A stretch of 64,000 nt of DNA. Source: Halomicrobium zhouii (lineage in GTDB: Archaea; Halobacteriota; Halobacteria; Halobacteriales; Haloarculaceae). The DNA is taken from assembly GCF_900114435.1 (NCBI RefSeq), contig NZ_FOZK01000001.1, positions 124,001 to 188,000 of the forward strand. The letters run 5' to 3'. Below the pieces are notes generated by a model, which saw only the letters and a list, made by a program, of their open reading frames with translations, did no database searches and had not been told where the DNA came from. A program made the position numbers and the translations under genes. Of this stretch, positions 1-64,000 are shown one piece after another; positions within the stretch are counted from its first letter, which is position 1, and every line of letters starts with the position of its first letter.

Positions 1-63
1 GACGTATTCCCGGACTAGCAGCTTTCTAAGAGCCATCTTCACTTTCACCTGACCACTTTCCCC

Positions 64-71
64 GTTTTATG
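64..71 (+). promoter_or_regulatory. TATA-like box of the structural operon
   Basis: A T-rich TTTTAT element sits about 31-36 bp before the ATG at 101, the spacing expected for a leaderless or short-leader archaeal transcript. No other promoter is evident before 4905, so it may drive the whole structural block. Confidence 0.4.
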
Positions 72-100
72 TCTAGTCGCTAGTAACTTTCTAACGTAGT

Positions 101-469
101 ATGGCAGCAAACGATACCCCCGATTTCGACGACCTCGAACCCGTCGAAATCAACGAACAGGAAGACGATAGTGACGCCGAGTGGCTCGACCTCGAACCCG
201 GCGAGTCGGTCGTCGGTGAAGTCCGTGCAGTGCGTCCGAACTGCGGGCAGTACGACAACACAGTCATCGAACTCGCGCGCGGCCTCGGAGACGTCGTGGT
301 GATGTGGTCCAACGGGCAGATCGACCGGGCGTTCCGTGTGAACGACATCGGCGAGGGCGACGTAGTCGGCATCAAGCACACCGAAGACACTGCGACCGCG
401 GAGAACGAGGACGGCGAAGAGTACGAGTTCGATATCTGGGAGGTCCGCGCACTGGGTGGTGACGACTGA
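101..469 (+). CDS. Acidic provirus protein upstream of the VP3-like gene (possible OB-fold)
   Basis: A 122-residue acidic, soluble protein. The first 30 residues are low-complexity and acidic; after that come alternating beta-type segments containing GEVRAVRPNCGQYDN and DVVGIKHTE, compatible with a small beta-barrel such as an OB-fold, but I do not recognise a family. Its stop shares one base with the ATG of the next gene at 469, so it is in the same transcription unit as the virion genes. A small non-membrane gene in this position could be a DNA-binding or assembly protein. That role is inferred from position only. Confidence 0.7.
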   Translation: MAANDTPDFDDLEPVEINEQEDDSDAEWLDLEPGESVVGEVRAVRPNCGQYDNTVIELARGLGDVVVMWSNGQIDRAFRVNDIGEGDVVGIKHTEDTATAENEDGEEYEFDIWEVRALGGDD

Positions 470-852
470 TGGCGTACCGGAACAACAGCTCGGTGCTGGA
501 GCCGTTCCAGCGCATGAACATCCTGACCACGCTCGCGTTCGCGGTGTTCGCCGTCTGTGGCCTCATCATGATGGGCATCGCCGGCGATGTGATCACCTTC
601 CTGGAGCAACATCAGTTCCTCCCGCTGGCGGCCTCGATGGGCTCGATGGCGATGATCTTCGCGTCGAGCGGCACGCGGAACCCGCAGTACTACCATCCCG
701 TGGAGTGGGCGATCGTCGTCCTGACCGCAGTGGCGATGATCGCCCATGCGTTCCTCGTCGAGTTCCAGGACCTGATCGCGCAGTACCAGCCGTTCGGCGC
801 AGTCGCGATGTTCCTCCTGATGGCAATCGCGTCCGCCGTGCTCGCGAGGTGA
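469..852 (+). CDS. VP3-like 4-TM membrane protein of pleolipovirus type
   Basis: A 127-residue protein with four hydrophobic segments at about residues 19-40, 50-67, 77-97 and 108-126 and a short polar N-terminus. Pleolipovirus VP3 proteins are of this size, have four membrane spans, line the inner face of the virion membrane and are encoded just before the spike gene, as here. I see no diagnostic motif, so the call rests on size, topology and synteny. It overlaps the preceding stop by one base and is followed after 2 bp by another small membrane protein. Confidence 0.65.
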   Translation: MAYRNNSSVLEPFQRMNILTTLAFAVFAVCGLIMMGIAGDVITFLEQHQFLPLAASMGSMAMIFASSGTRNPQYYHPVEWAIVVLTAVAMIAHAFLVEFQDLIAQYQPFGAVAMFLLMAIASAVLAR

Positions 853-854
853 CC

Positions 855-1082
855 ATGCAGCGAACACCGTTCGCTGTCGGTCTGTACTGCACGCTCGGGG
901 TTGGCTTCTCGACCCTGCTGGACGTGTTGACCGGCTTCAACAACTTCAGCGGGAGTGCGGAGTTCGTCGTACTGACCCCGGCAGTTACTGCGTTGATGCT
1001 GTCCGCTCTCCTCCTGCTCCAGGAGCGCAAGGCCAACGTCGAGGACACCGGCGACACTACCCGTCGGGAGGCTCCGCAATGA
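855..1082 (+). CDS. Small 2-TM provirus membrane protein
   Basis: A 75-residue protein with two hydrophobic spans at about residues 5-25 and 36-57 and a charged C-terminal tail. I place the start at the ATG at 855 because the same frame further upstream runs through the preceding gene and is arginine-rich, like a shadow frame. Its TGA overlaps the ATG of the spike gene by four bases (ATGA), which indicates translational coupling. Function unknown. It could be an accessory virion membrane protein or help fold the spike. Confidence 0.6.
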   Translation: MQRTPFAVGLYCTLGVGFSTLLDVLTGFNNFSGSAEFVVLTPAVTALMLSALLLLQERKANVEDTGDTTRREAPQ

Positions 1083-2584
1083 GCAGGAGCTTCTCCAGCG
1101 TGCTCGTCGTCGTGCTCCTCCTGACAACGGCGATCGTGCCGGGTGGCCCGACCGGGACGGCCGCGGCGGCGGAGACCGGCGAGTGCGACCGCGTTGACGA
1201 CTTCGTGATGTTCGTGACGCTCGGTCTCGTGAACTCGGATAGCTGCTCCCGGCAGGCGTACGTGAACGACGCCATCAAGGAGATGCAGCAGTCCGACGCC
1301 AACCAGACGAAGGTAGATATCTACTCGGCCGCAGTCGGCCAGCAGGCCGACGGAGAGGCGTACACGGCGACGTACGATAACTACCTGAACGACACCGAGT
1401 CCGTCGCCTGGATGAAGGCCGAGACGGCCATCGCCCAGGCGTACGAGAACGGCAGCACGAAGTCGCAGGCGAAGGTTGCCGCGCGTCAGGCGATTGCGGA
1501 CTACTACAGCGTCAAGGCGGTCAACCTCATCGAGCAGCAGAACGCCACGCTGCACCAGTACGGATACCTCGCTGAACAGGCCCAGCAGGAGACCAACATC
1601 AGTGCCGACTTCGTACGGTACGCCGGTTACAACGGCTACGACAACCACGACATCTACGACTCGCCGGTGACGACCGACCCGGGAACGACACAGGTGACGT
1701 TGCCGAACGGCTCGACGTACCAGGCCCCGACGATGACCGTTTCCAGTGGTAACGGCGATGGCAAGATTTCCATCGTTGACCCGGCTGCTGCTCGGTACTC
1801 AGACCAGCCTGACACGCATAGCGGTTGGTGGGCTCTCCAAGTCCAGGCCCCGAATTCGAACTATCAGGACACCCACGTCTACGACTTCCGCGACGACCAC
1901 CGGCGCTGGAACCGGATTCAGTCGATGAACGATCAGCTCCAAGCGGAGGCCAACAACTACGTGAACGCCACGTGGCAGGACTTCGATTCGGGACAGATCA
2001 ACTCGTCCGACGTGATCAGTAGCCACACGGCGATGTTCGAGTACGGAGTCCGCGGAGCGAACGAGAGTGAGGGCCTGTACCGCTCTACGGCCGCCCTCGC
2101 CATGATGGGGTACGATACTCCCAATCTGAACTCGTCCGGGACGATGACGATCGAGTATCGCGGCGTCGAGTACAACGGCCTCGTCATGGCGCGAAACGCC
2201 CCGAACGGAACGTGGAGTGCCAACACGACGTACAACACCTCGAACATCGACGGCCCGGTCTTCATGCTGACCACTACGGGAGAAAAGATCGACTTCGGCG
2301 ATGGTCAGGAGTTCACAATCCGGGCGCTGAAAGCCAAGGATGGGACGACCATCCAGCAGACCGAGACGACGAAGTACGTCTACAAGACGGCCAACACCAC
2401 CCAGATGCTGGAGATGCAGAAACAGCTGATCGAACTCCGCCAGGAGATCGAGGACCGCGAGCCCGACCAGGGAGCTGGCAGTGGTGGAGGCCTCGACTTC
2501 AACCTCGGTGACGCTGAACTACTCGGTGCTGGCGCTATCGGCGTCCTCGCGCTGTTCGGTGCCGTGAAGCTGCTGATGGAATAA
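1079..2584 (+). CDS. Spike-like virion surface protein (VP4-type)
   Basis: A 501-residue exported protein. Residues 1-30 form a Sec signal peptide with an alanine-rich cleavage region. A long serine/threonine/asparagine-rich ectodomain follows, with many N-x-S/T sequons. Near residues 440-465 there is a heptad-like stretch (EMQKQLIELRQEIED) suggesting a coiled-coil stalk, then a glycine linker and a C-terminal membrane span (about 480-499). Signal peptide, ectodomain, coiled coil and C-terminal anchor together are the architecture of pleolipovirus spikes, which mediate receptor binding and membrane fusion. Sequence identity to a named spike is not claimed. It lies in the expected slot between the VP3-like gene and the NTPase gene. 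Confidence 0.75.
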   Translation: MSRSFSSVLVVVLLLTTAIVPGGPTGTAAAAETGECDRVDDFVMFVTLGLVNSDSCSRQAYVNDAIKEMQQSDANQTKVDIYSAAVGQQADGEAYTATYDNYLNDTESVAWMKAETAIAQAYENGSTKSQAKVAARQAIADYYSVKAVNLIEQQNATLHQYGYLAEQAQQETNISADFVRYAGYNGYDNHDIYDSPVTTDPGTTQVTLPNGSTYQAPTMTVSSGNGDGKISIVDPAAARYSDQPDTHSGWWALQVQAPNSNYQDTHVYDFRDDHRRWNRIQSMNDQLQAEANNYVNATWQDFDSGQINSSDVISSHTAMFEYGVRGANESEGLYRSTAALAMMGYDTPNLNSSGTMTIEYRGVEYNGLVMARNAPNGTWSANTTYNTSNIDGPVFMLTTTGEKIDFGDGQEFTIRALKAKDGTTIQQTETTKYVYKTANTTQMLEMQKQLIELRQEIEDREPDQGAGSGGGLDFNLGDAELLGAGAIGVLALFGAVKLLME

Positions 2585-2587
2585 ACG

Positions 2588-3136
2588 ATGAAACAGCCTT
2601 TTTTCGTGCTGCTCGTGCTGGTAGCACTGGCGCTCGGTGGCGCTCAGGCGGCTGCTGCACAGCAGACGACGAACGAGACGGACAGTATGATCGGCGTCGA
2701 GGTCGTCAACAACTCCGCCGCGGAGTGTACCGAGACCATCGACAACCTCACGACCGTCTGTAGCTCCAGCGTCGATTCTGACGGGATGATGACGCTCGTG
2801 CTGTACTCGGACATGTACCAAGAAGTGACCCTCGCGGATGGCGGTGCGTTCCGTCGAGGCGGCCAAGTTCCGACGAGAGACTTCCGACTCCAGGAAGGAC
2901 GCAACCGCATCCAGTGGCAGCTGGTGAACTACAAGGGTTACACCGTCTCGATAGGGACGCAAAACGCGCTGTACGCCGAGCACATCACCCGTCAGCAGGC
3001 GTTTCTACCCGGTTCTCCCCAGCCCGAAGACCCAGCGATAGCGGCGTTGACGATGTTCGGCATGTTCGCTGTTGCGTTCCCGGTCTCCTATATCGGCCTC
3101 CAGCGGTTCCGCGGAGGTGTCCGGGATGAACTCTGA
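2588..3136 (+). CDS. Provirus membrane protein with signal peptide and C-terminal span
   Basis: A 182-residue protein starting 3 bp after the spike gene. Residues 1-25 are a signal peptide. Two cysteines near residues 45-58 lie in a small exported domain, and a hydrophobic span occurs at about residues 150-172 before a short basic tail. It corresponds in position and topology to the ORF6-type gene that follows the spike in pleolipovirus genomes, whose role is unknown. Its end overlaps the next start by 11 bases. Confidence 0.65.
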   Translation: MKQPFFVLLVLVALALGGAQAAAAQQTTNETDSMIGVEVVNNSAAECTETIDNLTTVCSSSVDSDGMMTLVLYSDMYQEVTLADGGAFRRGGQVPTRDFRLQEGRNRIQWQLVNYKGYTVSIGTQNALYAEHITRQQAFLPGSPQPEDPAIAALTMFGMFAVAFPVSYIGLQRFRGGVRDEL

Positions 3137-3968
3137 AACGAGTACGGCACCCGCCGAAGGCGGATCGCAGAACGGGACGGTCGCGCTGATCAAAGCCGTC
3201 CGAAAGACGTTCCTTCTGCTCATGTTTGCCGTCGCGTGCTTTGGGCTCCTGGCAGCAATCTATTTCGACGTGGTGACGCTCCCGTTCCGCGGGCTCGCGC
3301 TGGTCGTGATGATCGTCTGCATCGCTGGCCCGTTTGTCGCTACGTACGCAGTCCTCTGCTGCTGGTGGGCCATCCAGAAAAGCAAGATTCCGCTCGTCGT
3401 TGTCGACCGCGACCAAAAAGAGCTGCATCTCAAGTACTTCTCCCCGGCGGAGTGGAGTTCCCTCGAGGTGGAGGGTTCACTCGCGACTCGACGAACGAAC
3501 TCCGGAAGGGCGTACATCGCCGAGGAGGTCGACGTTGAGCAGCGCGAGCGAGTCGACCCGGTCACCGGCGAGACCGAGACGTACGCCCAGCGCGTGGCGC
3601 GGTCCAGTTGGGAGGGCTTCATCACGCCGTTCGAGCTGATGGAGACCGTTTACGCGTTCAAAAAGGCGAAAGAGGAACTCGTACCCCTGGCGCAAGAGGC
3701 GCTGGAAGCGAAAGCCGGCGCTGACATCGACGTGCTCAAGAACACGGATCGGTTCGCGGGCGGCCTCCTGGTCGGCGCTGAGGAGGACACGTTCTTCGAC
3801 GACCCGGGCGACGCGTTTGACTGGGACATGTCGGGCGGCGTCGACCTGGACGAGCTGACCGAACGTGATCGCGCCGTCGACGACGATCCCGACCGCGACG
3901 ACCTGCCCGAACCCGGCTCCCGAGAGATGCAGAACGTTGACGGCCTGGAGGTCGAGGCCGATGACTGA
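3126..3968 (+). CDS. Provirus membrane protein with cytoplasmic domain (ORF7-type)
   Basis: A 280-residue protein. The ATG at 3126 is chosen because it gives a short polar N-terminus followed by two hydrophobic spans (about residues 28-52 and 58-82) and overlaps the previous stop; the same frame extends further upstream but over the previous gene. After the membrane part comes a mixed charged domain of about 190 residues that ends in a very acidic tail rich in D and E. Two spans followed by a soluble domain match the second unassigned gene between spike and NTPase in pleolipoviruses. Function unknown. Confidence 0.65.
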   Translation: MNSETSTAPAEGGSQNGTVALIKAVRKTFLLLMFAVACFGLLAAIYFDVVTLPFRGLALVVMIVCIAGPFVATYAVLCCWWAIQKSKIPLVVVDRDQKELHLKYFSPAEWSSLEVEGSLATRRTNSGRAYIAEEVDVEQRERVDPVTGETETYAQRVARSSWEGFITPFELMETVYAFKKAKEELVPLAQEALEAKAGADIDVLKNTDRFAGGLLVGAEEDTFFDDPGDAFDWDMSGGVDLDELTERDRAVDDDPDRDDLPEPGSREMQNVDGLEVEADD

Positions 3969-4905
3969 AGCTGCTCTCGCTGCTGCGGAGTGGCGAGAGG
4001 TCTCGGAGGGACGGCTGCGGTCTGGAAACCTCCGGACGTACCCGCTTGCTCCGTTCCTCGAAGGTCGACAGTTGAAGCGATACGTCTACTACAAAAATCG
4101 GTACGACCAAATTCGGGAGATCGTCGGTACTGATCGGCTTCCCTCGACGTTCGAACAGTCCGCGTACTGTCAACAGATGGTCGCTGCTCACGGTTCATCT
4201 CTGGCCTCCCGCGCCGTACGCGAAGGGTGGTTGCCTCTGCTGTCGTACCTGACGGGCCTCACGCACCGCGAGAGCGATTTCTCCACGGCGCAACTCCTGC
4301 AACACCTGCTTGCGGACATGAGGCGCGACGGCTGGCTCTCTACGTTCGTCGGGAGTACTGACGGTGGAAAGACAAACTCGGCGCTGTTGCTCGCCGGGCT
4401 CGCCATGCGCGACGACCCGGAGATGCATCTCGCGACGAACATCGACCCCGTCGAGTGGCACGACCACGACCTCAACGACCGAACCCACACCAACGTCACC
4501 ACCAGGTCCGGACTCGAAGAGTTGATCGAGCGGTATGACGATCTCTTCGTCATCCTCGACGAGATGAGCACGCAGGCGAACGCTCAAACGTCGAATTATG
4601 ACGTGAACGAACACCTCTACCCGCTGATTACGCACAAGAGCAAGTACGGCCTCCGGATGGTGATCATCGGTCACCGAGAGTCGGGGTACGACATCGCCCC
4701 GCCGATCCGTGAGCACTCCACGTACTTCGTCCGGCAGGTCCGTGAGGAGCGAGACCGTGGCGAAGACGTCTACTCGGCAGAGTTCTACGAGAGCATTGAG
4801 GATGGCGAGCTCGTCGAGGAATCGTTTACGCTAAAGCCCGTCCCTGAGGTCCAAGCGTACTATGATCCGGACGATGATAGCGCGATATTCCGGCTCGACG
4901 AGTGA
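3961..4905 (+). CDS. VP8-like P-loop NTPase
   Basis: A 314-residue protein. The ATG at 3961 overlaps the end of the previous gene by eight bases. It has a Walker A-type loop GSTDGGKTNSA at about residues 128-138 and a Walker B-like strand ending in DEMS (FVILDEMS) at about residue 200. It also carries histidine/arginine-rich segments that could contact DNA. Pleolipoviruses encode one putative NTPase, VP8, as the last gene of the conserved block, and this gene occupies that place. The actual activity (genome packaging, conjugation-like transfer or other) is not known. Orientation changes directly after this gene, marking the end of the structural block. Confidence 0.75.
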   Translation: MTEAALAAAEWREVSEGRLRSGNLRTYPLAPFLEGRQLKRYVYYKNRYDQIREIVGTDRLPSTFEQSAYCQQMVAAHGSSLASRAVREGWLPLLSYLTGLTHRESDFSTAQLLQHLLADMRRDGWLSTFVGSTDGGKTNSALLLAGLAMRDDPEMHLATNIDPVEWHDHDLNDRTHTNVTTRSGLEELIERYDDLFVILDEMSTQANAQTSNYDVNEHLYPLITHKSKYGLRMVIIGHRESGYDIAPPIREHSTYFVRQVREERDRGEDVYSAEFYESIEDGELVEESFTLKPVPEVQAYYDPDDDSAIFRLDE

Positions 4906-4915
4906 TTTCAAGAGA

Positions 4916-5188
4916 TCAATATCCAGGGTCGCTGTGGACGTTCCGATAACGCACAAACAAGAATAAGATACCAGCAATCCCAAGCAATACAATCGCCATT
5001 ATTGTATTTCTTTGATAGAAAAAGGAGGCTGCTGTGAAGAGACTGAAGATGCCGAGAATCACTAATACAGCATCTATTCCCAAGTGTAAGAGGTAATCGA
5101 TGAATCCCATAACCGGGTACTCATTTAGGAGACAATAAGTTCTATGGCCAATTCGAAATAGGATTTCCTTCTGACCCGGTTTAAGCAA
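4916..5188 (-). CDS. Small 2-TM hypothetical protein
   Basis: A 90-residue open frame with two hydrophobic helices at about residues 35-57 and 65-82. An internal ATG at residue 27 (start at 5110) gives a cleaner membrane protein of 64 residues and may be the true start. It opposes the NTPase gene, with the two stop codons about 10 bp apart. Codon use is AT-rich, unlike the structural block, so it belongs with the cargo segment. No family is recognised. Confidence 0.5.
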   Translation of the reverse strand: MLKPGQKEILFRIGHRTYCLLNEYPVMGFIDYLLHLGIDAVLVILGIFSLFTAASFFYQRNTIMAIVLLGIAGILFLFVRYRNVHSDPGY

Positions 5189-5225
5189 TTCTGACCCGGA
5201 TAACTCAAACTATTGTAAATTATTC

Positions 5226-5425
5226 CCTCCAGCTTACCCGCCCGACCGATCCCCTCAACGGGGTGAGGGCGGGCTGGCTGTCTTTTACTAACTCCACAAT
5301 CCACCGTGGCCCCGAGCCGAAGGCGAGGGAATCCCAATGCGGTAGCGGTGCTGTAGGGGCCGGACCCACGGGTGGTGTGAGGGAAGCCGACCTCGACGGA
5401 AGCTCGTTATGTCTTAGAAAATGAG
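5226..5425. other. GC-rich structured non-coding segment inside the AT-rich cargo
   Basis: No convincing gene covers this stretch. It is clearly GC-richer than both sides and full of potential pairing. CCCGCCC...GGGCGGG at about 5238-5274 encloses a CCCCT-CAA-CGGGG hairpin, and CCCCGAGCC-GAA-GGCGAGG near 5312-5330 can pair with an internal tandem G.A/A.G step. The pattern suggests a structured RNA or the remnant of a small mobile element such as an IS200/IS605 end, but neither is proven. Confidence 0.35.
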
Positions 5426-5450
5426 GCGGGAAATTCGGAGGGCTATTTAC

Positions 5451-6173
5451 TTACTTCGGCATCACAACATCTAACTCGCCATAATTCTTCGCTTTTATCT
5501 TCGCAGTGAGATCAAACGTTTCTTCTTTCTGTTTCTTTATGTATCCTACCTCCTTTGGATCGATTCCTTGGTGATCGGGCTTTTGATCCGTTAATTTGGA
5601 AATGCCAAGGGTTACGGACCCTTCACCGGTTACTATTTCTTTTTCCTCACCTGGATTAACTGTGACACTCTTTTTTTGCTGCGGAATCTTCAGGTGCAGA
5701 TCTTTGCCGCGGGCGCTGGCTTTCGCTGAGTTGGGAGCAAACTTCGATTTTGGATTAGCTACCTTCGTTGGCCTTCCATTCCTAGTTCTCTCCAAAACCA
5801 CTCGAGGAATATCCTTTCCTTTGATGATTTGTGACGGTAGAGTCGAGAAGGTATCTGAATAAATGACTGCAGAATGATTTTTGAAGAGATTGATCTCATT
5901 CTGTGGCACTCGTCGATTAAGAACTATTTGCCCTTCATCCTCTCTGACGGCGGGTACTCCAACCTCATCAATGTGGGCTGAGTTCAACTCCCAATCCCCA
6001 GTCGGATCTGAAGATGTGGAATAGACGTCATTTGCTGCAAAATACTTGACGCTGTTTATCGTTGAGAATTGGGCACTCGCCGTGCCAATTACGCCCTGAC
6101 CCAGAGCTAATGATGAGCCAGCAATTTGAAGTACTTTTCGTCGACTAGAGTTAGCACTATTGTTGTTATTCAT
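5451..6173 (-). CDS. Tat-exported hypothetical protein (cargo module)
   Basis: A 240-residue protein with a twin-arginine signal: polar N-terminus, SSRRKVLQ at residues 9-16, hydrophobic core and ASAQ cleavage site near residue 35. The mature part is lysine-rich, beta-type, without cysteines and with an acidic-basic mixed tail; I recognise no domain. Its ATG overlaps the TAA of the gene before it (TAATG), so the two are co-translated. The AT-rich codon use (for example AGA, TTT, AAA) differs from the core chromosome, indicating lateral origin. A secreted effector, inhibitor or adhesin is possible; nothing decides between them. Confidence 0.65.
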   Translation of the reverse strand: MNNNNSANSSRRKVLQIAGSSLALGQGVIGTASAQFSTINSVKYFAANDVYSTSSDPTGDWELNSAHIDEVGVPAVREDEGQIVLNRRVPQNEINLFKNHSAVIYSDTFSTLPSQIIKGKDIPRVVLERTRNGRPTKVANPKSKFAPNSAKASARGKDLHLKIPQQKKSVTVNPGEEKEIVTGEGSVTLGISKLTDQKPDHQGIDPKEVGYIKKQKEETFDLTAKIKAKNYGELDVVMPK

Positions 6174-6829
6174 TATATCTCGTCCCTAATTCGGCCGTAT
6201 TTTATTCCGTCACCGGTGCAAGTTGTGGGCCTCACTTCATACAGCTGTTGGAAAAGGTTTTGATTCGTACATTCCCCTTCGGGGCCATATTCGTACTCGT
6301 AACTCGTTGCCATCGGTGTGACTTCTCCATCCCGAGTTACAGCACCCTTTCTATGCTCGTCAGAATCGCTCACCACCATGAATGCGTGGAAGGCCTCATG
6401 GATAGCCAAGTTTGAGAAAAATTCCTTGGCCTTGTAATCAGTTCCCACTATGGCAGACGTACTCGTATTAAAGGCATTATCATGCCTACAATACCCTTCT
6501 GATGCTTTATCCGTCACCAAGAGGTGGCATCCACGGAGGTTATTCAATGCAATCCCATTGCACTCATTACTGTCCAGATATGATTCAAAGTCTCTGAGAA
6601 GCTCCAACTTTCCTGACCCAGAGGCGTAAGGATGCCAATCGCATTCGAGTATACTATAATAATTTACCGACCCGTATGAGAGCAATTGCTGACAAGCCGT
6701 GTCCATTCGGGTGGAAATTGGATCGATGGCGCCATCATCACTATACTGATTTGGATATAGGCGGATATACATCGGATCCGATGCTTCGGAATAATCTCCG
6801 CCTTCGTATAACGTTTCGTAACAAGCCAT
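6173..6829 (-). CDS. HExxH zincin-like protein (putative metallopeptidase, cargo module)
   Basis: A 218-residue protein with a zinc-peptidase motif HEAFH at residues 144-148, inside a hydrophobic helix (FFSNLAIHEAFHAFMVV). Candidate third ligands follow at E158/H159 or E168. Eight cysteines (3, 46, 63, 90, 101, 114, 187, 204) suggest disulfides and therefore an extracellular protein, yet no signal peptide is visible and an in-frame stop lies three codons before the ATG, so no extension is possible. Either export uses another route or the N-terminus has been lost. It is coupled to the Tat-exported protein downstream. The activity is inferred only from the motif. Confidence 0.6.
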   Translation of the reverse strand: MACYETLYEGGDYSEASDPMYIRLYPNQYSDDGAIDPISTRMDTACQQLLSYGSVNYYSILECDWHPYASGSGKLELLRDFESYLDSNECNGIALNNLRGCHLLVTDKASEGYCRHDNAFNTSTSAIVGTDYKAKEFFSNLAIHEAFHAFMVVSDSDEHRKGAVTRDGEVTPMATSYEYEYGPEGECTNQNLFQQLYEVRPTTCTGDGIKYGRIRDEI

Positions 6830-6946
6830 TGTTTTCTACACCTTTCGGTGTAAATGGAATTGACAGCGTCACTGTTATTAGTGCTTTCGGCTCTGTTAAA
6901 TTTTAATTCATATGGGCGTATGTTTCTATACCGAGCGCTCAAAGAA

Positions 6947-6956
6947 AGTATATATG
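6947..6956 (+). promoter_or_regulatory. TATA box of the lipoprotein gene
   Basis: The AGTATATATG element lies 26-35 bp before the ATG at 6982, a textbook haloarchaeal TATA position for a leaderless mRNA. Confidence 0.55.
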
Positions 6957-6981
6957 TAAATGGTACCGATAGCCAACTAGG

Positions 6982-7356
6982 ATGGCCCACCTATCCCGTC
7001 GCAAGTCTTTGAAAGCAATCCTAACAATTCCCATGGGACTTAGTGGCTGCATTGGAAGCAATAATGAACCGGACATACACATCTTCAATAGCACATCCTC
7101 AACAGTCTCGGTGCAGATAGAGGTCAGTAAAGTGAATACAAATAAGACAATTTTCTCTGACACAGTGTCTGTTTCGCCGGATGGGCACCATATCTATAAA
7201 GATCCAATTCCGGAAGGGACAGAGTGTATGATACTAGTCGAGACGGAGGGGGGTCTCGAAACTGAGTACAAGTGGAAATCTGATTACGGATTAGGACACA
7301 GCGTACAATTTGATGTCAAAGAAAGTGAAATCGAAACAAATCACGGAACAGCTTAA
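6982..7356 (+). CDS. Small Tat-dependent lipoprotein
   Basis: A 124-residue protein. The N-terminus has a twin-arginine motif (SRRKSLK) and a lipobox LSGC around residues 20-23, so after export the cysteine would be lipid-anchored at the outer face of the membrane. The mature 100 residues are beta-rich (IHIFNSTSSTVSVQIEVSK), like small immunoglobulin-like domains found in many haloarchaeal lipoproteins. It is divergent from the HExxH/Tat pair and shares its AT-rich composition, so it may belong to the same cargo set, for example as a surface partner or protective factor. That link is inference. Confidence 0.65.
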   Translation: MAHLSRRKSLKAILTIPMGLSGCIGSNNEPDIHIFNSTSSTVSVQIEVSKVNTNKTIFSDTVSVSPDGHHIYKDPIPEGTECMILVETEGGLETEYKWKSDYGLGHSVQFDVKESEIETNHGTA

Positions 7357-7484
7357 GCCGTCCGCTACCAAATGGGAAGGTTTGAATTAAAATAGCTATG
7401 GCACCAAGTATTCGGCTTTGTTAGCACTCTTAGCTACCGAAATATTCCAACAGTCCTAATTGAATGTTCAGGAGATGCAAACTG

Positions 7485-7778
7485 TCATTCTATGGCACGT
7501 GGATGGCGCGGCCGTGGATAGAGATCGATATCAACCTCGCCTTTTAGATAACCCATTCCCTTAGTCGTGAGTTCAACGAGATCCTGGTGCTCGGTCAGGA
7601 ATGCGACCAGGTCAGCATCAGCGAGCACACGGCAGCGCTCTCTCACTTGAGCTTCTGTCGCGTGAATTCCCCGGAGTCGGGCCATATAGCTCGGAGTCGC
7701 CCACGACTCATCTCGAAGATGTTCCAGGATCCGGTCGTCCATGCTCTGCTGCCAACTTGCCGTCCGTCTTATTGTCAT
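7485..7778 (-). CDS. PhiH1-type winged-helix repressor, second copy
   Basis: A 97-residue protein built as a single winged helix: SWQQSMDDRILEHL at the N-terminus, a recognition-helix region around residues 30-55 and a wing ending in LTTKGMGYL. It is a diverged paralogue of the gene directly upstream (both contain the SW..S..DDRILE pattern), lying 12 bp behind it in the same direction. Small regulators of this type control lytic genes in halovirus PhiH1 and are common in haloarchaeal proviruses. The target here is not known; the palindrome at 8163-8179 is the obvious candidate for one of the pair. Confidence 0.7.
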   Translation of the reverse strand: MTIRRTASWQQSMDDRILEHLRDESWATPSYMARLRGIHATEAQVRERCRVLADADLVAFLTEHQDLVELTTKGMGYLKGEVDIDLYPRPRHPRAIE

Positions 7779-7790
7779 GATGGAGGGCCA

Positions 7791-8108
7791 TTACACGTCG
7801 TTCGTTCCTTCGTCCGGTGCTCCATTGCTCGACGTATCTCCGGTATCGAGGTAGACACCTTCCTCAGCGTCGTACTCCTCGTCGAGATACGCTTCACCTT
7901 CGTCGGTCAGGAGGTACGCACCATTACCGACGTGGCGTAGTAATCCGTTCTCGGAAAGCTTCTTCATGCGACGACTGACCTGAGTTCGGGATACACGAAT
8001 CAAGCCGCTGTCGTCCAGTTCTTTCGGCGTTCCCGTACCTTCGTTCTCGCGTATCCACTCCAGAATCCTATCGTCCCATACACTCTGCCACGATCCAGAC
8101 CGACGCAT
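7791..8108 (-). CDS. PhiH1-type winged-helix repressor, first copy
   Basis: A 105-residue winged-helix protein when started at the ATG at 8108, which gives the family-typical beginning MRRSGSWQSVWDDRILEWI; an ATG six codons upstream (8126) is the alternative. Residues 30-60 form the helix-turn-helix (VSRTQVSRRMKKL), the wing follows (NGAYLLTDEGEAYL), and the C-terminal 30 residues are acidic and disordered. It is transcribed away from the integrase operon, with the 17-bp palindrome between them. This is the classical layout of a provirus repressor that controls its own gene and the divergent operon. Regulation is inferred from layout. Confidence 0.75.
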   Translation of the reverse strand: MRRSGSWQSVWDDRILEWIRENEGTGTPKELDDSGLIRVSRTQVSRRMKKLSENGLLRHVGNGAYLLTDEGEAYLDEEYDAEEGVYLDTGDTSSNGAPDEGTNDV

Positions 8109-8162
8109 TGGAATTGTGTATTTCACGCCACGTACCTAATTCACTCTTTTGGTGCATATGCG

Positions 8163-8179
8163 GTTAATACATTATTAAC
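8163..8179. promoter_or_regulatory. Perfect 17-bp palindromic putative operator
   Basis: GTTAATA-CAT-TATTAAC is a perfect inverted repeat with a 3-bp centre. It lies about 55 bp before the repressor start and 134 bp before the first gene of the integrase operon. It also overlaps TATA-like sequence in both directions, so a bound dimeric winged-helix protein would block either promoter. Confidence 0.6.
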
Positions 8180-8230
8180 AGTATCGTCGTTACATTTATG
8201 CACACCCCAAGTAAATGGTATGTTGCGGGT

Positions 8231-8288
8231 AGCCTGCTCGCAGAAGGCTCTCGGCGATTGAAAGCCGGGCCGTGCTGGAACACGGCCC
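8231..8288 (+). other. Two hairpins in the leader of the integrase operon
   Basis: AGCCT...AGGCT (8231-8249) can form a short stem. GGGCCGTG-CTGGAA-CACGGCCC (8267-8288) is a perfect 8-bp stem with a 6-nt loop, and short CCGG/CCGGC flanks may extend it. They lie in the roughly 130 bp between the palindrome and the ATG at 8313, so they are either in a structured 5' leader or in recombination-site DNA. Confidence 0.4.
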
Positions 8289-8312
8289 AAAGCAGGTGTC
8301 CCGGCTGCAACC

Positions 8313-8534
8313 ATGCAAGACGGAACAACCACGGGGCGTGCGCCCCGTACCGACAGAGAGGCAGCGCCAGCAGAAAAGACTCCGGTTCCCCAACCCGCGA
8401 AATATCTCCTACGGTGTCCCGATTGCGGTCTGGAAGTAGATTGTTTTTTACACCCGTCTGCAGCTTCCCGGCAACGGAATCTCCCGTGTCCGGAATGCGA
8501 CCGCATGATGGCAGTCAGTAGAGGTGGAAACTGA
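8313..8534 (+). CDS. Zinc-ribbon small protein of the integrase operon
   Basis: A 73-residue protein. The first 28 residues are disordered and polar. The second half holds CPDC (about residues 35-38) and CPEC (about 60-63), a four-cysteine zinc ribbon. Its TGA shares the A of the next ATG at 8534. The integrase of the temperate pleolipovirus SNJ2 is co-transcribed with two small accessory proteins needed for integration; two small proteins in one operon with an integrase here suggest the same role, although the gene order may differ. A directionality or accessory recombination factor is therefore my inference. Confidence 0.6.
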   Translation: MQDGTTTGRAPRTDREAAPAEKTPVPQPAKYLLRCPDCGLEVDCFLHPSAASRQRNLPCPECDRMMAVSRGGN

Positions 8535-8662
8535 TGGGACATCAGTGCGAAACCTGCGGTTCGTTCGTTAAGTTCGTCGGGATGGTTCGGGGCTACCTCA
8601 CCTGGCGGTGCAACAAGTGCGATCGAAATCTGGAGTTCGCCGAGGTCGATTTCGATGACTGA
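8534..8662 (+). CDS. 42-residue zinc-ribbon microprotein
   Basis: A very short gene fixed by its overlaps: the ATG shares one base with the previous stop, and its TGA lies inside the start of the integrase (overlap of 8 bases). It encodes CETC at residues 5-8 and CNKC at 26-29, spaced 17 residues apart, exactly a minimal zinc ribbon, followed by an acidic tail EVDFDD. Four well-placed cysteines in 42 residues and the tight coupling make a chance frame unlikely. Likely partner of the integrase, by analogy with the small SNJ2 recombination proteins. Confidence 0.6.
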   Translation: MGHQCETCGSFVKFVGMVRGYLTWRCNKCDRNLEFAEVDFDD

Positions 8663-9704
8663 TCTCGACCCGATTTCTCCCGTCGACGCCGTCGAGATGT
8701 TCCTTGACGCGATGCGGGACGAGCATGCGGAGTCCACGCGGAAAGGAGAGCGCCACAGGCTACGCGCTTTCACCCAGTTCTGCGACGAGGAAGGAATCGA
8801 GAACCTGAACGAGCTGACCGGCCGTGACCTATACAAATACCGCATCTGGCGTCGGGAAGGTCAGGGCGACGGCCGCGAAGCGATAAAGCTGGTCACCCTA
8901 AAGGGCCAGTTGGCATCGCTCCGCCGATTTCTCCGGTTCTGCGCTAACATCGACGCCGTCCCTCCGGAGATGTACGAACAGGTCACGCTCCCCGTAATGA
9001 AGAACGGCGAGGACGTGTCTGATAGCACGCTGGAGGTAGATCGAGCAATCGAGATTCTGGACTACTTGGAGAAAGCCCAGCCCGGCTCCCGTGATCACAT
9101 CATACTGCTACTTCTCTGGCAAACCGGCGCTCGGACTGGGGCGATTCGCGGCCTCGACCTCGAGGACGTCGATCTCGATGGCAAACACCCTCGGTTTTCA
9201 GGTCCGGCTATTCAGTTCGTTCACCGGCCAGACCAGGGAACGCCGCTGAAGAACAAGCAGAAAGGAACTCGCTGGAACCGAATCAGCGAGAAAGCGGCTC
9301 GCTACATCCAGGATTACATCGACTATCACCGCAACGACGTTACTGACGACTACGGGCGGAACCCACTGATCACGACTGAGTACGGCCGTCCAGCTGGGAA
9401 CACGTTCCGGACGACGTTGTATAGGGTCACCCGACCGTGCTGGCGCGGGGAACCCTGCCCGCACGATCGGGATATCGACGAGTGCGAAGCGACGCACCTG
9501 GACAAAGCTAGCAGGTGCCCGTCTGCTCGATCCCCTCACGACGTGCGTAGTGGTCGAGTGACCTACTACCGACGGGAGGACGTTCCCCGTCGAGTAGTGC
9601 AAGACCGCCTTAATGCGAGTGAGGATATTCTAAATCGCCACTACGACCGCCGTTCGGACCGTGAACAGGCAGAACAGCGCAGCGACTTCCTCCCAGATAT
9701 TTAG
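8655..9704 (+). CDS. int: Tyrosine recombinase/integrase of the provirus
   Basis: A 349-residue integrase. Residues 1-100 form a SAM-like core-binding domain (AVEMFLDAMRDEHAESTRKGERHRL). The catalytic domain shows the first arginine in TGARTGAIRGL (about residue 160), HxxR in SPHDVRSGR (about 295) and the nucleophile tyrosine in NRHYDRR (about 333), so all key residues are present and the enzyme is probably active. A cysteine-rich insert near 255-290 (CWRGEPC...CEATHLDKASRC) is compatible with a zinc site, as in several haloarchaeal integrases. It would insert and excise the element at its att sites and is translated together with two zinc-ribbon microproteins. Confidence 0.9.
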   Translation: MTDLDPISPVDAVEMFLDAMRDEHAESTRKGERHRLRAFTQFCDEEGIENLNELTGRDLYKYRIWRREGQGDGREAIKLVTLKGQLASLRRFLRFCANIDAVPPEMYEQVTLPVMKNGEDVSDSTLEVDRAIEILDYLEKAQPGSRDHIILLLLWQTGARTGAIRGLDLEDVDLDGKHPRFSGPAIQFVHRPDQGTPLKNKQKGTRWNRISEKAARYIQDYIDYHRNDVTDDYGRNPLITTEYGRPAGNTFRTTLYRVTRPCWRGEPCPHDRDIDECEATHLDKASRCPSARSPHDVRSGRVTYYRREDVPRRVVQDRLNASEDILNRHYDRRSDREQAEQRSDFLPDI

Positions 9705-9800
9705 AAACAATGTCGCCGATAATCGAAGTCACACAGTCCCGAAAAGTCACGTCCCATCGTGCCCGTGAAGCCGCTGAGCGATAGCGAAGCGTGCTGAACG

Positions 9801-9820
9801 ACGCAGGTGGGATTCGAACT
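9801..9820 (-). other. tRNA 3'-end-like fragment, possible attachment site
   Basis: On the minus strand the sequence AGTTCGAATCCCACCTGCGT has the T-loop TTCGAAT followed by a T-stem-like CCCAC. The sequence before the loop does not pair with it, so this is not a full tRNA. Such 3' fragments are left when an element integrates into a tRNA gene, and this one lies 97 bp past the integrase. Its orientation does not easily fit a tRNA restored on the left side, so chance resemblance is possible. Confidence 0.3.
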
Positions 9821-9824
9821 ACGG

Positions 9825-9911
9825 CAGACCGAGCGAAGCGAGGTCTGGCATCGAGTGAGAATCCTAGAGGACGCGGAGCGTCCTCCGACCTTCGCGAAAC
9901 CGAAGGTTTCG
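9825..9911. repeat. Three consecutive perfect hairpins
   Basis: CAGACC/GGTCTG (9825-9847), GAGGACGC-GGA-GCGTCCTC (9867-9885) and CGAAACC-GAA-GGTTTCG (9895-9911) form three separate perfect stems in 90 bp, immediately after the putative attachment site. Nothing else is seen between the integrase stop and 10015. Confidence 0.5.
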
Positions 9912-10014
9912 CTCAGCCCCATCGTGCCGCTCGAAAAACGCCTTCTTAGACCTTGAATCGAGAATTTTTGATAGTAATGACAATCGCTAAATGTTTTGCC
10001 TGAGTCCGCAGAGT

Positions 10015-10215
10015 ATGAGCGACGGGGACGGGAAAGCGATGTGGTTGTTCACGCTTGCGCTCGGCGGCGCGCTCAGCGTGGCGGTTACCGATCAGTTCGT
10101 CCTGGGTCGGTTCGGCGAGATGGCAGTCGCTGCAGCGACGATGGTCGTTGTCTATTACGTCGTGCTGTTCGCGTATCGCCAGGTGGCGGAGTTTAGCAGC
10201 GACGAGACAGCGTGA
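10015..10215 (+). CDS. Small 2-TM membrane protein
   Basis: A 66-residue protein from the ATG at 10015. Two hydrophobic helices (about residues 8-27 and 34-55) are joined by a short loop, with an acidic C-terminus (SSDETA). I chose this start because the open frame before it (8 codons) adds a polar stretch with no ribosome site. Tiny two-span proteins of this kind are common and unnamed in haloarchaea. No partner is evident; the next gene is 213 bp away. Confidence 0.55.
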   Translation: MSDGDGKAMWLFTLALGGALSVAVTDQFVLGRFGEMAVAAATMVVVYYVVLFAYRQVAEFSSDETA

Positions 10216-10397
10216 TGTCCGTCCAGGCGACCGCGTCGCTAACCGTTTGGCGTTCTTCTTTTCGCAACTGGAGACCGGATATGTCGACGGAAGTCTCGTC
10301 TTACAACCCTGCCGTTCCTCGTCTCCTCTCGTTCATTTTGGCGGATCAGGGCCCGAGTGCCGTGACGGTGTGTTACAGTAAATTCTGTTTCAAAAGC

Positions 10398-10408
10398 ATT
10401 AATACAGA
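10398..10408 (+). promoter_or_regulatory. TATA-like element before the Tat substrate gene
   Basis: CATTAATACAG, 21-31 bp before the ATG at 10429, in an AT-rich upstream patch. Confidence 0.4.
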
Positions 10409-10428
10409 GTCATTTCGATCTATATTTG

Positions 10429-11433
10429 ATGTCTGGTGACACTAATTTCAGTCGGCGCGCGCTCATCAAACGAGTAGGAGCCTGCTCGGTCGCCGGTATC
10501 ACAGCCTCGGGAATCACTTCAGCGTCGCCAACCCGAGACAGGAGCCGAGAGAGGGAGGAAACCGGCGACGGTGCCAACGGTTCCAGTAAGGAGTCTATCC
10601 GACAAACGTCGGCGAAAGAGGTGTACGAGCTTTACAGAGAAACGTACGGCAAAGATGTCGCCCGCAAGGCAAAGAGTCTCTGGGTGGAATACGCGAATGC
10701 CGTTTTAGAAGACCGTCTCTCTCACTCGAAGGCATTTGCCAGATTCAAACAGCAACTCGCAGATTACTCACCAGAATTCAGACGCGCACTGGAGAATCAG
10801 GAAAAGCAGTCGGAGCGTGAACAGCTGTCACCGCTACAGCAGAGCGTCGCCGATGGAAACGTCGATCCGGACGACGAAAGTGTAAGCGTAATCGGAGGCG
10901 TCTCCACACAGGACAACCAGGATATTTTGCTGATAGATGGACAGGAGAACGGAAGCGGTGTCGTCGGGTTCCGGAAGTCCGATTACGACACGGGCAAGAA
11001 CCATCTCCTCTGTATCACTGCCACGCCCGGAGCGGGTGACGTGAGACAGGAAGTCTGGCTGGAAGGGAATATCTACGTCCAGAACGGTGGCCCTCACGAT
11101 ATCGTACTGGAGTATTTCGAGAACGGAGGAGTCATCGGTGCCAGCGCTTCGTACGACGTGTGGGTCATGGAGGAAGGTGACTCCCACAAGACCTGGCACG
11201 ACCTGAAAAGCGTTAACTCGTCAGTGAATGGGAGCGGTAGTATCGGCACTCGATACAATTTCGCCGACGACACGGTGTACAACGTAGGCATCCGGCTCAA
11301 GTGCGTCGCCTCCGGGCTTGGAAAAGCCGCCGCAGACTTCCACACCATCAACGGACCCAGCGAGATCCTCCCGGGTGACTCTCCGTACCGCCATCTCGAG
11401 GCGAAGACGCTCAGAATTTCCGAAGACGGCTGA
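10429..11433 (+). CDS. Tat-exported hypothetical protein
   Basis: A 334-residue protein. The ATG at 10429 is preferred over the in-frame TTG just before it. It has a twin-arginine signal (FSRRALIKR, hydrophobic core, cleavage near residue 35), then a charged helical region of about 110 residues (AKEVYELYRETYGKDVARK) and a beta-rich C-terminal domain of about 180 residues with VWLEGNIYVQNGG and SYDVWVMEEGD. The fold may be an extracellular beta-sandwich; no family is recognised. It is monocistronic with its own TATA box. Codon use is less GC-biased than that of the genes to the right, so it could also have been acquired laterally near the provirus edge. Confidence 0.65.
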   Translation: MSGDTNFSRRALIKRVGACSVAGITASGITSASPTRDRSREREETGDGANGSSKESIRQTSAKEVYELYRETYGKDVARKAKSLWVEYANAVLEDRLSHSKAFARFKQQLADYSPEFRRALENQEKQSEREQLSPLQQSVADGNVDPDDESVSVIGGVSTQDNQDILLIDGQENGSGVVGFRKSDYDTGKNHLLCITATPGAGDVRQEVWLEGNIYVQNGGPHDIVLEYFENGGVIGASASYDVWVMEEGDSHKTWHDLKSVNSSVNGSGSIGTRYNFADDTVYNVGIRLKCVASGLGKAAADFHTINGPSEILPGDSPYRHLEAKTLRISEDG

Positions 11434-11543
11434 GTTGGGGATAGATCAAGTCGGAGGCCCTCTGTTCGCCCCATACCCCACTGTTTCATTTGGTACTTCG
11501 ATATCGGTGAACGCACATCTCATTCCATGTCCAGGAGGCCAGC

Positions 11544-11912
11544 TCAGGCTGCGGATACGTCGCTCCGCCCACCGAATCGGAAATACGAAACTGCAAGGGC
11601 TACCACGAGACATCCAGCAATCACGTAGTCAGTTCCTGCAGGGACCGGTATCGATACGCCGAGTACAGCGACAGCACCCAACAGTAACACGAGGAGCAAC
11701 TCAACGGCGAAGAATCCGATGAGCGCGTATCCCATCCGGTCCAGTTGACTCGTGAAGAGCGCATGCCCGATCAAGATCCCGCCCGCTATGATCGGTATCA
11801 CCGGCGCGATACTGGTCGGATCGCTCGGCAGGAGATAGCTCCCCACGGCGAGAGCAAGCACGTATAGAATCGCGGTAAGAGCAGTCCTCACCCAGGCATT
11901 CTCAGTTCCCAT
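11544..11912 (-). CDS. 4-TM hypothetical membrane protein
   Basis: A 122-residue protein with four evenly spaced hydrophobic helices (about residues 9-27, 35-53, 60-82 and 90-108) and short loops, N- and C-terminal ends polar. No catalytic or binding motif is visible. It stands alone between the Tat substrate gene (convergent) and the MFS gene (same direction, about 200 bp away). Confidence 0.6.
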   Translation of the reverse strand: MGTENAWVRTALTAILYVLALAVGSYLLPSDPTSIAPVIPIIAGGILIGHALFTSQLDRMGYALIGFFAVELLLVLLLGAVAVLGVSIPVPAGTDYVIAGCLVVALAVSYFRFGGRSDVSAA

Positions 11913-12114
11913 AGCCGGAGAAAAGAAGTCAAATATATATCAATTTTTTCACTTTCGATATCCCCCCCGGGTCTGTGCAACTGGTAAATGGCCGCTCCTG
12001 GTTACGGGAGGGTGGTGACTGGCAGACGGCGATCGTGTCCGTCCGCAGGGCAGTCACCAGCGGAACGTTCGCCAGGCCGACCGGTACGATTGCCGCCGCC
12101 GCGGGGCCAGCTAT

Positions 12115-13308
12115 TCACGACCCCGTCGGCAACTTCCCGGCCCTCGCCAGCACGGCCATCCCGATCGCAATCACAGCCACAAGCCCAGCGTAGCCGTAGA
12201 ACACGCCTGAATAGCTCAACCCAGCCTGCGCCAACAAACCAACAGCGACGCTCCCGGGCGCCTGGATGAGCATCATCGTCGCGCTAAAGCCCGAGTACGC
12301 GCTGGCGCGGTTCTCGTCGGGGAGGTTGTCCAGCAGGTAGGCGTCGCCCACCGGAAAGAGGCCGTGGACGACGAGGCCCATCACGACGGAGACGGCGGCG
12401 ATGGCGAGGACGCCCTCGACCATCGTGAACGCGACCAGCGTGACGACGAAGCCGCCGAGCACCGAGAGGAGCATCGAGAGGTAGGAGAAGCGGTCGGCGA
12501 GTCGGCCGGCGACGATGAACGACGGGACGCCGGCGGCGAAAGTGAGCGTCAGCAAGTTGTTGGCCGTCCCCGGGGGGATGTCCTTGGCGGCGCCGAGGTA
12601 GGTGACGTAGAAGTTGAACACGCCCTGCCAGACGAAGCCCGTGAAGCCGACGAAGACGACGCCGGCGGCCACCAGCGGCCACTGGGCGCGAATCCCCGCG
12701 ATGAGGTCGCGGTCGTCGACGCCGGCGGTGGGTAACTCGGCCCGGCGGACGGCGAGGGCGAAGGCCGCCGTTCCAGCGAGCGCCAGCACGGCGAGCGCGC
12801 CGAAGGCGATGCGCCACGACCCCATGCCGATGGCGACGGCGACGAGGAACGGCGCGCTGACGGCGGCTATCTGGGAGGACATCCCGCGCAACCCGACCGC
12901 GATGCCCACCTTCTCGGGGTAGAGTTCGCTCACCAGCGGGTTGGCCGCGATGAAGAACACCCCCGTCGCGAGGCCGACGAACAGCGCGCCGACGACCGTC
13001 AGCCAGATGCCCGGCGCGAGTGCGGTAAAGGCCGCCGCCGCGGAGAGCCCCAGTCCCATCCCCAGGAGTGTCCGGTGCCGGCTGACGAAGGTGAGCAGGT
13101 ACCCCGTCGGGAGGCGAGGGAGCGCGCTGCCGACCCACACCGCCGTCGCCGCCAGGCCCGCCGCCGCGGGACTGATGCCGTTGCTGATGAAGAAGTCCAC
13201 CAGCGGCGCGAAGGCGATCCGACCGAAGTTCACCAGGAACGAGAACGTACAGATAGAGACGAAGACGCCCAGGCGGCCCGGGGGCTTCGCCGTCGCCGAC
13301 TCCGTCAT
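12115..13308 (-). CDS. MFS transporter
   Basis: A 397-residue major facilitator protein with 12 hydrophobic helices. The conserved loop between helices 2 and 3 appears as GSALPRLPTGYLLTFVSRHR (about residues 57-76), and the matching loop of the second half as VAGRLADRFSYL (about 265), the usual MFS repeat signature. The length is typical for the family. Haloarchaeal relatives are annotated only as MFS transporters; no substrate can be read from sequence. The gene is monocistronic and points away from the family-A repeat at 13.55 kb. Confidence 0.88.
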   Translation of the reverse strand: MTESATAKPPGRLGVFVSICTFSFLVNFGRIAFAPLVDFFISNGISPAAAGLAATAVWVGSALPRLPTGYLLTFVSRHRTLLGMGLGLSAAAAFTALAPGIWLTVVGALFVGLATGVFFIAANPLVSELYPEKVGIAVGLRGMSSQIAAVSAPFLVAVAIGMGSWRIAFGALAVLALAGTAAFALAVRRAELPTAGVDDRDLIAGIRAQWPLVAAGVVFVGFTGFVWQGVFNFYVTYLGAAKDIPPGTANNLLTLTFAAGVPSFIVAGRLADRFSYLSMLLSVLGGFVVTLVAFTMVEGVLAIAAVSVVMGLVVHGLFPVGDAYLLDNLPDENRASAYSGFSATMMLIQAPGSVAVGLLAQAGLSYSGVFYGYAGLVAVIAIGMAVLARAGKLPTGS

Positions 13309-13553
13309 GGGCGACGGGGAAGCGGTGCTGGCCGGCCACCGGTCTCATCGACAGATCCGTCCGCAGGGGGACGGACGCCGACGACGAACGTCAGATGCAC
13401 GCCTACGGATCGCCGCGTCGCGTGCTTGAACCCCTCGCTTCCGGCCTATACCGATCTAAAATTCGCTGTCACGTCGCGACGGGTGATCCTGAGTCCGTAG
13501 TGAGCGGGTGATTCACGATCACGCTATTGAAACGAACACAGACAGCACGACCC

Positions 13554-13954
13554 AGAAAGCCCTCGGCGCGCTCGACCACTCCGGGGCTCGCTGCGCTCCA
13601 GCGGGTGCTTGCTTCGCCCGGGAGGGTTCGACCGCCGCTCGCCCTTTCAGTCCTCCAGGACGGCCCAGCACCGCAGCCCTGCCCTTCCCCTGGTCGCGCG
13701 CCCCTCGCGTTTGCTCGGGGACGCGCTCCCGGCCGACCGCCGCGCGGTTACGGAAGGAAGCGTGACCCGCCGCGGACGCGGCGGGTTCGGGGAGGGGTGG
13801 CGGTCCAATCGCGAGCGCGTTTCATCGCGCGAGCAACGCGGCGCCTGGAGGACTGAAAGGGCGAGGTGCGGTCGACGAAGTCCGAACCCGTAAGCACGCG
13901 AGGAACGAGCGCGCGCAACGGGTTCGCACGAGTCGAGCACGCCGAGGGCTTTCG
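13554..13954. repeat. Family-A long palindromic repeat, copy 1
   Basis: The ends AGAAAGCCCTCGGCGCGCTC.. and ..GAGCACGCCGAGGGCTTTC are inverted repeats of about 22 bp with one mismatch. Inside, 32-bp arms (13628-13659 and 13844-13875) pair with only two mismatches, so nearly the whole 401 bp folds on itself. It shares a 32-bp identical block (CACCGCAGCCCTGCCCTTCC.., 13669-13700) and other blocks with the copy at 40.0 kb. It fills most of the gene-free gap 13309-14099. Open frames across it are arginine/serine-rich shadows. Confidence 0.8.
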
Positions 13955-14099
13955 AGTTGTTTGACTTCGTGCGAAGAGCGACAATCCCGAAACCTACCAA
14001 TCGCTACGTCCTTGAGCTGTACTCACCGAAACGAGCCCGCCGACGGTCGATTCCGATCAGGGTCCGCTAACGGGGAGTCACGACCCCCCAGTAGCCCCG

Positions 14100-14414
14100 C
14101 TAGTCGTCCGGCAGCCGCCCGAAACACTCCCGGCAGAACGTCACACCGGCCCTGTTCGCCGTCCCACAGGCATCGCAGACGACGACTTCCACCCCCTCGC
14201 TCGCGTCGAACGCCGACGACGGGAACGCTGAGATGCCGGTCGGATCCGGCGACGGGCTGGAGCGACCGTCCATCCGCCGTGCCCGCTCGATCAGTTCGTC
14301 GTCCCGCAGGTAGGTGAGCCCCTTCCAGAGGCCGAGAAACAGCAGCGTCGGTGCGACGACGACGAACAGTCCCGCCAGCACTCGAAACGCGAGTTCGAAC
14401 TGACCGATGGCCAT
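14100..14414 (-). CDS. Membrane protein with C-terminal zinc ribbon
   Basis: A 104-residue protein with one N-terminal hydrophobic helix (about residues 9-29), a polar linker of 45 residues, and a C-terminal CDAC-x9-14-CREC zinc ribbon (about residues 80-98). The ribbon reads like the rubredoxin-type zinc_ribbon_2 domains found at protein ends in haloarchaea. A membrane-tethered ribbon could recruit a partner, but none is visible. Neighbours are the palindromic repeat and the aminopeptidase. Confidence 0.6.
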   Translation of the reverse strand: MAIGQFELAFRVLAGLFVVVAPTLLFLGLWKGLTYLRDDELIERARRMDGRSSPSPDPTGISAFPSSAFDASEGVEVVVCDACGTANRAGVTFCRECFGRLPDD

Positions 14415-14549
14415 AATCGACGTAGGGCATGGGGATGGGAGTAGCTGGCGGTGAATTCCCTCCCGGAGCTACGCTTCGAAGCCGTCCTCACGGCTCGCTC
14501 CACTCGCCGTTCGTCTTTACGGAGATTCCCCCCGGCGGTCGGAATCTCC

Positions 14550-15638
14550 CTACTCCTCGAACCCGTCTTCAAATTTGAACGTCCCGTCCCGCTGCACCAC
14601 TTCTCCGTCCACCTCGATGGAGGAGTCCGCACTCATGTCGACGATCATGTCGACGTGGACGGCCGAATCGTTGCGCTCGTTGTCCTCGCCGACGGTGTCC
14701 TCGTAGGCGCGGCCGACGGCCATGTGGACGGTGTCGCCCATCTTCTCGTCGAACAGCATGTTGTAGGTGAACCGGTCGATGTCGCGGTTCATCCCGATAC
14801 CGAGTTCGCCGAGGTAGCGGGCGCCCTCGTCGGTCTCCAGCACCTGCGTCAGGACGTCCTCGTTCTTGGCGGCGGAGTGCTCGACGACTTCGCCGTCCTC
14901 GAAGCGGAGGTACGCGTCCGTTACTTCCCGGCCCTGGTGGTAGAGGGGCTTGTCGAACAGCACCTCGCCCTCGACGCTGTCGGCGACGGGGGCGGTGAAC
15001 ACCTCGCCGCCGGGGAGGTTCTTCTCGCCGTAGTCGTTGAGCGTCGGGTTGCCGTCGATACTCATGGTGACGTCCGTCGTGTCGCCGGAGACGATCCGCA
15101 CCTCGTCGGCGGGGTCCAGGATCTCGACCATCTGGGCCTGGTGTTCCCGGACGGCGTCCCAGTCCTTGTTGATGGCGTCCCAGACGAAGTTCTCGTAGCC
15201 CTCGGTGCTCATCTCGGCCAGCTGGGCGTTGGCCGGCGCGGGGAACTGGGTACCACACCAGCGCTTCGAGAGGCGCTCTTCGAGGACTGGCTGGTTGGCC
15301 TGCCGGTACGCGGCGTTCGTCGCCGGGTCGACGTCACTGGTCTCCGTGACGTTGTCGTCCGCGCGGACCGAGATGTACGCATCTGTCTCCTCGATGAGGG
15401 CGAGTTCGTGGGCCGGCGTCTCGTACTCGTCGTCGCCAGCGCGGAGGAAGGCCCGTTCTGCACGATCGCTGTCGAACATGGTGACGGGGTTCGCACCGAC
15501 GTCGCCGATCAGTTCGTGGATGGCGACGACCAGATCCTCGGCGATGGGGGGCGCGACCACGAGCACGTCGTCACCGGGTTCGAGCGAGACGGAGTGGTTC
15601 ACGACGATTTCGGCGTGGTTGCGTATCCGGGGGTCCAT
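14550..15638 (-). CDS. M29 family metallo-aminopeptidase
   Basis: A 362-residue protein matching the AmpS/aminopeptidase T (M29) family in length and layout: an N-terminal alpha/beta domain (VVAPPIAEDLVVAIHELIGDVG) and a C-terminal metal-binding half. Expected metal ligands are seen in GEVLFDKPLYHQGR, NRDIDRFTYNMLFDEKMGDTVHMAVGRAY, and NDSAVHVDMIVDM (His/Asp). It removes N-terminal residues from peptides in the cytoplasm using two divalent metal ions. Monocistronic, with its start facing a small membrane gene in the same direction. Confidence 0.88.
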   Translation of the reverse strand: MDPRIRNHAEIVVNHSVSLEPGDDVLVVAPPIAEDLVVAIHELIGDVGANPVTMFDSDRAERAFLRAGDDEYETPAHELALIEETDAYISVRADDNVTETSDVDPATNAAYRQANQPVLEERLSKRWCGTQFPAPANAQLAEMSTEGYENFVWDAINKDWDAVREHQAQMVEILDPADEVRIVSGDTTDVTMSIDGNPTLNDYGEKNLPGGEVFTAPVADSVEGEVLFDKPLYHQGREVTDAYLRFEDGEVVEHSAAKNEDVLTQVLETDEGARYLGELGIGMNRDIDRFTYNMLFDEKMGDTVHMAVGRAYEDTVGEDNERNDSAVHVDMIVDMSADSSIEVDGEVVQRDGTFKFEDGFEE

Positions 15639-15676
15639 ACGTGAGGTGACCGCCGTCGCTCACAAACCAGTTTCGT

Positions 15677-15799
15677 CTACTTGCGGTTCCCGCGCATCCC
15701 TTCCTTGAACCCCTGGACGGTCCGGCGGATCATGAGGTAGAAGAAGAAAAACAGCATCAGTAGGGCGGCGAGGATGCCGTAGGTGATCCACTCCTGCAT
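15677..15799 (-). CDS. 40-residue single-span membrane microprotein
   Basis: A short gene starting MQEWITYG, with a single strongly hydrophobic helix (about residues 8-24) and a basic C-terminal tail (IRRTVQGFKEGMRGNRK). The positive-inside pattern and a clear ATG about 40 bp upstream of the aminopeptidase gene support it as real. The frame can be opened further upstream but becomes serine/arginine-rich there. Function unknown; microproteins of this type are widespread in haloarchaea. Confidence 0.55.
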   Translation of the reverse strand: MQEWITYGILAALLMLFFFFYLMIRRTVQGFKEGMRGNRK

Positions 15800-15990
15800 A
15801 CCCCGTCTTTCACCGGCGGCGTTCAAAGTCGTTACGGGGTGAGTGGACGCGCTGGCTGGAACCGTGAGATGGCGGCGAATTCCCGAAATCCGCCGCGATG
15901 AACTAACTGCGCCCGGAATAGAGTTAGTCAAACGGCTCTTTGAGTGATCGGCACCAAGACTAATACCGGAGTAGAACATATGCTTTAACC

Positions 15991-16680
15991 ATGTCACTCC
16001 TTCCCTCCAGGGACCCGGCGACGCCCGACGCGGAGCCCCGGGTGATCGGTGTCGACAGCGAGGACGCCGACGACGTGCTCGCGGCGCTCTCGGCGGGGAC
16101 TGCGCGGAAACTGCTCGCCGAACTCAACGAGACGCCCGCGCCGCCGGGCGAACTCGCCGACCGCGTCGACACCTCGCTCCAGAACGCCCAGTACCACCTC
16201 GAGAAGCTCGAAACCGCCGGCGCCGTCGAAGTCGTCGACACGGCCTATTCCGAGAAGGGACGCGAGATGGACGTCTACGCGCCCGCGAACCAGCCGCTGG
16301 TCATCTGTGCCGGCGGGGAACAGGAGACCTCCGGCGTGCGGAGCGCACTGACGAGCCTGCTGGGCGGCGTCGGCGCGCTCGCGGTCGCCAGTTTACTCGT
16401 CCAGCAACTGTTCGGCCGCGGACTCGAGACGTTCTTTGGGCCGTCGGTCGAGCGCGGGAGCGCCGGCGGGACGACGCCGGACCCGAGCTACCTCACCAAC
16501 GGGACCTCTGCCGGCGGTGCCTCCGCACAGGCGACGGAACTGGTGACGGAGACGGCCGCGAGCGCGGCCGGGCCGGCTCAGTCCGCCGTTGGGACGATTC
16601 TCCCGCCTGGACTCGCCTTCTTCGCGGGCGGCGCCGTCGTGCTGGCGTTCGTCTTCGCGATCTGGTACGTCGATCGGTGA
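15991..16680 (+). CDS. ArsR-like winged-helix regulator with C-terminal membrane spans
   Basis: A 229-residue protein. Residues 28-95 are a winged helix of ArsR type (SAGTARKLLAELNETPAPPGELADRVD, then QNAQYHLEKLETAGAVEVV). After a linker, hydrophobic spans occur at about residues 122-138 and 205-225, separated by an Ala/Gly/Thr-rich stretch. Membrane-attached regulators of this architecture are common in haloarchaea and probably sense an envelope or membrane signal. The target is unknown. It is divergent from the microprotein and aminopeptidase genes, which could be under its control; that is inference. Confidence 0.75.
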   Translation: MSLLPSRDPATPDAEPRVIGVDSEDADDVLAALSAGTARKLLAELNETPAPPGELADRVDTSLQNAQYHLEKLETAGAVEVVDTAYSEKGREMDVYAPANQPLVICAGGEQETSGVRSALTSLLGGVGALAVASLLVQQLFGRGLETFFGPSVERGSAGGTTPDPSYLTNGTSAGGASAQATELVTETAASAAGPAQSAVGTILPPGLAFFAGGAVVLAFVFAIWYVDR

Positions 16681-16913
16681 AACGGCGACTTGACGTATCG
16701 ATCCGGCCGGGGCGGGTTCTGTAAAACGACTATTTGAGCTTACGAGAGGTATTTTGGACTCGGTTACCTAGAGGAGAATGCGCCGACCCGCTTCGGCCCT
16801 CCCGGCCGGACACGACTCGACCGGACACACACACCCGACCAGACACGACCGCCCGCCGCCCCGGGCGTTGGACCGCGCTCCGGGACTGACAGTACGCGCC
16901 TGTGCTGTCGCGC

Positions 16914-17423
16914 TCACGACGGACGGCTCACCTCCCCAACGACCCCCTCACCCGGCCGATGCGCCCGAACCACCAGTCTCTCGGCAGTGGCAGTGGCCTC
17001 GGCGTGTCCCGGCCGAAACTGACGCGGGTCGGCGTGACTCCCCGGATTGACCAGCACGCGACCGGACAGTTCTCCCAGTTCCGGGCGGTGCGAGTGACCG
17101 ACCACGACGACGTCAGCCGCTTCCTGTCGCGCGAGCATCGACAGTGACGTCTCCGTGTGTTCGTGGCCGTGGACGACCACGAACCGCCAGCCCTGCCACT
17201 CCAGCGTCGCGACCGACGGCAGACGCTCGACGAGCGACGGGACGTCGTTGTTCCCGTGGACCGCAACGAGGTCCGCGGCCTCGGCCGCGAACGCGTCGTA
17301 GACGGCCTCGGTGGTGAAGTCGCCGGCGTGGACGACGGTGTCGGCCTCGCGAACGGCTTCGAGGGTGCGACCCTCGAGTCGATGGCCGTCGGTACCGTGG
17401 GTGTCGGAGACGATGGCGAGCAC
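16914..17423 (-). CDS. YfcE/MJ0936-type phosphodiesterase
   Basis: A 169-residue calcineurin-like metallophosphoesterase. All five motifs are visible: SDTHG (about residue 5), HAGDF (about 42), HGNND (about 62), HGHEH (about 91) and GHSH (about 115). The GTG at 17423 is chosen because it places the first motif at the N-terminus, as in the family, and leaves room before the divergent transporter gene; the frame continues upstream but there overlaps that gene. Relatives hydrolyse phosphodiesters, possibly 2',3'-cyclic nucleotides, with Mn or other metals. The physiological substrate is not known. Confidence 0.85.
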   Translation of the reverse strand: MLAIVSDTHGTDGHRLEGRTLEAVREADTVVHAGDFTTEAVYDAFAAEAADLVAVHGNNDVPSLVERLPSVATLEWQGWRFVVVHGHEHTETSLSMLARQEAADVVVVGHSHRPELGELSGRVLVNPGSHADPRQFRPGHAEATATAERLVVRAHRPGEGVVGEVSRPS

Positions 17424-17490
17424 AATCGGGTTTGTTGCTCTGGCGTTAAATCCCGAACCCCTTTTGGTCCGGCCGCGTGTCGTCCCGGCG

Positions 17491-18465
17491 ATGGCAGGAA
17501 GTAAATCGGTCGTCCTGGCGGCGCTCGTGGCCAACGGGGCCATCGCCGTCCTCAAGTTCTTCGGATTCCTCCTCACCGGCAGCGCCGCGATGCTGTCGGA
17601 GACGTACCACAGCCTCTCCGACACGGGCAACCAGGTGTTCCTGCTGATAGGGATCCGATACAGCGACCGGGCCCGCGACCGCCAGCACCCCTTCGGCTAC
17701 GGGAAGTCACAGTTCTTCTATAGCTTCCTCGTGTCCGTGTTCCTGTTCGGTATCGCCGGCTGGGAGAGCCTCAAGCACGGCTACAGCCAGCTCACGGGCG
17801 GCGGTCACGGCGGTGGCCCCCACCCGGGGGAGGCCGTCGAGTTCCTCTGGATCAGCTTCACGCCGCCAGCCTGGCTCGACCCGGTCTGGGTGAACTACAC
17901 CGTGCTGCTCGGCGCGTTCGTCTTCGAGACGTGGGCGCTCTACAAGGCACGGGCCGAGATGAAACGGCAGATGAACGCCAACGACTGGGGCGGTTACCGC
18001 GAAGCGTTCCGCAAGACCAGCGACACGACCACGCTAACCGCCCTGACGGAGGACACCATCGCCCTGCTCGGCATCGTCATCGCGCTGGTCGGCCTCTTCC
18101 TCGAACAGCAGACCGGAAACCCCTTCTTCGACCGGGTCTCGGCGCTGCTGATCGGGATCATGCTGATGAGCTTCGCCGTCGCGCTCGCCTGGGAGAACAA
18201 GCGCCTCTTGCTGGGCGAGAGCCTCCCGAAGGACGAGGAGGCGAAGCTTCGAGAGATCGTCAGCACCCACCCCGGCGTGACCGACATCCTCGACTTCCGG
18301 ACCGTCTACTTCGGTCCCGGACAGATCCTTATCACCGGCGACGTCGCCTTCGAACCCGACCTCGACGCCGCTGACATCGACGCCCGGATCACGGACATCC
18401 AGGAGGCCCTCCGGGGGGCACAGGAGGGGATCGACCGGGTCTACCTCGAGACGGAGACCCTGTAG
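17491..18465 (+). CDS. CDF family cation exporter
   Basis: A 324-residue cation diffusion facilitator with an N-terminal membrane domain of about six helices and a C-terminal cytoplasmic domain from about residue 235. The first metal-site motif appears as ETYHSLSDTGNQ (His/Asp) at about residue 37, followed by DRQHPFGYGKSQFF, the family signature, and by LTEDTIALLG in the second metal helix at about 190. The loop with HGGGPHPGE resembles the histidine-rich loops of zinc transporters. It probably exports Zn or another divalent metal in exchange for protons, closest in look to the SLC30A9-like branch. Confidence 0.88.
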   Translation: MAGSKSVVLAALVANGAIAVLKFFGFLLTGSAAMLSETYHSLSDTGNQVFLLIGIRYSDRARDRQHPFGYGKSQFFYSFLVSVFLFGIAGWESLKHGYSQLTGGGHGGGPHPGEAVEFLWISFTPPAWLDPVWVNYTVLLGAFVFETWALYKARAEMKRQMNANDWGGYREAFRKTSDTTTLTALTEDTIALLGIVIALVGLFLEQQTGNPFFDRVSALLIGIMLMSFAVALAWENKRLLLGESLPKDEEAKLREIVSTHPGVTDILDFRTVYFGPGQILITGDVAFEPDLDAADIDARITDIQEALRGAQEGIDRVYLETETL

Positions 18466-18539
18466 GGGCCCCCGCTGGGACGCTATCACCTCCGCCCCGT
18501 GCCGAACCCTTTTGACCGATAGCGGCCAATCACTCCCCC

Positions 18540-20720
18540 GTGGCGACGACCGACGACGACTACCTGCGGTTTTTCCCCTACGAGGAGCCGTACGACCACC
18601 AGCGCGAGGCGATGGCCACCATCCACGACGCGCTGACCGACGGTCGCGACGTGCTCTTCGAGGGGGCCTGTGGCACCGGGAAGACGCTGGCGTCGCTCGT
18701 CCCGGCCCTGGAGTACGCCAGACACGCCAACAAGACCGTCGTCATCACGACGAACGTCCACCAGCAGATGCGCCAGTTCGTCGAGGACGCCAGGGCCATC
18801 ACCGAGAGAGAGCGCCTGCGCGCCGTCGTCTTCCGCGGCAAGGGGTCGATGTGCCACATCGACGTCGACTACGAGGAGTGCCAGGCGCTGCGGGACACGA
18901 CCCGGGACCTGGCCGAGGCCGAACAGGACGCCGCCGAACTCGAACAGCGCCAGGCCGACCTCCTCGAGGAGATGCAGGAGGGTAGCGACGAGGCCGCCGA
19001 GGCCCGCAGCTCCGTCGTCGACGAACTCCAGCACCTCCAGGAGGAAATCGAGGAACTGGAGACCGAGCGGTCGACCTGCGACCACTACTACCGCAACCTC
19101 ACGACCGACACGACGGACTTCTACGCCTGGCTCAACGACGACGTCCGGACGCCCGACGACGTCTACGAGTACGCCCACGAGCGCGGCCTCTGTGGCTACG
19201 AACTGCTCAAGGAGGGGATGGAGGGCGTCGACCTCGTGGTCTGCAACTACCACCACCTCCTGAACCCGGGCATCCGCGAGCAGTTCTTCCGCTGGCTCGG
19301 CCGGGACCCGGAGGACGTCATCGCCGTCTTCGACGAGGCCCACAACGTCGAGGACGCGGCCCGGGAACACGCCAGGCGGACGCTCACCGAGACGACCCTG
19401 GAGAGCGCCGTCGACGAACTCGCCGACACGGACGACGCCCGCTCGGAGGCCGCTCACAACGTCGTCGCGACCTTTCTCCGGGCGCTCCGCCAGGCCTACG
19501 ACGACGCCTTCGGCTTCGGCCAGCGCGAGAACGTCGACGAACACTGGGAGGACCTGCCCATCGCGAACGAGGACCGCCGCGACGACCTGACGCTGGCGTT
19601 CCTCCAGGCGTACTCCGGCCCGGGGTTCCACGAGGAACTCGACCAGGCCGTCGAACTCGGTCGCGACCTGGACGAGGAGTACGAGGAGGCGTTCAAGAAC
19701 GGCGAGACCGCTACGAGAGAAGAGTGCCAGACGCTCCAGGCCGCACAGTTCCTGACGGACTGGCTCGCCGAGAGCGACGACCTCGGTCAGTATCCGGTGG
19801 TCTCGGTTCGGCGTGACGAGGGCACCGGCGAGGTGTACGGCCGCGCCGAACTGTACACCTGCATCCCCTCGAACGTGACGACGGACCTCTTCGAGGAGCT
19901 CCACGCCGCCGTGCTGATGAGCGCGACGCTGCGCCCCTTCGACGTGACCGCAGACGTCCTGGGCCTCGACGAGGTGGAGACGATGGCCTACGGCGCGCAG
20001 TTCCCCGAGGAACGCCGACGCACCTACGCCGTCTCCGGCCCGGCGCTGTTCGCCAGCGAGCGCGACGACCCGGCGACCCAGGACACCATCGGCGGCGTGC
20101 TAGAGGACGCCGCCCGGATGACGCCCGGCAACACCCTCGCCTTCTTCCCGAGCTACGCCGAGGCCGAGCGCTACCACGAGCGCGTCGACGTCGACGGGAC
20201 GACCTACCTGGACCGGCCGGGCGAGTCGGCCAACGACCTCCGGGAGTCGTTCGTCGCGGACGACGACGCGGTCCTCTTTACCTCGCTGTGGGGCACGCTC
20301 GGCGAGGGCGTCAGCTACGACGGCGACGACGCCCGCACAGTCGTCGTCGTCGGCGTCCCCTACCCCCACCTCGACGACCGGATGGACGCCGTCCAGGAGG
20401 CCTACGAGACCGCCTTCGATGGAGCAGACACCGAAGAGGCCGGCTGGCGCTACGCCGTCGAGATCCCGACGGTCCGCAAGACTCGGCAGGCCCTCGGGCG
20501 CGTCGTCCGCTCGCCGGAGGACTTCGGCGCCCGCATCCTGCTCGACAAGCGCTACACGCAGGAGGCGGAGATGGAGATGCGCGACTACGCGGTCCGCGGA
20601 ACCTTCCCCCCAGAGGAACGTCGGGAGATGATCGACATCGCCCCGGACAAGCTGAAGTTCGCGATGCTGAACTTCTACAGCGACGTCGACGGCTACGACG
20701 GCGACCCGCCGACACCGTAG
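18540..20720 (+). CDS. XPD/Rad3-like superfamily 2 DNA helicase
   Basis: A 726-residue helicase, GTG start. It has Walker A GACGTGKT at residues 42-49, four cysteines (in GSMCHID, EECQAL, STCDHYY and RGLCGYE, about residues 104-221) placed like the XPD iron-sulfur cluster, DEAH (VFDEAHNVE) at about 262, and a C-terminal motor domain with TSLWGTLGEGVSY and QALGRVVRSPEDFG (motif VI). A long Glu-rich coiled coil occupies residues 120-180 between the cluster cysteines, longer than in the minimal archaeal XPD. Likely role: 5'-3' unwinding in repair. Monocistronic and followed by a triplicated 15-bp repeat. Confidence 0.88.
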   Translation: MATTDDDYLRFFPYEEPYDHQREAMATIHDALTDGRDVLFEGACGTGKTLASLVPALEYARHANKTVVITTNVHQQMRQFVEDARAITERERLRAVVFRGKGSMCHIDVDYEECQALRDTTRDLAEAEQDAAELEQRQADLLEEMQEGSDEAAEARSSVVDELQHLQEEIEELETERSTCDHYYRNLTTDTTDFYAWLNDDVRTPDDVYEYAHERGLCGYELLKEGMEGVDLVVCNYHHLLNPGIREQFFRWLGRDPEDVIAVFDEAHNVEDAAREHARRTLTETTLESAVDELADTDDARSEAAHNVVATFLRALRQAYDDAFGFGQRENVDEHWEDLPIANEDRRDDLTLAFLQAYSGPGFHEELDQAVELGRDLDEEYEEAFKNGETATREECQTLQAAQFLTDWLAESDDLGQYPVVSVRRDEGTGEVYGRAELYTCIPSNVTTDLFEELHAAVLMSATLRPFDVTADVLGLDEVETMAYGAQFPEERRRTYAVSGPALFASERDDPATQDTIGGVLEDAARMTPGNTLAFFPSYAEAERYHERVDVDGTTYLDRPGESANDLRESFVADDDAVLFTSLWGTLGEGVSYDGDDARTVVVVGVPYPHLDDRMDAVQEAYETAFDGADTEEAGWRYAVEIPTVRKTRQALGRVVRSPEDFGARILLDKRYTQEAEMEMRDYAVRGTFPPEERREMIDIAPDKLKFAMLNFYSDVDGYDGDPPTP

Positions 20721-20724
20721 GGTT

Positions 20725-20769
20725 CCGGACGGTCTACCGCCGGACGGTCTACCGCCGGACGGTCCACCA
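20725..20769. repeat. 3 x 15-bp tandem repeat
   Basis: The unit CCGGACGGTCTACCG occurs three times head to tail (the third with two changes), starting 4 bp after the helicase stop. The unit length is a multiple of three, but the frame is already closed. It lies in the 200-bp gap to the next gene. Confidence 0.75.
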
Positions 20770-20927
20770 CGAAAACCGATGGAAGTGGCGCGCAACTCCG
20801 GGACGGCGCGGCGCCTGGCTTCGGACAGTGGGCGGATAAACGCGGTGATCCGTGCCATCGTTTCCACGACGTGGAAACCTGCGAAGGGCTTCTTTCGCTC
20901 GCTCGCCGAAGCGTGAGGCGATCACTC

Positions 20928-22343
20928 ATGAGACGGGAAAGCGATGTTTCGCGGCGCGAGTTCGCGGCGCTGGCCGGGACACTCGGAGCCAGTGCGCTCT
21001 CGGGATGCATCGGCGGTGACGACGGTGCGGGAGAAACGGCACTGAACTCGACGTCCACCACCAGCACTGACGCGACCACGTCGGACGCACCGACGACCGA
21101 AACGGCGGCGTCGAGCGAACTCCTCGACGCCATCGAGCGGGAAGCGGTCTCGTTCGAACTGACCGCCTCGGCCGAGAACCTCGACGCCGTCGCAAATCGG
21201 CTCGCGGAATCTGCCATCGTGGGCATCGGTGAGGCCTCCCACGGCGTCAGCGAGTTCAAGTCGATTCCCCGCCTGCTCGTCCGAAGACTCGTGAGCGACC
21301 ACAGCTATCGCCTGATCGCGATGGAGGGTACCCTCGGCGAGTTCGCGCCCGTGAACGCGTACGTCACCGAGGGCGAGGGCGACCTCGAATCGGCGCTGTC
21401 CGCCCTCGAGTTCCACTTCTGGGGGTCGGACCAGGTCCGGGAGATGCTGGCGTGGCTCCGCGCGTTCAACGAGGGTCGACCGCGGGACGACCGCGTCGCC
21501 GTGCGAGGATACGACGCCCAGTTCTACGACGTGAATGCGAGGGCGCTCCGCACCTACCTCGAGCGCGTCGACCCGGACTTCCTGACCGAGATAGCCGACT
21601 CGCTGGAGCCGCTCACCACGCGGTCCCACGGGTCCGCGTCTGCGTACATGACCGACTCGCAGGTCGCCCTGATCGAGGACCTCCGGACCCGACTGGAGAC
21701 GAAAGAGAGCGAGTACGTCGAACAGGGCTCCGAGTCCGCGGTGGAACTCGCACAGCGACACGTCTGGACGCTGGAGCAGGGGCTCCGGTTCATGGAGAAG
21801 TTCGCCGCCGAGGAGTTTCCGGCTGGCAAAGAGATACGCGACGAGGCGATGGCCGACAACGTGGCGTGGCTCCGGGAGTGGACGGGCGCGGACCGGGCCG
21901 TCGTGATGGGGAGCGCGAACCACACGATGGGGAACGCCGCGCCGGCGAGTAAGCCGGGAACGCGGATGGGCCAGCACCTGGCCGACGAGTTCAGCTCGGA
22001 CTACTACTCGCTGGGACTGCTGTTCGGGTCGGGGTCGTTCGCGGTGCCGGCCAACCACGCGAAGACCGAGTTCGAGACGTTCGAGACGGGCGGTCTCCTG
22101 GACGGGACGCTCGAATCGACGCTCGCTGACGCCGCCTCGTCGCCGCTGTTTCTCGACTTCGAGGCGGCGCGCGAGCGGTCCGTACTCGACGAGTGGATAG
22201 CAGGGGCCTCGACGATACAGGTCACGACACCCAGCGCTCCGGAGAACGGCGCCCGACCACTGCCGGATCCGCCCGGCGAAGTACTCGACGGGCTCGTCTT
22301 CGTTCGCGACGTCTCTGCGGCGTCGTTCCCCTACACCGAGTGA
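20928..22343 (+). CDS. Erythromycin-esterase-like Tat lipoprotein
   Basis: A 471-residue protein. The ATG at 20928 gives a proper export signal: SRREFAAL twin-arginine motif, hydrophobic core and lipobox LSGC near residue 23, then a Ser/Thr-rich linker to about residue 60. The catalytic-type region follows with GIGEASHGVSEF (about 98-109) and AMEGTLGEFAPVNAYV, hallmarks of the erythromycin esterase (EreA/EreB) superfamily, which uses a His/Glu pair. The protein would be anchored outside the cell. Haloarchaea are not targets of macrolides, so a different ester or a succinoglycan-like substrate is more likely; the substrate is unknown. Confidence 0.82.
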   Translation: MRRESDVSRREFAALAGTLGASALSGCIGGDDGAGETALNSTSTTSTDATTSDAPTTETAASSELLDAIEREAVSFELTASAENLDAVANRLAESAIVGIGEASHGVSEFKSIPRLLVRRLVSDHSYRLIAMEGTLGEFAPVNAYVTEGEGDLESALSALEFHFWGSDQVREMLAWLRAFNEGRPRDDRVAVRGYDAQFYDVNARALRTYLERVDPDFLTEIADSLEPLTTRSHGSASAYMTDSQVALIEDLRTRLETKESEYVEQGSESAVELAQRHVWTLEQGLRFMEKFAAEEFPAGKEIRDEAMADNVAWLREWTGADRAVVMGSANHTMGNAAPASKPGTRMGQHLADEFSSDYYSLGLLFGSGSFAVPANHAKTEFETFETGGLLDGTLESTLADAASSPLFLDFEAARERSVLDEWIAGASTIQVTTPSAPENGARPLPDPPGEVLDGLVFVRDVSAASFPYTE

Positions 22344-22379
22344 GCAGACGGCCCGCGCTCACCGCCGATACGAGCCACG

Positions 22380-22649
22380 GTGGTCGAACTCGAGGAACCA
22401 GCGGTCGTATCGCTCGACGAATTCGTGATCGCCGGTCGCGCCCACCGAGGGCCCCCCGTCGACGGGCTGATGTTCGAACACGACGAAGCCGGCTACCAAC
22501 CCACCGCCCGGACCGAAGGATACGGGTGCTACGTCCCCGTCGACGACGAGACCGCGGAGTCCGACGACTACCGAGCGCCCGGGTCGCGTCGCTCCACCCG
22601 AAACCGGGGGCTTTGTGACCCCCGGCGGTCAACTCCGCGGCAATGCTAG
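22380..22649 (+). CDS. Doubtful small ORF (possible gene remnant)
   Basis: A GTG-started frame of 89 residues. The first 67 residues look protein-like for a haloarchaeon (acidic: PVDDETAESDDYRAP), while the last 20 are arginine/cysteine-rich and look non-coding. It overlaps the serB start. This could be a decayed gene or chance. No family is recognised. It fills most of the 300-bp gap between the esterase-like gene and serB; otherwise I see nothing there. Confidence 0.2.
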   Translation: MVELEEPAVVSLDEFVIAGRAHRGPPVDGLMFEHDEAGYQPTARTEGYGCYVPVDDETAESDDYRAPGSRRSTRNRGLCDPRRSTPRQC

Positions 22650-23275
22650 TCGCGTTCGACTTCGACGGGACGCTCTCGGACTCCGAGATGACGGTGTTGC
22701 TGGGGAGCCAGAACGGCACGGCCGACGACATGGCCGACATCACCGAGCGGGCGATGAACGACGAGCTCGAGTACGCCGAGAGCCTCCGCCAGCGGTGTGC
22801 GCTGCTGGCGGACCTCGACGACGACCTGGCCCAGGCGTCCTTCGACGAGGTCCGCCTGCGACCCGGCGCCGCGGAGGTCATCGCGGCGCTCCGCGAGGCC
22901 GGCCACTACGTCACCATCCTCACCGGCGGGTTCGAGCGGGGCGTCGCGGCCGCACTGGAACACGAGGGCGTCACCGTCGACTCCATCGTCGCGAACCGAC
23001 TGCTCGTCGACGACGGCCAGCTGACCGGCGACGTCCGCGGCCCGCACATCACGGGGACGAAGGACAACTCGCTGGAAGTGGTGACGAGCGTCGTCGACGC
23101 GGACCCGAACGACACCGTGGCCGTCGGCGATGGCGCCAACGACCTCCCGATGCTCCAGGTGGCGAGCCTCGCCATCGGCTTCGACCCGAAACCGGCCGTG
23201 GAGCCGGCCTGTCACGAGACCGTCGAGACGATGGAAGAACTGGGAGACCTGCTGGAAGCCGAAGGCATTCTGTAG
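22643..23275 (+). CDS. serB: Phosphoserine phosphatase
   Basis: A 210-residue HAD-type phosphatase. Motif I DFDGTLSDSE (residues 6-15) carries the nucleophile and acid aspartates, motif II TILTGG lies near 91, the lysine of motif III is in GTKDNSLE (about 135), and GDGANDLPML (about 155) supplies the metal aspartates. GDGANDLPM is the SerB type and length is normal. It dephosphorylates phosphoserine to serine, the last step of the phosphorylated serine pathway. serA, its first-step partner, lies at 46.9 kb in this window. Confidence 0.88.
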   Translation: MLVAFDFDGTLSDSEMTVLLGSQNGTADDMADITERAMNDELEYAESLRQRCALLADLDDDLAQASFDEVRLRPGAAEVIAALREAGHYVTILTGGFERGVAAALEHEGVTVDSIVANRLLVDDGQLTGDVRGPHITGTKDNSLEVVTSVVDADPNDTVAVGDGANDLPMLQVASLAIGFDPKPAVEPACHETVETMEELGDLLEAEGIL

Positions 23276-23311
23276 CGGCGTTCGGCCGGTCTGGGGCGGC
23301 GCCGCGTCTCG

Positions 23312-23650
23312 CTATCTGAACAGGCGGCGGTTGGTGAGTAGATACCCGATGACCAGGAAGCTCACGAGGGCGCCGATCAGGTTCAGATCGAGGAGCTGCG
23401 ACAGACCGCTCAGACCGTACACGATCAGTCCCGCCGCCCAGGCCCACGACCGGAGGTGCCAGAGTCCGTAGACCGTGACGAACTGGGCGGCTGTGAGAGC
23501 GAGCGTAACCAGTCCGAGAAGCGGCGCGGCGGAGAGCAGAATTAGCGAACCCACTACCCCGAGGACACAGCCGATGGCGGCGAGAACGTAAATTATCTTG
23601 ACGCCGAGCGGTGGGGAGGGCTGGCTGGCGGAGTACGTCGCGGGGGCCAT
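23312..23650 (-). CDS. Small multi-span membrane protein
   Basis: A 112-residue protein with hydrophobic helices at about residues 17-36, 38-58, 65-82 and 86-105, ending in a basic tail (YLLTNRRLFR) that places the C-terminus inside. The pattern resembles small haloarchaeal membrane proteins of the DUF2127 kind. No catalytic residue is visible. It converges on serB and follows the MetY gene in the same direction with a 100-bp gap. Confidence 0.6.
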   Translation of the reverse strand: MAPATYSASQPSPPLGVKIIYVLAAIGCVLGVVGSLILLSAAPLLGLVTLALTAAQFVTVYGLWHLRSWAWAAGLIVYGLSGLSQLLDLNLIGALVSFLVIGYLLTNRRLFR

Positions 23651-23749
23651 TTCGCACGTAGTTCTCCGGCAACTGGTGTTAAATCTGTTCCACGCTGCCG
23701 GAAAATTACCGCACGGATAACTGGTCGGAAACGGACGGAGTCGTGACGG

Positions 23750-25045
23750 TTAGCTCGTCGCCTGTTCGATGGCCTGGTCGAGGTCGGCGACGATGTCGTC
23801 CGCCGACTCCAGCCCGACGGAGAGGCGCACCAGGTCGTCGGTGACGCCGGCGGCCTGCTTCTCCTCGTCGGTGAGTTGCTGGTGCGTCGTCGACGCGGGG
23901 TGGATGATGAGCGTCTTGGCGTCGCCGACGTTCGCCAGCAGCGAGGCGACTTCAGTGGACTCGACCGTCGTCCGGGCGGCGTCGTAGCCCGCTTCCAGGC
24001 CGAAGGTGATCATGCCGCCGTAGCCGCCGTCGAGGTACTCGCTGGCGGTGTCGTGGGTCTCGTGGGATTCGAGCCCGGGGTAGCTGACCCAGGAGACGTC
24101 GTCGTGGTCCTCGAGGAACTCCGCGACGGCCATCGCGTTCTCGGAGTGGCGTTCCATCCGAACCGGGAGCGTCTCCAGGCCCTGGATGGTCTGCCAGGCG
24201 TCGAAGGGGGCCTGCTGGTTCCCCATGTCGCGCAGCCCGCGGGCGATGGCGGCGTAGGTGAGCCCCGCGGGGCCGAACGTCTCGTGGAAGTTGACGCCGT
24301 GGTAGGCCGGGTTCTCCTGGGCGATCTCGGGGAACTGCTCGGCGTGCTCGCCCCAGGGGAAGCTCCCGCCGTCGACGAGGACGCCGCCCACCGTCGTCCC
24401 GTGGCCGTGGATCCACTTCGTCGTGGAGTTCCAGACGATGTCCGCGCCGTGTTCGAGCGGGTTGCACAGATAGGGCGTCGCGAAGGTGTTGTCGACGAAC
24501 AGCGGCACGCCGTGGTCGTGGGCGATGTCGGCCAGTCGTTCGATGTCCGGCGTGACGAGCGACGGGTTGCCGATGGTCTCGAAGTGAACGTAGGCGGTGT
24601 CGTCGTCGATGGCCTCCTCGTAGGCCTCGTAGTCCAGCGTGTCGACGAAGCGCGCCTCGACGCCGTTCCTGGGCGCGGTGTGGGTGAAGTAGGTGTACGT
24701 GCCGCCGTACAGCGACGACGCCGTCACGATGTTGTCTCCTGCGTCGGCCAGCAGGAACGTCGCGAGGTTGAGCGCGGCCATCCCCGAGGACGTCGCGACG
24801 GCGCCGACGCCGCCCTCTAGCGCGGCGATGCGCTCCTGGAGGACGTTGTTCGTCGGGTTCATCAGCCGCGAGTAGATGTGGCCCGGCTTCTCCAGGGCGA
24901 ACTGCGAAGCGGCGTCCTCGGCGTCATCGAAGACGTACGAGGTGGTCTGGTAGATCGGCGGCGCACGGGCGTTCGCGTGGGACTCCGGCGTCTCCTGGCC
25001 GACGTGCAAGGCGTTCGTCTCGAAACCGCGCTCTGGGTCGCTCAT
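23750..25045 (-). CDS. metY: O-acetylhomoserine sulfhydrylase / Cys-Met metabolism PLP enzyme
   Basis: A 431-residue PLP enzyme of the Cys/Met metabolism family. Seen are the N-terminal TNALHVGQETPESHANARAP region, ATSSGMAALNLATF (phosphate-binding, about residue 84), LFVDNTFATPYLCNPLEHGADIVWNSTTKWIHGHG (PLP Asp, then the Schiff-base lysine at about residue 208) and a C-terminal STTHQQLT loop. The length near 430 and the HxxGHGT pattern after the lysine favour O-acetylhomoserine aminocarboxypropyltransferase over cystathionine lyases, which are near 390. It would make homocysteine from O-acetylhomoserine and sulfide for methionine synthesis. Confidence 0.87.
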   Translation of the reverse strand: MSDPERGFETNALHVGQETPESHANARAPPIYQTTSYVFDDAEDAASQFALEKPGHIYSRLMNPTNNVLQERIAALEGGVGAVATSSGMAALNLATFLLADAGDNIVTASSLYGGTYTYFTHTAPRNGVEARFVDTLDYEAYEEAIDDDTAYVHFETIGNPSLVTPDIERLADIAHDHGVPLFVDNTFATPYLCNPLEHGADIVWNSTTKWIHGHGTTVGGVLVDGGSFPWGEHAEQFPEIAQENPAYHGVNFHETFGPAGLTYAAIARGLRDMGNQQAPFDAWQTIQGLETLPVRMERHSENAMAVAEFLEDHDDVSWVSYPGLESHETHDTASEYLDGGYGGMITFGLEAGYDAARTTVESTEVASLLANVGDAKTLIIHPASTTHQQLTDEEKQAAGVTDDLVRLSVGLESADDIVADLDQAIEQATS

Positions 25046-25171
25046 TGTACAGGCCAGTACATGGGCGCAGTTCCCTTAACTACCCGCGACGCCGGCCGAC
25101 CGTGCCCCGTGTCGCCGATACCGGCCAGTATTCGGGTGAGTTGCGAACGGGTTCGACCGGAAAAGGAGGCG

Positions 25172-26812
25172 TCAACTGAACTTCCGCACCGTCATGTCCA
25201 GCGTGTCCAGGTCTAGGATCGGCGCGTAGCCCGAGTCGGGGTCGATGTTCACGCTCTTCTGGAAGTCGGTCTGGGACTGCCAGCACCCGGAGTTGAGCGC
25301 GAGCACGTTGTGGTACTTCCCCCAGCCCAGCTTGTGGACGTGGCCGGTGTGGAACACGTCGGGGACGTCCTCTATCACGAGGTAGTCCCGGTCCTCGGGC
25401 GCGAGGCGGGTGTGGCCCCCGTACTGCGGGGCGACGTGGCGCTTCTTGAGGAGCTGGTACATCGCCTTGTGGGGCTCGTCGTAGCTGGCCTTGTCGTCGG
25501 GGAGTTCGGCGATGACCTCGTCCAGCGAGACGCCGTGGTACATCAGGATGGTGACGCCCTCGACGGTGACCATCGCGGGGTTCGAGTGGACCTGTGCGTC
25601 GTGAGCGGTCATGATGTCCCGGAGCTCCTCGTCGAAGGCCGGCTGGGGCTCGGCGAGGCGGACGGCGTCGTGGTTGCCGGGGATCATGCGGATCTCGATG
25701 TCGCCGGGGACCTCCTTCAGGTACTCGCTGAACGCCCGGTACTGGTCGAAGATGTCGACGACGTCGAGTTCCTCGTCCTGGTCGGGATAGACGCCGACGC
25801 CTTCGACCATGTCGCCGGCGATGAGGAGGTACTCGATGCGGGCGGCCTCCTCGGTGTGGAGCCAGTCGGCGAAGCGGTGCCAGGCGTCCTCCATGAACTC
25901 CTGGCTGCCGACGTGGACGTCGGAGATGAGCGCCGCCTGGACGTGCCGGTCCGCCGTCGAGGGTTTGAACGTCCGGGGGACGTCGGGGAAGTGCATCGAG
26001 TCGACGAAGAGGATGCCGGCGTCGTCGGCCAGCGTTCCCTCGACCGCGATGACCTCGTCGAACAGCAACTCCTGGACCTGGTCGGCCCACTTCCGGTCTT
26101 TCATGATCAGGCACGGGAAGGTGCCGTTGGTGTCTTCGAGTTCGACCAGCCAGTGGCCGCTGGCCGTCGAGCGGACGTCCGACACCATCCCGACGATGGC
26201 GGCGTCGCTTCCCCCGCCCATCGACTCCAGGGCGTCCGTCGGCCGGTGGTTGACGCGGCCGCGCAACTGCTTCGAGAGCTTCTCGTACCGGTCCCGGAAC
26301 ACCTTGACGAAGTCGCCGTACTCCCCGGTGCCGGTCGACTGGCCGGTCATGTCGTTCTCGACGGTGATCGACCGCTTCGACGGGTCCGTGTTCCGACTGA
26401 TTGGCTCGGCCGCCCCGTCCGCGGCCGCAGTCGCGGTCGGAGTCGCGGCCGCGACCCCCTCTCCAGACCCCTTCGTTTCAGGTGGAGAACCACTCCCGGC
26501 GTCTGCCGGTGATCCGTCGTCGTCTCCAGTCGAAGTAGGGGGGTTTTCGTCGACGGGACGGTGACCGTCTCGGGTCGAGCGGTCTCCATCGGGGATTTCC
26601 GACCCATCCCCGTCACGTCCCTCGGTCTCGATCGACTCCCGGACGTGATCCGTCGTGAGCTTCAGCGCGTCGTCGGGCAGCGTTTCCAGTGCGCGTTCCA
26701 GCGCGGCGTCGGAGTCCGGCTCGTCCGCCAGCAACGTCACCGCTTCCCGCTCGGCGTTGTAGCCCCGGCGGGCGAGTTGCTTCACGATCCGCGCCGGCGT
26801 CTCCAGTGGCAC
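25172..26812 (-). CDS. polD1: DNA polymerase D small subunit (DP1)
   Basis: A 546-residue small subunit of the archaeal replicative polymerase D. I use the GTG at 26812: the frame stays open far upstream but there overlaps the divergent signal peptidase gene. N-terminal helical domain (residues 1-65), a disordered acidic linker (about 70-150), an OB-fold (about 190-270) and a calcineurin-like phosphodiesterase domain with SDVHVGS, AGDMVEG, GNHDAVR, YHGVS and TGHVHKLG, all metal motifs intact. This gives 3'-5' proofreading. The linker also contains two ORB-like boxes at DNA level. It is encoded near the origin and orc1. Confidence 0.93.
   Translation of the reverse strand: MPLETPARIVKQLARRGYNAEREAVTLLADEPDSDAALERALETLPDDALKLTTDHVRESIETEGRDGDGSEIPDGDRSTRDGHRPVDENPPTSTGDDDGSPADAGSGSPPETKGSGEGVAAATPTATAAADGAAEPISRNTDPSKRSITVENDMTGQSTGTGEYGDFVKVFRDRYEKLSKQLRGRVNHRPTDALESMGGGSDAAIVGMVSDVRSTASGHWLVELEDTNGTFPCLIMKDRKWADQVQELLFDEVIAVEGTLADDAGILFVDSMHFPDVPRTFKPSTADRHVQAALISDVHVGSQEFMEDAWHRFADWLHTEEAARIEYLLIAGDMVEGVGVYPDQDEELDVVDIFDQYRAFSEYLKEVPGDIEIRMIPGNHDAVRLAEPQPAFDEELRDIMTAHDAQVHSNPAMVTVEGVTILMYHGVSLDEVIAELPDDKASYDEPHKAMYQLLKKRHVAPQYGGHTRLAPEDRDYLVIEDVPDVFHTGHVHKLGWGKYHNVLALNSGCWQSQTDFQKSVNIDPDSGYAPILDLDTLDMTVRKFS
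26468..26487 (-). other. ORB-like box inside the polD1 linker
   Basis: Read on the minus strand: TCCACCTGAAACGAAGGGGT, the haloarchaeal origin recognition box with G-string. It lies within the disordered-linker codons of polD1 and faces a second box at 26525-26545. Confidence 0.5.
26525..26545 (+). other. Second ORB-like box inside the polD1 linker
   Basis: TCCAGTCGAAGTAGGGGGGTT on the plus strand is one variant of the origin boxes (compare 30723-30743), in opposite orientation to the box at 26468-26487, 37 bp away. Confidence 0.4.
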
Positions 26813-26905
26813 AGCTACTGGTCCGCGGGACGGCCCAAAAAACGTAGCGGACCGACGAACCAGGAGACAGAACACTGAACAATCAGTCCGTCGAGTATTT
26901 CGACG

Positions 26906-27577
26906 ATGAGCGACTCGCGCGGGCCGAACCCACCGGACCGGCCCGAAGACCCTTCCTGGAGGGTCTACCTGGCGGACCTGGCGAGCAGCGTCCTCTCCGT
27001 CGGGCTGGTCGTCTGCTTTCTTTTCGCGATCAGCGGCGTCTGGCCGCCGATGGTCGCCGTCGAGAGCGAGAGCATGGCACCGCACATGGCCGTCGGCGAC
27101 CTCGTCTTCGTGATGGACGAGGCGAGGTTCCCGGGAGACGGCGCTCACGGCGAGACGGGCGTCGTCACCGCGAGGAGCGGGGCAGAGACGGGATACGCCA
27201 CGTTCGGCGGCTCGGGCGACGTCGTCGTGTTCGCACCGGACGGGAACGACGACGCGACGCCGGTGATCCACCGGGCGATGTTCTGGGTGGCGGACGGCGA
27301 GAACTGGTACGACGAGGCGAATCCCGAATTCGTCGGCGACGCCGACAGCTGCGTGGAACTCCGCAACTGTCCGGCGCCCCACGCCGGCTTCGTCACCAAG
27401 GGCGACAACGCCCGGACGAACCCCGGCTACGACCAGGCCCAGGGAATGTTCGCACCCGTACGGCCCGAGTGGATCGTCGGGACCGCAGAGGCTCGGCTGC
27501 CGTGGCTCGGGTGTCTTCGATTGCGCGCGAGCGGGCCGGAGAGGCGACCCGACGCCTGCGAGCTGCCCGTCGGCTGA
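26906..27577 (+). CDS. Type I signal peptidase (Sec11-like, S26B), copy 1
   Basis: A 223-residue membrane protein with a polar N-terminus, one hydrophobic helix (about residues 26-47), then the catalytic region ESESMAPHMAVGDLV with the nucleophile serine in SESM (about residue 58), and the general-base histidine in VIHRAMFW (about 119). Archaeal and ER enzymes use this Ser/His pair in place of bacterial Ser/Lys. It removes Sec signal peptides at the outer membrane face. It is a tandem duplicate of the following gene and divergent from polD1, with 93 bp between the starts. Confidence 0.88.
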   Translation: MSDSRGPNPPDRPEDPSWRVYLADLASSVLSVGLVVCFLFAISGVWPPMVAVESESMAPHMAVGDLVFVMDEARFPGDGAHGETGVVTARSGAETGYATFGGSGDVVVFAPDGNDDATPVIHRAMFWVADGENWYDEANPEFVGDADSCVELRNCPAPHAGFVTKGDNARTNPGYDQAQGMFAPVRPEWIVGTAEARLPWLGCLRLRASGPERRPDACELPVG

Positions 27578-27695
27578 TAGTGGTAGTTGTACCTTTTTAC
27601 CGACGTTCAGAGCCGACACGCCGGGTCCGACGTCACGGCGACGTGCGCACGACGAGACAGAAGGTTGATACGGACTTCCGACCCACTTTTCGACG

Positions 27696-28352
27696 ATGAG
27701 CGAGGCGCGCGGTCCGAACCCGCCGGACCAGCCCGACGATCCGTCCTGGAAAGCCTACGCAACCGACCTCCTGAGCAGTGTCTCCGCCGTCGTCCTCGTG
27801 GGGCTGTTGCTCTTCGCCGTCAGCGGCGTCTGGCCGCCGCTGGTCGCCATCGAGTCCAAGAGCATGAGCCCCAACATCCACGTCGGCGACCTCGTCTTCG
27901 TGATGGAGGAAGAGCGGTTCCCCGGCGAGGTCCAGCAGGGCGAGACGGGCGTCGTCACGGCCCACGCCGCGGAATCGGCCGGCTACTCGAAGTTCCAGAA
28001 GCCGGGTGACGTCATCGTCTACGCGCCGGACGGGAACAACCAGACCACGCCGATAATCCACCGGGCGATGTTCTGGGTGGAGGACGGCGAGAACTGGTAC
28101 GACGAGGCGGATCCCGAGTACGTCGGCGCGGCCGACAGTTGCGACGAGCTCAACAACTGCCCGGCGAACGGATCTGGTTTCATCACCAAGGGCGACTACA
28201 ACGGCCAGTACGACCAGGTGACGAACCTCTCGGGACCCGTCAAAGCCAGCTGGGTCATCGGCACCGCGGAGGTGCGAGTGCCGTGGCTCGGCTGTATCCG
28301 ACTGAGTGCGACCGGTGCCGCGACACAGCCCGGCGCCTGCGAACTGCTGTAA
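27696..28352 (+). CDS. Type I signal peptidase (Sec11-like, S26B), copy 2
   Basis: A 218-residue paralogue of the preceding gene. Much of the sequence is shared: GPNPPD at the start, ISGVWPP versus VSGVWPP after the membrane span, ESKSMSPNIHVGDLVFVM with the catalytic serine, and IIHRAMFWVEDGENWYDEA. Both copies keep the Ser and His, so both may be active. The start regions are also alike at DNA level (TTTCGACGATGAGCGA at both), so the duplication included the promoter end. The copies could differ in substrate or expression. It converges on orc1 with an ORB-like box between. Confidence 0.88.
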   Translation: MSEARGPNPPDQPDDPSWKAYATDLLSSVSAVVLVGLLLFAVSGVWPPLVAIESKSMSPNIHVGDLVFVMEEERFPGEVQQGETGVVTAHAAESAGYSKFQKPGDVIVYAPDGNNQTTPIIHRAMFWVEDGENWYDEADPEYVGAADSCDELNNCPANGSGFITKGDYNGQYDQVTNLSGPVKASWVIGTAEVRVPWLGCIRLSATGAATQPGACELL

Positions 28353-28390
28353 CGCGCCTCCGCCCTGGAAACGGGTACCGGATCGAATTC

Positions 28391-28411
28391 TCGACGTGAA
28401 ACGAAGGGGTT
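28391..28411 (+). other. ORB-like box downstream of orc1
   Basis: TCGACGTGAAACGAAGGGGTT holds the core GAAACGAAGGGGTT of the origin boxes. It lies between the two convergent stops of the signal peptidase and orc1 genes, so it is not constrained by coding. Confidence 0.6.
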
Positions 28412-28524
28412 CTGTCGTCGACACTGGCTCGAACGGAGCGATTCGTGGCGATGGTCACAACTTCGTATCGGTACTGGTCGTGCCCGGGCCGACCATCACC
28501 AGGAACGGAGTACAACCACCACTC

Positions 28525-30105
28525 TCAGTTGTCGAAGCGGGCCTGGACGAACGGTTCGGCGTCGTCGATGTCACCGAGCCTGGAGTCAGAGAGCAACACG
28601 GCCTCCGTCTCTTCGAGTGGAACCGAGAGGCTGATCTCCTTGGTCCGGCCGTACCGGCCCTTCGAGACGACGACGGCGTTGACGATACCGAGCATGTCGA
28701 GTTCGGAGATGAGGTCGGTGACCCGGCGCTGTGTGAGGATGTCGGCGTCGATCTCCTCGCAGAGCCGTTTGTAGATGTTGTACACCTCGCCCGTGTTGAT
28801 GTTGCGGACGCCGTTCTTCTCCAGCAGCATGATCGCGAAGAGGACGATCTTCGACTGCGTCGGGAGGGTCCGGACGACCTCGACGACCCGGTCGAGTTCG
28901 ATCTTCTCCTGGGCCTTGCGAACGTGGGCCTCCTGGACGAGGTCCGTCTGGTCGCGCTCGGCGAGTTCGCCGGCGGTCCGGAGCAGGTCGAGAGCGCGGC
29001 GGGCGTCACCGTGTTCCTGGGCGGCGAAGGCCGCACACAGCGGGATGACGTCGTCCGACAGCGCGTCGTCCTTGAACGAGACGTCAGACCGGTGGTCGAG
29101 GATGTCCCGGAGCTGGTTGGCGTCGTAGGGCGGGAAGACGATCTCCTCCTCGCCGAGGCTGGACTTGACGCGGGGGTCCAGGAAGTCGGTGAACTTCAGG
29201 TCGTTCGAGATGCCCATGATCGAGACCCGGGAGTTCTCGAGCTGGGAGTTCATCCGCGAGAGGTTGTACAGCGTGTCGTCGCCCGACTTCTCGACGAGCT
29301 TGTCGATCTCGTCGAGCATGATGACGACGACGCGCTCGTGGTAGTCGACGGCGTCGAAGAACGAACTGTACACCCGGTCGGTGGGCCACCCGGTCATCGG
29401 TACCTCCTCGAAGCCCTCCCTGTCTGACTCGAGGTCGTCTATCTCCTCGGTGACGGCCTCGACGCCGTCGAACTCGGAGTCGGCCAGTTCCGCATCGTCT
29501 TCGCGTGCGCGCTCGCGAAGCGATTCGAGTTCCGCGACGCGGTCGTCGATGACCGCCTCGTTCTTCTCGATGAACTTGTTCGCGAGCTGTGCGAGGACGC
29601 GGTACTGGGTGTCGGTCACCTCGCAGTTGATGTACTCGACCTCGCAGGGAACCTCGTACTTCTGGGAGGTCGTCTCAAGTTCTTCGCTGACGAACTTGGC
29701 ACTGGCCGTCTTTCCGGTGCCGGTCTTCCCGTAGATGAGGATGTTCGACGGTGAATCTCCCCGGAGAGCGGTGACCAGGATGGTCGCCATCTTGTTGATC
29801 TGCTCCTCGCGGTGGGGGAGCTTGTGCGGCGTGTAGGAGGGTCGCAACACTTCCTTGTTCTCGAAGATCGGTTCCCCCGAGAGGAGATCGTCGAACAGGC
29901 CCCGGGAGGCCTCACCAGACTCGCCGTCGCCGTCGGCGTCGAGTTCGTCCAGGACGACGTCGTCGAGGTCGGTCCCGACGGACGCCCCGGTCAGCTCGTC
30001 TTCACTGGCGCTGTCCGCGTCGTCGACTTCGGTTCCGTCCGGACCGTTCGATGGACCGTCGCTATCGCCATCGTCCGGATCCGATTGGTCGCCCGTATCT
30101 GTCAT
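28525..30105 (-). CDS. orc1: Origin recognition / replication initiation protein Orc1/Cdc6
   Basis: A 526-residue AAA+ initiator. Residues 1-65 are an acidic disordered extension; Walker A GKTGTGKT is at about residue 126, Walker B MLDEIDK at about 268, sensor-type SNDLKF near 304 and an arginine-rich segment follows; the C-terminal winged helix occupies about 420-515. It binds ORB boxes and loads the MCM helicase. Its start faces a 1.2-kb gene-free region with several ORBs, so this is the cognate initiator of the origin. The first ORB begins 15 bp before its start codon, which suggests that Orc1 also represses its own promoter (inference). Confidence 0.95.
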   Translation of the reverse strand: MTDTGDQSDPDDGDSDGPSNGPDGTEVDDADSASEDELTGASVGTDLDDVVLDELDADGDGESGEASRGLFDDLLSGEPIFENKEVLRPSYTPHKLPHREEQINKMATILVTALRGDSPSNILIYGKTGTGKTASAKFVSEELETTSQKYEVPCEVEYINCEVTDTQYRVLAQLANKFIEKNEAVIDDRVAELESLRERAREDDAELADSEFDGVEAVTEEIDDLESDREGFEEVPMTGWPTDRVYSSFFDAVDYHERVVVIMLDEIDKLVEKSGDDTLYNLSRMNSQLENSRVSIMGISNDLKFTDFLDPRVKSSLGEEEIVFPPYDANQLRDILDHRSDVSFKDDALSDDVIPLCAAFAAQEHGDARRALDLLRTAGELAERDQTDLVQEAHVRKAQEKIELDRVVEVVRTLPTQSKIVLFAIMLLEKNGVRNINTGEVYNIYKRLCEEIDADILTQRRVTDLISELDMLGIVNAVVVSKGRYGRTKEISLSVPLEETEAVLLSDSRLGDIDDAEPFVQARFDN

Positions 30106-30119
30106 GGTGTGGAACGCAG

Positions 30120-30140
30120 ACCCCTTCGTTTCAAGTGGAA
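30120..30140 (-). other. ORB box next to orc1 start
   Basis: Minus-strand reading TTCCACTTGAAACGAAGGGGT fits the haloarchaeal origin recognition box with its terminal G-string. It lies 15 bp upstream of the orc1 ATG. Confidence 0.8.
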
Positions 30141-30433
30141 ATTCTCGTGCGCAATACCAGGACGGGCCAGAGAGGCCATGATTGACCGGCTCTGCCGGAT
30201 TTCGACGTGCGAGGCCCGTCCAGTTGAACCAGCAGAAACGGTGGGTGAAGGAATATTAAATATTTCGGTCCGGGCTGTTTTCGGTCCGTGCACTTCCCCC
30301 GTCTCGTCGTGAGTCAGTCCACCGATCGGCAGCTGGTGTTCGAGACCGGTTTCTGCAGCGTCACATTTCGACTGGAATGACCAACCAGTGGTGATAGGTA
30401 TCCTACAGTTCCGTCACCGGAGAAGGAAGGGTG

Positions 30434-30454
30434 GTCGGTTCCACGTGAACCGAC
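30434..30454. promoter_or_regulatory. 21-bp palindrome in the origin
   Basis: GTCGGTTC-CACGT-GAACCGAC is a perfect 8-bp inverted repeat immediately before the ORB at 30460. It may be a second protein site or a degenerate ORB pair. Confidence 0.5.
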
Positions 30455-30459
30455 CCCCC

Positions 30460-30482
30460 AACCCCTTCGTTTCGACTGGAAC
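30460..30482 (-). other. ORB box, left of the AT-rich core
   Basis: Minus-strand reading GTTCCAGTCGAAACGAAGGGGTT. Its core of 20 bases is identical to the box at 30723-30743 but in the opposite orientation, giving the inverted ORB pair typical of haloarchaeal origins. Confidence 0.85.
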
Positions 30483-30529
30483 GAGATATCGACGGGGACG
30501 GCTCTCAGAGAGATGCTGCCGATAGCTAG

Positions 30530-30610
30530 GAAAGATTTATTATAACCCATGAAAAACCAAACCCGTACTAGAGAAAAAGGAAAAGTTGGTGGAGGCGTCG
30601 GTGCCTAGAT
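30530..30610. other. AT-rich core, probable duplex unwinding element
   Basis: TTTATTATAACC and runs such as GAAAAACCAAAC and GAGAAAAAGGAAAAG make this the AT-richest part between the inverted ORBs, where strand opening is expected. It lies about 60 bp from the left ORB and 110 bp from the right one. Confidence 0.65.
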
Positions 30611-30720
30611 ACTAGCTAGAGTCGAAATAGACGGTGCTGGGCCGCTCTGTCGTCGAAAACGTCGTTTCTACCGCTCTCTGTCCGGTTATTCCGTCCCTCA
30701 CGGATTCGTGGGGTTGTTCC

Positions 30721-30743
30721 ACTCCAGTCGAAACGAAGGGGTT
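30721..30743 (+). other. ORB box, right of the AT-rich core
   Basis: CTCCAGTCGAAACGAAGGGG plus TT, followed by a further GGGGG run, faces the box at 30460-30482 across the AT-rich core. Confidence 0.85.
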
Positions 30744-30930
30744 GGGGGCACTCGTTGTCCCGTTCCTGTCCCGAATGCGGGACGAACGATCCCTCGAGGT
30801 CTCGCTTCGATGCCGACGAGAGGCGTCAGTCGTTCCCCGCCACGGCTCGCTCCGTCACACCTTCGTTTCCACACTACTCACAGACTCGTTCCTGAACCAC
30901 CCTCACCGCCCATTTTCACTGCATCTTCCA

Positions 30931-31006
30931 TTTCAACAGCGTTCCTCTGTTTCAACAGTGTCCCTCCGTTTCAACAGCGTCCCTCCGCTTCAACAGCGTT
31001 CTTCCC
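30931..31006 (+). repeat. 4 x 19-bp iteron-like tandem repeats
   Basis: Units start at 30931, 30950, 30969 and 30988 with exactly 19-bp period and consensus TTTCAACAGCGTCCCTCCG. A degenerate fifth unit may precede (about 30912). They contain no ORB G-string. The regular spacing, about two helical turns, suggests a repeated protein site within the origin. They do not code for a protein I can support. Confidence 0.75.
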
Positions 31007-31303
31007 TGTCCACTCTCACATCACGTTCCAGATAGTGGTATCTGTTCCCAAGCTGAACGCAGACGAACAGAACTAACGAGTCGTTCGGCCTCCATGGCGA
31101 TCAGACCCCATCTTTCTTGGGACGAGTTCCTGACAGGAAAATACTCCTATCCCGTGAGAACGGCCGGTAGGGCGGGAATCAGAGCGGACCGGGATCGGCG
31201 ATAGAATAAGAATTGTTACAGTTGTCTGACGTAGGCTTAAGTGAGTACGACTGTGTACAACGCTTACACCACCGAATACGCACGTTCGGCGGGAGGATAG
31301 AGG

Positions 31304-31948
31304 ATGGGACTGCTAACAAACCTCAGAGACAGTATATCACGGGCTGCATCGAGCCTGTTCTCGGAAGAGGACCCCAAGCGGATCGGCATCTACGGCCCGC
31401 CGAACGCTGGGAAAACGACCCTGGCCAATCGCATCGCTCGCGACTGGACCGGCGACGCCGTCGGTCCGGAGAGCCACGTTCCCCACGAGACCCGGCGCGC
31501 CCGCCGGAAGGAGGACGTGGAGATCGAGCGTGACGGCAAGACCGTCACCATCGACATCGTCGACACGCCCGGCGTGACGACGAAGGTCGACTACGAGGAG
31601 TTCCTCGACCACGACATGGAGAAGGACGACGCCGTGCGTCGCTCCCGCGAGGCCACCGAGGGCGTCGCCGAAGCGATGCACTGGCTCCGCGAGGACGTCG
31701 ACGGCGTCATCTACGTCCTCGACTCCTCGACGGATCCGTTCACGCAGGTGAACACGATGCTCATCGGTATCATCGAGAGCCAGGACCTCCCGGTCCTGAT
31801 TCTCGCGAACAAGACGGATCTCGAGGACTCCAGCGTCCAGCGCATCTCGAACGCGTTCCCCCAGCACGAGACGATCCCGCTCTCGGCGCTGGAGGGCGAC
31901 AACATGGACGAGGTCTACGACAAGATCGCGGAGTACTTCGGAGGATAG
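31304..31948 (+). CDS. oapA: Era-like GTPase, origin-associated protein
   Basis: A 214-residue GTP-binding protein: G1 GPPNAGKTT (residues 27-35), G3 DTPG (about 88), G4 NKTD (about 169) and G5-like SAL near the C-terminus. It resembles the GTPase domain of Era but lacks the KH RNA-binding domain, hence the short length. It is the first gene of a three-gene operon beside the origin, the oapA-oapB-oapC set first described at the main origin of Haloferax volcanii. Its role in replication or ribosome biogenesis is not settled. Confidence 0.9.
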   Translation: MGLLTNLRDSISRAASSLFSEEDPKRIGIYGPPNAGKTTLANRIARDWTGDAVGPESHVPHETRRARRKEDVEIERDGKTVTIDIVDTPGVTTKVDYEEFLDHDMEKDDAVRRSREATEGVAEAMHWLREDVDGVIYVLDSSTDPFTQVNTMLIGIIESQDLPVLILANKTDLEDSSVQRISNAFPQHETIPLSALEGDNMDEVYDKIAEYFGG

Positions 31949-31951
31949 CAC

Positions 31952-32335
31952 ATGGCAGAAATGAAATCAAAAGAGGGCGTCCAGATCGACCTCATCAGCG
32001 GTGAACGTATGGACGGACTGACGTCCATGGAGAAGATACGGATGATCCTCGACGGCGTCCGCGACGGCAACATCGTCGTCCTCGAGGAGGGACTCTCGCC
32101 CGACGAGGAGTCCCGGCTCATCGAGGTGACGATGACGGAGATCAGCCCCGACGAGTTCAACGGCATCGAGATCGAGACCTACCCCAAGTCCAGCTCCTCG
32201 AAGAGCGGCATCTTCGAGCGGCTGATGGGGAACGACGAGTCCACCAAGAAGCTCACCGTCATCGGCCCGGCCAACCAGATCGAGACGTTGCACAAGGACG
32301 AAACCCTCATCAGCGCGCTCGTCTCCCGGAAATAA
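31952..32335 (+). CDS. oapB: DUF2073 protein, origin-associated
   Basis: A 127-residue protein of the DUF2073 family, fully collinear from MAEMKSKEGVQIDLISGERM through VLEEGLSPDEESRLIEVTM to a basic C-terminus. It starts 3 bp after oapA, and its TAA shares one base with the ATG of oapC, so the three are translated together. The fixed pairing with an Era-like GTPase and a zinc-ribbon protein across haloarchaea suggests a complex. A nucleic-acid-binding role has been proposed for such proteins, but nothing in this sequence proves it. Confidence 0.85.
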   Translation: MAEMKSKEGVQIDLISGERMDGLTSMEKIRMILDGVRDGNIVVLEEGLSPDEESRLIEVTMTEISPDEFNGIEIETYPKSSSSKSGIFERLMGNDESTKKLTVIGPANQIETLHKDETLISALVSRK

Positions 32336-33099
32336 TGCCACACCAGTGTACGGACTGTTCGCGCGTGTTCGACGACGGGTCCAAGGAGATGCTCTCGGGC
32401 TGTCCGAACTGCGGCGGCAACAAGTTCCAGTTCAAACCCGCGGGATCGGACGCGTCCGTCGACACGACCGCTGAACCACCGGAGCCCGCGGATCCACCGG
32501 ACCCGGCGGGTTCCTCCTCCGTCGCCCGCACGGTCGGCAAGACCGCCGCCACCGTCCGCGACCTGATGAGCGGCTCCGACGACGAGGAACCGTCGGTCGG
32601 CGCGCCCGACACGGATCCGATTGGCGGGAACGACGGCGTCCCGACCACGCAGGAGGACACCGCCCAGGCCAGCGCCCGGAGCGACATCGTCTCACCCGAC
32701 GAACTCCCCTCCGGAACCACCGGCGACACGGAACACCGGTTCCGGCCCGTTCGGACCGACGACGAATCCGACGATGGCGCCACGGCGTCGACGACCACCG
32801 AGCGCGAATCCGCGGCCGAGGCGTCGGTGCCCGCCGGCCAGGCAGGCCAGGCCGCCACCACTTCCAGTCCGTCGGCAGCCGAGGAACCAGCCGACGACCA
32901 GTCGGCAGAATCCCGCGACCGTCCGGACCTCGAAGAGCTACGGGCCGAACTGAACGACCAGTTCGAGAGCATCAAGGTGCTCAGCCCCGGCCAGTACGAG
33001 CTCAACCTGATGGAGCTGTACGACCGCGAGGAGTACATCGTCGCGCTCCAGGAAGACGGCCGGTACTCCATCCAGGTCCCCGAGAACTTCCGGGACTGA
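32335..33099 (+). CDS. oapC: Zinc-ribbon protein, origin-associated
   Basis: A 254-residue protein in three parts. An N-terminal zinc ribbon (CTDC at residues 5-8 and CPNC at 23-26) is followed by a long Ala/Asp/Glu/Thr/Ser-rich disordered linker (about 35-190) and a C-terminal conserved domain of 65 residues (LEELRAELNDQFESIKVLSPGQYE to the end). The linker is the haloarchaeal acidic type and varies freely. It is the last gene of the oap operon. Molecular function unknown; the ribbon suggests a nucleic-acid or protein contact. Confidence 0.85.
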   Translation: MPHQCTDCSRVFDDGSKEMLSGCPNCGGNKFQFKPAGSDASVDTTAEPPEPADPPDPAGSSSVARTVGKTAATVRDLMSGSDDEEPSVGAPDTDPIGGNDGVPTTQEDTAQASARSDIVSPDELPSGTTGDTEHRFRPVRTDDESDDGATASTTTERESAAEASVPAGQAGQAATTSSPSAAEEPADDQSAESRDRPDLEELRAELNDQFESIKVLSPGQYELNLMELYDREEYIVALQEDGRYSIQVPENFRD

Positions 33100-33175
33100 C
33101 GATTCGACGGCCCCCGTTTCGTGTGCGCCACCGACGCTAATTTTTATTCGTAGCACTTGCGAAGCGGAGCCCGTA

Positions 33176-33592
33176 GTGACCCTCCACCTCTCCAGGATCA
33201 ATTCTAGTAGTACCAGATCGGCGCTCCGTTTCGGAGTGTTGTATGGCGCCGTCGGCGGCATCGTGATGGCGGCTCAGGCGATACAGGACCCAGTTGCAGC
33301 CTTCGTGGAATCGCCACTCGGGATGAGTGTGCTATATCTGTTCCACATCGGTTTCGTGACCGGAATTGCGAGTCTCGTCGGCTACACGTGGGCGAGGTAC
33401 AGCCTCGTGACCCCTGTCGTCGTCATAGCGCTTCTCTCGATCGATATTGTCCAGCCCGACTCGCTGTCTCTCGGGAACCCGTATGTGCGGAACCTGTTCA
33501 GTCTGTTGTACGCATTCGTAGCGATGATTGTCCTCGGCGTCGTCGAATACGCTCTCCGGGCTGTCACGGGTCGACTGCTCGCTGACCGATAG
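33176..33592 (+). CDS. 4-TM hypothetical membrane protein
   Basis: A 138-residue protein from a GTG start. Hydrophobic helices at about residues 20-38, 50-70, 78-95 and 105-128; short loops; basic N-terminus. No motif of a known transporter or enzyme. It follows oapC in the same direction after 76 bp, probably with its own promoter. Confidence 0.6.
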   Translation: MTLHLSRINSSSTRSALRFGVLYGAVGGIVMAAQAIQDPVAAFVESPLGMSVLYLFHIGFVTGIASLVGYTWARYSLVTPVVVIALLSIDIVQPDSLSLGNPYVRNLFSLLYAFVAMIVLGVVEYALRAVTGRLLADR

Positions 33593-33637
33593 CGGCTCGC
33601 CGTCTCGGACGCGGCCTTTCCCCTGCGGGCACAATCG

Positions 33638-33644
33638 TTATATT
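33638..33644 (+). promoter_or_regulatory. TATA box of the 39-residue microprotein gene
   Basis: TTATATT, 27-33 bp before the ATG at 33671, suits a leaderless transcript and supports the tiny gene as real. Confidence 0.5.
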
Positions 33645-33670
33645 CGATCCATTCGTTCGACACAACCACC

Positions 33671-33790
33671 ATGCACCGAGAGCCACGACATCTCGAAGAG
33701 TGGGCCGCGCTCCTCGGTGACGACCTGTCCGACGACCTTGTTGACGGTGACGACGCGGACTCGCTGGTCACCGAGGACGGCGCTGGTTGA
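33671..33790 (+). CDS. 39-residue acidic microprotein
   Basis: MHREPRHLEEWAALLGDDL then an aspartate-rich tail ending EDGAG. Twelve acidic residues among the last 23, a clean ATG and a TATA box at the leaderless distance suggest a true small protein. It has no cysteine and no membrane segment. Such microproteins are abundant in haloarchaea and mostly unstudied. It is isolated between two unrelated membrane protein genes. Confidence 0.5.
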   Translation: MHREPRHLEEWAALLGDDLSDDLVDGDDADSLVTEDGAG

Positions 33791-33899
33791 TCCGCAGGCC
33801 GGTCTGCCGGTTTGCGCACGCTGTAGCCGCCGATACGGCGTCTATCGAAAGTTGCCTCCGCACCGGAAAGATTGTTACATCGCCGGCTAGTTGCGAATT

Positions 33900-34352
33900 A
33901 TGGGCACGAGAGAGGCGAGTAGCGGGACCCAGCTTACGGTGGCCGGATTCGGGGCCGTCGCCCTCGGCGTCGCCGCCTTACTCTTCTGGCTAGTCGGAAC
34001 CGATTCGGGCCCGGAGAGTCACACGGCCGGATTCGCAGTCACACTCGCCGCCCTCGTCGGCTGGCTCGGCTTGCTCGTCACCGGTATCGGGTTGCGTATT
34101 CCGGCCGGTGAGCGGTGGGGTATCGCGTTCTCTCGGGGACAGCGGTACTGCTTTCTCACATCGACGATCGGCACGCTCGGGATCGTCGTCGTTCCAGTCG
34201 CCAGTCTGGTGATGGGCGCCGGCTCCTCCCGGATTCCGTACTTCGGTACCATGGGGTCACTGGTTCTCGGAGTCGGCGCGCTCGCGGTCGGCGTGCTGTG
34301 GCGCACCGGCGAAGAAATCTCACGCCGTTACGACGTCGGCTCGTCCGAGTAA
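33900..34352 (+). CDS. 4-TM hypothetical membrane protein
   Basis: A 150-residue protein from the ATG at 33900, preferred over the in-frame TTG at 33891. Four hydrophobic helices (about residues 14-34, 45-67, 85-107 and 113-133) and a polar C-terminus with RRYDVG. Resembles small haloarchaeal membrane proteins of unknown role. It converges on the malate dehydrogenase gene with about 50 bp between the stops. Confidence 0.6.
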   Translation: MGTREASSGTQLTVAGFGAVALGVAALLFWLVGTDSGPESHTAGFAVTLAALVGWLGLLVTGIGLRIPAGERWGIAFSRGQRYCFLTSTIGTLGIVVVPVASLVMGAGSSRIPYFGTMGSLVLGVGALAVGVLWRTGEEISRRYDVGSSE

Positions 34353-34403
34353 AACCGGCCGCTCGATGTCGCCCGGCGACGGTTACCGCCCGCCGCGACG
34401 CGC

Positions 34404-35321
34404 TCAGCTGATCTTCTCGTACTGGTCGGCGAGCTTGTCGGCCGCTTCGGCCATCAGCTCTTGCTCGTAGTCGTCGAGCTCCCAGTCGACGACCTCCTCG
34501 ACGCCGTTCGAGCCGAGCTTGACCGGGACGCCGAAGGCGGTGCCCTCGTGGCCGTACTCGCCGTCGAGGACGACCGAGCCGGGGAGCACCTCGCCCGTGT
34601 CGCGGACGACGGCCTCGACCATGTGCGCGACGCCCGTCGCCGGGCCCCACTCGGTGGCGCCCTTGCGTTCGATGACGTTCATCGCCGACTCCTGGAGGTC
34701 TTCGAGGATCTCCTCGCGCTCGTCCTGGTCGAACTCGGGGTCGCGGCCGTCGATGCGGACCTTCGAGAAGACGGGGACCTGGGCGTCGCCGTGCTCGCCC
34801 AGGATGGTCGCCTCGACGTTCCGGACCGGGACGTCAAAGCGCTCTGAGAGGACGTAGCGGAATCGCGCCGAGTCGAGGCGGCCGCCGAAGCCGATCACCT
34901 GCTCGCGCGAGCGGTCGCCCGTCTCGTAGAGGTGGCGGTTGAGCAGGTCGACGGGGTTCGACGTCGTGATGGTGACGTAGTCGCCGTCGTTGTGCTCGGC
35001 GATGGACGAACCGATGTCGTCCATGATGGGAGCGTTGTCGCCCGCCAGGTCGATGCGGGTCTGGCCGGGCTGGCGCGGGATGCCCGCGGTGATGACGACG
35101 ACGTCGGAGCCGGCGGTGTCCTCGTAGGTGCCCTGCCGAATCCGCGTGTTGGAGTCGTAGGCGACCCCGTGGTTCGTGTCCGCGGCCTGTCCGACCGTGA
35201 CGTCCTCCTGGTCCGGGATGTCGACGTAGACGAGCTCGTCCGCGATGTCGCGCAGGGCGATGTTGTACCCCGCAGCGGCACCGACGGTTCCCGCCGCGCC
35301 GACGACTGTTACCTTCGTCAT
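34404..35321 (-). CDS. mdh: Malate dehydrogenase
   Basis: A 305-residue L-lactate/malate dehydrogenase family enzyme. NAD-binding GAAGTVG is at residues 8-14; the acidic residue after strand 2 is in VYVDIP; the mobile-loop arginines are in [10 protein letters not shown] (about 81-90), the substrate arginine is in [11 protein letters not shown] and the catalytic histidine in GEHGDAQVP (about 175). The sequence follows the Haloarcula marismortui halophilic malate dehydrogenase almost residue by residue, including the acidic surface. It interconverts malate and oxaloacetate in the citric acid cycle. Monocistronic. Confidence 0.95.
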
Positions 35322-35429
35322 AACGTGTCTACTGGCGCCCGGATGGACGAAAAGACTGTCGGAGTGTCACCACTCCACACGATCGCTGGCGGGGTTCGCT
35401 CCGTCCGCGAGTGGGTCGCGACCGCCCAC

Positions 35430-35675
35430 CTACTCCCCGGATTCGTGCTGGTCGTGAGCGACGCCGAACAGGAACCCGGAGAGGAAGAGCAGTTCGTTCC
35501 CGACGTAGTAGGCCGCGAGGACGTCGTCGACGACGTTCGTCACGGCCGCCGGGGCGGCCAGTCCGAGGACAGCGAGGACGAGCGCGACGACGGCGGCGAG
35601 GCCGGCGACCCACAGGGTGACCCGGCCGGAGACGTAGCCGACGAGGAAGACGACGACGGCGCCGAGGAGTGACAT
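35430..35675 (-). CDS. Small 2-3 TM membrane protein
   Basis: An 81-residue protein from the ATG at 35675 (MSLLGAVVVF). Strongly hydrophobic from residue 2 to about 45 (two helices) and again near 55-72, ending in a polar tail HDQHESGE. The frame can be extended upstream by 22 codons, but that part is basic and cysteine-bearing and runs into the promoter of the next gene. Function unknown. Confidence 0.55.
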   Translation of the reverse strand: MSLLGAVVVFLVGYVSGRVTLWVAGLAAVVALVLAVLGLAAPAAVTNVVDDVLAAYYVGNELLFLSGFLFGVAHDQHESGE

Positions 35676-35750
35676 GGTCGGTACTACGGCGAACGGGCCG
35701 ATGAACCTTCTCCCGCAAACCCTTTTCTGCCGCGCGGCCACACGTCCCGT

Positions 35751-36557
35751 ATGAGCGACTTCGACAAGGAAGCCGAACGCGAGAAGTTACGCGAGAAGTA
35801 CGAACAGGACGAAGAGCGTCGGAAGACGACCGAACAGATGAGCGAACTCCTCCTGAAGGGCGCGACGATGACCAACGCCCACTGCGGGGACTGCGGCGAC
35901 CCCATCTTCCGCTACGACGGCCAGGAGTTCTGTCCGACCTGCCAGAAGCCGGTCGACCGCGGTGGGCGCGGTGAGGCAGACGCCGAGGGAGGGACCGACG
36001 GCGATTCGGAGACGGCCGAATCGGGCGACCGTCCCGCGGCGAACGGCGACGCCCGGCCCGAGGACATCGAGGTAACCAGTCCGAGCGACGACGCTACCGT
36101 CCAGTTCGGGAGCGACGAGGCGACTGGATCGGACCGGCGGGGCCCCGACCAGTCGGCGGCGGAGCAGTCTGCACCGGACCAGTCGGCGGCGGATCAGGCG
36201 CGCGAGGCCATCGCGGATCAGTCTGCAGACGAACCGCAGGGGGCTCCCGACCAGGACCGCGGCGCTGACGAGACCGTCCAGCAGATCCCGTCAGCCGCCC
36301 CCTCGGCGTCAGTGAACACCGACCAGGAGCCGTCGATGTCGGGGTCGCAGTCGGTCGACGTCGGCGTGGACGAACCGACCGGGACGCCGTCGAGCGACGC
36401 CGTCGGGCAGCACCTCGGTCAGGCACAGGTCGTCCTCGCCCAGACCGTCGAGCGTCACGCGCGGCTCGCGGCGGCGGCTGAGACGCCACGCCAGACGCGC
36501 GAGCACCTCGAAACCGCGCGCGAGGCGGCCGAGACACTCGAGGCGACTGGGTACTAG
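35751..36557 (+). CDS. SSSCA1/p27-type zinc-ribbon protein
   Basis: A 268-residue protein. The N-terminus (residues 1-70) matches the Sjogren/scleroderma autoantigen 1 family: a charged helix EAEREKLREKYEQDEERR, then MSELLLKGATMTNAHCGDCGDPIF with CGDC and CPTC forming a zinc ribbon. A long disordered region (about 75-220) rich in Asp, Ser, Gln and Ala contains repeated DQSAADQ-type segments, and the C-terminal 45 residues form one helix (TVERHARLAAAAETPRQTREHLETA). The archaeal function is unknown. Confidence 0.8.
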   Translation: MSDFDKEAEREKLREKYEQDEERRKTTEQMSELLLKGATMTNAHCGDCGDPIFRYDGQEFCPTCQKPVDRGGRGEADAEGGTDGDSETAESGDRPAANGDARPEDIEVTSPSDDATVQFGSDEATGSDRRGPDQSAAEQSAPDQSAADQAREAIADQSADEPQGAPDQDRGADETVQQIPSAAPSASVNTDQEPSMSGSQSVDVGVDEPTGTPSSDAVGQHLGQAQVVLAQTVERHARLAAAAETPRQTREHLETAREAAETLEATGY

Positions 36558-36624
36558 CGATACGAAGAGAGTCGACGCACCGACGGCGGTCCGGGACCGC
36601 GGTCGGTCGGCGTCGTCACCGGCT

Positions 36625-37182
36625 TCAGAAACCGTCGCCGGCCGCTTCCGCGTCCGGACCGGTGCCGACCGGGCCGACGACGCTGTCGGTCGCGTGGTCG
36701 TCGATGGCTGCGAGCACGGCGTCCACCGCGGACGCGTCGCTCGCCCTGTCGGTCTGGACCGTCCGGGCGAACCGGAGCTGGTCGCCGTCGGACTCAAACA
36801 GCACCGTCCCGGGACACTCCGGGAGGAGCCGCTGGAACGGCTCGAACGTGTCGAACGCGTTGCCGTCGTCCGCCACCGACTTCGGATCGGTCAGCAGGCC
36901 GAACGGCAGGTCGTACCGGCGCTGCCAGAGGGACGCCCGTTCCGGGCAGTCCGGCAGGACGGGCACGACGGCCGTCGAACGGCCGGCGAGCTCCTCGTAG
37001 GCCGCGGCCAGCGACTGCACTAGCTGGCGGGACCGCGGACAGTAGTGATCACGTAACAGTACGGCGACGACGTAGTCGTGACTCCCCGCCAGTTCCGTCG
37101 CCGTACGCGTTTCTCCACCCGCACCTGTATCCGGCAGTGCGAATTCGAACGATTCCCCCACTTGATACGTCGGTGTACTCAC
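36625..37182 (-). CDS. Thioredoxin-fold redoxin-like protein
   Basis: A 185-residue protein of the AhpC/TSA (redoxin) type: GESFEFALPDTG at the N-terminus, then VVAVLLRDHYCPRSRQLVQSL with a single cysteine at the position of the peroxidatic cysteine (about residue 48), but with CPRSR in place of the usual TxxC. A second cysteine in PDCPE (about 78) and a third in LPECPG (about 121) could form a resolving disulfide. It is related to peroxiredoxins but may lack peroxidase activity. The disordered tail is acidic. Monocistronic, divergent from nothing nearby. Confidence 0.75.
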   Translation of the reverse strand: MSTPTYQVGESFEFALPDTGAGGETRTATELAGSHDYVVAVLLRDHYCPRSRQLVQSLAAAYEELAGRSTAVVPVLPDCPERASLWQRRYDLPFGLLTDPKSVADDGNAFDTFEPFQRLLPECPGTVLFESDGDQLRFARTVQTDRASDASAVDAVLAAIDDHATDSVVGPVGTGPDAEAAGDGF

Positions 37183-37245
37183 ACCTGACCCCCGATATTT
37201 GTCTATACCGAACGACCATTAAACTTGCCACAACAGTAGCCTAAT

Positions 37246-39873
37246 TTACTCTTTGTAGCCGCTAGCGACGACTTCGCGGATGCGCGTGGCGGTCACCTCG
37301 CCGACGCCGTCGACGTCCATCAGGTCGTCCTCGCCGGCGGTCATCACCGCCTCGACGCTACCGAAGTGCTCGAGCAGCGTCCGGGCGGTGACCGGGCCGA
37401 CCTCCGCGACGGAGGAGACGACGTACTCCTGTTGTTCGGGCAGGGTCCGCGACTGCTTCTCGCCGTGGACGTCCACCTCCCGGTCGCCGGTCTCCTGCTC
37501 GCGCCGGGCGATGGTCTCCAGCAGGTCCGCCGTCTCCGTCTCGTCGGTCGTCCGGAGGATGCTCGCGCCGAAGTCGACGGCCAGCGAGGCCAGCGCCCCC
37601 TGGATGGCCTTGTGGTGGACGTTCCGGGCACCGTAGAGGTCACCGCCCTCGATGACGACGACGGGGCGGGCGTAGTTCCGGGCGGCGTCGCCGACCTGCT
37701 CGAACATCGAGCGGTCACCGCCCGTGAGCGTGTCGAGGAAGTCGCTGACGGTCTTGCGCTCGACCGAGACCCTGTCGGAGAGGATGTAGTCGCCGACGGC
37801 CAGCGTCTCGAGCCTGGTCTCGATTCCCTCGCGCGTCGAGAGGTCCCGCGCGATGGTCGAGTCGAGTTCGCGCTGGTCGGCGACGATCTCGACCGTCTCT
37901 TCGCCGTCGGCGTGTGGTTCGGGGTAGGTTCCCTCGGGGTCAGCGTCGCCGTCGCTCGCGCCCCCGTCGTCCGCGTCACTATCCCCGTCGTCCGGGTCGT
38001 CCGCCTCGCCCCGGTCACTGTCCCCGGTCGCCTGGTCGGTCCCGGCGAACGCGTCCAGCCCGGCCTGTCCGTCGCCCTCATCGGAGTCCGCTTTCTCCAT
38101 CCCCTTTCCTTCGTCTGCGTTCCGGCCCGTGTGGGTGTCGATAGGCCGCTCTGGAGTCTCTTCGGTTCCACTCGAAGCGGTGGTGTTTTCGGCGTCGGTA
38201 GGACCCTCCTTACTACCGCCATCGGCCCCGTCACTGCTGGCTTCACTCGGCGATCCGCCGCCATCGCTCTGGGATTCGTACTCCTCCAGTCCGGCCTGGT
38301 CGTCGACGAGTTCCGACTTGATCTCGTCGGCGGCGGACTTCAGCTCCCGGAGCTCCCGTTCCATCCGTTTCTCGTCCTGCCGGGACTTCCAGAAGTACGC
38401 CTCGTCGCGGGTGTCCTCGGCCAGCAGGACGTGGACCTTCCCCGACGTCTGCCGACCGGTCCGCCCCTTGCGCTGGATGGAGCGGATGGCAGTCGGGACG
38501 GGTTCGTAGAACAGGACGAGGTCGACCTCGGGGACGTCCAGGCCCTCCTCGGCGACGGAGGTCGAGACCAAGACTTCGAACTCGCCGGCGCGGAACCGGT
38601 CGAGGGTCTCCTGTTGCTCGGTCTGGGTCATCCCCTCGCTCCCGTCGGTGTCGCTCTGGCCGACGAACTTCTGGACCGCGAAGTGGTTCCCGAGGAACTC
38701 GACGAGCGTCTCGGCGGTGTCCCGGGACTCGGTGAAGACGATGACGCGCTCCCCGTTCTCGATGCCCAGCGTCTGGGCCAGCAGCATGCGCGTCTGGCGG
38801 AACTTCGGGTGGAGGTCGTCGTAGGAGTCGGCCTTCCGCATCGCCTCCTTGACCTTCGGCTCGCTGACGAGGCGCTGGTCGGCCTTCGACGCCCCCGAGG
38901 AGCGGGCGGCCTCGCGCTGGCGGTCGAAGTAGCGATTCAGCGCCTCGACGCTCTGGGTCTCGACGTAGGTGACGGCGGTCCGGAGCTTGCGGATCTCGGC
39001 CAGCAGGCTCATCCCGCTGTACCCCTCGGACTGGTCGTTGTCCATCAATTTGCGCAACTCTGCCTGCATCCCCTGGATGTCTCGCTCGGAGACGTCCGGG
39101 GACGTCGAGGAGGCGACGCCCAGCTCCTTCAGCTTGGTCAGACGGTCCTTCACGACCTCGTTGAGCGCGTCGCGGATCTCGATGACCTCGTCGGGCAGCT
39201 GGACGCGCTCCCACTGGACGTCGGTGTCGTGGGTGAACTCGTCGACGTCGGCGTCGGCCTCGGTCATCACCGTCACCTCGTTCAGCCCGAGGTTCTCACA
39301 GACCTCCAGGATCTCCTCCTCGTCGCCGCCGGGCGAGGCGGACATCCCCGTGACGAGCGGGTCGTCGGCGTCCGCGTGGTAGCGCTCGGCGATGTAGTTG
39401 TACGCGTAGTCGCCCGACGCCCGGTGACACTCGTCGAAGGTGCAGTGGACGACGTCGGAGAGGGAGATGCGGTTGCCCACCAGGTCGTTCTCGACGACCT
39501 GCGGCGTCGCGATGACGACGCGGGCGTCCTCCCAGAGGTCGGCGCGTGAGGCCGGGCGGACGTCGCCGGTGAACACGACGATCTCGTCGTCGGGAATCGT
39601 CAGCGCCTCGCGGTAGAACTCGGCGTGTTGCTGGACGAGCGGCTTGGTCGGTGCAAGCAGGAGCGACTTCCAGGCCGCGTCTTCGAGTCGCTCCGCGGTC
39701 ACCCGCAGGCTCACGGTCGTCTTGCCCAGTCCGGTCGGGAGACAGACGAGGGTGTGGTCGCGCAGCGCCGCCTCGGCCAGTTCCGTCTGGTAGCGGCGCT
39801 TCTCGAGCATATTCGGCGTGATGCGCGGGTGCTCGACGTACTCGCCCTCGTACTCGGCGTCGGACTGGGCCAT
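37246..39873 (-). CDS. hef: Hef helicase/endonuclease (FANCM/XPF-like)
   Basis: An 875-residue two-part protein. The N-terminal SF2 helicase has Q-motif RRYQTELAE, Walker A PTGLGKTT (about residue 47), DECH (about 147) and motif VI QRKGRTGRQ (about 475). An acidic disordered linker of about 150 residues follows. The C-terminal XPF-type nuclease has the ERKxxxD signature (SVERKTVSDFL, about residue 700) and a tandem helix-hairpin-helix domain at the end (VGPVTARTLLEHFGS, VDGVGEVTA). All catalytic residues are present. It processes stalled forks and flap structures in archaea. Confidence 0.95.
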   Translation of the reverse strand: MAQSDAEYEGEYVEHPRITPNMLEKRRYQTELAEAALRDHTLVCLPTGLGKTTVSLRVTAERLEDAAWKSLLLAPTKPLVQQHAEFYREALTIPDDEIVVFTGDVRPASRADLWEDARVVIATPQVVENDLVGNRISLSDVVHCTFDECHRASGDYAYNYIAERYHADADDPLVTGMSASPGGDEEEILEVCENLGLNEVTVMTEADADVDEFTHDTDVQWERVQLPDEVIEIRDALNEVVKDRLTKLKELGVASSTSPDVSERDIQGMQAELRKLMDNDQSEGYSGMSLLAEIRKLRTAVTYVETQSVEALNRYFDRQREAARSSGASKADQRLVSEPKVKEAMRKADSYDDLHPKFRQTRMLLAQTLGIENGERVIVFTESRDTAETLVEFLGNHFAVQKFVGQSDTDGSEGMTQTEQQETLDRFRAGEFEVLVSTSVAEEGLDVPEVDLVLFYEPVPTAIRSIQRKGRTGRQTSGKVHVLLAEDTRDEAYFWKSRQDEKRMERELRELKSAADEIKSELVDDQAGLEEYESQSDGGGSPSEASSDGADGGSKEGPTDAENTTASSGTEETPERPIDTHTGRNADEGKGMEKADSDEGDGQAGLDAFAGTDQATGDSDRGEADDPDDGDSDADDGGASDGDADPEGTYPEPHADGEETVEIVADQRELDSTIARDLSTREGIETRLETLAVGDYILSDRVSVERKTVSDFLDTLTGGDRSMFEQVGDAARNYARPVVVIEGGDLYGARNVHHKAIQGALASLAVDFGASILRTTDETETADLLETIARREQETGDREVDVHGEKQSRTLPEQQEYVVSSVAEVGPVTARTLLEHFGSVEAVMTAGEDDLMDVDGVGEVTATRIREVVASGYKE

Positions 39874-40024
39874 CCGGTCGGTCGTTCGCCCTCTCTCAGT
39901 TTAAGAGTTCGCGTAGCGTGGCGAAAGTGGAGCTAGGGGGACGGGTTCTGTGTGTTTGAACGGGTGTGAGTTGACCGGTTAGCTCGTCGGAATTTCGCTG
40001 AAAGGACTCCCACCGCCAACACCC

Positions 40025-40523
40025 AGAAAGCCCTCGGCGGGCTCCAGTCCCGCGGCCCACTTGCGCTCCTCGTGGTTCGAGAGAGCGAAGCTCTCTCGTC
40101 ATCACGAAAGGCGCTGCGCGCCTTTCGAACGACTTCGCTCCGGTGCTTAGTGGGCCGGGGTTCCCGGAGCCCGCCTCGCCCTTTCAGTCCTCCAGGCCCG
40201 CACCGCAGCCCTGCCCTTCCCCTGGTCGCGCGATGAAACGCGCTCCCGGCCGACCGCCGGGCGGTTGCTGAGTGGTCAGGAAGCGTGTCGCGCCGCCAGG
40301 CGCGACCGGGGAGGTTTGGTGGAGTTAAGCGCGAGCGCCTCCGTGCGCGAGCAATGCTGTCCTGGTGTCTTGGGCGAACGGAGTGAGCGCAAGGCTCAGG
40401 AGAGCTTGCTCTCCTGGTGGACTGAAAGGGCGAGGTGCGGTCGACGAAGCACGGACCCGCAAGCACCGAACGGCGTGAGGCGCGCAGGGGGTCCGCGCGA
40501 GTCGAGCGTGCCGAGGGCTTTCG
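40025..40523. repeat. Family-A long palindromic repeat, copy 2
   Basis: Same termini as copy 1: AGAAAGCCCTCGGCGGGCTC at the left and GAGCGTGCCGAGGGCTTTC at the right. Inner arms 40171-40196 and 40413-40438 pair almost fully. It contains the shared CACCGCAGCCCTGCCCTTCC block and extra perfect hairpins, for example AGGAGAGC-TT-GCTCTCCT at 40399-40416. It fills most of the gene-free gap 39874-40666; arginine/serine-rich frames inside are not genes. Confidence 0.8.
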
Positions 40524-40666
40524 AGTTGTTTGAACTCGTACTCACTGCTGAAACGTCGAAATCCACTGATCACTCACTCCTTGATTTGTACTGACCAGTT
40601 TCAGGACCGAGAGTCACCGAAGAACCGGTCCGTTTCGTTTCGAACGCCATCCACCACCAACCCCAC

Positions 40667-40804
40667 CTACTCGTCGTCCTCGTAGACCTTCTCGGCCAGT
40701 CGTTCGGCGACGAACAGCTGCGGGTTCCGGCGGATGACGTACCCGACGATGGCGACGAGAAGCAGGAGACTGACGACGGCACCGACCACCACCTCGACGA
40801 GCAT
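40667..40804 (-). CDS. 45-residue single-span membrane microprotein
   Basis: MLVEVVVGAVVSLLLLVAIV forms one membrane helix, followed by a basic stop-transfer patch IRRN and an acidic, helical cytoplasmic tail (AERLAEKVYEDDE). The signal-anchor layout and haloarchaeal tail composition favour a real gene. The start is divergent from the KhtT-like gene at 40904, with 99 bp between them, so it could be regulated with the antiporter pair. Function unknown. Confidence 0.55.
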   Translation of the reverse strand: MLVEVVVGAVVSLLLLVAIVGYVIRRNPQLFVAERLAEKVYEDDE

Positions 40805-40903
40805 AGTGGGCGAGTCGTGATTCGCGGGCATAAGTTTGCCGGGGACTGCGAGGTCTACCGTGGGACCTCATCGCTTAATAACGGGAGGCACAAAGCTCGA
40901 CGC

Positions 40904-41383
40904 ATGACTATCTACGAGACGGAGGTCCCCGGGGTCGGACACAAGTTCGAACTCGAGGTCGACGGGGGCGAGCGGCTGGTGGTGATCATCCACCACGACG
41001 GGAAGCGGGACGTCTACAGACGGCCGGACCCGGACGCCGACAGCGAACAGCTGTTCTCGCTGACCGGCAAGCAGGCCCGCCAGCTCGGCTCTATCCTGGA
41101 GGGGGCGTACTTCCAGCCGGTGGAACTCGACGAGGTGGAGGTGCCGCTGGGGGAGGCTATCATCGAGTGGACCGAGGTGGGCGCCGACGCGCCCGTCGCG
41201 GGCGAGACGCTGGCGGACGCGAACATCCGCAAGCGGACGGGGGTGTCCGTGATGGCGATCCAGCGGGGCGGGGACACCATCCCCAATCCCGGTCCGGACG
41301 AGACTATCGAGACCGGCGACGTGCTCGTCACCCTGGGCTCGCGCGAGGAGCAGTCGTCACTGGAGGAGCTGGTCGAGGACTGA
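40904..41383 (+). CDS. TrkA-C domain regulatory subunit of a K+/H+ antiporter (KhtT-like)
   Basis: A 159-residue soluble protein. Residues 1-75 form the N-terminal domain of KhtT-type proteins (ETEVPGVGHKFELEV, DVYRRPDPDADSEQLFSLT), and residues 85-155 form a TrkA-C (RCK-C) domain ending in GPDETIETGDVLVTLGS. KhtT binds nucleotides or cations and gates its membrane partner. Its TGA overlaps the ATG of the antiporter gene (A shared), so the two form one translationally coupled system, the expected arrangement of KhtTU. Confidence 0.85.
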   Translation: MTIYETEVPGVGHKFELEVDGGERLVVIIHHDGKRDVYRRPDPDADSEQLFSLTGKQARQLGSILEGAYFQPVELDEVEVPLGEAIIEWTEVGADAPVAGETLADANIRKRTGVSVMAIQRGGDTIPNPGPDETIETGDVLVTLGSREEQSSLEELVED

Positions 41384-42585
41384 TGGCGGCGTCACTCGTC
41401 GAGATCGGGATCGCACTGGCAGCCGTGGCGCTCGCCGGGCTGGCGGCCAACCGCGTCGGGCTGTCGGTGATCCCCGCCTACATCGTCGCGGGCATCCTCG
41501 TCGGGCCGGAGTGGCCAACGGAGGTGCTGGGGGTCTCGCTCCAGCTCGTCGCGTACGGCGAGTTCGTCGAGGTCGCCGCCGAACTCGGCATCGTCTTTCT
41601 CCTCTTCTTCCTCGGCCTGGAGTTCAGCGTCGGCCAGTTGCTTGCCGACAGAAAGCGGATCACCACGGCGGGATCCGTGGACTTCCTGCTCAACTTCGGG
41701 GCCGGCGTCGGGCTGGGCGTCCTCTTCGGCCGGACGCCCCTGGAGACGCTGCTGATCGCCGGCGTCGTCTACATCTCCTCGTCGGCCGTCGTCACGAAGT
41801 CGATCATCGACCGGGGCTGGGTCGCGAACCCGGAGGCCGAACCGATCCTCGGGACGCTCGTCTTCGAGGACATCGTCATCGCGGTGTACCTCGCCCTCGT
41901 CGCCGCGCTGCTGACCGGCGCGGGCGACCTGACCGGGGCGGCGACGGACGTCGTCCGGGCCTTCGCCTTCCTCGGGGCCGTCGCTGCCGTCGCCTGGTAC
42001 GGAACCGACTACGTCGAGCGGGCCTTCGACCTGCCCAACGACGAGCTGTTCCTGTTGCACGTGCTCGGCGCGACGACGCTCGTCGCCGGGGCGGCGCTCG
42101 CGACCGGCGTCAGCGAGGCCGTCGCCGCCTTCTTCGTCGGGACCGCGTTCAGCCAGACGCCCCACACCGAGCGCATCGAGGACGTCGTCGCCCCGGTCCG
42201 GGACCTCTTTGCCGCCGTCTTCTTCTTCGCCATCGGGCTGACGACGGACGTCACCGTGCTGGCCGGCGTCGCCGCCCTGCTCGCGGTCGCCGTCGTCCTC
42301 ACCACCGGAACCAAGCTCGTCAGCGGTACCATCGGCGGGCGCGTCTACGACCTCTCGCCCACGCGGTCGCTCCGGACCGGTATCGGCCTCGTTCCGCGAG
42401 CGGAGTTCTCGCTGGTCATCGCGACGCTTGCCGCAGGCGCGGGCGGTAGCCTCGCGGACGTCGTCCCGGCGTTCACCGTCGGCTACGTCCTCGCGATGAG
42501 CGTCCTCGGGACCGTCATGATCCAGCACGCAGACCGGCTGACGGACTCGCTCGCACCGCTCGTGGGCGACGTGACCGGCGAGTGA
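41383..42585 (+). CDS. CPA2-family cation/proton antiporter (KhtU/KefB-like)
   Basis: A 400-residue membrane protein with about 12 helices. IPAYIVAGILVGPEW (about residues 28-42) and ELGIVFLLFFLGLEF (about 66-80) are the characteristic CPA2 segments, and EDIVIAVYLAL lies near 165. Unlike KefB/KefC there is no C-terminal RCK domain; regulation is supplied by the separate TrkA-C protein directly upstream. It would expel K+ (or Na+) in exchange for H+, balancing cytoplasmic potassium, which is very high in haloarchaea. Confidence 0.87.
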   Translation: MAASLVEIGIALAAVALAGLAANRVGLSVIPAYIVAGILVGPEWPTEVLGVSLQLVAYGEFVEVAAELGIVFLLFFLGLEFSVGQLLADRKRITTAGSVDFLLNFGAGVGLGVLFGRTPLETLLIAGVVYISSSAVVTKSIIDRGWVANPEAEPILGTLVFEDIVIAVYLALVAALLTGAGDLTGAATDVVRAFAFLGAVAAVAWYGTDYVERAFDLPNDELFLLHVLGATTLVAGAALATGVSEAVAAFFVGTAFSQTPHTERIEDVVAPVRDLFAAVFFFAIGLTTDVTVLAGVAALLAVAVVLTTGTKLVSGTIGGRVYDLSPTRSLRTGIGLVPRAEFSLVIATLAAGAGGSLADVVPAFTVGYVLAMSVLGTVMIQHADRLTDSLAPLVGDVTGE

Positions 42586-42596
42586 GGACCGGGCGA

Positions 42597-43175
42597 TCAG
42601 GCGACCGACGGGAGATACCGGATCCCCGCCGCGATCGCGACGGCCGCCGCCAGCGGGATGGTGAGGTTGTCGTCGACGACGTAGCCCGCGACGACGGGTT
42701 TGAGTCCGTCTGCGGCCGTCGCGGCCAGCGCGCCCAGCACCGCGGGCACGGTCGGGACGCCCAGCCCCGCCGCGATGAGCAGACAGACGCCGAACATCGT
42801 CAGCAGGACGTAGGCCTGCTTGGCGGTCCGCAGTTCGCCAGAGCCCAGCAGGCCGCTGATCGGGTCACCGATGGTGAGCATCAGGATGGCCGGGATGGCG
42901 ACTGACTGGTCGAAGGCGACGGCGACGACGCCCATGCTGATCAGCGCCAGCGCGTAGCCCGCCAGGTTGTCCTGTTCGTACTCGCGCGTGAGGCGGTCGT
43001 AGACGACCCAGTCGAGGCCGACGTAGAGCCGGACGATCTCCAGAACGATGGCCGCGACCGCACCGGCGACGAGCACCCCCTGGACGAGTTCCCACCGGGA
43101 GGGGTCGACGACGGCGATGAGCGGGACCAGGGTGCCGCTGGCGTGGACCAGCCGGCGCTTCAGTTCGTCGGCCAT
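42597..43175 (-). CDS. Dolichol kinase / phytol kinase-like membrane protein
   Basis: A 192-residue protein with about six hydrophobic helices. The N-terminus ELKRRLVHASGTLVPLI matches the R(K)xxH signature of the SEC59/DGK1/VTE5 family, and MLTIGDPISGLLG (about residue 100) corresponds to the conserved G-D-P/A nucleotide-binding loop of CTP-dependent lipid kinases. Such enzymes phosphorylate polyprenols, phytol or diacylglycerol. In archaea an isoprenoid substrate such as dolichol or geranylgeraniol is likely. It converges on the antiporter and lies just downstream of glyS with a 4-bp gap, hence same transcript. Confidence 0.78.
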   Translation of the reverse strand: MADELKRRLVHASGTLVPLIAVVDPSRWELVQGVLVAGAVAAIVLEIVRLYVGLDWVVYDRLTREYEQDNLAGYALALISMGVVAVAFDQSVAIPAILMLTIGDPISGLLGSGELRTAKQAYVLLTMFGVCLLIAAGLGVPTVPAVLGALAATAADGLKPVVAGYVVDDNLTIPLAAAVAIAAGIRYLPSVA

Positions 43176-43179
43176 CGCC

Positions 43180-44976
43180 TCAGAGGTCGTCGAACGACAG
43201 GTCGCCGTCCCGCAGCGCGGTCAGCGTCTCGGCGAGATCTTCGACCGGAATCCGCCGCTGTGCGGTGGTGTCGCGCTCGCGGACGGTGACGGTCCCTGGT
43301 TCCCCCTCGTCGTCGTCCCGGCCCTCCCCGATAGTGGTGTAGTCGACGGTGACGCAGAACGGCGTGCCGACTTCGTCCTGCCGGCGATACCGGCGGCCGA
43401 TGGCGCCGGCGTCGTCGTAGGTGACCGAGAGGCCCGCCTCCCGCAGTTCGCGGGCGATGGCTCGCGCTTTCTCCCCGAGGCCATCTCTGTCCATCAGCGG
43501 GAAGACGCCGACGGTCGTCGGGGCGACCTCCGGGGGCAGTTCGAGGAACGTCCGCTCCTCGCCGTCGATCTCGTCCGCGCGGTACGTGTGGTCGAGGACG
43601 GTGTACAGCGCCCGGTCGATACCGAGCGAGGGCTCGACGACGTGGGGCGTGACGTGCTCGCCCGACTCGGTGACCTCCTCGACGCTGAAGTCGGTCTGGG
43701 AGACGGGGACGTCGTGCTCCTCGCCGTCCACTTCGACCGTCACGTCCCCGTCTTCTCCCGCTTCCTCGAACGCCGCGGGGTTCCGTTCGGCCAGGGCAGC
43801 CAGCGCGTCGGCGACGTCCTGTGCCGCGCCGCCGAACTCCGGCCCGAGGTAGCTCATGTCCGGGTCGACGAGGGCCTTCTCGGTGGTAATCGGTTCGTCG
43901 TACTGCTTGAACACCGTGAAGTCCTCGTCGGAGTGTTCGTCGTGCTTCGAGAGGTCGTAGTCCGACCGGTAGGAGAAGCCGCCGAGTTCGATCCAGTCGC
44001 CGTCCACCTCGCCCTCGGCGTCCCAGCAGTCCGCCGAGTAGTGGGCGAGTTCGCCGGGGAGGTGCTGGCGGAACCGGAACCGGTCCATGTCCACGCCGAT
44101 CCGGTCGTACCACTGCTTCGCGAGGCCGAGGTAGTAGGCGATCCAGGGGTTGCCGACGACGCCCTCCTCGACGACCTCGCGGATCGTCGCTTCGTAGGGA
44201 TCGCCGTCGTCGGCTTCCTGTTCGGTCGCCGGGTAGAACGGTGCGGTGACGTCTTCGACGGGACCGAGGTCCGGTTCATCCTCCTCGGGGTCGATGAACA
44301 GCTCCAGTTCGGCCTGGGTGAACTCCCGGACCCGCAGGAGCGACTTGCGGGGGGAAATCTCGTTCCGGTAGGCCCGCCCGATCTGGGTGACGCCGAAGGG
44401 GAGCTGGTTGCGGGCGTACTCGGCCAGCTGGGGAAATTCGATGAAGATGCCCTGCGCCGTCTCCGGGCGCAGGTAGCCCGGGTCCGAGGAGCCCGGTCCG
44501 ATGTTCGTCTCGAACATGAGATTGAAGTCCTCGACGGCCTGGCCGGCGAGGCCCGCCCCGCAGTTGGGACAGACGAGTTCGTACTCGGCGATGAGCTCCT
44601 CGACCTCTTCGACGGGCAGGGCCTCGGCGTCCTCCAGGTCGGTGTTGTCCTCGACGACGTGGTCTGCCCGGTGGCTCTCGCCGCACTCCGGGCACTCGAC
44701 GAGCATGTCGTCGAAGCCGTCGAGGTGGCCCGACGCCTCGAAGACTGGTTCGGGCATGACGGTCGGCGCGTCGACCTCCATGTTGCCCTCCTGGATGGTG
44801 AACCGGTCGCGCCAGGTGTCCTCGATGGCCTGTTTCAGCGCCGCGCCCTGGGGACCGAAAGTGTAAAAGCCCGAGACGCCGCCGTAGGCGCCCGCCGACT
44901 GGAGGAAGAAGCCGCGGCGCTTGGCCAGTTCGACGAGCCGTCGGCCGTCCGCGTCTCGTTCGGCGTCGTCCGTCAT
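43180..44976 (-). CDS. glyS: Glycyl-tRNA synthetase
   Basis: A 598-residue class II synthetase of the eukaryote/archaeal alpha2 type. N-terminal AYGGVSGFYTFGPQGA (motif 1 region, residues 24-39), an inserted zinc ribbon (CPECGES near 84 and CPNCGAG near 125), motif 2 GRAYRNEISPRKSLLRVREFTQAELE (about 200-225), motif 3 SLGIDRALY (about 452), and a C-terminal anticodon-binding domain from about 490. It charges tRNA-Gly. Its ATG overlaps the stop of the CBS gene by four bases, so both are in one operon with the lipid-kinase-like gene. Confidence 0.95.
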   Translation of the reverse strand: MTDDAERDADGRRLVELAKRRGFFLQSAGAYGGVSGFYTFGPQGAALKQAIEDTWRDRFTIQEGNMEVDAPTVMPEPVFEASGHLDGFDDMLVECPECGESHRADHVVEDNTDLEDAEALPVEEVEELIAEYELVCPNCGAGLAGQAVEDFNLMFETNIGPGSSDPGYLRPETAQGIFIEFPQLAEYARNQLPFGVTQIGRAYRNEISPRKSLLRVREFTQAELELFIDPEEDEPDLGPVEDVTAPFYPATEQEADDGDPYEATIREVVEEGVVGNPWIAYYLGLAKQWYDRIGVDMDRFRFRQHLPGELAHYSADCWDAEGEVDGDWIELGGFSYRSDYDLSKHDEHSDEDFTVFKQYDEPITTEKALVDPDMSYLGPEFGGAAQDVADALAALAERNPAAFEEAGEDGDVTVEVDGEEHDVPVSQTDFSVEEVTESGEHVTPHVVEPSLGIDRALYTVLDHTYRADEIDGEERTFLELPPEVAPTTVGVFPLMDRDGLGEKARAIARELREAGLSVTYDDAGAIGRRYRRQDEVGTPFCVTVDYTTIGEGRDDDEGEPGTVTVRERDTTAQRRIPVEDLAETLTALRDGDLSFDDL

Positions 44977-45818
44977 AGACCCTCCAGGAGATCCATGTCA
45001 CGGACGATGCCGACGAGCTGGTCGCCCGAGACGAGCGGAATCTGTTCGACGTCCTCTTCGATCATCATCTGTGCGGCCTCGCGTGCGGTCCGGCGCTCGC
45101 CGATGGTGACGAGATCCGCGGTCATGAACTCCCGGACCGGTTTGGCCGGGATCTCGACGTTCCGCGTCGGCATGTACCGGCTGCCGACGGCCTTGATCGA
45201 CTCCCACTTCCAGTCGTCGTCGTCACCGGCCATCGAGTCGCCCGTCTGGGCCTCGCCTTCGACGACCCGAGCGACGTCGATGATGTCGACCTCGGTGATC
45301 ATCCCGCAGGTCTCCCCGTCGTCGTCCAGGACGACGCCGTAGGGGACGTCGGCGTGGAACAGCTCCTGCTCGGCGACGGGCAGGGGCGTCCCGGCGTAGA
45401 CGCAGTTGACGTACCGGCGAGCGAGTTCGCCGACGTCCGTGTCGCCGTCGGCGTTCCCGGTGGCGATGGCGCGGATGACGTCGGTGACGGTGACGATCCC
45501 CTCGAGCTTCCCGTCGACGACGGGGACCCGACGTGCTTCCTCGGCGGCCATCACGGCCGCGACGTGTTCGATGCTCGCGTCGGCGGTGACGGTGGGCGTC
45601 TCCTCGATGAGTAGCGCCAGCTGGTCCTCGTCGGGCTGTTCGATCAGCGACTCGCGGGAGACCAGTCCGCGGAACTGTTCGCCGTCGTCAGTCTGCTTGA
45701 TGATCGGAACCGATGAGAACTTGCGCTCCTGGAGGTACTCCAGCACGTCGGCGCGGGTGCCCGGAATCTCGACAGTCACGACCTCCGAGCGGGGCGTCAT
45801 GGCGTCTGCGACGTTCAT
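44973..45818 (-). CDS. Four-CBS-domain regulatory protein
   Basis: A 281-residue protein from the ATG at 45818 (MNVADAMTPRSEVVTVE), where the first CBS motif begins. Four CBS repeats can be counted: residues 1-60, 65-120 (ADASIEHVAAVMAAEEARRVPVVDG), 130-190 and 220-280 (EFMTADLVTIGERRTAREAAQMM). Two CBS pairs usually bind adenine nucleotides such as ATP, AMP or SAM. No catalytic domain is attached. A longer start nine codons upstream is possible. It is translationally coupled to glyS, an association I cannot explain functionally. Confidence 0.85.
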   Translation of the reverse strand: MNVADAMTPRSEVVTVEIPGTRADVLEYLQERKFSSVPIIKQTDDGEQFRGLVSRESLIEQPDEDQLALLIEETPTVTADASIEHVAAVMAAEEARRVPVVDGKLEGIVTVTDVIRAIATGNADGDTDVGELARRYVNCVYAGTPLPVAEQELFHADVPYGVVLDDDGETCGMITEVDIIDVARVVEGEAQTGDSMAGDDDDWKWESIKAVGSRYMPTRNVEIPAKPVREFMTADLVTIGERRTAREAAQMMIEEDVEQIPLVSGDQLVGIVRDMDLLEGL

Positions 45819-45861
45819 GTTGCGATTCACCGCCCCCACGTACAAAGTCCTAACCTTCCGA

Positions 45862-45985
45862 CCCCACCTTTTTCGTCGTCCTCAGAAATCGAAGATTTCT
45901 GACGGGCTGCACGAGAGCTCCGCTCTCGTGAACGTCGGGTTCGCGCTCCGCGCGAACCACTCCTCGAAAAACGTGGGCGAAAAAG
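45862..45985. repeat. Family-B intergenic repeat, copy 1
   Basis: It begins CCCCACCTTTTTCGTCGTC and ends CACTCCTCGAAAAACGTGGG plus CGAAAAAG; both ends recur at 55.07 kb. Between them are perfect hairpins (CAGAAATC-GA-GATTTCTG, CACGAGAGC-TCC-GCTCTCGTG, GGTTCGCG-CTC-CGCGCGAACC). It occupies the gap between two divergent genes (45819-46284), which otherwise holds only promoter sequence. Confidence 0.65.
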
Positions 45986-46255
45986 ACCGGTCGCTCGGCT
46001 CCGCCTCGCGACCGGGTGCTGCGCTGGTGCCGACCGTACCGCCACTTCACCGCAACCGCAACTGCGGACTACACGGCCACCCCGGTCTGTGGGTCGCTCA
46101 GGTGATCACCGAGCGTGCGCGGGCTGAGGACTGGTTCGTTACCACTTCACACGAGGGTACTGAACCCTGTTGTGGGCATATATTACCGCAATATCCCGTT
46201 GAGTCAGCCGTTCGTCCGACGCAAAACTTACGCCCGTCCCCGGATTTCGACATTC

Positions 46256-46263
46256 TTATATAT
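46256..46263 (+). promoter_or_regulatory. TATA box of the 55-residue protein gene
   Basis: TTATATAT, 22-29 bp before the ATG at 46285. One of the strongest TATA boxes in the window, compatible with a leaderless transcript. Confidence 0.6.
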
Positions 46264-46284
46264 GGGTGTTACACATTGTCATAC

Positions 46285-46452
46285 ATGGAGTCGAACACGG
46301 TAGCAAAGACCGAGGCGGCAACCGATGCAGACGTCATGGCTTCCGTCGAAACCGGCCAGGAGAATACGCTCATCATCGCCGACGTAAGCACCGACGGCGC
46401 GTATCTGACGGCGCCACTCGCCGACGCCGCCTCGCTGCCGGCCTGGCGGTAA
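46285..46452 (+). CDS. 55-residue haloarchaeal small protein
   Basis: MESNTVAKTEAATDADVMAS then VETGQENTLIIADVSTDGAYL and a short C-terminus ADAASLPAWR. Proteins with this IADVS-DGAWL-type core are short, conserved haloarchaeal proteins of unknown function (I recall them as a named DUF but am not certain of the number). The strong TATA box and the clean, compact frame support it. It is monocistronic; the 460 bp after it, up to serA, hold many short GC hairpins and no gene I can support. Confidence 0.7.
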   Translation: MESNTVAKTEAATDADVMASVETGQENTLIIADVSTDGAYLTAPLADAASLPAWR

Positions 46453-46912
46453 CCTACCGTTCTTCGGACGGGTCACTCCCGTCGCTGTCCGTTTTTTCGG
46501 TGTCCGACTTCGGCAGTGACGTCTATCGCCGAGCGACGCGACGCCGGGACCCTGGTGGTCCAGAGGTACTCGGGACCGAGTACGTCGTGGGCCGGCGTTC
46601 ACGGCTCGCTGCTCGCGTGTCGCTAGCGCTCCCGCTCGCTCGTTCGCCGGGCCTTCGCTACTCGCGGCTAGCGCCGCTCGTTCTTCGGCGGCCCCTCCCT
46701 CCGGTCGGCGCCGTCCACCGCTCAGCCCCGGCCGGCTCACGGCTCGCTTCGCTCACCGTTCGCACATTCGCTGGGCCCTCCCTTCGGTCGGCCCCAGCCG
46801 GCTCGCGTGTCGCTCACTGCGTTCGCTCCCGCTCGCATTGTCGAGGCCCCTCGCTACGCTCGACGCCTCTCAAAAAACAAGCGTTATCCCTTCCCCCACA
46901 GATTCCACGCAC

Positions 46913-48499
46913 ATGAACGTACTCGTTACAGATCCGATCGCTGACGCGGGTCTCGACCGCCTGCGAGAGGCGGGCCACGACGTCGAGACCGCCTACGACG
47001 TGGAAGGGGAGGCACTGCTGGACGCGGTCGCCGACGCGAACGCACTGATCGTCCGCTCGGGCACCGAAGTCACCGAGGAAGTGCTGGCCGCCGCGCCGGA
47101 TCTGGTCATCGTCGGCCGGGCCGGCATCGGCGTCGACAACATCGACATCGACGCCGCCACCGACCACGGCGTCATCGTCGCCAACGCGCCGGAGGGCAAC
47201 GTCCGCGCCGCCGCGGAACACTCCGTCGCGATGGCCTTCGCCACCGCCCGCTCGATCCCGCAGGCCCACGACCGACTCAAGGACGGCGAGTGGGCCAAGG
47301 GCGACTACCTCGGCACCGAGGTCAACAACAAGACGCTGGGCGTCGTCGGCTTCGGCCGCGTCGGCCAGGAGGTCGCCAAGCGCCTCGGTAATCTGGGGAT
47401 GGACGTCGTCACCTTCGACCCCTACATCAGCGAGGAGCGCGCCGAGCAGTTCAACGCCGAACTCGTCGAGGACCTCGACGACTGCCTCGAAGCGGCGGAC
47501 TTCCTCACCATCCACACGCCGCTGACGCCGGAGACGGAGGACATGATCGGCGAGGAGGAACTCGCCCAGCTCGAGGACGGCTACGTCGTCAACTGCGCCC
47601 GCGGCGGCATCATCGACGAGCCCGCCCTCGCCGAGGCCGTCGCGGACGGCATCCTCAAGGGCGCCGCCATCGACGTCTTCGCCGAGGAACCGCTCCCCGA
47701 GGACAGCCCGCTGCTGGACGTCGACGACGTCATCGTGACCCCGCACCTCGGCGCCTCGACGGAGGCCGCCCAGGTGGGCGTCGCCACCTCGACCGCCGAC
47801 CAGATCCTCGCCGCGTTCGAGGACGAACCGGTCGTCAACGCACTCAACGCCCCCTCCGTCGACGAGGCCGTCTTCAGCCGCATCCGGCCCTACATCGGCC
47901 TCACGGAGACCGCCGGCAAGGTCGCCGTCCAGCTGTTCGACGGCCGCGTCGAGAACGTCGACGTCACCTACGCCGGCGACATCGCCGAGGAGGACGTCGA
48001 ACTCGTCACCGCCAGCGCACTCAAGGGCGTCCTCGAACCCCTCGTCGGCAGCGTCAACGGCGTCAACGCCCAGGGCATCGCCGAGAACCGCGGCATCGAA
48101 GTCACCGAGACCAAGACCAACCAGGCCGAGGACTTCCAGAGCCTGATCACCGTCGAAGTCGGCGACGGCGAGGACAGCGTCCAGGTCAGCGGCACCCAGT
48201 TCGCCGGCGACGACGAACGCATCGTCCGCATCGACGGCTACCGCGTCGACGCCATCCCCCACGGCCACATGCTCGTCGCCCGCAACGAGGACGCCCCCGG
48301 CGTCATCGGCTTTATCGGGACGGTGCTGGGCGAGGCCGGCATCAACATCGCCGGGATGTTCAACGGCCGCGGCACCATCGGCGGCGAGGCCCTCTCGGTG
48401 TACAACCTCGACGAGGAACCCACCGACGACGTGCTCGCACGGCTCAACGACGACGAGCGCATCATCGAGACGAAGCACATCTCGCTCAACGGCGCCTGA
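46913..48499 (+). CDS. serA: D-3-phosphoglycerate dehydrogenase
   Basis: A 528-residue type I enzyme. The Rossmann motif GVVGFGRVGQEVAKRL lies at about residues 142-157; the catalytic arginine is in NCARGGIIDE (about 228), the glutamate in FAEEPLPED (about 257) and the histidine in TPHLGASTEAA (about 280). Residues 310-440 are the intervening ASB domain, and 450-528 form an ACT domain (ARNEDAPGVIGFIGTVLGEAGINIAGM), the site of serine feedback in other organisms. It oxidises 3-phosphoglycerate in the first step of serine synthesis. serB is also in this window, but separately. Confidence 0.94.
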   Translation: MNVLVTDPIADAGLDRLREAGHDVETAYDVEGEALLDAVADANALIVRSGTEVTEEVLAAAPDLVIVGRAGIGVDNIDIDAATDHGVIVANAPEGNVRAAAEHSVAMAFATARSIPQAHDRLKDGEWAKGDYLGTEVNNKTLGVVGFGRVGQEVAKRLGNLGMDVVTFDPYISEERAEQFNAELVEDLDDCLEAADFLTIHTPLTPETEDMIGEEELAQLEDGYVVNCARGGIIDEPALAEAVADGILKGAAIDVFAEEPLPEDSPLLDVDDVIVTPHLGASTEAAQVGVATSTADQILAAFEDEPVVNALNAPSVDEAVFSRIRPYIGLTETAGKVAVQLFDGRVENVDVTYAGDIAEEDVELVTASALKGVLEPLVGSVNGVNAQGIAENRGIEVTETKTNQAEDFQSLITVEVGDGEDSVQVSGTQFAGDDERIVRIDGYRVDAIPHGHMLVARNEDAPGVIGFIGTVLGEAGINIAGMFNGRGTIGGEALSVYNLDEEPTDDVLARLNDDERIIETKHISLNGA

Positions 48500-48574
48500 G
48501 AGACGAGGATTTAGCCGGCCACAGGGGTCGGTCCGCACCGGAACCGATTTTTCCGCGCTGTTCGACGCGCCCGC

Positions 48575-48736
48575 ATGGACGACGCCCTCCGTCACCGCCT
48601 CGACGCGGCCTTGTTGTTACTGCTCGCGACATTCCTGTTGGTCCTCGTCGTTGCCGTGCGGACTGCCAGGACCGAGACGATCGGTGTTCTGGTGCTCGTC
48701 GGGTTGATAGCCATCAGTCAGTACCGCAGCGAGTAG
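48575..48736 (+). CDS. 53-residue 2-span membrane microprotein
   Basis: MDDALRHRLDAALLLLLATF begins an N-terminal helix (about residues 9-28), followed by the polar turn RTARTET and a second helix (about 34-49), ending in QYRSE. The acidic start and hydrophobic hairpin suggest a small membrane protein. It lies 75 bp after serA in the same direction, with its own AT-rich stretch (GATTTTTCC) upstream. Function unknown. Confidence 0.5.
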   Translation: MDDALRHRLDAALLLLLATFLLVLVVAVRTARTETIGVLVLVGLIAISQYRSE

Positions 48737-48784
48737 CGACCGGGAAACGTCGAAAATGGTCCGACTGGGGCCGTTCCTCGCGAC

Positions 48785-49069
48785 TCAGAAGAGGCCGCGA
48801 AGCAAGCCCGTCGATTCGTTCTCCGTCTGCCGCTCGGCGTCCAGCAACTGCTCGTAGTGGTCGATGACCTGGTCTCTGCGCTGGCGTTCGCGAACGAGTT
48901 CTCGCTCCAGTTCCTCGATGTAGTTACAGAGGATTTCCCGCTCGACGTCGAACTTGGTCCGGGTGTCGGTGGTATCTATTCGGCCGGTAGCGACTGGGAT
49001 GGTGGCTGATTCGTCCGAGACCCCATTCTCGGCGGTCGAAGCGTTCGAGGACACGCTAGTGTGTACCAC
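48785..49069 (-). CDS. Small coiled-coil protein
   Basis: A 94-residue protein. Residues 1-38 are polar and disordered; residues 40-80 form one long charged helix (FDVEREILCNYIEELERELVRERQRRDQVIDHYEQLL) with clear heptads; the end is TGLLRGLF. It probably oligomerises as a coiled coil and may bind a partner through the conserved-looking C-terminal patch. No family name is certain. It is isolated, next to the third family-A repeat. Confidence 0.65.
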   Translation of the reverse strand: MVHTSVSSNASTAENGVSDESATIPVATGRIDTTDTRTKFDVEREILCNYIEELERELVRERQRRDQVIDHYEQLLDAERQTENESTGLLRGLF

Positions 49070-49203
49070 AGGTGACTACAAAAAACCGCGTCGGACGCGC
49101 GTCACATGGTACGTAATCTGCGTTACGTGTGGCGATTCTCGGGATGTTTGCGGAAAACCTCTGCCCGCCCAGTCGAAGTCAACGGCACTCCGACAACGAC
49201 GTC

Positions 49204-49405
49204 GAAAGCCCTCGGCCCGCTCGCCTCGCGCGGCTCGCTGCGCTCCTCGCCTGTCGGCTGCGGTGCTTACATCGCCGTGCTTCGGCCACCGGCCCTCGCC
49301 CTTTCATTCCACCAGGAGAGCAAGCTCTCCTGCGCCCTCGTTCGCTTCGCTCACGAGGACACCAGGACAGCACGGCACAGCGGACCGCCACACGCCTCCC
49401 CAACC
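49204..49405. repeat. Family-A repeat, copy 3 (partial, reversed)
   Basis: It starts with GAAAGCCCTCGGCCCGCTCG, then CTCGCCCTTTCATTCCACCA followed by the hairpin GGAGAGC-AA-GCTCTCC and GACACCAGGACAGCA. These match the reverse complement of the right half of copy 2, so this copy is inverted and lacks the second half. It fills much of the gene-free gap 49070-49507; the right border is uncertain. Confidence 0.65.
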
Positions 49406-49507
49406 GATTGCGCTTCTCGCAGGCTGCGATGCTCATCCCTCGCACGGCTTCGTCGCGGCCCGGAGGCCGCGACAGCGCGCGCCAGATGGAAATTCCACCA
49501 GAGTTCT

Positions 49508-49924
49508 CTACTGGCTGTCTGGGTTCCCCTTCGCCGATGACTCCGGATTCCGTGGCCAGAAGGCTCCCAGCGAGACGTACACCGTCGCTGCAAACGACAG
49601 AATCGAAAACAGGGTGATTACAGCGATGGTTGTATTCCTCGGAACGGCGGCAGCGTACCATAGTTCCAGAAGTCTCCAGCCCAGGATGGCAATAGCAAGA
49701 CTGAGAGCCGCACGTTCGAGTCTCGTCGGCGTCCGACGACGTGGATGGCGCGTCCGAACGAATACGGCGTAGAAAATCACAGCGGGGAGGAAGAGGGCGG
49801 ATGCAGTCCAGAAGTGAGTGCTGACACCATCTCGTACCGCCGAGTCCATGGCCGTCCACGTGAGTAGGGAGGTGAGCCCGAGCAGAAACAGTGACCATTC
49901 GACAGCGCTGTACAACGCGCTCAT
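49508..49924 (-). CDS. 4-TM hypothetical membrane protein
   Basis: A 138-residue protein from the ATG at 49924 (MSALYSAVEWSLFLLGL). Hydrophobic helices at about residues 9-26, 40-56, 72-93 and 100-122; basic loop RTRHPRRRTPTR between the second and third helix, predicted cytoplasmic. The frame continues upstream through the threonine synthase gene as a shadow, so this internal start is preferred. Function unknown. Confidence 0.6.
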   Translation of the reverse strand: MSALYSAVEWSLFLLGLTSLLTWTAMDSAVRDGVSTHFWTASALFLPAVIFYAVFVRTRHPRRRTPTRLERAALSLAIAILGWRLLELWYAAAVPRNTTIAVITLFSILSFAATVYVSLGAFWPRNPESSAKGNPDSQ

Positions 49925-50016
49925 GACGTTCGTATCTGCGCCGGTACGTAAAATCCTTCGCGAGCGCGGCGGAAATTTGGGGTCGAAACGCCGGCTGGCG
50001 TGATTCGGGCTGCCGG

Positions 50017-51273
50017 TCAGTTTCCAGCCAGGTGGTCCAGCACGGCGTCGGTGTCGTTGGGGACGGGTTCGGGGTCGACGCCGGCCTTGGCGGCGGCGTC
50101 GGGGTCCTTGAGCAGGTGGCCCGTGGTCAGGCAGACGACGTTCTCGTCGGAATCGACGACGCCCTGTTCGCGGAGTTTTCGGAGGCCGGCGACGCTGGCG
50201 GCGGAGGCGGGTTCGACGCCGACGCCTTCCTCGGCGAGGTCGCGCTGGGCCGACGTTATCTCCTCGTCGCTGACGGCGACGGCGGTGCCGCCCGTCTCGC
50301 GGATGCCCGGGAGCGCCTTGGGCGCGTTGACGGGGTTGCCGATGCGGATAGCCGTCGCGATGGTCTCGACCTCGTCCCAGCGCCGGACCTCGTCGTTGCC
50401 CTCCTGGACGGCCTCGACCATCGGCGCCGAGCCCTCGGCCTGGACGCCGGTGATCTTGGGGACGTCTCCCTCCTCGATAGCGCCGGCCTTGCGGAGTTCG
50501 CGGAAGCACTTGTACAGCGCCGCGGTGTTGCCGGCGTTGCCGACGGGCAGGACGATGCGGTCGGGATAGGTCTCGTAGTCGGCGAAGAACTGTTCCATGA
50601 ACTCCAGGCCGATGGTCTTCTGGCCCTCCAGTCGGAAGGGGTTCAGCGAGTTCAGGAGGTACGCCTCGCCGCGGGAGGCGAGGTCCTGAACGATGTCGAG
50701 GCACTGGTCGAAGTTGCCGTCGACCTCCAGGATGCGGGCGCCGTGGAGCGACGCCTGGGCGACCTTGCCGGCGGCGACCTTCCCGGCGGGCAGGAGAACG
50801 AGCGTCTCCAGGTCCGCACGGGCGCCGTAGGCCGCCAGCGCGGCGGAGGTGTTCCCCGTCGACGCGCAGGCCAGCCGACCCACGCCCAGTTCCTGAGCGA
50901 CCCGGACCCCGACGGTCATCCCGCGGTCCTTGAACGACCCGGTGGGGTTCATCCCCTCGTGTTTGATCCGCAGCGCGCTCACGCCGACGTCGTCTTCGAG
51001 GCGGGGAACGCGATGGAGCGGCGTGTGTCCCTCCGGCAGGGTCACGCCCTCCTCGAACGGTAGCGCGGCGTTGTACCGCCAGACGCCCTCGCCCTCGAAG
51101 TCGTCCCAGGTTGGCAGGTCGGCGTAGCGCGCCTCGAGCAGTCCGTCGCACTCGTCGCAGGTGTACCGGATGGCGTCGAAGGGTGCGAAGTCCTCGCCGC
51201 ACTCGATGCAGGTCAGCCAGACGCCGTCGTCGGCGACCGACGGCACGTCGTCCGTGAGTTCCAGTTCGGCCAT
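50017..51273 (-). CDS. thrC: Threonine synthase
   Basis: A 418-residue PLP enzyme of fold type II. The ATG at 51273 places an N-terminal zinc-ribbon-like segment (CIECGED near residue 22, CDECDG near 39) first, as in archaeal ThrC. The Schiff-base lysine is in NPTGSFKDRG (about 118), and the phosphate-binding glycine loop is PVGNAGNTAAL (about 246). It converts O-phosphohomoserine to threonine. Length and motif order are normal for the type with N-terminal ribbon. Monocistronic. Confidence 0.92.
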   Translation of the reverse strand: MAELELTDDVPSVADDGVWLTCIECGEDFAPFDAIRYTCDECDGLLEARYADLPTWDDFEGEGVWRYNAALPFEEGVTLPEGHTPLHRVPRLEDDVGVSALRIKHEGMNPTGSFKDRGMTVGVRVAQELGVGRLACASTGNTSAALAAYGARADLETLVLLPAGKVAAGKVAQASLHGARILEVDGNFDQCLDIVQDLASRGEAYLLNSLNPFRLEGQKTIGLEFMEQFFADYETYPDRIVLPVGNAGNTAALYKCFRELRKAGAIEEGDVPKITGVQAEGSAPMVEAVQEGNDEVRRWDEVETIATAIRIGNPVNAPKALPGIRETGGTAVAVSDEEITSAQRDLAEEGVGVEPASAASVAGLRKLREQGVVDSDENVVCLTTGHLLKDPDAAAKAGVDPEPVPNDTDAVLDHLAGN

Positions 51274-51312
51274 TACGTTGGGCCAGACCCCCTGCGGCAA
51301 AAAGTGGGGCGG

Positions 51313-51813
51313 TTAGCGCTGCGGAGCGTCTGACTCTCCATTTCCGTGTCTGCGAACGCTCACGTAGCCACGCCGTGCCGCGCTGGCGGTCCGATAGAGG
51401 GCGGCCAGTAGCGCGAGGACGATGGCGATGCCCAGGAGCTGAGCGAAAACGCCGCCCTCCTCGACGGCCCACGGAATCGCCAGGAGCAGGAACCGGACGG
51501 CGACGACGAGCGCGGCGACGGTCGTCACCCCGACGAGGCAGTACCGGGCCGCCCGCTGTTGGGGACCGCCGCGGTCGACGACGTCGAGGCCGTACAACTG
51601 TACCGCGGCTCCCTCGGCAGCCAGCCACAGCGCCGCTACGGCGCTCGTCCCGGTCCAAGCGAGCGTAACGGGGTCGGGAACGACGAGTCCAGTCGCTTCC
51701 AGCAGTATCGCCGGCGCGCCGACGAGCGCGACGAACGCCAGCGGACCGAGCAGGACGAGCGAGCTAAACACCGCCGCGAACCCCCGCGCCAGGGTTCGGA
51801 TGGAGGGCGCCAT
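51313..51813 (-). CDS. 4-TM hypothetical membrane protein
   Basis: A 166-residue protein with hydrophobic helices at about residues 11-38, 48-66, 84-108 and 115-138, and a basic C-terminal tail (RRGYVSVRRHG). No motif is recognised. It follows capA on the same strand with 50 bp between them and precedes thrC. Confidence 0.6.
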   Translation of the reverse strand: MAPSIRTLARGFAAVFSSLVLLGPLAFVALVGAPAILLEATGLVVPDPVTLAWTGTSAVAALWLAAEGAAVQLYGLDVVDRGGPQQRAARYCLVGVTTVAALVVAVRFLLLAIPWAVEEGGVFAQLLGIAIVLALLAALYRTASAARRGYVSVRRHGNGESDAPQR

Positions 51814-51864
51814 GGACGACCTGCAAGTGCGACGACAATAAAGCCGACCGATAGACCGTCCGGG

Positions 51865-52854
51865 CTACAGTTCGACCGCCAGCGACTCCCCCTCGCGTTC
51901 GAACTCGGTGTCGTACCCGCGGGACCGCTCGTGCATCGTCTCGCGACACCACCGGGCCGCGTCCCCGGTCGCCAGGTGAACCTGACACCCCCTTATTTCG
52001 ACTGGAACCAGCCGTAATCTCACCGGCGTGGCGCGGTCGTCGACGGTCAGTTCGAACAGGAAGCTCCGGTCGTTGCGCAACTCTTCGTCGACCCGGTAGT
52101 CGTCGACGAAGTCCCCGCAGTCGTACAGTAGCAGGCCGTCGTCCCTCGCCTCGACGGCCTCGAACACGTGGGCGCTGTGGCCGTGGACGACGTCGACGCC
52201 CTCGGAAAGCAGCCATCGGCCCCAGCGCACGTGACTCTCGAACGGTTCTTCGACCATGTTCGGACCCCAGTGCAGCGACGCCACGAGGAGGTCCGGGTCG
52301 TACTCTCTGGCCCGGTCGAGCATCGATCGAGCGACCGCCCGGTTGGCTTCGTCGTCCACGTCCAGTTCCAGCCGCGCGACCCCCGGCGATTCGGGGCCGG
52401 CGGCGTACTCCGGCGTGTTGTCGGTGAGGGAGACGAACGCCACCGTCACCTCGCCGACGTCGACCACGGCGGGCGCTCGCGCGTCGCGTTCGTTTCGACC
52501 GGCGCCCGAGTGCGCGATGTCACCCTCGTCAAGCGCGCCGAGGGTGTCGAGCAGGGCCTCTTCCTGGAAATCGAGCAGGTGGTTGTTGGCGAGGTTCGCC
52601 CAGTCGACGTCGGCCTGTCGGAGCGCGGGCACGGCCCACGCTGGATCCGCGCGGAAGTGAAACGGACGGTGGGTCCGGCGCCAGGGCCGGCCCCGCGTCG
52701 ACAGGCAACACTCCAGGTTGACGAACAGCCCGTCCAGTCCCCGGAGCCGCTCCAGCACGTCGCCCCACACCGCCGTCACCGGACGGTTCCGTTGTCGCTC
52801 GTCGACGTTCCGCCCGAGCATCACGTCACCCGTGAAGCCGAGCGTCTGTGCCAT
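51865..52854 (-). CDS. capA: CapA-family calcineurin-like phosphoesterase
   Basis: A 329-residue protein of the bacterial/archaeal capsule synthesis PGA_cap family. GDVMLGR (residues 9-15), VNLECCLSTRG (about 45-55), LANNHLLDFQ (about 92-101), LHWGPNMV (about 198) and HGHSAHVF (about 228) are the metal-site motifs in order. In Bacillus, CapA takes part in poly-gamma-glutamate export, and haloarchaea such as Natrialba make this polymer, but no capB/capC-like genes lie beside it here. The cellular role is therefore open. An ORB-like box overlaps its 3' end. Confidence 0.82.
   Translation of the reverse strand: MAQTLGFTGDVMLGRNVDERQRNRPVTAVWGDVLERLRGLDGLFVNLECCLSTRGRPWRRTHRPFHFRADPAWAVPALRQADVDWANLANNHLLDFQEEALLDTLGALDEGDIAHSGAGRNERDARAPAVVDVGEVTVAFVSLTDNTPEYAAGPESPGVARLELDVDDEANRAVARSMLDRAREYDPDLLVASLHWGPNMVEEPFESHVRWGRWLLSEGVDVVHGHSAHVFEAVEARDDGLLLYDCGDFVDDYRVDEELRNDRSFLFELTVDDRATPVRLRLVPVEIRGCQVHLATGDAARWCRETMHERSRGYDTEFEREGESLAVEL
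51986..52009 (-). other. ORB-like box inside capA
   Basis: Minus-strand reading GGTTCCAGTCGAAATAAGGG plus GGTG shares GTTCCAGTCGAAA and the G-string with the origin box at 30460-30482. It lies 21 kb from the origin, in the capA coding sequence. Confidence 0.4.
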
Positions 52855-52902
52855 GTGCTGTCGTACGATCAGGGGAAAGAAAAGTCCGCGGTGGGCCGGC
52901 CC

Positions 52903-53280
52903 TCAGTCGCCGAACTCGTCGATGCGCTCGTGGACGGAGGCGGCCCACTCGTCGAGGGTCGCGTGCATCAGTTCCCGGGCCTCGTCCAGGGGCGTGGCGG
53001 AGTACTGGTAGACGTGCCCGCCGCCGTCGAGGAGGCGCCGCTCCCGGTCGGCCAGCCCCTTCTCGCGCAGCGTCGACAGCGACCGGTTCACGTTGCTCCG
53101 GTCGCGGTCCAGTTCCTCGGCGAGTTCCTCGACGGTGCTCGCGGGGCTGTCGAGCAGCGTCCGGTAGGTCCTGACTTCGTGCTCCTGGATGCCGAACACG
53201 CAGGCCATCACCTCGGACAGCCCGGGTTCGTCGTCGAGCATCAGGTCGCGGAATCGCTCCGGGGACGGATCGACGGCCAT
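52903..53280 (-). CDS. Winged-helix transcriptional regulator
   Basis: A 125-residue protein from the ATG at 53280. Residues 40-95 form a TrmB/MarR-like winged helix (EVRTYRTLLDSPASTVEELAEELDRDRSNVNRSLSTLREKGLADRERRLLDG), with a recognition helix RDRSNVNRSLSTL and a wing with GGGHVYQYSA; the C-terminal 30 residues are helical and may dimerise. A longer start 21 codons upstream adds an unlikely segment. The target is unknown; divergent genes are absent. It lies 48 bp before capA on the same strand. Confidence 0.75.
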   Translation of the reverse strand: MAVDPSPERFRDLMLDDEPGLSEVMACVFGIQEHEVRTYRTLLDSPASTVEELAEELDRDRSNVNRSLSTLREKGLADRERRLLDGGGHVYQYSATPLDEARELMHATLDEWAASVHERIDEFGD

Positions 53281-53438
53281 GGCTCGACGTTCCGTCTCCA
53301 GCGTGGTAAACGTCGCAGTTACCCGAAGGTCACCAGAGTCCACGTCGGGTACTCGCCGTGAGCCCGATTCCAGTAGCTGGTCGGTCGAGAAAGATCACAG
53401 TCGGTCGGACTGACCGAACCGTCGTCAGGCCCCCTCGA

Positions 53439-53714
53439 TTACAGTTCGAGCCACTCGGCGTACGTGTCGTAGAGGCCCAGCGCCCAGACGGAGCCGACGA
53501 TGATGGGAACGAGGATCGCACCGAGACCGAGCGTGACGACCGTCAGTACCATACTGAGGACGATCGCGAGCACGAAACCTCCGAAAAACGCGATCCCTTC
53601 CTTCTTTCGGCCCTGATAGAGCTGTCCGACGCCGGGGATGACGAAGGAGAGGACGAGCGCTATCAGCTGTTCGTTGCCGCTGCCGCCTGTCGCGTCTGCT
53701 TGTGCCTCTGCCAT
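53439..53714 (-). CDS. TM2-like small membrane protein
   Basis: A 91-residue protein from the ATG at 53714. After a short polar lead, FVIPGVGQLYQGRKKEGIAFF (about residues 25-45) carries the PGxGQxYxG(R)xxxG signature of TM2-type domains, followed by two hydrophobic helices and the tail YDTYAEWLEL. Such proteins are widespread in haloarchaea with unknown role. The conserved P-G-x-G-Q-L-Y pattern makes the family call fairly safe. Confidence 0.7.
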   Translation of the reverse strand: MAEAQADATGGSGNEQLIALVLSFVIPGVGQLYQGRKKEGIAFFGGFVLAIVLSMVLTVVTLGLGAILVPIIVGSVWALGLYDTYAEWLEL

Positions 53715-53884
53715 ACCAGAGAGACCCTCTTTCCCAGTATATTTAAGTTTAGGGTATCGCCCGACACTTCTCGGTTCGTAATTAACGTTCTCGTCCCCTC
53801 TGGTCCCGGGATCGGGGACGCTGTTCCCTGGAAGAGAACGGGGCCCCGGGCGAGATACCGGGAGGTGGCGTCGCCTCGCGACGA

Positions 53885-54850
53885 CTAGCAGCCCCCGTCG
53901 AATCCCCGGACCGTTATCGCGACGGCGTCCCGACCCGGAACGTCCCGGACGCCGTAGGTCCTCGGCCACGGACCGGTCCCGTGGGCGTCTTCTGGCTGTG
54001 GGACCGGCCGCTCGTGGGTAGCGGAGAGGCCCGTCAGATACGCCCTCGTGACCATCGGCTCGACGAAAGAGAGTTCGGCGACGCCGTCGCCGTCCGCGTC
54101 GTGGACGCCCCAGATGAGCGTATTCGCGAACGGGTCGCCGTGAAACTCCGGCGCATCGGGGTTCACCAGGTGTTCGCCCATGTCGGTGACGACGGCGGGA
54201 CCACCGACCTTCGGGTCCGGCGCCCGCGAGAAGCCCTCCGGTATCCGGGTCGTGGGCACGTCGTGGGTCGCCCGTCGCAAGCCCTCGATGGCGTCGACGG
54301 TGGCCATCGGCAGCGCGTGGAAGTGGACGTCGAAGTGAGGAACACCGTAGACGTCCGGCGGCGGATGCCCGCCGGGGTTCCAGTTCAGCCCGAGAAACCT
54401 GATAGACGTCTCCTCGACGTCCGGGAAGGGGACGAAGAACTCCAGCGAGCGCTTCCCGTGTATCGTCGTCGCCAGTCCGTCGGGCCCGTACTTGTCGTCG
54501 TACCGGTCGCAGTCCGCGAGGGCCGCCGCCGACGGTAAGTCGTCGAGTGCTGCGCGGTCGATCAGGACGCCCAGGACGCGCGTCCCCGACGCAGTCTCCG
54601 TCGTGAACGTCCGCGCCTCACCGCCCCCCAGATTCACCGAGGGACCCCACTCGGTGCGCGACCTGGGTGGGAAGGCGCCACAGTCGTCGCCCGCCGCTGC
54701 GTCCCGCTCGCTTCCACTGGCACTCGCGAGTCCGACCGTCCCGAGCGGTGCGGTCGCGAAGGCCGTCCGGACGAACCGTCGCCGGCCGACCCGCCAGTTC
54801 GTTCGATGCTCGATCCGCTCGCCGTCCGTAGCCGTGGATTCTCGGACCAT
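53885..54850 (-). CDS. Tat-exported DUF5602/TTHB210-like protein
   Basis: A 321-residue protein from the ATG at 54850. The Tat signal has GRRRFVRTAF at residues 22-31 with cleavage near 45. The mature domain has FVPFPDVEETSIRFLGLNWNPGGHPPPDVYGVPHFDVHFHAL (about 130-172); the HFDVHFH cluster is a likely metal site, as in TTHB210-like proteins. A second conserved segment is WGVHDADGDGVAELSFVEPM. It would act outside the membrane. Function unknown; relation to TTHB210 is from memory of the family, not a search. Monocistronic. Confidence 0.65.
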   Translation of the reverse strand: MVRESTATDGERIEHRTNWRVGRRRFVRTAFATAPLGTVGLASASGSERDAAAGDDCGAFPPRSRTEWGPSVNLGGGEARTFTTETASGTRVLGVLIDRAALDDLPSAAALADCDRYDDKYGPDGLATTIHGKRSLEFFVPFPDVEETSIRFLGLNWNPGGHPPPDVYGVPHFDVHFHALPMATVDAIEGLRRATHDVPTTRIPEGFSRAPDPKVGGPAVVTDMGEHLVNPDAPEFHGDPFANTLIWGVHDADGDGVAELSFVEPMVTRAYLTGLSATHERPVPQPEDAHGTGPWPRTYGVRDVPGRDAVAITVRGFDGGC

Positions 54851-54959
54851 AATTTCCCGCGACGCCGGCCGATTCGTCGTCGGCCGCGCCAGTGACACCG
54901 ACTCCCACGGCCACCATTCCTGTTACGGAAACAGAACTATTTGGAAATTAATAACTCTA

Positions 54960-54989
54960 CCACTCCTCGAAAAACCACTCCTCGAAAAA
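54960..54989. repeat. 2 x 15-bp tandem repeat
   Basis: CCACTCCTCGAAAAA occurs twice in direct succession. The unit is the core of the family-B repeat end (compare 45957-45972 and 55124-55138), so it seems to be a slipped fragment of that family. Confidence 0.6.
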
Positions 54990-55072
54990 TCTGGACCGGA
55001 AAAGCTGGCCTCACTCCGTTCGGCCAGTAGACTAGCTCTGCGCCGCCAGCCACGCAAGCAACCCCTCCCGAG

Positions 55073-55152
55073 CCACCTTTTTCTTCGTCGGGTTTCCTCG
55101 CTCACTGCGTTCGCTGCGGGAACCTCTCCTCGAAAAACGTGGGCGAAAAAGG
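55073..55152. repeat. Family-B intergenic repeat, copy 2; possible argF terminator
   Basis: GCCACCTTTTTCTTCGTCGG at one end and CTCTCCTCGAAAAACGTGGG plus CGAAAAAGG at the other, as in copy 1. It lies 26 bp after the argF stop. Read on the minus strand it offers two T5 runs (CCTTTTTCGCCC and CGTTTTTCG), so it probably ends the arginine operon transcript. The gap 54851-55178 contains nothing else. Confidence 0.6.
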
Positions 55153-55178
55153 CGGACCTCACTTCGTTCGGTCCGTTC

Positions 55179-56066
55179 CTACCCTTGCGCCGCCAGCCAG
55201 GCCAGCAACCCTTTCTGGGCGTGCAGCCGATTCTCCGCCTGGTCCCAGACGATGGCGTTGTCGCTCTCGATGGCGGCGTCGGTGACCTCCTCGCCGCGGT
55301 GGGCGGGCAGGCAGTGCATCAGCGTGCGGTCACCGAGCACGTCGGGGGATATCTGGAAGCCGTCGAAGGCCTCCAGCTTCTCGCTGCGCTCGTCTTCCTG
55401 GCCCATGCTGACCCAGACGTCGGTGTAGACGACGTCCGCGTCGGCGATGGCGGCGTCGGGGTCGTGGGTCGTGGCGGGGGCGTCGCCGACCGATTCGGCC
55501 CGGTCGAGGACGCTCTCGTCGACGCCGTAGCCCTCCGGCGTCGCGACGGTCAGGTCGAGGCCGGTCATCGCCGCGCCGAGGGCAAAGGACTGGCAGACGT
55601 TGTTGCCGTCGCCGACCCAGGCGACCCTGACCTCGTCGAAGTCGCCGAAGTGCTCGCGGATGGTGAGCAGGTCGGCCAGCGTCTGGCAGGGGTGGGCGTC
55701 GTCGGTGAGCCCGTTGACGACTGGGACGTCGGCGTACTCGGCCAGTTCTTCGACGTCCGCGTGGTCGAAGACGCGCGCCATCAGGAAGTCGACGTACCGG
55801 GAGAGCGCCCGGGAGGTGTCCTTGACGGGCTCGCCGTGGCCCAGGTGGATGTCGTCCGGGCCGAGGAAGACGGCGTGGCCGCCCAGCTGGGTCATGCCGG
55901 TCTCGAAGGAGACCCGGGTCCGCGTCGAGGGCTTCTCGAAGACCATCCCCAGCGTCTGGCCGGTGAGACGGTTCTCCCCGCCAAGCGACTTGATAGTCGC
56001 CGCGCGGTCCAGCACGTCGGTCAGTTCGTCGGTCGTCAGGTCGTCGACGTCGAGGTAGTGCTGCAT
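55179..56066 (-). CDS. argF: Ornithine carbamoyltransferase
   Basis: A 295-residue transcarbamylase, last gene of the arginine operon. The ATG at 56066 is chosen; an open frame continues over the previous gene but is a shadow. Carbamoyl-phosphate motif STRTR in EKPSTRTRVSFETG (about residues 45-58), HPCQ in DDAHPCQTLADLL (about 125) and HCLPAHRGEEV (about 258) carry the catalytic Cys/Pro loop. It makes citrulline from ornithine and carbamoyl phosphate. Two bases separate it from argE. Confidence 0.94.
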   Translation of the reverse strand: MQHYLDVDDLTTDELTDVLDRAATIKSLGGENRLTGQTLGMVFEKPSTRTRVSFETGMTQLGGHAVFLGPDDIHLGHGEPVKDTSRALSRYVDFLMARVFDHADVEELAEYADVPVVNGLTDDAHPCQTLADLLTIREHFGDFDEVRVAWVGDGNNVCQSFALGAAMTGLDLTVATPEGYGVDESVLDRAESVGDAPATTHDPDAAIADADVVYTDVWVSMGQEDERSEKLEAFDGFQISPDVLGDRTLMHCLPAHRGEEVTDAAIESDNAIVWDQAENRLHAQKGLLAWLAAQG

Positions 56067-56068
56067 GG

Positions 56069-57145
56069 TCAGTCCTCCAGCAGGCGGTCGGTGACGTCCT
56101 CGAGGACGGCGACCGAGCGGTCGTACTCGTCGAGGACGATGTGTTCGTTCGGCGCGTGGTCGAGGTCGGAGTCGCCGGGGCCGTACGTGACCATCGGGCA
56201 GTCCCAGGACTGGGCGAAGACGTTCATGTCGCTGGTCCCGGTCTTGCGCAGCAGGGTGGGGTCGCCGCCCTGCTGGCGGATGGCCGCGCGGAAGGCACGG
56301 GCGACGCTGGTCCGCGGGCTCTGCATGACGGGTTCGACCTTGTCGTCCCAGTGGACGGTACCGTTGGTCAGGTGGCCGTCGGCGATCTCGCGGATTTCCT
56401 CGGTGGTGTACTCCGGGGGGACCCGAAGCTGGACGTCCATCGTCGCCTCGACGGAGAGGCCGTCGTCGGAGATGCCTCCGTCCATCGAGACGGGCTTGGT
56501 CGTGACGCGCTCGAAGACGGGGATCCAGTCGTCGGGCTCGAACTCCTCGTCGACGGCGGCCCACCAGTCGATGGCGTCCTGAATGGCGTTGTTCTCGGGG
56601 CGCGAGGAGTGGCCCGACTCCGAAGTGGCGACGTAGGTGCCCGCGAGCAGGCCGCGGTACCCCAGCGTGATCCCCTCCCAGCCGGAGGGCTCCCCGTTGA
56701 TCACGGCGTCGGGCTCGGCCTCGCGGTCCTCGACGAGGAAGCGCCCGCCGCGGGAGTCGACCTCCTCGCCGACGACGCCGACAAAGCTGGCGCCGGTGCG
56801 GACGGCGGCGACCGCCATCGCACACAGCGGCCCCTTGGCGTCGACCGACCCGCGGCCCCACAGCTCCGCCTCGCCCTCGTCGTTCTCCTCGACGCGGACG
56901 GGGATGTCGCCGGGGACGGTGTCGATATGGGACGTGAGGAGGACGCCGTCGTCCGCGGGCGCGCGGACGTTGCCGACGTCGTCGAGCCAGGCCTCGCGGC
57001 CGTGGTCCTCGAAGAACTCGACGAGGCGCTCGGCGGCCTCCCGTTCGTCGGGCGTGACCGAGGGGATGCGGACGACCGCCTCCAGGAGGTCGCGGGCCTC
57101 CTCGTCGCTGACGGTGGCGGTACTCTCGGCCGCCTCGCTGCTCAT
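56069..57145 (-). CDS. argE: [LysW]-ornithine/lysine hydrolase (M20 peptidase)
   Basis: A 358-residue M20-family deacylase: LLTSHIDTVPG (metal His and Asp, about residue 70), GRGSVDAKGPL (bridging Asp, about 98), VVGEEVDSRGG (catalytic Glu pair, about 125) and DHAPNEHIVLDEYDRSV (C-terminal metal His, about 330). It is of LysK type: instead of acetyl-ornithine it cleaves ornithine from the carrier protein ArgW. That specificity follows from the presence of argW/argX in the same operon. Overlaps argD by four bases. Confidence 0.9.
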   Translation of the reverse strand: MSSEAAESTATVSDEEARDLLEAVVRIPSVTPDEREAAERLVEFFEDHGREAWLDDVGNVRAPADDGVLLTSHIDTVPGDIPVRVEENDEGEAELWGRGSVDAKGPLCAMAVAAVRTGASFVGVVGEEVDSRGGRFLVEDREAEPDAVINGEPSGWEGITLGYRGLLAGTYVATSESGHSSRPENNAIQDAIDWWAAVDEEFEPDDWIPVFERVTTKPVSMDGGISDDGLSVEATMDVQLRVPPEYTTEEIREIADGHLTNGTVHWDDKVEPVMQSPRTSVARAFRAAIRQQGGDPTLLRKTGTSDMNVFAQSWDCPMVTYGPGDSDLDHAPNEHIVLDEYDRSVAVLEDVTDRLLED

Positions 57146-58269
57146 CCTATCACCTCGACGAGGGCCTCGACGACCTCGTCGGCCTGGTCCTGCGTGACGG
57201 TCAGCGGCGGGAGCAGGCGAACGACGGTCCGGCCGGCGGGTAGCGCGAGAATCTGGTGGCTCATCGCGAGCTGTTTGAGGTAGCGCATCGCCCCCCGTTT
57301 CACCTCGACACCGACCATCAGCCCCTCGCCGCGGACCTCGCGCACGTCGTCGCCGAGTTCCGCCTCCAGGCGCTCCTGCAGGTAGTTCCCGACCGATTCG
57401 GCGTGGGCGGGGACGTCCTCCTCGACGATGGTCTGGACGGTGGCGTTGGCTGCAGCGGAAACGACGGGGCCGCCCGAGAACGTCGAGGCGTGGCTCCCGT
57501 ACTCCTCGGCGATCCAGTCGCGACACAGCGTCGCGCCCATGGGGAACCCGTTGGCGAGTCCCTTGGCGCTCGTGATCATGTCCGGGACGACGCCGGTCTG
57601 CTCGCAGGCCCACAGCGAGCCCGTGCGGCCCATCCCGGTCTGGACCTCGTCGAATATCAGCGCCGCGCCCGCTTCTTCGGTTGCCTCCCGGGCCGCTTCG
57701 AGGTACTCGGCGGAGGCGGGGTTGATCCCGCCCTCGCCCTGGACGGGCTCGACGATGACGGCGGCCGTCTCGTCGTCGACGGCCTCGGCCATTGCCTCGG
57801 GGTCGTCGTAGGGAACGAACTCGAAGTCGCCAGCCAGGGGCTCGTAGGGCTTCTTGTACTTGCTCTTCCAGGTGGCCGCGAGCGAGCCCATGGTGCGCCC
57901 GTGGAAGCTCTGCATCGCGGCGATTATCTTCGAGTTGCCCGTCGCGCTGCGGGCGAACTTGAGCGCGGCCTCGTTGGCCTCGGTGCCCGAGTTGCAGAGC
58001 CACACCTTGCCGATCGGATCGGGCGCCGACTCTGCCAGCGTCTCGTACAGTTCGGTGCGGGCGGAGTTGGGATACGACGCCTGGACGTAGGTCAGCTTGT
58101 CAATCTGTGCTTTCGCAGCGGCGTCGACGGCGTCGTGACGGTGCCCCAGCGGGACGCAGGCGTAGCTCGCGCCCATGTCCAGGTACTCGGTACCGCTGTC
58201 GTCGTAGAGGTAGGCGCCGTCGCCCTCCTCGATCTGAATGGGTTTCTCGTTGAAGACGAATCCAGTCAT
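57142..58269 (-). CDS. argD: [LysW]-glutamate semialdehyde aminotransferase
   Basis: A 375-residue class III PLP aminotransferase. Glycine loop NSGTEANEAALKFAR (about 93-107), FDEVQTGMGRTG (PLP Asp, about 210) and the Schiff-base lysine in ITSAKGLANGFPMGA (about 240). Length is a little short compared with bacterial ArgD, as usual for the LysJ type. It transfers an amino group to carrier-bound glutamate semialdehyde to give carrier-bound ornithine. ATGA overlaps on both sides (argB before, argE after). Confidence 0.92.
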   Translation of the reverse strand: MTGFVFNEKPIQIEEGDGAYLYDDSGTEYLDMGASYACVPLGHRHDAVDAAAKAQIDKLTYVQASYPNSARTELYETLAESAPDPIGKVWLCNSGTEANEAALKFARSATGNSKIIAAMQSFHGRTMGSLAATWKSKYKKPYEPLAGDFEFVPYDDPEAMAEAVDDETAAVIVEPVQGEGGINPASAEYLEAAREATEEAGAALIFDEVQTGMGRTGSLWACEQTGVVPDMITSAKGLANGFPMGATLCRDWIAEEYGSHASTFSGGPVVSAAANATVQTIVEEDVPAHAESVGNYLQERLEAELGDDVREVRGEGLMVGVEVKRGAMRYLKQLAMSHQILALPAGRTVVRLLPPLTVTQDQADEVVEALVEVIG

Positions 58270-59114
58270 TGTTCGGCCTCCTCGCGGTCTGCGAGTGCAT
58301 CCTGCAACAGGTGCGTCCCGTCACCGTCGAGCGCCGAGAGGATGGGTTCGTCGGCGTTCGCGTCCGCGACGACGACCTCCGGCGAACCGCCGTCGAGGGC
58401 CTCCTCGGCGGCCATGACCTTGCGGCCCATGAACCCCTCGGCGGCGTCCTCAAGGTCTTCCCACTCCTCGCCCGTCTCGACCGACTCGATGAGCGTCTCG
58501 GAATCGTCGGGGTCCGCGTAGATGCCCTCGACGTCGGTCAGCAGGACGAGCGTCGCGTCCAGCGCGGCGGCGATGGCCGCGGCGGAACGGTCGGCGTCGG
58601 TGTTGACTGGCAGGATTTCGTCGTCGTCTTTCCCGGCCATCGGCGGCGAGGCCACCGGCGTGTACCCGCCGTCGAACAGCGATTCGAGCAGGTCGACGTT
58701 GACCTCGCGGATGGTTCCGGAGTGGTCGCCGCGCTTGATCTTCTTCTTGCCGTCCTCGACGACGCGGACGGCGGACTTGCGGGGGCCGTGCAGCAGCTTC
58801 CCGTCCACGCCGCTGAGGCCGACCGCGTCGACGCCCTGGCTCTGTAGACCGGCGACGAGCTGGGTGTTCAGGTGGCCGAACACCATCTCGAACACCTCCA
58901 TCGTCTCCTCGTCCGTGAATCGACCGACGACGCCCGACGGCGTCTCGACGTAGGTCGGCTCGATGCCGAGCCGTTCGAGCGTGTCGTCGACGGCGGTCGA
59001 ACCGCCGTGGACCACGACCACGTCTTCTCCGTCCTCAACGAGCGAACTGACGTCAGCGAGCGCTCCAGCGGGGTCGACCGCACGAGCGCCACCGACTTTG
59101 ATAACGATTGTCAT
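58266..59114 (-). CDS. argB: [LysW]-glutamate kinase
   Basis: A 282-residue amino acid kinase. MTIVIKVGGARAVDP (phosphate-binding, residues 1-15), VVVHGGSTAVDDTLERLG (about 33-50), NTDADRSAAAIAAAL (about 170) and LLTDVEGIYADPDDSETLI (about 190) are the family signatures; the LysZ/ArgB branch is indicated by the operon. It phosphorylates the gamma-carboxyl of glutamate bound to ArgW. The end overlaps argD by four bases; argC lies 18 bp upstream. Confidence 0.92.
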   Translation of the reverse strand: MTIVIKVGGARAVDPAGALADVSSLVEDGEDVVVVHGGSTAVDDTLERLGIEPTYVETPSGVVGRFTDEETMEVFEMVFGHLNTQLVAGLQSQGVDAVGLSGVDGKLLHGPRKSAVRVVEDGKKKIKRGDHSGTIREVNVDLLESLFDGGYTPVASPPMAGKDDDEILPVNTDADRSAAAIAAALDATLVLLTDVEGIYADPDDSETLIESVETGEEWEDLEDAAEGFMGRKVMAAEEALDGGSPEVVVADANADEPILSALDGDGTHLLQDALADREEAEQ

Positions 59115-59132
59115 GCGAAAATCACCTCCAGC

Positions 59133-60170
59133 TTACGGCGCGCCGACAGGGTGGAAGCCGGTAAAGTCCAGGCCCGCCGTCTCCTCGAGACCGAGCGCGA
59201 CGTTGGCGGCGTGGACAGCCTGGCCGGCCGACCCCTTCATCATGTTGTCGATGGCCGAGAAGACGACGAGGCGCCTGTTCGCGGCGTCGACCTCGAAGCC
59301 GACCTCGGCGAAGTTGGTGCCCGCGACGGCCTTGGGCTCGGGGTAGCGGTAGACGCCACCGCCGCCCGAGGCCATGCGGACGAACGGTTCGTCCTCGTAG
59401 CTCCCGCGGTAGGCCCCCCACATGTCGCCCTTCGAGACGGGCCCGTCGGGGAAGATATGGCACGTCGCCGCGGCGCCGCGGATCATGTCCACCGCGTGGA
59501 CGGTGAAGGAGACGTCGACGCCGAGGAACTGCTCGATCTCGGCCTCGTGGCGGTGGCCCGTGGGCGCGTACGGGCGGACGACGCCCGAGCGCTCGGGATG
59601 GCTCGAGGCTTCGCCGCCGCCGGCGCCGCCCTCCGAGGAGCCGACCTTCACGTCGACGACGATCTGTTCGTCGCCGGAGAGGATGTCGTGTTCGAACAGG
59701 GGCAACAGGCCCATGATCGTCGCCGTGGCGTTGCAGCCGCCGGAGGCGATCAGGTCCGCGCCGGGCAGGTTCTCGCGGTTCAGTTCGGGGAGCGCGTACT
59801 CAGACTCCGCCAGCAGTTCCGGGCGCGTGTGCCCGTCGTACCACTCGTCGTACTGCTCTTCCGAGTCGAGGCGGAAGTCCGCCGAGAGGTCGACGACGGT
59901 GTCCGCGGCGTCCTGGAAGGCGTCGACGTGCTCCATCGAGACGCCGTGGGGCGTCCCGGCGAACAGCACGTCCACGCTCTCCAGGTCCTCCGGGCTGGTG
60001 AAGCGGAGATCCAGGTGGCGGAGGTTGGGGTGGGAGTGGCCCACCGTCTTGTTCTCCTTCGAACGACTCGTGGCCTGTGCGATCTCGAACTCGGGGTGAC
60101 CGTCGAGGATGCGGAGGAGTTCGCCGCCGGTGAAGCCGGAGCCGCCGACGACAGAGGCGGTGTACGTCAT
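59133..60170 (-). CDS. argC: [LysW]-glutamyl phosphate reductase
   Basis: A 345-residue NADPH-dependent semialdehyde dehydrogenase. NADP motif VVGGSGFTGGELLRIL (residues 7-22), FAGTPHGVS (about 70), and the catalytic cysteine in ASGGCNATATIMGLL (about 142-156), with the histidine in PTGHRHEAEIE (about 200). It reduces carrier-bound glutamyl phosphate to the semialdehyde. The ATG at 60170 overlaps the stop of argX. The upstream continuation of the frame is a shadow. Confidence 0.93.
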   Translation of the reverse strand: MTYTASVVGGSGFTGGELLRILDGHPEFEIAQATSRSKENKTVGHSHPNLRHLDLRFTSPEDLESVDVLFAGTPHGVSMEHVDAFQDAADTVVDLSADFRLDSEEQYDEWYDGHTRPELLAESEYALPELNRENLPGADLIASGGCNATATIMGLLPLFEHDILSGDEQIVVDVKVGSSEGGAGGGEASSHPERSGVVRPYAPTGHRHEAEIEQFLGVDVSFTVHAVDMIRGAAATCHIFPDGPVSKGDMWGAYRGSYEDEPFVRMASGGGGVYRYPEPKAVAGTNFAEVGFEVDAANRRLVVFSAIDNMMKGSAGQAVHAANVALGLEETAGLDFTGFHPVGAP

Positions 60171-61063
60171 GCGCTCACCTCGCCCGCTTCTGCTTCTTCC
60201 TCGACCTTGGTCTCCAGCCAGTCGACGACCTTCGCGGGCACGTCGACGTCGGTGACCTCGGAGAGGGCCTTGAACTCGACCGTGTGGTTGACCTCGTGGA
60301 CGGTGTAGTCCTCGGGGTTCCCGTCCTCGTCGACGCCGGTCTCCATCAGGTCGATACCCAGGAGGCCGCCGCCGACGGAGTCGCTGGCCTTCTCGACGAG
60401 TTCCAGCGCGCGGTCGTCGAGTTCGAAGGTGTCCGTGTCGGCGCCCTTCGCGGCGTTGGTGAGCCAGTGTTCGGACTCGCGCACCATCGCGGCGACGGGC
60501 TCGCCGTCGGTGGCCAGCACGCGGATGTCGCGGCCGGGCTTGTCGACGAACTCCTGGACGTAGAAGATCTTGTGCTCGTAGTGGCCCAGGGTCTCCTTGT
60601 GTTCGAGGATGGCCTCGGCGGCGTCCTTCGAGTCGATCTTGGCCATCAGGCGACCCCACGAGCCCACGACGGGCTTGAGGACGCAGGGGTAGCCGAACTC
60701 TTCGATGGACGCCATGGCGGCGTCCTTCGTGAACGCCACGTCGGTGTTGGGCGTCGGGACGCCGGCCTCCACGAGCGCGAGACTGTTCTTGACCTTGTCG
60801 GCGCATATCTCGGCGGTCTCGGGTCCGTTGACCACGGGAATGCCGTAGGCCTCGACGAACTTCGTCGCGTAGACGGAGCGACTCGTCGCGAGACAGCGGT
60901 CGACGACGACGTCCACGCCGTCGAAAATCTCGGGCGGGTCCTCGATGTTGAACTGCTGTTTCCGGACGTCGATCTTGGTGACCTCGTGGTCACGCTCGCG
61001 AAGCTCGTTGAGCAGGAGCTTCTCGTCCTGGCGGATGCGCGAATAGAGTATTCCTACGTTCAT
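60167..61063 (-). CDS. argX: Glutamate-[LysW] ligase (ATP-grasp)
   Basis: A 298-residue RimK/LysX-type ATP-grasp enzyme: N-terminal domain IDVRKQQFNIEDPPE, lysine loop CVLKPVVGSWGRLMAKIDSK (about 127-146), and C-terminal metal sites LGIDLME (about 245) and VHEVNHTVEFK (about 268). It attaches glutamate (ArgX) or aminoadipate (LysX) to the C-terminal glutamate of ArgW. In haloarchaea, where lysine comes from diaminopimelate, the arginine role is expected. It lies 36 bp after argW. Confidence 0.92.
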   Translation of the reverse strand: MNVGILYSRIRQDEKLLLNELRERDHEVTKIDVRKQQFNIEDPPEIFDGVDVVVDRCLATSRSVYATKFVEAYGIPVVNGPETAEICADKVKNSLALVEAGVPTPNTDVAFTKDAAMASIEEFGYPCVLKPVVGSWGRLMAKIDSKDAAEAILEHKETLGHYEHKIFYVQEFVDKPGRDIRVLATDGEPVAAMVRESEHWLTNAAKGADTDTFELDDRALELVEKASDSVGGGLLGIDLMETGVDEDGNPEDYTVHEVNHTVEFKALSEVTDVDVPAKVVDWLETKVEEEAEAGEVSA

Positions 61064-61099
61064 TTTTGTCTCTGTGCGGCGAGAGTAGTCACGACGGAC

Positions 61100-61264
61100 T
61101 TACTCTCCCCAGTCTTCCTCGAGCTCGGGCGCGGAGTCGAGCTCGACGGGGTCGACGCCGATCACTTCGAGCTCGGCGCCGCAGGTGGAACAGTCGACGA
61201 TCTCTCCGACTTCGAGGTCCTCGTGCAGGGAGACTTCGGCCCCACACTCGACGCATTCTGGCAT
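61100..61264 (-). CDS. argW: Amino-group carrier protein LysW/ArgW
   Basis: A 54-residue acidic protein, first gene of the operon. Zinc ribbon CVEC (residues 4-7) and CSTC (25-28) and the invariant C-terminus EDWGE, whose last glutamate is the attachment point for the growing amino acid. It is too short for many gene finders but unmistakable. It carries the biosynthetic intermediate through ArgX, ArgB, ArgC, ArgD and ArgE, so the free acids are protected from cyclisation. Confidence 0.93.
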   Translation of the reverse strand: MPECVECGAEVSLHEDLEVGEIVDCSTCGAELEVIGVDPVELDSAPELEEDWGE

Positions 61265-61291
61265 TGTACTCGCAATTCGATCAGCGACCCA

Positions 61292-61299
61292 CTTAAAGC
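61292..61299 (-). promoter_or_regulatory. TATA-like box of the argW operon
   Basis: On the minus strand GCTTTAAG lies about 28-35 bp before the argW ATG at 61264, fitting a leaderless start. The 190-bp gap between argH and argW holds this promoter and otherwise no gene. Confidence 0.5.
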
Positions 61300-61454
61300 C
61301 TTCGAACTTATCAGAATGGATTAGTAACGCGTACTACCGTCTAACGGTCAGAAAGTGGACTTTACAGCAACACGGCGACATCCTATATCAGGAATATGGT
61401 AGTATCTCCCCTCGCGGGGATGGTCGGATCGGTGGTCGCCGGAGGAGCCCCTTC

Positions 61455-62948
61455 TCACACATGGCTCTCCACCTCCGTCTGGAGCGTCTCGGCGGCGGAT
61501 TCGACCGCTTCCCGTTCGGCGACGACGGCGTCGCGGTGGTCGTCCAGCGCCTGTTCGGCCGCCGACAGTTGTTCGGTCACGGCGTCGGCGGCGGGTCCGC
61601 CACGGGAGTCGCGCATCGCGACGCTGGCTTCGGGGTCCAGCGCCTCCTCGACGGCCGACCGATCGACGTGGACGTCGAGGGGCTCGCCCAGAACGTCCTG
61701 GGCGACGGCGTCGAGATCCTCGTAGGACGGCGCATGCCCCTCGAACTCCCGGCCCGCGACGGTCGCGACGACCTCGTGGGCGGTGCGGAACGGAATGCCC
61801 GCTTTCGCCAGCAGGTCGGCGACGCCCGTGGCCGTGGAGAACCCCTCGCCGGCCGCTGCGGCCAGCACGTCCTCGGGCCACTCGGCGGTCGCCACCGCGC
61901 CGGTCGCCACCTCGACGCTCTCGGTGACGGCGTCGACCGCGCCCCAGACGTGGGTGGTCGCGCGCTGCAGGTCGCGGTTGTACGCGCGGGGCAGCCCCTT
62001 CAGCGTCGTGAGCAGGCCGTTCAGCCCGGCCGTCGCGTCGCCGGTGCGCCCGCGCACGAGTTCCATCGTGTCGGGGTTCTTCTTCTGGGGCATGATCGAC
62101 GACGTCGAGGCGTACTCGTCGGCCACCTCGACGTGGCCCTTGCTGGCGAAGCCGATGACGTCCTCCGCCATTCCCGACAGCGTCGTCGCGAGGGTGGCGA
62201 GCGCGGCGTTGGTCTCGACCAGGAAATCGCGCGTCGAGACGGCGTCCATCGAGTTCTCGACCACGCCGTCGAATCCCAGCAACTCTGCCGTGCGCTCCCG
62301 GTCGACGTCGTAGGGGACGCCGCCGAACGCGCCGGCGCCCAGCGGATTCTGATTCACTCGCCCGTAGGCGTCCAGCAGGCGTTCGGTGTCGCGGGCCAGC
62401 GCCTGCTCGTAGGAGGCGACCCAGTGGCCCACCGTCGTCGGCTGGGCGGGCTGGAGGTGGGTGTAGCCGGGCATCACGGTGTCCGTGTGGTCCGCCGCGA
62501 CGGCCACCAGCTCCTCGCGGGCCTCCACGACCGTCTCGATGGTATCGAGCAGGTCCTCGCGGAGGCGGTAGCGGATGTCCGCGGCTACCTCGTCGTTGCG
62601 CGAGCGCGCGGTGTGCATCTTTCCGCCATCCGAACCGACGCGGTCGATGACCGCCGACTCGATGGCCTCCTGGACGTCTTCGCCGTCGGGGAGCGCGCCG
62701 TGGCCGTCGGCCTCGATGTCGTCCAGCGCGCGCAGAATCTCGCCGACGGTGTCGTCTTCGACGATGCCCTGTTCGGCGAGCATGACGACGTGGGCGCGGT
62801 CGACGGCCAGGTCGGCGTGGAAGATGCGCTCGTCGGCCTCGAGCGAGGAGAGGAACGCGCGGGCGGGGCCGCCGCTGAAGCGGTCGCGGCGGACGGCCGT
62901 CTCCCGTCCCGCGTCGTTCGCGCCGGTCTGGTCCTCTCCGTCGCTCAT
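61455..62948 (-). CDS. argH: Argininosuccinate lyase
   Basis: A 497-residue fumarase/aspartase superfamily lyase. The signature SSIMPQKKNPDTMELVRG (about residues 283-300) contains the catalytic serine loop, HTARSRNDEVA (about 113) the substrate-binding region, and GYTHLQPAQPTTVGHW (about 158-173) the catalytic histidine. The C-terminal 50 residues form a helical extension. It splits argininosuccinate to arginine and fumarate. The start lies 4 bp after the argG stop, so the two share a transcript. Confidence 0.94.
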   Translation of the reverse strand: MSDGEDQTGANDAGRETAVRRDRFSGGPARAFLSSLEADERIFHADLAVDRAHVVMLAEQGIVEDDTVGEILRALDDIEADGHGALPDGEDVQEAIESAVIDRVGSDGGKMHTARSRNDEVAADIRYRLREDLLDTIETVVEAREELVAVAADHTDTVMPGYTHLQPAQPTTVGHWVASYEQALARDTERLLDAYGRVNQNPLGAGAFGGVPYDVDRERTAELLGFDGVVENSMDAVSTRDFLVETNAALATLATTLSGMAEDVIGFASKGHVEVADEYASTSSIMPQKKNPDTMELVRGRTGDATAGLNGLLTTLKGLPRAYNRDLQRATTHVWGAVDAVTESVEVATGAVATAEWPEDVLAAAAGEGFSTATGVADLLAKAGIPFRTAHEVVATVAGREFEGHAPSYEDLDAVAQDVLGEPLDVHVDRSAVEEALDPEASVAMRDSRGGPAADAVTEQLSAAEQALDDHRDAVVAEREAVESAAETLQTEVESHV

Positions 62949-62952
62949 CTGT

Positions 62953-64000
62953 CTATTCCTCCGAGTCGTGGTCGACCGCGCTCTCGCTCACGGCTTCGCC
63001 GTTCGCGTTTTCCGCGGTCTCGCTCCCGTCGGTCGCTCCGACCGCGCTAATCCCCGATCCGTCCGTCACGGCCTCGCTCTTGCCCTTTGCCTTCTCTAGC
63101 ACCTTGTTCGCCAGGCGGGACTGGAAGCCGTGGTACTTGGCGACGCCCGTGGCGTCTTCCTGGGTGATGGAGCCGGTGACGGCCTCCTCGTTGAACGAGG
63201 CCGCCGACTCGCTGTAGACGGAGTACGCCGACTCGCGGGAGACGGCGCGACAGTGGCCGCCTTCGAGCTTCACCGTGACGGAGCCCGTGACGCGCTCGTT
63301 GGTCTCGTCGATGAACGCCTCCAGCGCGCCCGTGAGGGGTGCGTCGACGAGGCCCTGGTACCCCTTCTGGGACCACTGTTGGTCGACCTGCTGTTTGAAC
63401 TCGCGCTCCTCGGCGGTGAGGACGAGCCCTTCGAGCGCTTCGTGAGCCGTCAGCAGCACCGTCGCGGCGGGGTGCTCGTAGTTCTCGCGCACCTTGAGGC
63501 CGAGCATGCGATCTTCCATCATGTCCGTGCGACCGACGCCGTGGGCGCCGGCCTGCTCGTTGAGCCGTTCGATGAGTTCGACGGAGCCGAGTTCCTCGCC
63601 GTCGACGGCGACGGCCTCGCCGTCCTCGAACTCGATGTCGACGAGTTCCGCGTCCTTGCCCGACGGATTTTCGGTCCAGAGGTAGATGTCGTCCTCCGGA
63701 ATCGTGGCGGGGTCTTCGAGTTCGGAGCCCTCGATAGAGCGGCTCCAGAGGTTCGTGTCGATGGAGTAGCGGCCGCCGTCGCCGCCCTCGACGGGCAGGC
63801 CCTTCTCCTGGGCGTACTCGTTCTCCCACTCGCGGGTGAGGCCGAGTTCGCGGACGGGGGCGATGACCTCCAGGTCGGAGTCGCGCCACACCGCCTCGAA
63901 GCGGAGCTGGTCGTTCCCCTTGCCGGTGCAGCCGTGGGCGATGGCGGCACAGCCCTGTTGCTCGGCGACGTCGAGGATGGCCTTGGCGATGACCGGGCGC
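62953..64000 (-). CDS. argG: Argininosuccinate synthase (N-terminus outside window)
   Basis: The visible 348 residues are the C-terminal part of ArgG. HGCTGKGNDQLRFEAVWRD (near the window edge) is the conserved ATP/aspartate region, and YSIDTNLWSRSIEGSELEDP and GRTDMMEDRMLGLKVRENYE follow in order. The last 50 residues are an acidic Ala/Ser-rich tail typical of halophiles. The first codons lie beyond position 64000; the frame is open at the edge. It condenses citrulline and aspartate using ATP, linking ArgF to ArgH. Confidence 0.94.
   Translation of the reverse strand, partial: RPVIAKAILDVAEQQGCAAIAHGCTGKGNDQLRFEAVWRDSDLEVIAPVRELGLTREWENEYAQEKGLPVEGGDGGRYSIDTNLWSRSIEGSELEDPATIPEDDIYLWTENPSGKDAELVDIEFEDGEAVAVDGEELGSVELIERLNEQAGAHGVGRTDMMEDRMLGLKVRENYEHPAATVLLTAHEALEGLVLTAEEREFKQQVDQQWSQKGYQGLVDAPLTGALEAFIDETNERVTGSVTVKLEGGHCRAVSRESAYSVYSESAASFNEEAVTGSITQEDATGVAKYHGFQSRLANKVLEKAKGKSEAVTDGSGISAVGATDGSETAENANGEAVSESAVDHDSEE

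Follow-up and report, generated by a model that had tools for sequence, protein, structure and literature searches.

High-copy intergenic palindromes are familiar from bacteria, where the REP/BIME sequences often stand in pairs of opposite orientation. The PATEs of Haloquadratum are transposase-free, palindrome-rich, heterogeneous and dispersed elements without terminal inverted repeats (ITRs), which are tied to IS605-type ends and often struck by smaller elements; the same source describes SMR-A, which insert into palindromes near the termini of other elements, and SwitchRepeats, whose copies are swapped (PMC3119063). Insertion of IS6-family elements generates 8-bp duplications, and the family counts two MITEs (227 and 336 bp) among its members (PMC7986276). 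The element family analyzed here was noticed in a stretch of 64,000 nt (the window) of the Halomicrobium zhouii genome (contig NZ_FOZK01000001.1, positions 124,001 to 188,000). Its copies probably represent a non-autonomous, MITE-like mobile element, the core of which is a hairpin module of about 107 nt selected for its fold as a single strand. They resemble REP/BIME sequences as high-copy, paired, intergenic palindromes, but the repeated module is about 107 nt long and archaeal.

Anatomy, copy number and distribution

The initial annotation placed three copies of a palindromic element at 13554-13954, 40025-40523 and 49204-49405, the last one partial and inverted. All three were confirmed, including the state of the third, and a covariance model built from the element arms finds five modules in the window. 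According to an alignment of complete copies, a full copy in this genus is a head-to-head dimer consisting of a left arm, a centre of about 180 bp and a right arm. Each arm is a module of about 107-110 nt that starts with GGnGGACTGAAAGGGCGAGG, contains an internal AAGCACC, ends with CCGAGGGCTTTC and always faces outward in dimers; some arms bear small palindromic inserts in the apical loop. Outer tails of about 75 bp, more weakly conserved and diverged, follow on each side. The element thus extends beyond the limits first assigned to it, by about 75 bp at either end. The features of the three copies (A, B and C) in the window are:

13476..13554, no strand assigned: left outer tail of copy A, weakly conserved (profile-HMM match reaching 13476, conservation profile)
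13555..13656, minus strand: left arm of copy A, structured module (covariance model R1, 68.4 bits, and anatomy)
13657..13846, plus strand: central domain of copy A, CCCTGCCCTTCCCC ... GGAAGCGTG ... GGGGAGG (conserved across dimers of this genome)
13847..13953, plus strand: right arm of copy A, structured module (R1, 110.7 bits)
13954..14037, no strand assigned: right outer tail of copy A, ending near CTGTACTCACC (profile-HMM match to 14037, conservation profile)
39946..40607, plus strand: entire copy B with outer tails (profile-HMM match)
40026..40193, minus strand: left arm of copy B, structured module with a small palindromic insert at about 40072-40133 (R1, 104.1 bits, and sequence)
40194..40415, plus strand: central domain of copy B, which bears another small hairpin insert close to the 3' end (sequence)
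40416..40522, plus strand: right arm of copy B, structured module (R1, 108.1 bits)
49204..49313, minus strand: structured module of partial copy C (R1, 94.6 bits)
49314..49405, minus strand: hairpin insert and central-domain remnant of partial copy C (sequence; profile match to 49354)

The insert at 40072-40133, which recurs in other arms (e.g. L072, L083, L095), has the form GTGGTTCGA..TCGTCATCACGA..TCGAACGAC and is probably a separate tiny mobile repeat. Elsewhere in the same genome, element ends occur in tandem with a spacing of 51 bp (L007 1789-1903, L028 1371-1434), and similar end repeats are found in a distant genus (L055). The window also contains a short repeat, about 36 bp long, around ACCACTCCTCGAAAAACGTGGGCGAAAAAG (at 45950, 54968 and 55116; two copies are 94% alike) and a perfect 26-bp inverted repeat, CCCCCAACCCCTTCGTTTCGACTGGA, at 30455-30480 and 30723-30748, adjoining an Orc1/Cdc6 gene (28525-30105, minus strand); repeat and gene together resemble an origin of replication that carries origin recognition boxes.

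From the three copies in 64 kb, many per genome had been expected, and this is borne out by an estimated 78 or so sites in the 4.25-Mb genome, a figure composed of 69 sites obtained by merging profile searches of stretches around sequence matches, which were taken as the copies of this genome, and of further copies seen outside those stretches. The matches in question were those of the inner 17-mer GGACTGAAAGGGCGAGG (73+73 genome-wide at up to two mismatches) and of the outer 13-mer GAAAGCCCTCGGC (64+73, exact), compared with none for the respective controls (the reversed pattern in the case of the 17-mer). Every one of the 69 sites is intergenic. When genes were predicted with a simple codon model, for which the window served as training sequence, none of these sites and none of 117 modules elsewhere overlaps a predicted gene, in agreement with the earlier statement that the element carries no coding sequence.

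Matches to the covariance model are confined to a single order, the Halobacteriales, and were obtained in 31 of 217 genomes of the phylum; with up to 17 candidates scored per genome, the module counts of high-copy genomes are lower bounds. The exact 17-mer is present in named records of, among others, Halosimplex, Halorussus, Halonotius, Haloparvum, Natronomonas and Haladaptatus. Carriage by viruses or phages was rejected, as IMG/VR contains no exact 17-mer and matches to Streptomyces phages are short and were taken as chance.

Covariation and strand preference of the module

In a set of 38 modules, drawn from this genome and from others, changes on both sides affect 18 of the 29 base pairs, and the covarying helices are four in number. 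Paired cells amount to 96.7% (79.9% in shuffles) and double changes to 168 (49.9 in shuffles), and none of 500 shuffles reached the observed values of covariation, pairing or double changes, although these are counts rather than probabilities, because related copies are not independent. The signal is destroyed when the partner column is slid by 1 to 3 positions, and covariation is also seen in a second type of module, in which the upper stem is different. On the GGACTGAAAGG strand G-U pairs prevail over A-C by 32:3 in the copies of this genome and by 10:1 in other genomes; the excess is present in right and left arms separately, in both on the outward strand. Letters of the internal loops are conserved (AAGCAC / GCGCAG and GGGCGAG / CGAGGG). 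Compensatory changes and strand preference, the two marks of a structured RNA or single-stranded DNA (ssDNA) module, were therefore both found. The strong predominance of G-U over A-C on one of the strands implies that the module folds as a single strand, and because selection is confined to that strand, we infer that the conserved fold acts as RNA or ssDNA.

Rfam yielded no score above the gathering threshold and nothing plausible at a relaxed E-value, which rules out a known Rfam family. In a literature sequence search the inner-arm sequence was not found, and matches to the outer ends were unrelated as judged by title. As far as these searches reach, the element is indeed without a name, as had been noted. 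A role as a cis-regulatory UTR element or terminator was ruled out by the orientation of solo modules, which is random with respect to both neighbouring genes (22/21/20/19).

The same strand-specific covariation and G-U bias, the conserved loop letters and the strongly conserved plasmid copy in many genera (see below) would suit one or more genuine haloarchaeal noncoding RNA genes with their own promoters, for which spread by transposons would be incidental. We regard this as possible but rather unlikely, given that orientation to neighbours is random, that Rfam holds no relative, that the sequence upstream of solo modules shows no promoter-like composition, conserved stretch or A/T rise, and that in dimers it is the G+C-rich centre that lies upstream of each module. 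For the dispersed copies, RNA made by read-through or independent transcription is nonetheless slightly favoured as the form in which the fold acts.

The plasmid locus beside an RPA-like gene

On plasmids of many genera a conserved, noncoding stretch of about 500 nt that is rich in hairpins (L325 3460-4000 and aligned plasmid regions) is situated upstream of a gene for an RPA-like single-strand-DNA-binding protein and has at its end a single, highly conserved module of about 117 nt. In the plasmid pHS2 of Halobacterium salinarum R1, where the module occupies 72007-72123, the upstream part of the stretch is different. PIN-like and HTH genes are found on the other side of the module. On some plasmids two further genes separate the module from this pair, and RPA is thus the fixed neighbour. 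An RPA-linked locus is present in the genome of the window as well (L096; RPA 48% identical) and in about ten other examined genomes. Conservation and single copy number make the plasmid copy the probable working version, of which the dispersed copies would be captured and amplified relatives.

The neighbouring genes form a conserved plasmid pair with overlapping frames, an HTH protein (DUF7437) and a PIN-like protein of 169 aa (L322-L327, L340-L346), and relatives of the latter occur in 117 plasmid records. The pair looks like a toxin-antitoxin or regulator-nuclease system; the PIN-like assignment comes from reading the sequence, and Pfam gave no significant match. The pair was rejected as mobiliser of the repeats, as it is a widespread plasmid module that has only distant relatives in this genome (36% identity).

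Frpo and ssi sites of bacterial conjugative plasmids are ssDNA promoter or priming sites. By analogy, the module could be an ssDNA structure serving promotion or priming during an ssDNA stage of the plasmid, with the chromosomal copies as escaped relatives. As a full account of the family this appears improbable. The single copy in a fixed place upstream of the RPA-like gene would fit it, as would the co-oriented PIN-like/HTH and TFB genes nearby, the identity of the structured strand with the RPA template strand and the typing of several RPA-locus plasmids as MPF_T, yet every plasmid found was typed non-mobilizable, and the strand preference seen for the module did not show clearly for the whole plasmid region. 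Moreover, neither IS6 transposition nor chromosomal residence is known to involve an ssDNA stage. At the plasmid locus itself, ssDNA is favoured as the acting form.

Taken over the whole order, the picture that we tentatively put forward, at less than even confidence, is that of an unrecognised structured element (RNA or strand-specific ssDNA) which works at the plasmid RPA locus, has been captured by transposable elements, reaches well over 100 copies per genome and is shuffled among fixed sites.

Probable mobility and copy exchange, and relation to known repeats

The most direct link to transposition comes from solo modules of other genomes. In 9 of 114 foreign flank pairs the inverted ITR GGTAGTGTTCAGATA was found on both sides at 11 or more of 15 positions, and in none with 60 shuffled motifs. 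Solo-module elements of 217-330 bp with the ITR GGTAGTGTTCAGATAAG and without a transposase gene occur in several genera; clear IS6 ITRs are limited to nine of the 117 foreign modules, the rest being too degenerate or different. Two of these nine are flanked by perfect 8-bp target duplications (GCTCCGAG/GCTCCGAG and GCCCGCCC/GCCCGCCC) and two more by duplications matching at 7 of 8 positions. The G080 genome contains a 697 bp IS6-family transposon (NF033587; L352), the ITRs of which agree with the MITE motif at 15/17 and 17/17 positions, with 8-bp duplications of its own (TAATAGGC, TACTGATA). Because of the IS6-like ITRs, the 8-bp duplications and the matching G080 transposon, the nine solo forms are read as putative IS6-type MITEs with the module as cargo, and an IS6-type transposase acting in trans would most likely have moved them. 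The subterminal GGATTGAAAGGTGAGGCG of the G080 transposon (L352, about 1391-1430) resembles the module start GGACTGAAAGGGCGAGGCG, which may be coincidence or ancestry.

The dimers of the window are short, transposase-free and dispersed in many copies with inverted ends, as is general for MITEs. However, no consistent flanking direct repeat was detected among 41 dimers of this type, and when their ends were compared with the IS6 motif, shuffles did as well in 98 of 500 cases on the left and in 20 of 500 on the right. A placement of the dimers among the IS6 MITEs is therefore not supported, and they are filed as MITE-like. The initial designation as MITE-like is accordingly sustained for the family by the IS6-type ITRs and 8-bp duplications of some solo modules but not shown for the window dimers, and a transposon with matching terminal repeats was found for those solo modules but not for the dimers.

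Comparison with the close relative G196 suggests that the sites are old. Of 22 sites comparable by both flanks, 20 are occupied, three of these in inverted orientation, and two lack an element. A clean empty site, which the initial annotation had proposed to look for, was not obtained; at L086, which lacks the element, the rest of the intergenic region is missing too. While the flanks are about 91% identical between the two genomes, the element cores show 74.5% identity, the same as random other copies (74.7%), and the copy in the corresponding position is the closest one in a single case out of 20. In some cases the copy that matches best stands at a different site and is 96-99% identical over stretches. 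As judged from these sequence comparisons, the simplest reading is that homologous recombination between repeats, or gene conversion between them, exchanges the resident copies and sometimes inverts them. Local evolution so fast that it reached saturation is the weaker alternative because it leaves near-identical stretches at different sites unexplained. Synteny with G196 seems to break off at 13554, but the G196 contig in question (41,706 bp) ends in element copies on both sides, so that the break probably stems from the assembly.

Two further explanations of the family fare poorly. The high divergence of the copies (about 75% identity) and their lack of a known function would suit passive repeat debris with structure as a by-product of inverted-repeat ancestry, but covariation within arms and a G-U preference on one strand are not expected without selection, unless mutation is strand-biased, and we consider this explanation very improbable. 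The initial annotation had suggested a structural element able to form a hairpin of 400-500 nt. The physical ability is supported by strong predicted folds (MFE z -8.9 and -11.8) and by an arm-arm duplex predicted to be more stable than the local folds. In contrast, arms of the same dimer are no more similar than arms of different dimers (62.6% versus 65.5%) and pair no better than with arms drawn from other dimers, the second stem (P2) pairs at 10.2-10.7 of 12 positions within its own arm versus about 8.1 across arms, and solo modules are common in other genomes. The element is thus structural, but its conserved structure consists of two separate hairpins of about 110 nt and a central domain; selection for one long palindrome was rejected on the comparison of same-dimer and different-dimer arms and is the least credible of the explanations.

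If our preferred interpretation of a mobile, structured module is correct, haloarchaea share an unnamed structured module between plasmids and transposable elements, and provide a clear case of sites that persist while the repeat copies occupying them are swapped, with implications for gene conversion in archaeal chromosomes. The copy next to the RPA-like gene on plasmids would then be a testable entry to the handling of ssDNA by haloarchaeal plasmids.

With respect to the known systems outlined above, the nine solo modules agree with IS6-family MITEs in size, ITR type and, in some cases, 8-bp duplications (PMC7986276), but contain a conserved structured module; the two listed MITEs were compared by description, and the window dimers differ from them in lacking a matching ITR and target duplications. 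The family as a whole shares with PATEs the absence of a transposase, the richness in palindromes, the heterogeneity, the dispersal and the frequent hits by smaller elements, whereas the solo modules depart from PATEs by their IS6 ITRs and target duplications; around the window dimers no target duplication was detected. The small palindromic arm inserts are, by description, like SMR-A. Finally, the swapping of copies is the same phenomenon as in the SwitchRepeats of Haloquadratum (PMC3119063), but has here been measured for a single family, in which almost every tested site shows it.
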